Origin: a virus
Length of the DNA stretch: 23,147 bases
IMG/VR virus record: IMGVR_UViG_3300020202_000216
Location: 1 to 23,147 of that record
Direction: 5' to 3' (one strand)
Shown here: positions 1-23,147 of the stretch, in pieces
Layout: each line of letters starts with the position of its first letter
Numbering within the stretch: position 1 is the first letter of the stretch
Position numbers and translations under genes: made by a program
The notes under the pieces: model-generated
The model's database searches: none
Seen by the model: only the letters and a program-made list of their open reading frames with translations
What the model was told of the DNA's origin: nothing

Positions 1-866
1 TCGAGCTTGGCACGCTGCCCGAACGATGCGAGGACTACGGCGCGGAAATCCCGCCCGGCGTGATCGTGCTGACCGCAGGCGTGGACGTGCAGAGCAACCG
101 CTTGGAATTCGAGATAGTGGGCTGGGGCATAGATCAGGAATCTTGGTCTATCACGCGCGGCGTACTGTTTGGCGATCCGTCACAGCGCCAAGTGTGGGAT
201 GAATTAAAACTGGCACTGACGAAAGAATTCACTGACGCCGACGGCAGAACCTTTACCGTCAAGTGCGCGGGGATTGACTCAGGCGGGCATCACACACAAG
301 AGGTATACGCGTTTTGTCGCCAGAACGCGGGGCGGCGCTGGTTTGCGGTCAAAGGCTCGAACACCTACGGCAAGCCGCTAACGGGCAAGCCGTCATTACA
401 GGGCAAGCCGCCGATTAAATTGTTCAGCATCGGCACTGAGACAGCTAAAGACACGATTGCAGCCAGTTTGCAAATCAGCGAAGAGGGGCCGGGCTATTGC
501 CACTTCCCAAACACGTGCGATGACACCGGCAACCCGCTTTATGACGAAAACTATTTTTCTCAGCTTGTTTCAGAAAAGCCGATAGAAAAATACGTTCGCG
601 GCGTGAAGCAAAGAATATGGGTAAAGATCAAGCAATCGGCACGCAACGAGGCGCTGGACTTGCGCGTTTACGCGATGGCGGCACTGGCGATCCTCAACCC
701 GAACTTGGCAAAACTGGCTGAATTGCAGGCACACGTCAACGTGGCAGAGAAATCAAGTCACGAAGCGGAGCTAGAATTAGCCGTGAATAAGCCCAAAAAA
801 CAGCAAAAAAGACCGTTTTTAGGGCAAATAGGCAGAAAAAAGTCTTTTGTAAACGGTTGGAGGTAA
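1..866 (+). CDS. Phage terminase large subunit, GpA family (C-terminal part, 5' truncated by window)
   Basis: The ATPase/nuclease motor that packages phage DNA into proheads; only the nuclease part is present. The frame is open from base 3 with no start, so the gene begins upstream; a GTG at 60 lies inside the conserved core and is not a start. Numbering from base 3, the 287 visible residues contain the GpA nuclease signature: the AGVDVQ motif with Asp28, GIDSGGH with Asp92, and the late ALDLRVYA motif with Asp219 and Arg221, which together are the expected metal-binding acidic residues. The lysine-rich tail after about residue 245 fits a C-terminal prohead- or portal-contact region. An AGG-rich ribosome site for the next gene (GGAGG at 859-863) overlaps its last codons. 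The family call is firm; the missing ATPase half cannot be judged. Confidence 0.93.
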   Translation, partial: ELGTLPERCEDYGAEIPPGVIVLTAGVDVQSNRLEFEIVGWGIDQESWSITRGVLFGDPSQRQVWDELKLALTKEFTDADGRTFTVKCAGIDSGGHHTQEVYAFCRQNAGRRWFAVKGSNTYGKPLTGKPSLQGKPPIKLFSIGTETAKDTIAASLQISEEGPGYCHFPNTCDDTGNPLYDENYFSQLVSEKPIEKYVRGVKQRIWVKIKQSARNEALDLRVYAMAALAILNPNLAKLAELQAHVNVAEKSSHEAELELAVNKPKKQQKRPFLGQIGRKKSFVNGWR

Positions 867-870
867 ATTT

Positions 871-1170
871 ATGGCTGAAACAATTGGCGTGACAGTTGAT
901 GAGACTGGCATTAGCTTAAACGACGACACGGACGACAACGTATCAACCACAAAGCACGGATTTGCGCCCAAAGCGCCGAACGATGCAGCGCAGGTATTGC
1001 TTGGTTCGGCAGCGTGGGGCTTGCCTACGAAACTTAGCGTGCCTGGCTCTGCGCCCACAATCGCGGCATCGCAAGCGCAGTTCTATCTTGACGAAGGCAA
1101 TAACAAACTGATGGTGCGCGTCAAGTATGCCGACGGCACACAGAAAACGGGCGAAATCGCGTTGACGTAA
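871..1170 (+). CDS. Small phage structural-type protein with tail-fibre-like motif
   Basis: A 99-residue protein with a strong ribosome site (GGAGG, 7 nt before ATG). Residues about 26-50 carry a STTKHGFAPKAPNDA-type stretch that I recognise from phage fibre and tail proteins. The last 30 residues (LDEGNNKLMVRVKYADGT) resemble the short beta-rich endings often found in phage virion proteins. There is no signal peptide, membrane segment or catalytic motif. It sits between terminase and the connector/portal genes, where lambda has no fibre gene, so a role as a small head-decoration or accessory virion protein is possible but unproven. Its TAA stop overlaps the ATG of the next small gene. The gene is real by position, ribosome site and composition; function unknown. 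Confidence 0.75.
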   Translation: MAETIGVTVDETGISLNDDTDDNVSTTKHGFAPKAPNDAAQVLLGSAAWGLPTKLSVPGSAPTIAASQAQFYLDEGNNKLMVRVKYADGTQKTGEIALT

Positions 1171-1319
1171 TGAAAGCAACGAGGCGACAAATAGCAATCT
1201 ATTGTACCGCGAAGGCGTTTGAGTGCTTTGCGCGCGGCAATAGAAGGCGCGGGCAATCGTGGCTTGTTCACGCCGTCGTGTACGCCTCGACAGGCTGGCA
1301 AAGGCCAGAGCTAAACTGA
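1170..1319 (+). CDS. 49-aa basic small protein, coupled at both ends
   Basis: I read this frame by hand. ATG at 1170 overlaps the upstream stop (TAATG), and its TGA at 1317-1319 overlaps the ATG of the downstream gene (TGATG). The 49-residue product starts MKATRRQIAIYC and ends TGWQRPELN. It is rich in Arg/Lys and has two Cys and two Trp residues. No domain is recognised. The one-base overlaps at both ends, with the frame exactly filling the 148-nt space between two well supported genes, are the main evidence that it is translated. It may also serve mainly to carry ribosomes to the next start, which has only a weak ribosome site. Function unknown. Confidence 0.6.
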   Translation: MKATRRQIAIYCTAKAFECFARGNRRRGQSWLVHAVVYASTGWQRPELN

Positions 1320-1900
1320 TGAGTGACCCGATAATCCCAAAAGACGAGCCTGCTAGTTTTGTAAGCGGGGAAACCGTGAAGTTCAAAAAGAGCTTCACGG
1401 GTTATCCCGCGTCAGAATGGACGCTCACGTATTACTTTCGCGGCGCGGCGACCGGCATCAACGTCATTGCCACAGCAGACGGTGACGATTACCTTGTGAC
1501 CATCTCAGTCGTGGCAAACACGCTCGCGGCGGGCGTGTGGAATTATCAAAGCTACCTGACGAAAGGCTCTGAAAAAGTTCTCGCGTCACACGGCACAGTG
1601 GAAGTCCTGCCCTCGCTCACGGGCACAGCCTCGACCACGTTTGACGGACGCTCGGAAGTGAAGAAGATTCTTGACGCGATCCGCGCGACGATTCTTGGCA
1701 AGGCGACACAGGATCAGCTTGAATATGAGATTCAGTCAGGCAATTCCATGCGGCGGCTGCGCCGCATGGAATGGGCAGACCTGATCGCAGCGGAAACGCA
1801 TTACGCGAGCCTGTACGCACGCGAGCAACAGGCTGAGCGATTGCGCAAGGGCAGCGGCTTTTTCAAAACCATTCATACCCGATTCACTAAACCACAATGA
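1319..1900 (+). CDS. Connector-position protein (gpW-like location) with Ig-like N-terminus
   Basis: A 193-residue protein starting at ATG 1319 (MSDPIIPKDEP). A longer in-frame start at 1259 would add a 20-residue Arg-rich leader lying inside the upstream small gene, and is rejected. Residues about 15-105 form a beta-rich, Ig-like module (AGVWNYQSYLTKGSEKV). Residues about 115-193 are helical and contain ATQDQLEYEI and MRRLRRMEWADLIAAE, a pattern I know from small phage proteins encoded just before lambda-type portals. In lambda this slot holds gpW, the head-completion protein that plugs the portal. A head-tail connector role is inferred from position and the C-terminal pattern; the N-terminal Ig-like part is not in gpW itself. 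ATGA overlap with the portal gene. Confidence 0.7.
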   Translation: MSDPIIPKDEPASFVSGETVKFKKSFTGYPASEWTLTYYFRGAATGINVIATADGDDYLVTISVVANTLAAGVWNYQSYLTKGSEKVLASHGTVEVLPSLTGTASTTFDGRSEVKKILDAIRATILGKATQDQLEYEIQSGNSMRRLRRMEWADLIAAETHYASLYAREQQAERLRKGSGFFKTIHTRFTKPQ

Positions 1901-3372
1901 ACCTCTGGCAGCGCATGCTAAAGCGGATTGGCCTGCAACCAATCCAGCCTGAACCAAAGAAGGCCATCCGGCGCGCATATAACGCGGCGCAAGCTTCGCG
2001 GCTTACGAGCGATTGGGTAACTGCCCCAACGTCAGAGCGCACGGAGCGGCGGCAATGGTTGCAGGCGATGCGTGCGCGTAGCCGTGACCTGAGCCGCAAT
2101 GATGATTATGTAAAGCAGTTCCTTCGGATGTGCCGCAGCAACATCGTGGGCAAGGGCATCAAGCTACAGGCTCAGGCAAAAATGCTGCGCGGCGATAAGG
2201 TAGACAAGGCGCTCAACAAAAAGATTGAATCCGCTTTTGAGAAGTGGTCACGCAAAGAATTCTGCTCGACATCAGGGCGGCTGACTTGGACAGACGCACA
2301 GCGCCGATTTGTGACCACGCTGGCGCGTGACGGCGAAGTGCTGATTAGAATCAAGTACGACAAAGCCAACCCGTTCGGCTTCGCGCTGCAATTCTTTGAC
2401 GTGGGTTGGCTGGATGAGACATTTAGCGGCAATCAACCCGGCTCAAATAATCGTATCGTGATGTCAGTTGAGATTGACGACGCCGATAAGCCCGTCGCCT
2501 ATTGGTTGACTCCCCCAACGGACACCTACACTGATCCGAACGTTTTGCGGGCCAATCGGCATCGCGTGCGTGTCCCTGCCAGTGAGATCGTTCACGAATT
2601 CTTGCCTGATGATTCAGAGGACGATACGGCCACGCGCGGGATGCCGTTTGCTCATTCGGCAATGATGCGCCTGAAAATTCTGAATGGTTACGAAGAAGCA
2701 GAGCTTGTACAGGCGCGCGTTGCTGCATGTAAAGGTGGGTTTCTAAAACCGCCAGCGGATCAGGGCTATGATGGCGACGTGCCAGATATTTCCTTTGAGG
2801 AAGTCGAGCCGGGAATGATTCAGTCTCTCCCTGCTGGCTACGAATGGATCGCTTATGATCCAACGCACCCAAACACGAATTACGCGGGCTTCGTAAAGGG
2901 CGTCTTGCGCGGCATTGCTGGCGGTTTAGGAGTTAGCTATAACAGTCTGGCTAACGATTTGGAAGGCGTGAACTATTCGAGCATTCGTCACGGACTGCAA
3001 GAGGAGCGCGAGGTATGGAAGGCGCTGCAACGATTCACAATCGAGCATTTCTGTGAGCCGGTGTTTTGGCGCTGGCTTGAGCAGGCTTGGCTGAGCGGGC
3101 AGCTTGACATCAAGGCCGAAGATTTGGCGCGCGTTGTTGTAAAGTTTCAGCCTAAAGGATGGGTCTGGATTGACCCGGCCAAAGAAATCGCCGCGAACAT
3201 TGAAGCGGTTAATAACAACCTAGCCACGCGAAGCGACATACTTGCTGAGCAGGGCGAAGACTTTGAAGAAGTCGTTGAGCGACTGAAAGAAGAAAAAGCC
3301 ATCCTAAAAGAGGCCGGGTTATGGGTTGATCCGCAGCCCGCCACGAAGCCGCAGCCCGAAGAAGAGGCATAA
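1897..3372 (+). CDS. Phage portal protein, lambda family
   Basis: Forms the dodecameric ring at one capsid vertex through which DNA enters and leaves and to which the tail attaches. The 491-residue length suits the lambda portal family. Supporting stretches are the N-terminal RARSRDLSRNDDYVKQFLRM, the following NIVGKGIKLQ, the central FALQFFDVGWLDE, the IVHEFL...TRGMPF region, and the conserved GIAGGLGVSYNSLANDLEGV with SSIRHGLQEER after about residue 340. The C-terminus is acidic and Pro/Glu-rich. ATG overlaps the upstream TGA (ATGA), so translation is coupled to the connector gene. A hairpin terminator follows about 40 nt after the stop. The protease is not fused to the portal but to the capsid protein. 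Confidence 0.93.
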   Translation: MNLWQRMLKRIGLQPIQPEPKKAIRRAYNAAQASRLTSDWVTAPTSERTERRQWLQAMRARSRDLSRNDDYVKQFLRMCRSNIVGKGIKLQAQAKMLRGDKVDKALNKKIESAFEKWSRKEFCSTSGRLTWTDAQRRFVTTLARDGEVLIRIKYDKANPFGFALQFFDVGWLDETFSGNQPGSNNRIVMSVEIDDADKPVAYWLTPPTDTYTDPNVLRANRHRVRVPASEIVHEFLPDDSEDDTATRGMPFAHSAMMRLKILNGYEEAELVQARVAACKGGFLKPPADQGYDGDVPDISFEEVEPGMIQSLPAGYEWIAYDPTHPNTNYAGFVKGVLRGIAGGLGVSYNSLANDLEGVNYSSIRHGLQEEREVWKALQRFTIEHFCEPVFWRWLEQAWLSGQLDIKAEDLARVVVKFQPKGWVWIDPAKEIAANIEAVNNNLATRSDILAEQGEDFEEVVERLKEEKAILKEAGLWVDPQPATKPQPEEEA

Positions 3373-3414
3373 AGTTACTTCCGTTAGATACCATACGGGT
3401 GAACCTCCATTACA

Positions 3415-3443
3415 GCCTGTCAGCGATGGCAGGCTTCTTTTTT
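3415..3443 (+). terminator. Intrinsic terminator after portal gene
   Basis: GCCTGTC and GGCAGGC form a 7-bp stem (one G-U pair) around the loop AGCGAT, followed by TTCTTTTTT. It lies 43 nt after the portal stop and about 100 nt before the capsid gene, inside the largest intergenic gap of the window (3373-3545). The rest of that gap holds no convincing promoter or gene. Confidence 0.75.
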
Positions 3444-3545
3444 GCCCGCCGAAACAGCCTCGCCAACTTCAACAACAACTCAGCCAGCCGTAGCAGAGAA
3501 ATCAAAACTCAAGCTCAATTATTTTCACGCTGCCACTAGGCAGTT

Positions 3546-5480
3546 ATGAAAAACCTGACACTTGAGCAACTACAGAAAGAAATCATCGGGCGAGAGCTAA
3601 AGCTTGCCGCTCCGATTGAGCGCGCGGCAGTCGACCGCGAAAACCGCACTGCTGAAATTGCCATCACGTCAGACAAGCCTATCGAGCATTGGTTTGGCCG
3701 CTTAATCCTCAATCACGAAAAAAAGTGCATCCGAATGCAGCGCATCAAGAACAACGCGCCTGCGCTGCTCGAACACGACCGCGCGCAAAAAATTGGCGGG
3801 CTGCTCAACGTCAACACTGACGGGCACGTGCTGAGAGCAACAGTGAAGTTTTCGCGCTGCCCTGAAGCTGACCGCGAGCTAAACGACATTGAGGACGGCA
3901 TACCGCGCAGCATTAGCGGCGGCTTCATCATTCACGAATTGCACCTTGAATCAGAAGACAAGGACGCTGGCATCAGAACCTACAAGAGCGACGATTGGGA
4001 ACCGCTAGAAGCTTCCTTCGTGACCATCCCTGCCGACATCAGCGTTGGCGTGGGCCGCTCGCTTACGACCCGCGAGGAAGACGCACGGCACGCTGAAGAT
4101 TGCGAGTGCAACGCCTGCACCGAAAACCGCGAAGCCGCGACAGACACCGATTCCGAACGCTCCCTTGAGAGCGAACCTGTAACAGCCGCGCAGCCGCGCG
4201 TTGAATCCGTAACGGAGAGGAAATCAAAACCTATGATCGAGAACGTTGAATTTTACATCCGGCTTTTCCCTAACGAAGCGGAATTTATTCGGGATTACGC
4301 GATTTCAGCCGACGCCACAGAGGAAGGGCTGAAAGCGAAAATCGCGGAGCGGCGCGCAGCGGCTCAGACCGAAATCCCGAAGCCACAGCCGAAGGTTAAT
4401 TTGCAGCCGAAAGACGCCAAGAACTACTCGGTGGCACGCGCCATCACCGCGCTCGTAGCTTTGGCAGAGGGCCGCGTTAACGACGCGAAATGTTTTGAGC
4501 TTGATGTCCATCAGGACTTGGAGCGCGCACTGAAACAGCAAGGTATTGTTACGCGCGGCGGCGTGCTGATCCCAACCGGCATCCCGAAAGACGTTCTCAA
4601 GCGCGCGGGACTGGACACTGCCACAGCCACAGCCGGCGCGGAATCGGTTTACACCGAATACGGCGGCTTCATTGAGTACCTTTACAACATGGCGAAGGTG
4701 CTGAGTCTGGGCGTCACCAAGCTGACCGGGCTAAACGGCAACGTGTCATTCCTGAAGCAAACGGGCAAAGCCACTGCCTCGTGGGTTGCGGAAAACCCCG
4801 GCAGTGATGTATCGGATAGCAACCTCACAACCGGCAGCGTTACGCTGTCGCCCAAATCGCTGATGTCCTCGACAAGTTTCAGCCGCCAACTGCTCGCGCA
4901 AGCGGTAATCAATATCGAAACCCTTGTGCAAATGGACTTGGCTAAATCAATGGCGCTGGAAGTTGACCGCGCGGCCATTCACGGCAGCGGATCGAGCAAT
5001 CAGCCGCTCGGCTTGTACGGCATCAGCGGCGTCAACGCCAAAGCCTTCGGCGGCGCGATGACCAAAGACATCCTGACGGACATGGAAACGCTGATCGCGG
5101 AAGACAACGCAGACCTCGGCGCGGCGGCATTCCTGACCACGCCCGGCGCTGTTGGCAAGGGTAAAAAGACGCTCGAATTTTCAGCCGCAGGCAGTCAGGC
5201 GCTTTGGCACGACGGCAAGCTGAACGGCATTCGCTGCGAAGCGACAAACCAAGTCAGCGCCGTGATGAGCGGCAGCAACCCAACGGGCGGAAGCTCACAC
5301 GGCATCGTGCTGGGCACGTGGTCTGAATTCCTCTGGGCTGAATGGGGCGTGATGGAACTCATCACTGACCCGTACCGCTTGAAAAAACAGGCGATGATTG
5401 AAATCACCAGCTTCTTGATGTGTGACTTTGACGTGCGCCATCCCGAAGCCTTCTGCAAAGGCACGGGCCAAACAGTTTAA
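3546..5480 (+). CDS. Fused HK97-type prohead protease and major capsid protein
   Basis: A single 644-residue frame. Residues about 15-170 are an HK97-type prohead serine protease: His77 in LLEHDRAQ, Ser122/Ser124 in IPRSISGGF and the WEPLEASFVTIPAD motif (151-164) fit the expected catalytic region. Residues about 175-300 are a charged linker holding CECNAC (187-192) and a helical scaffold-like (delta-domain) part. Residues about 310-644 are an HK97-fold major capsid protein, with GGVLIPTGIPKDVL, SSNQPLGLYGI and a late RLKKQAMIEI. The protease should cut itself from the shell protein during maturation. ATG 4233 (Met230) lies in frame in the linker with GGAGAGGAAA upstream, so a separate capsid product of 415 residues is possible. 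The start at 3546 has only a weak AGG ribosome site. Confidence 0.92.
   Translation: MKNLTLEQLQKEIIGRELKLAAPIERAAVDRENRTAEIAITSDKPIEHWFGRLILNHEKKCIRMQRIKNNAPALLEHDRAQKIGGLLNVNTDGHVLRATVKFSRCPEADRELNDIEDGIPRSISGGFIIHELHLESEDKDAGIRTYKSDDWEPLEASFVTIPADISVGVGRSLTTREEDARHAEDCECNACTENREAATDTDSERSLESEPVTAAQPRVESVTERKSKPMIENVEFYIRLFPNEAEFIRDYAISADATEEGLKAKIAERRAAAQTEIPKPQPKVNLQPKDAKNYSVARAITALVALAEGRVNDAKCFELDVHQDLERALKQQGIVTRGGVLIPTGIPKDVLKRAGLDTATATAGAESVYTEYGGFIEYLYNMAKVLSLGVTKLTGLNGNVSFLKQTGKATASWVAENPGSDVSDSNLTTGSVTLSPKSLMSSTSFSRQLLAQAVINIETLVQMDLAKSMALEVDRAAIHGSGSSNQPLGLYGISGVNAKAFGGAMTKDILTDMETLIAEDNADLGAAAFLTTPGAVGKGKKTLEFSAAGSQALWHDGKLNGIRCEATNQVSAVMSGSNPTGGSSHGIVLGTWSEFLWAEWGVMELITDPYRLKKQAMIEITSFLMCDFDVRHPEAFCKGTGQTV
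4215..4235 (+). promoter_or_regulatory. Possible internal ribosome site and in-frame start for the capsid domain
   Basis: GGAGAGGAAATC is followed about 12 nt later by ATG 4233, in frame with the protease-capsid fusion and placed after the protease domain and before the scaffold/capsid part. The spacing is long, so use is uncertain. It recalls nested scaffold/capsid starts in other phages. Confidence 0.35.
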
Positions 5481-5513
5481 CGATTCCATACTGACGTAGG
5501 ACTCGCTGCTGAA

Positions 5514-5544
5514 TAGGGGCGGCTCATCACTGCCCCTACTTTTT
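5514..5544 (+). terminator. Intrinsic terminator after protease-capsid gene
   Basis: TAGGGGC pairs perfectly with GCCCCTA (extendable by a G-U and a G-C pair), followed by a T run CTTTTT. It lies 33 nt after the capsid stop and before a small gene with its own ribosome site. Late phage genes often place leaky terminators after the capsid gene, so the capsid message is made in excess. Confidence 0.8.
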
Positions 5545-5561
5545 CACCACGAAAGGAACGT

Positions 5562-5747
5562 ATGGCAGAGAAAGAAAAGACAATTAAAGGTCACATCCCG
5601 AAAGGGCGTGTGGGCGGCTTTAGCTGGGATGGCAAAGATTACTTCCCTGGCGATGCGGTCACATTGCCGGAAGTGATTGCTAAGATTTACGCCGCACAAG
5701 GCAAGTTCAAAGAAGGCGATGCGCCGAAAGACCAACCACAGAAATAA
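5562..5747 (+). CDS. Small phage protein of unknown function (61 aa)
   Basis: A 61-residue hydrophilic protein with a good ribosome site (AAAGGAA, 5 nt from ATG) directly after the capsid terminator. It contains a central FSWDGKDYFPGDAVTLPEVIAKIYAAQGKF stretch (longer than a single motif; residues about 20-50), which looks like a compact beta/alpha fold. The ends are Lys/Glu-rich and likely flexible. There is no membrane segment. In lambda-type genomes this slot holds the FI-type packaging factor or unknown head proteins; I do not see FI signatures. Its stop overlaps the next ATG (TAATG), so the two small genes are coupled. Confidence 0.7.
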   Translation: MAEKEKTIKGHIPKGRVGGFSWDGKDYFPGDAVTLPEVIAKIYAAQGKFKEGDAPKDQPQK

Positions 5748-6004
5748 TGGTTTCAGGGACTTTTACAAAACGTTGCCGCTATGACACGCAATGGCGCGAG
5801 CCGGGCGAACACTTGGAAGTGCCCGATGACGACGCGGCGGTACTGATTGGCGCGGGATACTTCTCCCCTAACGATGATCCCGACAAGGAAGAAGGGCAAG
5901 AGGCTGATAAGGACAGGGAGCCGTCCGGCGCACAACCTCTTGCCTCGCTTCCGAACATCCCGAAGAAGCAGCCGCGCAAAGTGGGCAACTTCTCGGAAGA
6001 CTGA
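5747..6004 (+). CDS. Small phage protein of unknown function (85 aa), acidic/disordered C-terminus
   Basis: An 85-residue protein. Residues about 1-40 contain WREPGEHLEVPDDDAAVLIGAGYF, resembling short phage proteins in which a basic start is followed by a PG-turn, an EVP strand and a small helix. The half after residue 45 is highly charged and Pro-rich and is probably disordered. It is coupled to the upstream 61-residue gene by TAATG and lies 9 nt before the joining-protein gene. A head-associated accessory role is inferred from place only. An overlapping frame at 5847-6035 is composition-driven and discarded. Confidence 0.65.
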   Translation: MVSGTFTKRCRYDTQWREPGEHLEVPDDDAAVLIGAGYFSPNDDPDKEEGQEADKDREPSGAQPLASLPNIPKKQPRKVGNFSED

Positions 6005-6013
6005 GGCGATTAG

Positions 6014-6316
6014 ATGGCCTTTGCCGAAGACTTAGACCAGTTCTTTGATGACGACGACTTCGCAGTAGAGGCCGTGTTTACGCGGGGCGCAGACACCATC
6101 GCAACCTGCCTTGTGATCTTTGATGTGCCGACTGAGTTTGTCGAAATGGGCGAAGTGAGCGTTTCCGCAGACCGTCCGTTTTGCTACGCGAAGTCGGCAG
6201 ACGTGGCTGATGTCAAGCGCGGCGACACCTGCACGATTGACAGCGTTGACTACACCGTGACCTTGCCGAAGCCCGATGGAACGGGCGTTACGCGCATTGA
6301 GTTGGAATTGTACTGA
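6014..6316 (+). CDS. Head-tail joining protein, lambda FII-like
   Basis: A 100-residue protein with a good ribosome site (GAGG at 6003-6006, 7 nt before ATG). It has the FII-type pattern: acidic N-terminus, beta-strands around FAVEAVF and ATCLVIFDVPTE, then the conserved KRGDTCTIDSVDYTV and PDGTGVTRIELEL ending. In lambda, FII binds the portal/W end of the filled head and creates the tail attachment site. Two Cys residues are present but no metal site is evident. Its TGA overlaps the next ATG (TGATG), coupling it to the tail terminator. Lambda places gene Z between FII and U; no Z-like gene is present here. Confidence 0.8.
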   Translation: MAFAEDLDQFFDDDDFAVEAVFTRGADTIATCLVIFDVPTEFVEMGEVSVSADRPFCYAKSADVADVKRGDTCTIDSVDYTVTLPKPDGTGVTRIELELY

Positions 6317-6777
6317 TGGCCGATACGCTCAGGCAAAAACTGATTGATGCGGTGATTGAGCGGCTAAAGCTCATCAACGGCTCAGGCGCGTATGTGACGG
6401 ACATCAACGAAAAGGTTTTTGACTGGCCACGTCACGCGCAGGGCGCAGGCAGTGACCACGAATTGCCGTATATGGGCGTGTTCGATGTTGAGAATCAAAC
6501 CTCACGCGAGCATCAGCGCGACAAGAAAGCGGATCGGCAATTGACAATCCAAGTACGCTGCTACGTGAAGTCAAACACGCCTGCGGCGATGTGCCGCAAG
6601 ATCATCGGTGACATCGAAACGGCGATTGGCGTTGATGAGACTTGGGGCAAGTTGGCGGCGACGACGATGCCCAGCCGCGAAGGGCCGGACATCAAAGCGG
6701 AAAATCTCGAAATCAGCGCGGCAGTTGTGGAATTTACGATCCTCTACAACACGTGCGCCTTCAATCCTTACCAATAG
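6316..6777 (+). CDS. Tail terminator / minor tail protein, gpU-like
   Basis: A 153-residue protein with an N-terminal helix (LRQKLIDAVIERLKLI), an ELPYMGVFD strand and a long middle beta part (DRQLTIQVRCYV), ending in a strand EISAAVVEFTILY. This arrangement is that of small tail-completion or terminator proteins which cap the tail tube once it reaches the length set by the tape measure. It sits between the joining protein and the tail tube gene, matching lambda U. Residue-level similarity to gpU cannot be tested here, so the exact subfamily is uncertain. It is coupled to the upstream gene by TGATG and followed after 7 nt by the tail tube start. Confidence 0.72.
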   Translation: MADTLRQKLIDAVIERLKLINGSGAYVTDINEKVFDWPRHAQGAGSDHELPYMGVFDVENQTSREHQRDKKADRQLTIQVRCYVKSNTPAAMCRKIIGDIETAIGVDETWGKLAATTMPSREGPDIKAENLEISAAVVEFTILYNTCAFNPYQ

Positions 6778-6784
6778 GGGAACT

Positions 6785-7585
6785 ATGGCTTGCAACACTG
6801 TTAACTATCTAAAGCTTCTCAATAACAAGCTCTATCTGGCGGCGCGCGACACGAACGGCAAGCCCGGCAAGTTGCAGGACTTGGGCGATTGCCCGATGTT
6901 TGAGATGAATTTTGAGGCGGAATACGCTGAAAACTGGACAAGTCAGGGCCGCGTCAAGGTGCGTGACGCTTCGTTCCCGCGCAAGCTGGATGTCAGCGCC
7001 AAGATGACGCTGAAAGAAGCCACGCTGCAAAACCTCGCCTTCTTCACGCACGGCGAATTGCAGACCCGTGCAGGCGAGACAGTAACCCTTGAAGATTTTC
7101 CGGCAACCGTCGCAGTCGGTGAAACGCATTTGCTGCCCGGCGCGGCGCTGCCTGATGACGTTTCGAGTGTGGTGATAAAAGATTCTCAGGGCACGCCTGC
7201 GACGCTTGTTCTTAACACCGATTACACGCTTGATGCAGACCTCGGCGCAATCGCTATTCTCAACCTCACGGGCTACACGCAACCCTTACAGGCCACGTAC
7301 ACCACGCCCAGCCGCTCGATCCTGTCATTCGCTCGCAACGCAGCCGCAGCCAATGAATATTGGTTTGTGCTGATTGGCGAAAATCCCAATCGCGGCTATG
7401 AAAAAACCAAGCTCGTTTTGTTCCGCTGTCGCCTGACGCCGGGGCCGCTGCAACTGGTTGATACCGAATCAAACGAGGCGGCAGGCAGTTACGAATTAAG
7501 CCTGATTCCGATGGCTGACCTGTGCCGCAGCAACGATGACAGTGATGACTTCGGACGCTACGGCTACACAGTGCGGCTCACGTAA
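6785..7585 (+). CDS. Major tail tube protein
   Basis: A 266-residue protein that should polymerise into the tail tube (gpV position). Start chosen at ATG 6785 with AGGGG 4 nt upstream; the in-frame extension to 6608 lies wholly in the tail terminator gene and encodes an Arg-rich shadow sequence. The N-terminal part (NNKLYLAARD, GKLQDLGDCPMFEM, ENWTSQGRVKVRD, SAKMTLKEATLQNLAFF) follows the pattern of siphophage tube proteins: first strand, GNxP-like turn, central strand with a basic loop, then a helix. Residues about 105-175 form an inserted beta-rich region. No separate Ig-like domain as in lambda gpV is evident. Confidence 0.85.
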   Translation: MACNTVNYLKLLNNKLYLAARDTNGKPGKLQDLGDCPMFEMNFEAEYAENWTSQGRVKVRDASFPRKLDVSAKMTLKEATLQNLAFFTHGELQTRAGETVTLEDFPATVAVGETHLLPGAALPDDVSSVVIKDSQGTPATLVLNTDYTLDADLGAIAILNLTGYTQPLQATYTTPSRSILSFARNAAAANEYWFVLIGENPNRGYEKTKLVLFRCRLTPGPLQLVDTESNEAAGSYELSLIPMADLCRSNDDSDDFGRYGYTVRLT

Positions 7586-7622
7586 CGCTCACTAAAACCA
7601 CGAAAAGGAAAACCACGAATTT

Positions 7623-7994
7623 ATGGACTTTGGCAAATTATCGAAGGCGATTCATACCACGAAAGCCAAATATAACGGCAATGAATTTGCCCTGCAATTC
7701 AGAGGTATAAGTCTTAAATTGCAGGAAGAGTTGAAAAAGATTGGTGGCATTGATGAAGAATCAGATGTCATCAAACTCCCGGAGTATTTGGCTATTTTCG
7801 TGGTTAGCCTGACTTCGGGAGATGATACCCACAAGCCCACGCTGGATGACTGGAAAGAGTCGGATATCAATTTTCAATCTGCCTGTTTTAAGGCTATCCA
7901 AGAGGCGATGAATCCTGACCCAAAATCTACGGCGGGGCACTCAAGCGATACTTTGAACACGGAAACCAACGCGGCGTCAACTTCCGCGAGCTAA
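7623..7994 (+). CDS. Tail assembly chaperone, gpG-like (short product)
   Basis: A 123-residue protein made without frameshifting. The N-terminal 100 residues (FALQFRGISLKLQEEL, PEYLAIFVVSLTSGDD, FQSACFKAIQEAMNPDPK) form the helical chaperone domain expected just before the tape measure gene. After residue 101 the zero-frame tail is a Ser/Thr/Ala-rich stretch of 22 residues with no fold, typical where the other frame is the conserved one. In lambda gpG coats the tape measure protein during assembly. This gene looks more A+T-rich than its neighbours. The ATG is preceded by AAAAGGA at a long spacing within a repeated ACCACGAA leader. Confidence 0.85.
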   Translation: MDFGKLSKAIHTTKAKYNGNEFALQFRGISLKLQEELKKIGGIDEESDVIKLPEYLAIFVVSLTSGDDTHKPTLDDWKESDINFQSACFKAIQEAMNPDPKSTAGHSSDTLNTETNAASTSAS

Positions 7995-8125
7995 ACATCC
8001 TGTATCTCGCGTGTGAGATGGGCGTCAATCCATCAGAGATTGAAAACGAATGGGATGTATATTGGGTGAGCCGCCTAACACAGTTCATGAACGCGCGGGC
8101 TACTGCTAAACCAAAACAGCAATAG
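7623..8125 (+). CDS. Tail assembly chaperone fusion, gpGT-like (-1 frameshift product)
   Basis: Frameshift product join(7623..7925,7925..8125), 167 residues. At C CCA AAA (7919-7925) the two tRNAs can slip back one base; reading then continues as IYGGALKRYFEHG and LNILYLACEMGVNPSEIENEWDVYW to TAG 8123-8125. The -1 frame has a TGA at 7916-7918, directly before the heptamer, so the slip can only happen at or after this site. The 66-residue extension is well structured and lacks its own ribosome site or reasonable ATG. In lambda the GT fusion recruits tail tube protein to the tape-measure-chaperone complex. Both the slippery site and the conserved layout make the call strong. Confidence 0.87.
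7919..7925 (+). promoter_or_regulatory. -1 ribosomal frameshift slippery heptamer CCCAAAA
   Basis: Fits X XXY YYZ in the chaperone reading frame (C CCA AAA). It starts one base after a stop in the -1 frame and lies 67 nt before the zero-frame stop. No strong hairpin is seen 5-9 nt downstream; a 5-bp CGCGG/CCGCG stem at 7970-7988 is probably too far to stimulate. Confidence 0.85.
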
Positions 8126-8141
8126 CCCGCTGTTTTATTTT
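8113..8141 (+). terminator. Hairpin with T tract spanning the gpGT stop codon
   Basis: AAAACAGC and GCTGTTTT make a perfect 8-bp stem around an 8-nt loop that contains the GT stop codon, followed by ATTTT. The A-rich/T-rich ends mean it could terminate in either direction or act as an attenuator. It ends 6 nt before the tape measure ATG, leaving little room for a ribosome site. Confidence 0.45.
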
Positions 8142-8147
8142 GAGCCA

Positions 8148-11100
8148 ATGGCAAAGAACCTTGAAACCTATAAGCTTGGAGTAGTGATTGACGCGAACGC
8201 GGCCAATGCGTTGCGCTCTTTCGCTGCTACCGACAAGGCCGCGTCGGGCTTGGCAAAGCGATTCAAGGAACTAGAAAAGGCTGGCGCGTCAATCACTCGT
8301 ATCGGGGCAGGATTGTCGTTGTCTATCACTGCGCCGCTCGCGCTATTGGGCAAGCGGGCGATTGAAACAGCAAAGGACTTTGACTCACTCACTCGCGGGA
8401 TGACTGCCGTAATGAAGTCATCCGAAGCAGCTACAGCAGAAATCTCCAAGCTGAAAGAAGTTGCCAAACTGCCGGGGCTGGGCTTCAAAGAGGCGATTCA
8501 AGGATCAATCAACCTACAAGCAGCGGGACTCTCGGCAGACTTGGCGCGGCGCTCGCTCGGTGCGTTCGGCAATGCGTTGGCAACGGTTGGTAAGGGCAAG
8601 GCTGAGCTTGACGGCGTAGGCTTAGCACTCTCGCAAATCTCATCAAAGGGCAAGGTCAGTGCCGAAGAGATCAACCAATTGGCAGAGCGTGTGCCGCAAA
8701 TTCGCAAGGTGATGGAGGCGGCGTTTGGCACGGCAGACACGGAAAAACTGCAAAAGCAAAAAATCACTGCCACTGACTTTATTACCAAGATCGTTGCTGA
8801 GTTAGAAAAGATGCCGAAGGTGTCAGGCGGTATTCAGAACAGTTTTGAGAATCTTTCAGACACGATAGAGCAGGCACTTATTCCGCTCGGCAATGTGTTA
8901 CTGAAAGCCATCGTGCCCGCTATCAATGTCATCACGCCTGCAATAGAAAGCCTGTCGCAAAAGTTCAGCAGTCTTTCGCCAACCACGCAAGCGGTCACGG
9001 TTGGGTTGGGAGTGTTCGCGGCAGCGTTAGGGCCAATAGTGGTTGGATTGGGCGCTGTCACGGCGGCAATTGGCACGCTGGGCGTTCCGGCTGTGGCTGC
9101 GATCACGGCATTAGGCGCAGCGGCTACAGCATTGGGCGCAGCGTGGGCAACGAACTTTGGTGGAATTCGAGAATTAACACAGCAAGCCTTTGCCGAAATG
9201 AGCAAAGCCACAAGAGAGCAGGGCGCTGTGATAGTCGGATGGTGGAAAGAAAATTTGCCGCTCATCAAGCAGACAGTGCAGACCGTGCTGAATGCAGTCA
9301 AGGCTTTCTGGTCAAAACACGGCGCTGAAGTTGTCGCAGTTATCAAAACATCCTGGCAGATACTTTCTGCGACCATTGGCACGGCAATCAAAACCGTTCT
9401 AGGTGTCATCAAGCTTGGGATGCAGGTCATCAACGGTGATTGGTCTGGCGCGTGGAAGACGCTGATTCAGACCGCACAGGCAGCGGTTGGCGGCGTTGCA
9501 AAGGTGATTGGCTTGTTCGCGCAACGCGCACACGAGCTATTTAAGTTGGCAATCGGCGGCTTGTTAGACCTGAATGCCTGGATACGGAATAAGATGATTG
9601 AGCTTGGCGTGTCCATCGTGCAAGGCGTCATTCAGGGCATCAAGAACACGGCTTCAAAACTATGGACGGCCACAAAAGAGATGGCGCTGAATGCCTATCA
9701 GTCAGCCAAAGATGCGCTTATCTCGCGTTCGCCATCGCGTTTGTTTATGAAGCTGGGCAGTGATGTGGTTGAGGGATTTTTGATTGGCATTCGCCTCAGG
9801 GAATCCGAAGTCAAAAAAGTCTTATCCGATTTGCTCAAAGAAGCCGTAACGACTGCGAAGGCGATTGCTGGGCTGTCTGACTTGCGGGTATTCCAAGCCC
9901 GCAATCGTAATCAAGACATACAAGAGCAACTTGACCGCGCGGAAGAATTATTCAAACTGCGGCGTGAACTCGGCACGATTGAAGGCGCTCCCAATATCCC
10001 AATCAGCGGCGCAATTCCCGGCAGCGATGGGCTTGTGCGCCAGCAAATCGAATTCATTAACTCTCTCAAGGGACTGAGCGAAGCGGTTAGTAGGACACGC
10101 AGCGGTGAGATCGGATTGCTACTAGGCGACATCTCGGAAGAGGCATTGCAAGTGCCAAACCTTATCCGCGAGATCACAGAAGCACTTGATGAGCAAACAC
10201 GGCAAGGCGTGAGGGCCGCAGATGTATACGAAGACATCAAAAAGGGACTTCAGGGCATCATTGACGCAGCCGAAGGGTTAACGCCAGCACAGCGGCTACA
10301 GCGGCGGATTCTTGAGTTACCGGAAGATGCGCCACCACAGCAGCGCGCAGAGTTGGAAGGCTTATTCAACCGCGCGCGTTCGGCGGAAATTCAACAAGAA
10401 AAAGAGCGCGAGCCGAAGCAGAAAAAGAAGCCCAGCTTGTTTGAACGGATGGGCATCAACATCAGCGGGCTGCGCAACGAAGAAGGTGAAATGCTCCCTG
10501 ACATGACAAGAATGCAGGGCGCTGTCGCCGGGATGAAATCGGCCTTTGAAGAAGTGAAGGCGCTAGGCGCGGAGGTTTTTAGCCAATGGTCACAGGGCGT
10601 TGGTTCAATGATTGAAAATTGGGTATTAATGGGCGAAACAGGGCCAGCAGCACTCAAGAAGATAACGGCGCAAGTCTTAGCTAGTGCAGCCGCAGAATCA
10701 GCCATTCTTGCAATAGTCGAGACTGCTAAAGGCTTCGCCACGTTATTTACAAACCCAGCAGAAAGCGCGGGCCACTTCACCGCAGCCGCGATCTTTGCAG
10801 GCGTGGCAGGAGGTGCAGCTATCGCAGGCCGCGCGCTTGCGGGTAATTCATTCAACGGCAAACAAAAATCCAACCCAAGCGAAGCAGGCTTAAACCGTGA
10901 CGTGACGAGCGAAGGCTACGCGGGCAATCGCTTCTACAGTGGGCAGGCGTTGCCGCGCGAGGCGTATATGAGCGACCGCCAGCATCAACGCACGCAAGAC
11001 TTATTGGCCGCGATCAACGACAAACTGACGCCCACCAGCGCAGACAATATGGTGCTGGCGTCGCTCAAAAAGAACGTGCGCGAAGTCGGACGCACGATGG

Positions 11101-11159
11101 TTGACGCCGTGAACGGTGATGCCTTGCTGGGCGCACGGCTGAGAGAGAGGACGGTGTAA
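8148..11159 (+). CDS. Tape measure protein
   Basis: A 1003-residue tail length-determining protein (lambda H position). Residues about 75-220 hold the recognised tape-measure N-terminal domain (LGFKEAIQGSINLQAAGLSA, SQISSKGKVSAEEINQLAER). Long helical Ala-rich stretches follow, with hydrophobic segments at about 278-335 and 842-900 that may help DNA cross the host membrane. SPSRLFMKLGSDVVEGFLIGI around residue 525 is a motif common in these proteins. No lysozyme or peptidase domain is visible. By the usual rule of about 0.15 nm per residue the tail would be near 150 nm (inference). The start has a poor ribosome site behind a hairpin, so translation may be coupled to GT termination. TAATG overlap with the next gene. 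Confidence 0.93.
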   Translation: MAKNLETYKLGVVIDANAANALRSFAATDKAASGLAKRFKELEKAGASITRIGAGLSLSITAPLALLGKRAIETAKDFDSLTRGMTAVMKSSEAATAEISKLKEVAKLPGLGFKEAIQGSINLQAAGLSADLARRSLGAFGNALATVGKGKAELDGVGLALSQISSKGKVSAEEINQLAERVPQIRKVMEAAFGTADTEKLQKQKITATDFITKIVAELEKMPKVSGGIQNSFENLSDTIEQALIPLGNVLLKAIVPAINVITPAIESLSQKFSSLSPTTQAVTVGLGVFAAALGPIVVGLGAVTAAIGTLGVPAVAAITALGAAATALGAAWATNFGGIRELTQQAFAEMSKATREQGAVIVGWWKENLPLIKQTVQTVLNAVKAFWSKHGAEVVAVIKTSWQILSATIGTAIKTVLGVIKLGMQVINGDWSGAWKTLIQTAQAAVGGVAKVIGLFAQRAHELFKLAIGGLLDLNAWIRNKMIELGVSIVQGVIQGIKNTASKLWTATKEMALNAYQSAKDALISRSPSRLFMKLGSDVVEGFLIGIRLRESEVKKVLSDLLKEAVTTAKAIAGLSDLRVFQARNRNQDIQEQLDRAEELFKLRRELGTIEGAPNIPISGAIPGSDGLVRQQIEFINSLKGLSEAVSRTRSGEIGLLLGDISEEALQVPNLIREITEALDEQTRQGVRAADVYEDIKKGLQGIIDAAEGLTPAQRLQRRILELPEDAPPQQRAELEGLFNRARSAEIQQEKEREPKQKKKPSLFERMGINISGLRNEEGEMLPDMTRMQGAVAGMKSAFEEVKALGAEVFSQWSQGVGSMIENWVLMGETGPAALKKITAQVLASAAAESAILAIVETAKGFATLFTNPAESAGHFTAAAIFAGVAGGAAIAGRALAGNSFNGKQKSNPSEAGLNRDVTSEGYAGNRFYSGQALPREAYMSDRQHQRTQDLLAAINDKLTPTSADNMVLASLKKNVREVGRTMVDAVNGDALLGARLRERTV

Positions 11160-11608
11160 TGCCATACGAAACGCTTGATGATTCTGGATTCATTTTCGAG
11201 CAAATCGGGCTACAGGCGCGGCGGCTCACGGCTAACTATGGCGACGGCTACACCGCAGGCGCGCGACTTGGCTCAGTGCAGGGCTTGCGAGCTTGGCGCG
11301 TTCGCGTTGATTGCTTGCCTGACATCCACATCGCTGGCGGCGGCGAATCGTACCCAGAGACTCGCGCGCGTTACCTGTGGGAGTTTTGGCGCAAACACAA
11401 GCTCGAATTGGACTCGGAGATTTTTATCATGCGTGACCCGTTCCCTGATGACGTGACACGCACGGCTGACAAGGTATTCGCGCGCTTTGTCGAAAACGAA
11501 CTCAACTACGGCCTTGACACTGAATATCTGTTCAATACCGGGCTGACGATTATGCAGGCCAGAGTGAAGAGTCTGGACGCGAACGATTACAACCCGCAAG
11601 AGATTTGA
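11159..11608 (+). CDS. Minor tail protein, gpM-like
   Basis: A 149-residue beta-rich protein immediately after the tape measure gene and overlapping its stop (TAATG). The RRLTANYGDGYTAGARLG segment near residue 22 matches the FGDGY-type motif of the lambda M family, followed by a strand AWRVRVDCLPD. The second half has EFWRKHKLEL, FARFVENELNYGLDTEYLF and a C-terminal strand. gpM-type proteins form the ring linking tail tube to tip. Order H-M-L is conserved here. Its TGA overlaps the next ATG (TGATG). Family assignment is by motif and position; an alternative is a distal-tail-like protein. Confidence 0.75.
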   Translation: MPYETLDDSGFIFEQIGLQARRLTANYGDGYTAGARLGSVQGLRAWRVRVDCLPDIHIAGGGESYPETRARYLWEFWRKHKLELDSEIFIMRDPFPDDVTRTADKVFARFVENELNYGLDTEYLFNTGLTIMQARVKSLDANDYNPQEI

Positions 11609-13749
11609 TGATTTGGCTGCCTGACCTAGCATCGGAAGATTTCAGCGCAATCAAGGCGCTGCAATCGCCGTTGGTGTGTGAGCTAATCCGCGTGGACTGG
11701 CCGCAGCCGGACGGCACGACTTGGTATTGCTCGACCGAAGCGGGCGAAGTCTTCGGCGCGAGCTTGCCGGATGAAGTCTCGCCATTAGAAGTCCGATTCG
11801 AGCAGGATCAGTTGCAAACGCTGCCGATTGAGGACGGCATCTCAGACAGCCACATTGACCTGAAGTTTTGGGACGGTGACGGCGCGATCCGCGCGCTACA
11901 TCGTACTCACAGTTTCGGCCATCGCGTCGAAGTCTTCTATTGGTTTCCCGAAACCGGACTATTGCTCAGCCAGTGGCACGGGCAGTTAGGCAGTCCTAAA
12001 GAAATTGGCTGGACGCACTTCACCGTGCCCGTCACCTACGGTTATCGAAGCAGCCTTCAGCCCTTACCTTCACGCGCGTTTTGGCCTAGCTGCTCTGCCA
12101 TCTTCGGCGCACTGAGAGAAACGCAGGCGGAAATTGACGAAGGCGATTGCCCCTACAACCGTCATCTGCCGGGCGGCTTGTTCGGCAATCTTAACGGCTC
12201 TGACCCGTTCACCGAATGCCCGCGCAACAGTCGAACAGTTTGCGAGGCGCGGCTTGGCGACTCCCTGAGCTATCTCGGCTTTGATACCGTGCCTGACCTG
12301 TACCCGAACGGCAAGCTCTATTCCATCGTTCGCGGCAATGAAAACAACCTCAAGCGACCGCTCAGGCGCGTCTACGGCGCGCAGTACGTTGACGATCTGG
12401 ACTTAATGGGCTACGCGGTGGACGTGAACACAAAGCATCCTGACAAGGGCTGGGTACTGTGCTTGTTCGCGGTGTGCGAAGGCCGCGTTAGCTATATCAG
12501 CGAATTCGAGATCAATAATATTTTGGTTGGATGGGAGCATCAAACCTATCGCACGGGAGAGAAGCGACAGAGCAAAACTTTCTTCAGTCCGAACGTGGGC
12601 AACTATTCCGGCACAGCTTTAGTTGTTGGCCGTATTCAGGGCAACTTTCAAAATACATCAGGCGGCGACCTCAAAGGCCGCGTGTACTGCGGCGGGGCTG
12701 ACGACATCAAGATTTACTCCGGCCCTGACACTTACACGGTAGGCTATACGACAAATCCCGCGTGGGTATTCCTTGACGCCTGGACAAATGAGCGTTGGGG
12801 GCACGCGCAAGGCCGCAACCTGCCGATTCAGGACGTGATTGACTTGGCCGCGTGGTGCAATGAAACCGTGACCACGCTGGACGCGGCAGGCGATCCGGTT
12901 GTCAGCACGCGCGCCACGTTCATCGGTCAATTGCTCGACAAGACAGCGCAGCGGCATTTCTATGACCTGTGCTTGGCGGCACGCTTTACGCTGCCATTTC
13001 CACATCGCGGGCAAACGCGAATAATGGGACTCAGTAAATGGGAAAACCTAGACCTTGCGCCCGTGTTCTCAGACCGGGGCGAAGATCGAAATATTTGCTT
13101 GGAAGACGAATCAAACGAAGGCTCACACAGCAGCGTGAAGGCGAGCCAATTGGACGCGAAAGAATTACCGTTTCGCGTGATTGTGACTTTCCGCGATGCC
13201 GCGAGCAAGAACCAAGAGCGACCGCTGATTTTTGAAGACGTTGAATTAAAGCTCAAAGCGCGGGCCGCTGGCGCAGACCCGAACAGCAGTAAAAAGTATT
13301 CGCTGCTCGGCGTGTCGGACATCGGGCAGGCTATTCGCTGCGGCAATTTGCTTTTGGACTTAGGGCCATTTGACGGCACAACCGATGACGGCGGCGGGCG
13401 CAAGAATAATTTCCGCGTCGAATTTGTGACGTGGTTTAGCCAGACGCTCGACTTGCACAAGTACAAAGTCATCAAAGTTGACTCGGCGCTGATCGAAGAT
13501 TACGGCTTCAGTTATTTCCGCATCTGCAATATGGAGCGCACGTCTGATTTGCACGTCCGCATTACAGCGCAGGCTTACCCTGAAGAGTATTACGAACAAG
13601 TAGAGTCAGAAGAGGCTGCGGATTTGTATATCCCTGGCGGCGGCTATGACCCGAATCCTGGCGGCGGCGCGGGGGACTTCCCTTACCCAATCGGGTTTGG
13701 GACTGTGGACTATACGAATGACCGAATCATTTTCAGCTTAGGAAGTTAG
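11608..13749 (+). CDS. Tail-tip protein, gpL-like N-terminus joined to a hub-like C-terminal region
   Basis: A 713-residue protein. Start at ATG 11608 (TGATG overlap); a TTG one codon earlier is less likely. Residues about 1-230 resemble lambda gpL: FEQDQLQTLPIEDGISD, HRVEVFYWFPETGLLLSQWHGQLG, then four Cys at 162, 181, 204 and 212 ahead of GDSLSYLGF. Lambda gpL binds a 4Fe-4S cluster with four Cys near its C-terminus, and the last two gaps (22 and 7 residues) are very close. The remaining 480 residues include a HFYDLCLAARFTLPF stretch and an ending FSYFRICNMERTSDLHVRIT.AQAY, as in phage hub (J-like) proteins. The very C-terminus is Gly/Pro-rich. The fusion interpretation is inference. Confidence 0.72.
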   Translation: MIWLPDLASEDFSAIKALQSPLVCELIRVDWPQPDGTTWYCSTEAGEVFGASLPDEVSPLEVRFEQDQLQTLPIEDGISDSHIDLKFWDGDGAIRALHRTHSFGHRVEVFYWFPETGLLLSQWHGQLGSPKEIGWTHFTVPVTYGYRSSLQPLPSRAFWPSCSAIFGALRETQAEIDEGDCPYNRHLPGGLFGNLNGSDPFTECPRNSRTVCEARLGDSLSYLGFDTVPDLYPNGKLYSIVRGNENNLKRPLRRVYGAQYVDDLDLMGYAVDVNTKHPDKGWVLCLFAVCEGRVSYISEFEINNILVGWEHQTYRTGEKRQSKTFFSPNVGNYSGTALVVGRIQGNFQNTSGGDLKGRVYCGGADDIKIYSGPDTYTVGYTTNPAWVFLDAWTNERWGHAQGRNLPIQDVIDLAAWCNETVTTLDAAGDPVVSTRATFIGQLLDKTAQRHFYDLCLAARFTLPFPHRGQTRIMGLSKWENLDLAPVFSDRGEDRNICLEDESNEGSHSSVKASQLDAKELPFRVIVTFRDAASKNQERPLIFEDVELKLKARAAGADPNSSKKYSLLGVSDIGQAIRCGNLLLDLGPFDGTTDDGGGRKNNFRVEFVTWFSQTLDLHKYKVIKVDSALIEDYGFSYFRICNMERTSDLHVRITAQAYPEEYYEQVESEEAADLYIPGGGYDPNPGGGAGDFPYPIGFGTVDYTNDRIIFSLGS

Positions 13750-13751
13750 TT

Positions 13752-13931
13752 ATGCGAATCAACCTGCAACTTGAATCCGACATTGAGTATTTAGACGAGA
13801 AATGCCGTGACGAGTTGAATGCTTTTATTGCCAAACTGAAGAAGCGTCAAGACCGTGAATATTGGGCGTTTATTCGTCGCACGGCGAAAGAGGTTAAAAA
13901 GTGGCCTGCGTGGAAAAGAGGCGATGCGTAA
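13752..13931 (+). CDS. 59-aa charged small phage protein
   Basis: Read by hand: ATG 13752, stop TAA 13929-13931. The ribosome site AGGAAG lies 6-7 nt upstream and overlaps the end of the tail-tip gene; only 2 nt separate the two genes. The product starts MRINLQLESDIEYLDEKC and ends AKEVKKWPAWKRGDA, mostly helical and rich in Lys/Arg/Glu. I recognise the ending ...EVxxWPxWKRG from short proteins in similar phages but know no function. Codon use matches neighbours. It is followed 3 nt later by the next gene. Confidence 0.68.
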   Translation: MRINLQLESDIEYLDEKCRDELNAFIAKLKKRQDREYWAFIRRTAKEVKKWPAWKRGDA

Positions 13932-13934
13932 TTT

Positions 13935-14195
13935 ATGCCAAGTAACTATCAAGGCTTTCGCGTTGATTACAACAAAGAGGATGGCACTGAGCCTGTCGCG
14001 TTCCCGTCGCAAACCGTCAAAGTGCGCGACGTGACGAACAGCGCAGACCTTGCAGACCTGACCGCTGACGGCAGCGGCGACGTTGCGAGCGGCACGCTGG
14101 ACGTGGCAGTTGGAACCACGATCAGATTTTATTTTCAAGTCACAAGTGGTACGCACAAAGGCGTGTCTGCTTTCAAGGAAATCGTCACAACGTAA
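13935..14195 (+). CDS. Small phage protein of unknown function (86 aa), beta-rich
   Basis: An 86-residue protein with alternating strands (FRVDYNKEDG, QTVKVRDVTNSADLADLTADG, GTTIRFYFQVTSG). The D-x-D-G turn and short beta repeats look like a small carboxypeptidase-regulatory/Ig-like fold as used in tail decorations, but no family is identified. It has no membrane segment or Cys. Weak ribosome site; translation may be carried over from the 59-residue gene. TAATG overlap with the next gene. Position after the tail-tip gene suggests a tail-associated protein. Confidence 0.65.
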   Translation: MPSNYQGFRVDYNKEDGTEPVAFPSQTVKVRDVTNSADLADLTADGSGDVASGTLDVAVGTTIRFYFQVTSGTHKGVSAFKEIVTT

Positions 14196-14413
14196 TGGCT
14201 GCAAAAGTAAAAATCATCCATTGGTTAATTTGGAAGCTAAGCAACGCAATAGCACGACTTGGATGCTGGCTGAACGGCTATCACATCGCAGCAAAGACAG
14301 AGAGCTACACCGTCAAAGGTGAACGGATCACATATCGTTGCTGTCTTTGCTGTGGGCTTTGGCGCAGCGCGTGGAGACTGCCAAATCATCCGTTGGTAAA
14401 AGAACATGGCTGA
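14195..14413 (+). CDS. Small Cys-rich protein (72 aa), unknown function
   Basis: A 72-residue, Trp- and Cys-rich basic protein: HWLIWKLSNAIARLGCWLNGY, then YRCCLCCGLWRSAW and NHPLVKE. The CCLCC cluster (residues about 48-52) could bind metal as a short zinc-ribbon-like knuckle, with Cys24 or nearby His as further ligands. ATG overlaps the upstream TAA (TAATG) and its end overlaps the next ATG by 8 nt, both supporting real translation. An overlapping frame at 14083-14322 is a shadow. Function unknown; a tail-assembly or regulatory role cannot be chosen. Confidence 0.6.
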   Translation: MAAKVKIIHWLIWKLSNAIARLGCWLNGYHIAAKTESYTVKGERITYRCCLCCGLWRSAWRLPNHPLVKEHG

Positions 14414-15044
14414 CCTGACCGCAAAAAAGTGCCGGGGCATCAACCTGCAAGCCCGCGATTGCAGCAAAGCGCGCTGGTATCCTGACCCGACTGCGCCCGC
14501 CGCTTGGGTTGAAGTGTGGGCAGTGGACACTGACAAGCCCGTGACCTTTGAACACGCGACACTCATTGGCCGCTACGCGCCGGGCCAGCAGGACATTGCC
14601 ATTGACTACAACCCTGCGACTGACCGCTACAAGGAACTGCGCGCCGTGACCTATTCGGCGGCGGGCGTACCCAACGTGCGCTACTTGGACGACGCGCCAG
14701 CCGTGACGGTGCTGTTCTCGCGCTTGGGCGACCCGGCAGTTATCGCGCAGACCAGTTACGACCCGCTGAATATTTCAATTTCCATCACTGGGTTTTCTGA
14801 ATTCACGACCGCGATGCACTTGCAGGAAGCGACGGATTCAGGATTCACCAGCCTAATCACGGATTTCGTTTTCACGGGCGCTGCCGCCACATCTACGAGT
14901 TGGTGGTTTTCGCGTTCAAGTTCGCCGGGGCAGCCCAGCGAAACGCGCTACGTGCGCGTGCGGCATTCGTCAACCGGGGCAAGCGGCCCCTGGACGGATT
15001 GGAGTAATGAGTTGGCGATATTCTTCTACGAGGAACCCCTATAA
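14406..15044 (+). CDS. Putative tail protein with fibronectin-III-like part
   Basis: A 212-residue protein. Residues about 25-110 (WVEVWAVDTDKPVTFEHATLIGRY, DRYKELRAVTYSAAGVPNVRYL) look like a beta-sandwich. Residues about 120-205 (ISITGFSEFTTAMHLQEATD, ETRYVRVRHSSTGASGPWTDWSNE) match a fibronectin-III-like module, whose final W-S-N-E turn is typical. Such modules decorate tail tips and fibres. It has no signal peptide, unlike the fibres downstream. It is the last gene before the lysis genes. Family not recognised; the tail assignment comes from place and module type. Confidence 0.62.
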   Translation: MADLTAKKCRGINLQARDCSKARWYPDPTAPAAWVEVWAVDTDKPVTFEHATLIGRYAPGQQDIAIDYNPATDRYKELRAVTYSAAGVPNVRYLDDAPAVTVLFSRLGDPAVIAQTSYDPLNISISITGFSEFTTAMHLQEATDSGFTSLITDFVFTGAAATSTSWWFSRSSSPGQPSETRYVRVRHSSTGASGPWTDWSNELAIFFYEEPL

Positions 15045-15085
15045 CAGAGAAATCAAGCGCGGCCAGAACGGACAATGTTACGCCT

Positions 15086-15523
15086 ATGGGAGTCAATGCC
15101 GAAGGACTGGCAATCATCAAGCAACACGAAGGGCTACGGCTCACTGCCTATTACTGTCCGGCTGGCGTGCTGACGATTGGCTACGGGCACACAGGCAGCG
15201 ATGTAACGCCGGGCCGGCGCATTGACGAGGCTACGGCGGAGGCGCTGCTGATTGGCGACGTGGCGAGATTTGAGCAGGTTGTACGCGAGTCGGTGAAAGT
15301 GCCGCTCAACGAAAACCAGTTCAGCGCGTTGGTCAGTTTTGTTTACAACATCGGGCCGGGCGCGTTTCAAAAATCATCACTGCTGCGCTTCCTGAATCTC
15401 GGTGAATACACCGTAGCGGCCAACCAGTTCGGCAATTGGGTATTCGCGGGTAAGAGGCGATTGGCAGGGCTTGAGAAGCGGCGCGCGGCTGAGAAGGCTT
15501 TATTTCTAAAGGCGAAACAATGA
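15086..15523 (+). CDS. Endolysin, GH24 lysozyme (T4/P21 type) with Glu-Cys-Thr triad
   Basis: A 145-residue muramidase that cuts peptidoglycan at the end of infection. The catalytic Glu15 in KQHEGLRL is followed by Cys24 and Thr30 (spacing E-x8-C-x5-T), a known variant of the E-x8-D-x5-T triad. GYGHT (residues 32-36), the QFSALVSFVYNIGPGAFQKSSLL stretch and NWVFAGKRRLAGLEKRR are classic GH24 features. There is no SAR or signal peptide, so it needs a holin or a partner to reach the wall. The ribosome site is poor; no earlier in-frame start exists after the upstream stop. Its TGA overlaps the next ATG (ATGA). Confidence 0.93.
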   Translation: MGVNAEGLAIIKQHEGLRLTAYYCPAGVLTIGYGHTGSDVTPGRRIDEATAEALLIGDVARFEQVVRESVKVPLNENQFSALVSFVYNIGPGAFQKSSLLRFLNLGEYTVAANQFGNWVFAGKRRLAGLEKRRAAEKALFLKAKQ

Positions 15524-15774
15524 ACAACCGTCTGTTATTTGTATTAATAATTCTTTCTCTGGTGTTGACCAGCCTCAAAGTCAGCGCCGTGCCCGCTGAG
15601 TATATGTGGATTGCTGAGCTTCTTAAAAGTGTAGGCGATGCGCTTATGCTCGCGGTTATGGCTTACAAAAACCCTGACGGCTCATCGGCAAGACTGCCCT
15701 ACGTCGCGCGCCTGCCTAAAGGCTTCGTGCCGAAGCGCGGGCCTGAAGACGGCGAATCTATTTATAGGCGATGA
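15520..15774 (+). CDS. Small exported or membrane-anchored protein (84 aa)
   Basis: An 84-residue protein coupled to the lysozyme (ATGA). Residues 1-23 form a signal peptide or anchor: MNNR, then LLFVLIILSLVLTSL, with a possible cut after VSA. A second moderately hydrophobic stretch, MWIAELLKSVGDALMLAVMAY, follows at about 29-49, then a Pro/Arg-rich tail LPYVARLPKGFVPKRGPEDG. If the first segment is not cleaved, two membrane passes are possible and it could be a small holin or lysis helper. No family is recognised. Its stop overlaps the fibre ATG (ATGA). Confidence 0.7.
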   Translation: MNNRLLFVLIILSLVLTSLKVSAVPAEYMWIAELLKSVGDALMLAVMAYKNPDGSSARLPYVARLPKGFVPKRGPEDGESIYRR

Positions 15775-17990
15775 ATCGATTACTTTTTACATTCCTGCTC
15801 GCGCTGTTCTCGCTGCCATCGCTCGCGCAGCCTGACAGTGACCTGTATTGCCACGTCACGGGCACGCTTGAGCCGATGTTGCCGGGCGTCCCTGCCGCAA
15901 ACGTGCAGGTGAAAGTGTTGCGCGTGGTGAAGGCGGGCGTGCTGGTTGTCGCAGCGCCGCAGTCCTTCGCGTCCAACGCGGACGGCGAAGTTGATTTCTA
16001 TTTACGCAGAGGCTCTACGGCGTGTTTTTACGCGGCGGTGGAAGGGTTGAATCGTAATCCAACGACGGGGACTTGCTTCGCCATCCCTGACGCGACGACG
16101 GCGGATTTTAATACTCTCGTGCCAGTCACGTCGGTTTCAACATCAATCAGTTTCCCGTCTCAGTCCGGCAATTCGGGCAAGTGCCTTTCAACGAACGGAT
16201 CGGCTCTTTCATGGGCCACGTGTGCGGCGGGCGGCGGCAGTGGCACGGTGACGAGCTTCAGCGCGGGCAACCTTTCGCCATTGTTTACGGGCAGCGTTGC
16301 CAATGCGACCACGACGCCTGCGCTCACTTTCTCGCTGTCTGCGCAATCAGCCAATCGCATTTTCGCCGGGCCAACGACGGGCAGCGCAGCCGCTCCGACG
16401 TTTCGGGCATTGGTAGCAGCAGACATTCCTGACCTGAGCGCGACCTATGCGGGCGCAAGTCACGCGCACACGTTTGCGAGCTTGACATCCAAGCCGACCA
16501 CTCTCGGCGGCTACGGAATCACGGACGCACAGGCGCTCGATGCCGACCTGACGGCGGTTGCTGGCTTGTCTGGGACAAGCGGGCTACTGCGCAAAACGGC
16601 TGCCGATACTTGGTCACTCGATACTAACACTTATTTGACTGGCAACCAGACGATCACGCTTAGCGGCGATGTCACTGGCAGTGGCGCTACTGCGATTTCA
16701 GCGACCATCGCCAACGATGCTGTTACTTTCGCTAAGTTGCAAAACATCAGCACGAATAAGCTTCTAGGGCGTAGCACGGCAGGCAGTGGGGATGTAGAGG
16801 AAATTAGCATCGGCTCAGGACTGAGCTTGAGCGGCGGCACGCTGAGCGCGACGGGCGGGGGCGGGGGTAGTAGCTCTTGGGATGCAATTACATCCCCGGC
16901 GGGTAATCAATCTCTTGACATGTCCGCGCACACAACGACGTGGACAGCGAATACAGGTATCACGAACGCTGTCAACACACTTCTTACGATTGGTCACAAC
17001 ACCAGCGGTACGCCAGCAGCGAATTTCGGCACAAGGTTGCTATTCAAGGGTGAATCAACTACTACCACTGACAGGGAGATTGCGGCGGTTGACGCAATCT
17101 GGACAACGGCAACTGATGCATCACGTCAAGGGGCGGTAGTGTTTTCGGCGGGGAATGGGAGTTTCGGCACCTTTGAAATTGCAAGGTTTTACTATGACGA
17201 TTCACGCCGGTTGCAGTTTAACTCTACGACCACTATCGGCACCGGCAGCGCGGACAATATCGGGCTGGATGTTTTCGGGCAAGTCGGAATCGGGCATCGC
17301 GGCTCAACTTTTAATGCGACTTTAGAGGTGAAGGCAGTAAATAATACCGCCGTCGCACTGCTTGCTAATACAGCCGCCAGCCCTAGCGTTCCCATTGCGC
17401 AATTCAAAATCAACAGCGCGAATGCGGTAAATATCAGCGAAAAATCTTCGCTTGACATTTACAACGGCACTGCGCCCACTGCGTCAGTAACGGACGGGAT
17501 TCGGATTTACAGTGAGGACGTTTCGACTTCGGCAGAGGCGCGTGTTAGGGATGAGGCAGGGAACGTGACAACCTTCAGCCCGCACAATTTCACACTCTTT
17601 CAGCCATCACAGACTGACCCTGCCATCCCGTTCAGTTACTACTCCAAGAACGTCTACATCGGCAAGGAAATGAGCGTTGATTGGCTGGGCGTGATTCGAG
17701 AACTGGAAAGATTGAGCGGCAAAACGTTTATCGCGCTGCAAAACCTTCCGGCCAACGAAATCCGCGATTGGGACACCGACGAAGAAACGAAACGATTGCA
17801 GCGCGAGCAAGAGCGGGCGGATTGGCAGGCGCGAAAGACTCAGCGCGAGCGCGAGCAGGCGGATTTTGACGCCCTGCCAGCGGAGCAGAAACAAGGTAGG
17901 ACGCGGCCAGCAGATTTCACTGAAACACAACCGCAGCCGTACACCAAGCGACCAGAACCGCAATACATCAAGGACAGGAAACCGAAATAA
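15771..17990 (+). CDS. Fibre-like protein with N-terminal signal peptide (739 aa)
   Basis: Residues 1-19 look like a Sec signal peptide: MNRLLFTFLLALFSLPSLA then QPDSD. Residues about 25-120 form a beta-rich, carboxypeptidase-regulatory-like module with Cys27, 85 and 102. From about 130 comes phage-fibre material: GKCLSTNGSALSWATCA (Cys138/151), LVAADIPDL, TITLSGDVTGSG, a Gly linker at 362-366, and GIRIYSEDVSTSAEARVRDEAGNVTT near 570. The final 110 residues are charged and helical, starting SVDWLGVIRELERLSG, and end in a Lys/Pro-rich tail. Receptor-binding or adhesive role is inferred. A signal peptide is unusual for a fibre assembled in the cytoplasm. ATGA overlap with the upstream small gene. 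Confidence 0.8.
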   Translation: MNRLLFTFLLALFSLPSLAQPDSDLYCHVTGTLEPMLPGVPAANVQVKVLRVVKAGVLVVAAPQSFASNADGEVDFYLRRGSTACFYAAVEGLNRNPTTGTCFAIPDATTADFNTLVPVTSVSTSISFPSQSGNSGKCLSTNGSALSWATCAAGGGSGTVTSFSAGNLSPLFTGSVANATTTPALTFSLSAQSANRIFAGPTTGSAAAPTFRALVAADIPDLSATYAGASHAHTFASLTSKPTTLGGYGITDAQALDADLTAVAGLSGTSGLLRKTAADTWSLDTNTYLTGNQTITLSGDVTGSGATAISATIANDAVTFAKLQNISTNKLLGRSTAGSGDVEEISIGSGLSLSGGTLSATGGGGGSSSWDAITSPAGNQSLDMSAHTTTWTANTGITNAVNTLLTIGHNTSGTPAANFGTRLLFKGESTTTTDREIAAVDAIWTTATDASRQGAVVFSAGNGSFGTFEIARFYYDDSRRLQFNSTTTIGTGSADNIGLDVFGQVGIGHRGSTFNATLEVKAVNNTAVALLANTAASPSVPIAQFKINSANAVNISEKSSLDIYNGTAPTASVTDGIRIYSEDVSTSAEARVRDEAGNVTTFSPHNFTLFQPSQTDPAIPFSYYSKNVYIGKEMSVDWLGVIRELERLSGKTFIALQNLPANEIRDWDTDEETKRLQREQERADWQARKTQREREQADFDALPAEQKQGRTRPADFTETQPQPYTKRPEPQYIKDRKPK

Positions 17991-18013
17991 CCGCTGTCGC
18001 AGGTAAGCAGCGG
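17991..18013 (+). repeat. Perfect inverted repeat between fibre and lipoprotein genes
   Basis: CCGCTG and CAGCGG pair perfectly around an 11-nt loop starting at the first base after the fibre stop. There is no T run, so a rho-independent terminator is not supported; it may protect the 3' end of the mRNA. Confidence 0.4.
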
Positions 18014-18042
18014 CCCGTACTAGAACGAAAAGAGGAACCAAA

Positions 18043-18747
18043 ATGAAAAAACTAATCTCCATTGCTCTTACACTCTCAATTCTATTCATTGCAGTGGCAG
18101 CGCCTTCGTGCAACAAGCCCAGCCAAGAGGTGCGCCTTGTCCGCGCAATTGCCAGTGCGCCTGTCGGACTCAAGGCAGCGAAAGACATCATCGCCGTGCT
18201 GCGTCAGAGCAACGATGTGTCGCAGGACGTAAAAAACAAAGTGGATCAGGTGTGCGACAAAACCGAATCCGCTGTTGAGCAAATCGCTGGCGACATTCGC
18301 GCTGGTAAGTTTGACGCGGACACGCAGCGGCAGTGGGATAAGTTGCTGACCAACGCTTTGATCGAGGCTCAGGCGCTCGCGCCGCTCATCAAGCAGGACA
18401 TTGACCCGCGCTTTCGTGAGTGGCTGGACGTGGCGCTTTACACGATCCCCGCGTTCAAGGCGCTGATAGATCAGATCAAGCCGCCGCAGCCGCCAGCGCA
18501 AACGCTCATCAATAAGGACGCGAAACACGAAGGCAACCCAAACCCAAGCATCAGGCCGGGCGAAGTCAGCGCAATTGTTTCTATCAGCACGGCAGCGGCA
18601 ATCAAGCTCATCTCGGTTCTGCGCGACAGTAACATCCAATCGCTGTGGGACAGGTACGATGCTTATAAGTCGGAATACCACAGCGGCGACGGCGCGGCTA
18701 TCAGCGTGAAGGTCACGAAGAAGGGGAGAACGAAGACCTTGAAATAA
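18043..18747 (+). CDS. Putative phage-encoded lipoprotein (234 aa)
   Basis: Strong ribosome site (AGAGGAA, 8 nt before ATG). MKK followed by a hydrophobic core and A-P-S-C with Cys23 suggests a lipoprotein signal; the -3 Ala and -2 Pro are less usual, so plain cleavage is possible. The mature part is mostly helical and charged, with a Pro-rich linker at about 147-153. Residues 45-58 (AAKDIIAVLRQSND) and 185-198 (AAIKLISVLRDSNI) look like a repeated helix. Cys71 is the only other Cys. No family is recognised. Placed before a holin-like gene, it may help lysis at the outer membrane or modify the lysogen surface. It is much longer than known outer-membrane spanins. Confidence 0.72.
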   Translation: MKKLISIALTLSILFIAVAAPSCNKPSQEVRLVRAIASAPVGLKAAKDIIAVLRQSNDVSQDVKNKVDQVCDKTESAVEQIAGDIRAGKFDADTQRQWDKLLTNALIEAQALAPLIKQDIDPRFREWLDVALYTIPAFKALIDQIKPPQPPAQTLINKDAKHEGNPNPSIRPGEVSAIVSISTAAAIKLISVLRDSNIQSLWDRYDAYKSEYHSGDGAAISVKVTKKGRTKTLK

Positions 18748-18782
18748 ACTTCATTAAGACTGCCTCTCCCTTAACAGTTTCC

Positions 18783-18808
18783 CCTCACCGCTCCCCAAGC
18801 CTGTGAGG
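18783..18808 (+). promoter_or_regulatory. Hairpin enclosing the ribosome site of the holin-like gene
   Basis: CCTCAC (18783-18788) pairs with GTGAGG (18803-18808) around a 14-nt loop. The 3' arm holds the GAGG ribosome site, 4 nt before ATG 18813, so folding would hide it and slow holin synthesis. TTTT follows, so weak termination is an alternative reading. Confidence 0.45.
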
Positions 18809-18812
18809 TTTT

Positions 18813-19124
18813 ATGACACGAAGACAGACGATGCACATGCACATCATGGACGTAACGGGAAGCACAATCTTAGGAGTGGTGTTGGGGCTGACTACGCTGC
18901 TAGTCCCTTCCGCGCCTGACGGCGTGAACGGGGCGGCGCTGCAAATCACGGCGACGCTTATCGGCTCAGTTCTCTCCCTGCTGGTTACGCATTTCTTGCG
19001 CAAGTGGCTCGAAAAGAAAACCCGCAAGCGGCGCAAGAAACGCGCCGCCAAACCGCAGACCGAGGCGGGCACGGAAGAAGTGCCAGATCGTAAGACGCGA
19101 ACGGCAACAACCCGCAAGAACTAA
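18813..19124 (+). CDS. Probable holin (two membrane segments, basic C-terminus, possible dual start)
   Basis: A 103-residue membrane protein. Two hydrophobic segments (about 17-33, STILGVVLGLTTLLVPS, and 44-62, ITATLIGSVLSLLVTHFL) are separated by a short polar turn. A strongly basic tail follows (RKWLEKKTRKRRKKRAAK). This is the layout of two-pass holins, which form holes for the lysozyme. The N-terminus MTRRQTMHMHIMD has Met1, Met7, Met9 and Met12; a long form would carry two extra Arg, as in dual-start holin/antiholin genes. GAGG 4 nt before Met1 favours 18813. Separated from the lysozyme by fibre and lipoprotein genes. Alternative: unrelated small membrane protein. Confidence 0.68.
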   Translation: MTRRQTMHMHIMDVTGSTILGVVLGLTTLLVPSAPDGVNGAALQITATLIGSVLSLLVTHFLRKWLEKKTRKRRKKRAAKPQTEAGTEEVPDRKTRTATTRKN

Positions 19125-19139
19125 TTTGACTGACTAAGT

Positions 19140-22100
19140 ATGAAAAATCTTTTCCTTAAACTTCTCATTGTCGCACTGCTCACTCCGCAGTTACATCGGC
19201 CTGTTTTGGCCGCTTCGTGGGTTGATCCGGTAGCCGTCAGTTTCTCGGCAGCCGTGCCCGTCACTGTGCAGAGCGTTATCCAACTACAGGGCAGCGACGG
19301 CGACGGCACAGCCTTGACATTCTCAATCGTCGGCAGCCCAAGTCACGGCGCGTTGTCGCAACTGAACGCTTCCACTGGCGCAGTGGTCTACACGCCGACG
19401 GCAGGCTACACGGGCAGCGATTCGTTTACTTACAAAGTCACGTCAGGCGGCGCGGACTCCAACACGGCAACAGTTAGCATCACTGTGACTGCGGCCAAGA
19501 CGCGCATCGTGCATACGTTCCTTGATCCTGGCGGCAACCCGCGCGCGGGTAAGGTGACTTTCATTCTCTCGGAAGTCGCGCAAAGCCCATCGGGTTTGAT
19601 TGCGCCTAAAAGCAGCGTTTCCTGCACGCTCAACAGCAGTGGTGTCTGTGATATTCAAGTGTACCCGTCGCGCAGCCTAAGCCCGGTGCAGTATTACCAA
19701 GTCAATTTTGAAGACACTGCCAAGCGGCAAGTGCAACTGCTCGGCATCTACGATATTCCGGCCAGCACAACAACGATTTCTTTGAACGGCTATCGCGTCA
19801 CGGATACGAACTTGGCAGCCCGCTACACTTTCGCCAGCAAAGCTGAAGTGGACGCTTTGACGACCGCAGTAGTAGCCGCTACTACGGCGGCACTGTTCCC
19901 CTCGCTCACGACCGGCAAGCTGATTTTTTTCAACGGTACTACTTTTGTTAGTTCCATCGTCAGTGAATCGGGCGGCAACCTTACCGTTGCGGGCGGGCTT
20001 ACTGCTACGACGCTGAGCGGCAACGGTAACGCGATCACGAACCTTAACGCCGCGAATCTGAGTGGCACGCTGCCCGCGCTGAATGCTTCCAACCTGACAA
20101 GCATCCCTGCCGGAAACCTTGCCGGCACGGTCGCAGACGGACGCCTGAGCGGTAACGTGACACTGCTCGGCAACACCGCAACGGGCAGCGGTTCGATTGT
20201 GCGGGGCACTTCGCCAACTATCGCAGCGCCCACGCTGACAGGCACGGCGACGGCGGCAAACATCACAGCCAGTGGCACGGTCACGGCAAATAATTTCGTC
20301 GGCAATGGCTCAGGGCTGACCGGCATCACGGGCGCGACAGGCGGCGTTGCCAATACGGGCACAACCACGATTGGCAGCGACACCGACAGCAGTGGCAATG
20401 AAGTCACAGTGATTCAGACGCAAGGCACGACGCGCCTGCAAGTCTCTTCAACAGAGATCAAGGCCACTGTGCCGATCATTGATTACGGCGGCAGGCATTA
20501 CGGCGTGGAGTCGTGGGCTTCCTTAGCGGCGGCTGTAACCGCGATGGGAACAACGAATGAGGCGCGGCTACTCGTTTCCAAACCGCTCACGATTTCGAGC
20601 AATGTTACGATCACGAAAAACATCACCGTCGAGTTCACGAACACGGGGATGCTGAATGTTGATAATGGCGTCATTGTGGATTTTCGCCGCACGCCAATTG
20701 CTGACCCGAATCAAAGGATTTTCACCCTGACCGGCACGGGCCGCGTCATCTTCGGCGGCGTGGACTGCACGGGCGGTTGTAATGCGTCGGCGATGAACCC
20801 AGCGATGGACGCACTGCGCGGCAACGTCTTTCACGCCGGGTGGTGGGGCTGGCGCGGCGACTGGAACGGCACGACAGGCACAGACAATTCTACTGTCGCG
20901 GCGAAAATTGCGGACGTTTTACCGAACGGCTCAACTCTTCATTTGCCGGCGGGGGCGGCGCGCATCACGGCAGAATGGGCGATCAACAACCGGCGACAAA
21001 TTCAGGTCATCGGAGCGGCCCCTGTTGGCGACGTGAACACGTCTGCTGACCATATCACGTCACTTGTCTATGATGGCGCTGCGGGCGGCACGATTTTGCA
21101 CTTAGGGAGAGTGCGCAATTCGACTTTCTCGCAGATTTTCCTGTCAGCGCGCGGGCTGGTTGACAAGGGCGTGTATTTTGATAATGGCAGCGGCACGGCA
21201 GGCGACATCAGTACGAGCAACACGCTCTACGACGTGACGATTTATGGCGAAGGGAACCGTGCCAATTTCATCGCGGTGGATATTGGCAACGCGGCCAACG
21301 GTAATAACGATGAATTTCATAAAATCATCAGTTGCCACATTCGCGGCGGCTTGCAATTCGGCCCCTGGGAAGGATCAGGGAACACCGGAACCGGGATCAA
21401 GATCAGACATGCTAATGTGAAGGCGATCAAAATCATTGACACCGTCATTTCTCAGTGCGCCATTGGTGTTGATTTGGCGGCTGGCAGTTATAAGGTTGAA
21501 AAAGGACATAACGGGTACAACAACATCGGTCACAGAATTGGCGTTGCCGGTGAACCTATCGAAATCGAAGAAGAGTCTGAGGGACTTGAACAAGTATTAG
21601 TCGTGACAGGCGGCGGTCAGCCAATCAAGTTCAAAAATGGTCGCTATGACCGAGACACGAACGTAACCAACCTTGCCACGCTCAGCAAGCCACTATTTGA
21701 TTTAGGCTCGGCGGGACAGGCGTTAGAGCTTGATAACACCTTTATCGGCGGGTTTCATCATCAACTCGGTGCGCCCTGGACGACGAATAACATTTATGTT
21801 TTTCGCTCTACGAATACGGGCGCGCAGGCTTCGCTGAAGTTCAACCACGTCACGTATTACAATTTAACCACCAAAACTCTTTACGATAACTGGGCAACGT
21901 TTGGCGCGGTCGCAATCAACGGTCAGCAATTCGTCGCCAACGCCACGGAAGGTGCGGGAAATGGCATAGGCGGCATCATCAACGGACTGACTGTTCCCCT
22001 CGCGGTAGTAGAAGGCGGGTCAAATAACGCGGCCACTGCGTTTGTGGACTGCACGCCCGGCACGGTTTGTCTAGGCGGCGGGGTGGAAGTCACAGCCCAA

Positions 22101-23147
22101 AACCCGAACCGGCCAAATCTTGCGCTGTCCGGCACGCACGGCGGCAGTACGCAGCATTGTTTCGCTATCGTGGGTCTGGATAGTGCAGGGAATAAGACGA
22201 AAGCGACGTACCCGACTTGTACAAGCACCGCCAACGCCACGCTTGATTCAACTAACAAAATTGATCTCTCCTGGGCTGCCATTCCCAATATCGCTACCTA
22301 CGATGTCATCGCCATGAACAATGGTAACGGGGAGCAGTGGCGGTTAGTGACCAACACAGCCAGTACCAGTTATAGCGTCGTTGCTAATCCCTCCGGCTCA
22401 TTTGACTATGTGCGTCCTGCCTATAACCAAGCTTTGAGCCTCCTGTTCCGGGGCAACAAAATCTTCACCGACAATGTTGACACCACGAAGCGATTTCACT
22501 TCAACGTGTCAGGCGTCTCGACAGGCACTGACCGTGAAATCGCTGTTCCGAACCGCAACGGCACGATGGCCTTCACGTCGGGCACGCTCACTAATAACAA
22601 CTGCGCGAAATTTGATGCGTCAGGAAACCTGGTTGATGCAGGTACAACTTGCGGCGGCAGTTCACTGACGATCAACAGCACCGATACCGCTATCCCCTAT
22701 CGCTCGAATTCCACCACGTTTGCAAACTCGCCTCTTTTCCGCGTGGATGCTAATACGATGGCGCAGAGAAACGGAACGACATCACAGGCATTTCAGGTGT
22801 ACAAGAGCTATACCGATGACTCGAATTACGAGCGACTGGGGATCACGCCGACTTTAATTGTTTTCGCTACTGCGGGCACGGGAAGCCCGTCTGATTTCAC
22901 TATCCGCAATGCCAGCGGGTTTTCCACGTTTTACGATTCTGGTGCGCATGCCTTTCGCAGCAGCAACGGCAGTACAACCTGGTGGCAAGTAAACACGAGC
23001 GGGCATTTAGTTCCGGGCGCAGACAACACCCGCGAAATGGGGAGTTCAAGCGTTCGTCCCTCTGCCGTGTGGACGGTAAAGACTTGCTACATAACCAACG
23101 TGTGTGATTTCTACGGAAGCGGCTCGCCTGAAGGCGCGGTGACGGCT
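19140..23147 (+). CDS. Giant exported tailspike/adhesin-like protein, 3' end beyond window (at least 1336 aa)
   Basis: Translated by hand from ATG 19140 to the last base with no stop. Residues 1-24 form a signal peptide (MKNLFLKLLIVALLT...PVLA). Residues about 40-118 are a cadherin/Big-type Ig domain (GDGTALTFSIVGSPSHG, YTPTAGYTGSDSFTYKV). About 120-220 is a second beta module with Cys162/170. About 280-400 is fibre-like (AANLSGTLPALNASNLT, NNFVGNGSGLTGI). About 450-900 looks like a right-handed beta-helix of the pectate-lyase-like type (WWGWRGDWNGTTGTDNS, then TLHLPAG). About 960-1095 is fibronectin-like. The rest is fibre-like (YERLGITPTL, LVPGADNTREMGSSS). It could bind or cut host polysaccharide. 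No Shine-Dalgarno site is seen before the ATG. Confidence 0.78.
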   Translation, partial: MKNLFLKLLIVALLTPQLHRPVLAASWVDPVAVSFSAAVPVTVQSVIQLQGSDGDGTALTFSIVGSPSHGALSQLNASTGAVVYTPTAGYTGSDSFTYKVTSGGADSNTATVSITVTAAKTRIVHTFLDPGGNPRAGKVTFILSEVAQSPSGLIAPKSSVSCTLNSSGVCDIQVYPSRSLSPVQYYQVNFEDTAKRQVQLLGIYDIPASTTTISLNGYRVTDTNLAARYTFASKAEVDALTTAVVAATTAALFPSLTTGKLIFFNGTTFVSSIVSESGGNLTVAGGLTATTLSGNGNAITNLNAANLSGTLPALNASNLTSIPAGNLAGTVADGRLSGNVTLLGNTATGSGSIVRGTSPTIAAPTLTGTATAANITASGTVTANNFVGNGSGLTGITGATGGVANTGTTTIGSDTDSSGNEVTVIQTQGTTRLQVSSTEIKATVPIIDYGGRHYGVESWASLAAAVTAMGTTNEARLLVSKPLTISSNVTITKNITVEFTNTGMLNVDNGVIVDFRRTPIADPNQRIFTLTGTGRVIFGGVDCTGGCNASAMNPAMDALRGNVFHAGWWGWRGDWNGTTGTDNSTVAAKIADVLPNGSTLHLPAGAARITAEWAINNRRQIQVIGAAPVGDVNTSADHITSLVYDGAAGGTILHLGRVRNSTFSQIFLSARGLVDKGVYFDNGSGTAGDISTSNTLYDVTIYGEGNRANFIAVDIGNAANGNNDEFHKIISCHIRGGLQFGPWEGSGNTGTGIKIRHANVKAIKIIDTVISQCAIGVDLAAGSYKVEKGHNGYNNIGHRIGVAGEPIEIEEESEGLEQVLVVTGGGQPIKFKNGRYDRDTNVTNLATLSKPLFDLGSAGQALELDNTFIGGFHHQLGAPWTTNNIYVFRSTNTGAQASLKFNHVTYYNLTTKTLYDNWATFGAVAINGQQFVANATEGAGNGIGGIINGLTVPLAVVEGGSNNAATAFVDCTPGTVCLGGGVEVTAQNPNRPNLALSGTHGGSTQHCFAIVGLDSAGNKTKATYPTCTSTANATLDSTNKIDLSWAAIPNIATYDVIAMNNGNGEQWRLVTNTASTSYSVVANPSGSFDYVRPAYNQALSLLFRGNKIFTDNVDTTKRFHFNVSGVSTGTDREIAVPNRNGTMAFTSGTLTNNNCAKFDASGNLVDAGTTCGGSSLTINSTDTAIPYRSNSTTFANSPLFRVDANTMAQRNGTTSQAFQVYKSYTDDSNYERLGITPTLIVFATAGTGSPSDFTIRNASGFSTFYDSGAHAFRSSNGSTTWWQVNTSGHLVPGADNTREMGSSSVRPSAVWTVKTCYITNVCDFYGSGSPEGAVTA

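Follow-up and report, generated by a model that had tools for sequence, protein, structure and literature searches.

In the textbook account, tailed-phage assembly is completed in the cytoplasm, and ordinary tail fibres are folded there and carry no signal peptide. Late phage proteins that pass through Sec are known from the secreted and SAR endolysins, such as Lys44 of phage fOg44, which are sent out before lysis and are used when the holin fires (review PMC6116005). PblB of Streptococcus pneumoniae prophages is a tail-fibre-like protein that has a carbohydrate-binding C-terminus as well as a predicted signal peptide, and has been described as an adhesin (PMC4508584). The virion of Agrobacterium phage Milano contains an extensive disulfide network (PMC10491603).

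The stretch of DNA analysed here (the window) is a linear IMG/VR fragment of 23,147 bases that represents a siphovirus-like late region. We lean towards regarding its two long genes at 15771 and 19140 as encoding a tail fibre and a tailspike that would pass through Sec, fold in the periplasm and attach to virions at lysis, a reading that we hold to be somewhat probable. The two proteins and their homologues resemble the fibres and beta-helix tailspikes of tailed phages in their position after a J-like protein, in their DUF5907 repeats, stalk and beta-helix or hydrolase C-termini, and in the combination of a constant N-terminus with an exchanged C-terminus, but differ from ordinary tail fibres in having a Sec signal peptide and disulfide-like Cys pairs. 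Like PblB they are tail-fibre-like phage proteins with a predicted signal peptide (PMC4508584). However, PblB belongs to a Gram-positive host and is described as an adhesin, while a recurrent fibre/spike set beside J is present here; the comparison is one of described features. With the secreted and SAR endolysins they would share the passage of late proteins through Sec ahead of lysis, but those are lysis enzymes, whereas here the exported proteins are fibres and the endolysin is unsignalled. The features of the window are as follows.

From 3: terminase (profile matches)
1259: head-tail joining protein
1897: portal
3546-5480: capsid, 644 aa
6316: tail terminator
6608: major tail protein
8148: tape measure
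11605..13749, plus strand: J-like tail tip protein (PHROG central tail fiber J, E 4e-5; homologues with 30-67% identity in 8 IMG/VR contigs)
13935..14195, plus strand: conserved small protein encoded between J and the fibre genes (39-47% identity to genes of 80-90 aa directly after J in L083, L088, L089 and L091)
14406..15044, plus strand: protein conserved ahead of the fibre gene in relatives (28-39% to genes at the same position in L082, L083, L088, L089 and L094)
15086..15523, plus strand: endolysin (phage lysozyme) of the cytosolic type without signal (PF00959, E 4.8e-47; phrog_7 endolysin, E 4.5e-61)
15520..15774, plus strand: 84 aa protein with a predicted N-terminal signal peptide (from sequence)
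15771..17990, plus strand: putative exported tail-fibre-like protein with N-terminal domain, DUF5907 repeat and C-terminal coiled-coil-like tail (PF19264, E 6.4e-12); Cys pair in GKCLSTNGSALSWATC (Cys pairing p 0.009)
15771..15827, plus strand: signal peptide of fibre 15771, predicted cleavage SLA/Q after residue 19 (slash, cleavage; position kept in homologue L061:7242)
18043..18747, plus strand: helical, putatively exported protein with a weak lipobox APSC (from sequence)
18813..19124, plus strand: holin-like protein with two TM segments, a basic C-terminus and no signal peptide (from sequence)
19140..23147, plus strand: putative exported tailspike-like protein with signal peptide, Ig-like Big_9 domain (PF17963, E 5e-12), second beta domain, coiled coil, stalk and probable beta-helix; 14 Cys in close pairs (Cys pairing p 2.5e-4)
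19140..19211, plus strand: signal peptide of spike 19140, predicted cleavage near VLA/A (AlphaFold2 helix 3-14, then low-confidence linker 14-26)

The capsid ORF (3546-5480, 644 aa) also matches phrog_4523, a fused head-and-protease family, which means that one ORF holds both protease and capsid. A PADLOC search gave nothing meaningful. The first-pass annotation, made from the sequence without database searches, had described the genes at 15520, 15771, 18043, 18813 and 19140 as one cassette of five proteins with N-terminal export-type segments. The five ORFs are present and consecutive, but instead of a single cassette we find two fibre/spike genes interleaved with lysis-type genes, namely endolysin 15086, holin-like 18813 and two small exported proteins. 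The N-termini of 15520, 15771, 18043 and 19140 are indeed signal-peptide-like, while that of 18813 is not; its two TM segments and strongly basic Lys/Arg-rich tail fit the holin-like membrane protein that had been suggested and are those of a class II-type holin (two TM segments and a charged C-terminus), with no holin or other family above cut-off in searches. The gene 15520, which overlaps stop to start with both endolysin 15086 and fibre 15771 and had no match in family searches, possibly encodes a lysis regulator or part of a spanin. For 18043, where family searches likewise gave no match above cut-off, the N-terminus is clearly signal-like, but its earlier label as a probable lipoprotein is uncertain because the lipobox is poor: APSC, with Pro at -2, departs from [LVI][ASTVI][GAS]C. 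We regard 18043 as a candidate spanin.

Signals were called by a simple in-house rule, which demands a core of 10 residues that are neither charged nor strongly polar, a net positive charge before the core and small residues at -3/-1. By this rule 15520, 15771 and 18043 are signalled and 18813 is unsignalled. Both 15520 (MNNRLLFVLIILSLVLTSLKVSA, followed by V) and 15771 (MNRLLFTFLLALFSLPSLA, followed by Q) have a charged n-region and a hydrophobic core, followed by a site that signal peptidase I could plausibly cut. The N-terminus of 19140 (MKNLFLKLLIVALLTPQLHRPVLA, followed by A) has the layout MKNLFLK-LLIVALL-...VLA/A with a short core and a long c-region; a lysine close to the core makes it fail the strict rule, and it is less canonical than the signals of its homologues. 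The Sec/SPI layout of positive n-region, hydrophobic core and AxA-type site is therefore seen in 15771 and its homologues, and only loosely in 19140. The window and seven related phage records together hold 93 ORFs of 300 aa or more; 10 of these passed the rule, and all 10 are fibre or spike genes downstream of the J-like gene (enrichment with 19140 added by hand, Fisher p about 1e-12). Close to where cleavage is expected, an AxA/Q-type motif occurs in 21 of 28 signalled fibres vs 12 of 87 unsignalled ones; among the 21, the motif of L082:9962 is probably spurious.

It is very improbable that the signals are an artefact of wrong start codons. Such cases do occur, and L005:6432 appears to gain its signal from an upstream start. 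However, the conserved domain follows directly after the signal with no suitable start between: the next in-frame ATG of 15771 is codon 36, within the conserved domain, and the first 70 codons of 19140 are free of in-frame ATGs. Ribosome-binding-like motifs precede several signalled starts, and the homologue alignments agree with one another and contradict an artefact. As far as can be judged from sequence, the signals of 15771 and 19140 are neither chance nor wrong starts. In two other fibre ORFs (L113:7734-9665 and L114:403-2334) a signal peptide begins at an internal Met, downstream of the first start; such a signal would be missed by gene callers that choose the longest ORF.

Relatives were fetched from IMG/VR with the 19140 N-terminus and the J-like protein as queries. 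Eight contigs carry the same J family (L087, L088, L089, L091, L094, L083, L082 and L084/L061), and the J-like gene 11605..13749 is the synteny anchor common to all of them. In four independent phages (L061/L084, L082, L083, L089) J is followed by 19140 homologues with 44-55% identity, each with its own clear signal peptide. In a four-sequence alignment of the Big_9 proteins, identity is 33% in the signal columns vs 60% in the mature columns, and each sequence keeps the layout of charge, core and small residue. The order in L061/L084 is J, a signalled Big_9 fibre, a 103-aa gene and two further signalled fibres; the Big_9 fibre shares 44% identity with residues 1-262 of 19140, signal included, and the last signalled fibre shares 31% with the N-terminal domain of 15771. 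L082, L083 and L089 have a first signalled fibre (L082:8419, L083:8897 and L089:4185, alignable from residue 1) and then the signalled Big_9 protein. The contigs L087 and L091 end after J. An unsignalled fibre or tailspike occupies the fibre position after J in L088 (J 46%) and L094 (J 41%), that of L088 being a beta-helix tailspike. Several proposals of the first-pass annotation are upheld by this comparison. The same gene set recurs beside the same tail genes in L061/L084, L082, L083 and L089, and the fibres of the late region carry real export signals, as homologues keep them and none of the 93 large ORFs passes the rule except fibre/spike genes after J. Homologues starting downstream of the hydrophobic segment had been named as a point against export, but the 19140 homologues, including the one at 44% identity, keep this segment at their own start.

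Two comparisons of N-termini added less. The signalled L007 and the unsignalled L094 show a weak N-terminal match (25%, E 2e-6), which is only suggestive of kinship. The YPGALD start of L158 was considered as an unsignalled version of the second fibre of L082, L083 and L089 and was dropped, since the alignment gives no support for homology. Just downstream of the three signalled fibres, L061 also carries an unsignalled concanavalin-like lectin gene (L061:10355-11176; Laminin_G_3, E 1.3e-25).

Parts of both proteins are akin to known fibres and spikes. The repeats of 15771 (DUF5907) align at 43-74% identity with many phage fibres, residues 366-511 of 19140 (the stalk) are homologous to the unsignalled tailspike L088:13306, and L082:9962 matches PF12708 and tail spike PHROGs. 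The 19140 gene runs past the contig end, so that its C-terminus is cut off; its beta-helix had no direct match in family searches, and the full-length protein as a direct query found none. AlphaFold2 modelled the N-terminus (pLDDT 77) as a short helix 3-14, a low-confidence linker 14-26, two beta domains and a coiled coil, while the model of the middle region (pLDDT 35) was discarded. With the N-terminus as query, Foldseek mostly matched single Ig-like domains at low TM-score, and these matches were not taken as proof. Among the best PDB matches (E 7.5e-6, TM-score about 0.3) were collar proteins of Milano and 7-7-1, two Agrobacterium phages with disulfide-rich virion appendages (PMC10491603). 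However, this match covers the Ig-like domain only, and the Milano collar protein gp13 has no signal peptide.

Cysteines distinguish the signalled fibres by their spacing. The fibre 15771 has GKCLSTNGSALSWATC where the unsignalled fibre L002 has GQVLSTNGSGVLSWTAG, and among fibres with at least 4 Cys close pairing is strong in 16 signalled ones (combined p 5e-16) vs 16 unsignalled ones (p 0.59). Because some of the signalled fibres had been retrieved with a cysteine-containing pattern, the Cys content of this set is biased; restricted to the signalled fibres of the J family, pairing still gave p 2e-6. Overall cysteine content did not differ significantly in the set not fetched by the Cys motif (p 0.26) and was rejected as evidence, leaving the pairing statistic to be used alone. 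The disulfide-like pairs point to an oxidising compartment, as support and not as proof, because the disulfides of the Milano virion can form without export signals (PMC10491603). That disulfide-rich virions exist without export would also suit an improbable alternative, in which the hydrophobic N-termini stay uncleaved and serve to insert the fibre in the tail tip or to aid membrane contact, the proteins remaining cytoplasmic until lysis. The atypical signal of 19140, with its short core and long c-region, could be read in the same way. Nevertheless, the recurrent peptidase-like AxA/Q sites fit cleaved export signals, the signal sequence turns over rapidly while its character is preserved, and the Cys pairing is restricted to signalled fibres, all of which argue against uncleaved segments.

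The Big_9 proteins share a common N-terminus and have exchanged their C-termini, for a pectate-lyase beta-helix in L082, an alpha/beta hydrolase plus a virion structural family in L089 and a plain fibre in L061. This constant N-terminus with a swapped C-terminus is, on alignment, the modular pattern of receptor-binding proteins, a role that J itself could also have. In L089 (L089:6332-8809) the alpha/beta hydrolase and the virion-structural-family domain replace the beta-helix of the relative L082. The enzyme-like C-termini of L082 and L089, together with export signals and disulfide-like pairing, are also what one would expect if the signalled proteins were exported but never became part of the virion, acting as soluble or cell-associated depolymerases or adhesins that are released at lysis and strip or coat the surface polymers round the cell to the benefit of progeny phages. 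We consider this main alternative unlikely, though it has a partial precedent in PblB, the tail-fibre-like adhesin of pneumococcal prophages for which a signal peptide is predicted (PMC4508584). Against it, the conserved part is the N-terminus, as expected for a virion anchor, the C-terminus of the L089 protein matches the virion structural family phrog_10356 (E 1.2e-30), and the proteins sit at the tail-fibre position after J, in L089 in an apparently whole genome without another fibre candidate. The L089 record (G006, 52.8 kb) has the tape measure at one end and J at the other; because the gene order continues across the ends, the genome looks circularly permuted and near complete. A scan of its other large proteins returned head, portal, terminase, tape measure, replication, helicase, regulator and partition functions. 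The two signalled proteins are the only candidates found for any fibres that L089 may have.

There are phage-encoded proteins whose site of action is the lysogen surface, and given their export signals the fibres might likewise be displayed there as superinfection blockers, adhesins or biofilm factors. The first-pass annotation had offered such display next to loading from the periplasmic side; the latter is our preferred reading, whereas display is quite improbable. The genes are tightly packed in a late operon, and a promoter search in the late block found no separate forward promoter for the fibre genes. An outer-membrane anchor, translocator, autotransporter or sorting domain was found neither in 15771 nor in the intact homologues of 19140, whose own C-terminus is cut, and no integrase was seen in the window. 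Both lysogen display and uncleaved anchors are less likely than exported proteins that stay free of the virion.

For periplasmic loading, export of 15771 and 19140 is well supported by their predicted signals, while we infer cleavage, periplasmic folding and attachment to virions at lysis. Carrying what we take to be genuine Sec signal peptides, both proteins would be exported through Sec in the late phase. Signal peptidase I would cleave both signals, and fibre and spike would fold and form disulfides in the periplasm. Once the inner membrane has been breached by the holin and the wall by the endolysin, tails built in the cytoplasm would meet the waiting fibres and bind them via the conserved N-terminal domains. 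If true, one portion of the virion would be made outside the cytoplasm, where disulfide chemistry and periplasmic chaperones are available. The annotation of receptor-binding proteins in such environmental phages would then change, as a signal peptide would cease to count against calling a protein a fibre, and so would their expression for study and their use as depolymerases.

Beyond the J family, a clear signal was found in 5 of 80 fibre loci fetched with 15771 (L005, L007, L014, L040 and L061) and in about half of the 36 loci fetched with the cysteine-motif region. The signalled loci among these 36 include the sheath-bearing (contractile-tail) phage L107 and the AT-rich L125/L126, with several signalled genes in a row. 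Since signalled fibres occur across these fetched loci, the trait is recurrent in unrelated phages. It is possible, though we put it forward tentatively, that a widespread class of tailed phages from several unrelated lineages has a split assembly line, in which the receptor-binding fibres are exported by Sec, acquire their fold and disulfides in the periplasm and are not attached to tails until lysis. No description of Sec-exported tail fibres as a class was found in the open-access literature. Isolate phages yielded no J homologue and no close fibre relative, and the four distant INPHARED matches that were inspected hold no signalled fibre. In the search for hosts, 84,980 bacterial and archaeal species genomes were scanned with the spike N-terminus and with the J alignment, and no relative was found. 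In L107 a signalled 12-cysteine fibre gene (L107:7887-11099) has head-completion genes on one side and the tail sheath gene on the other, and two smaller signalled genes lie close by. The AT-rich contig L125 contains a run of signalled ORFs (L125:4078-13451; 458, 178, 1050 and 485 aa plus smaller ones), one of them lipoprotein-like, and possibly represents a Bacteroidota phage version of the signalled-fibre trait.
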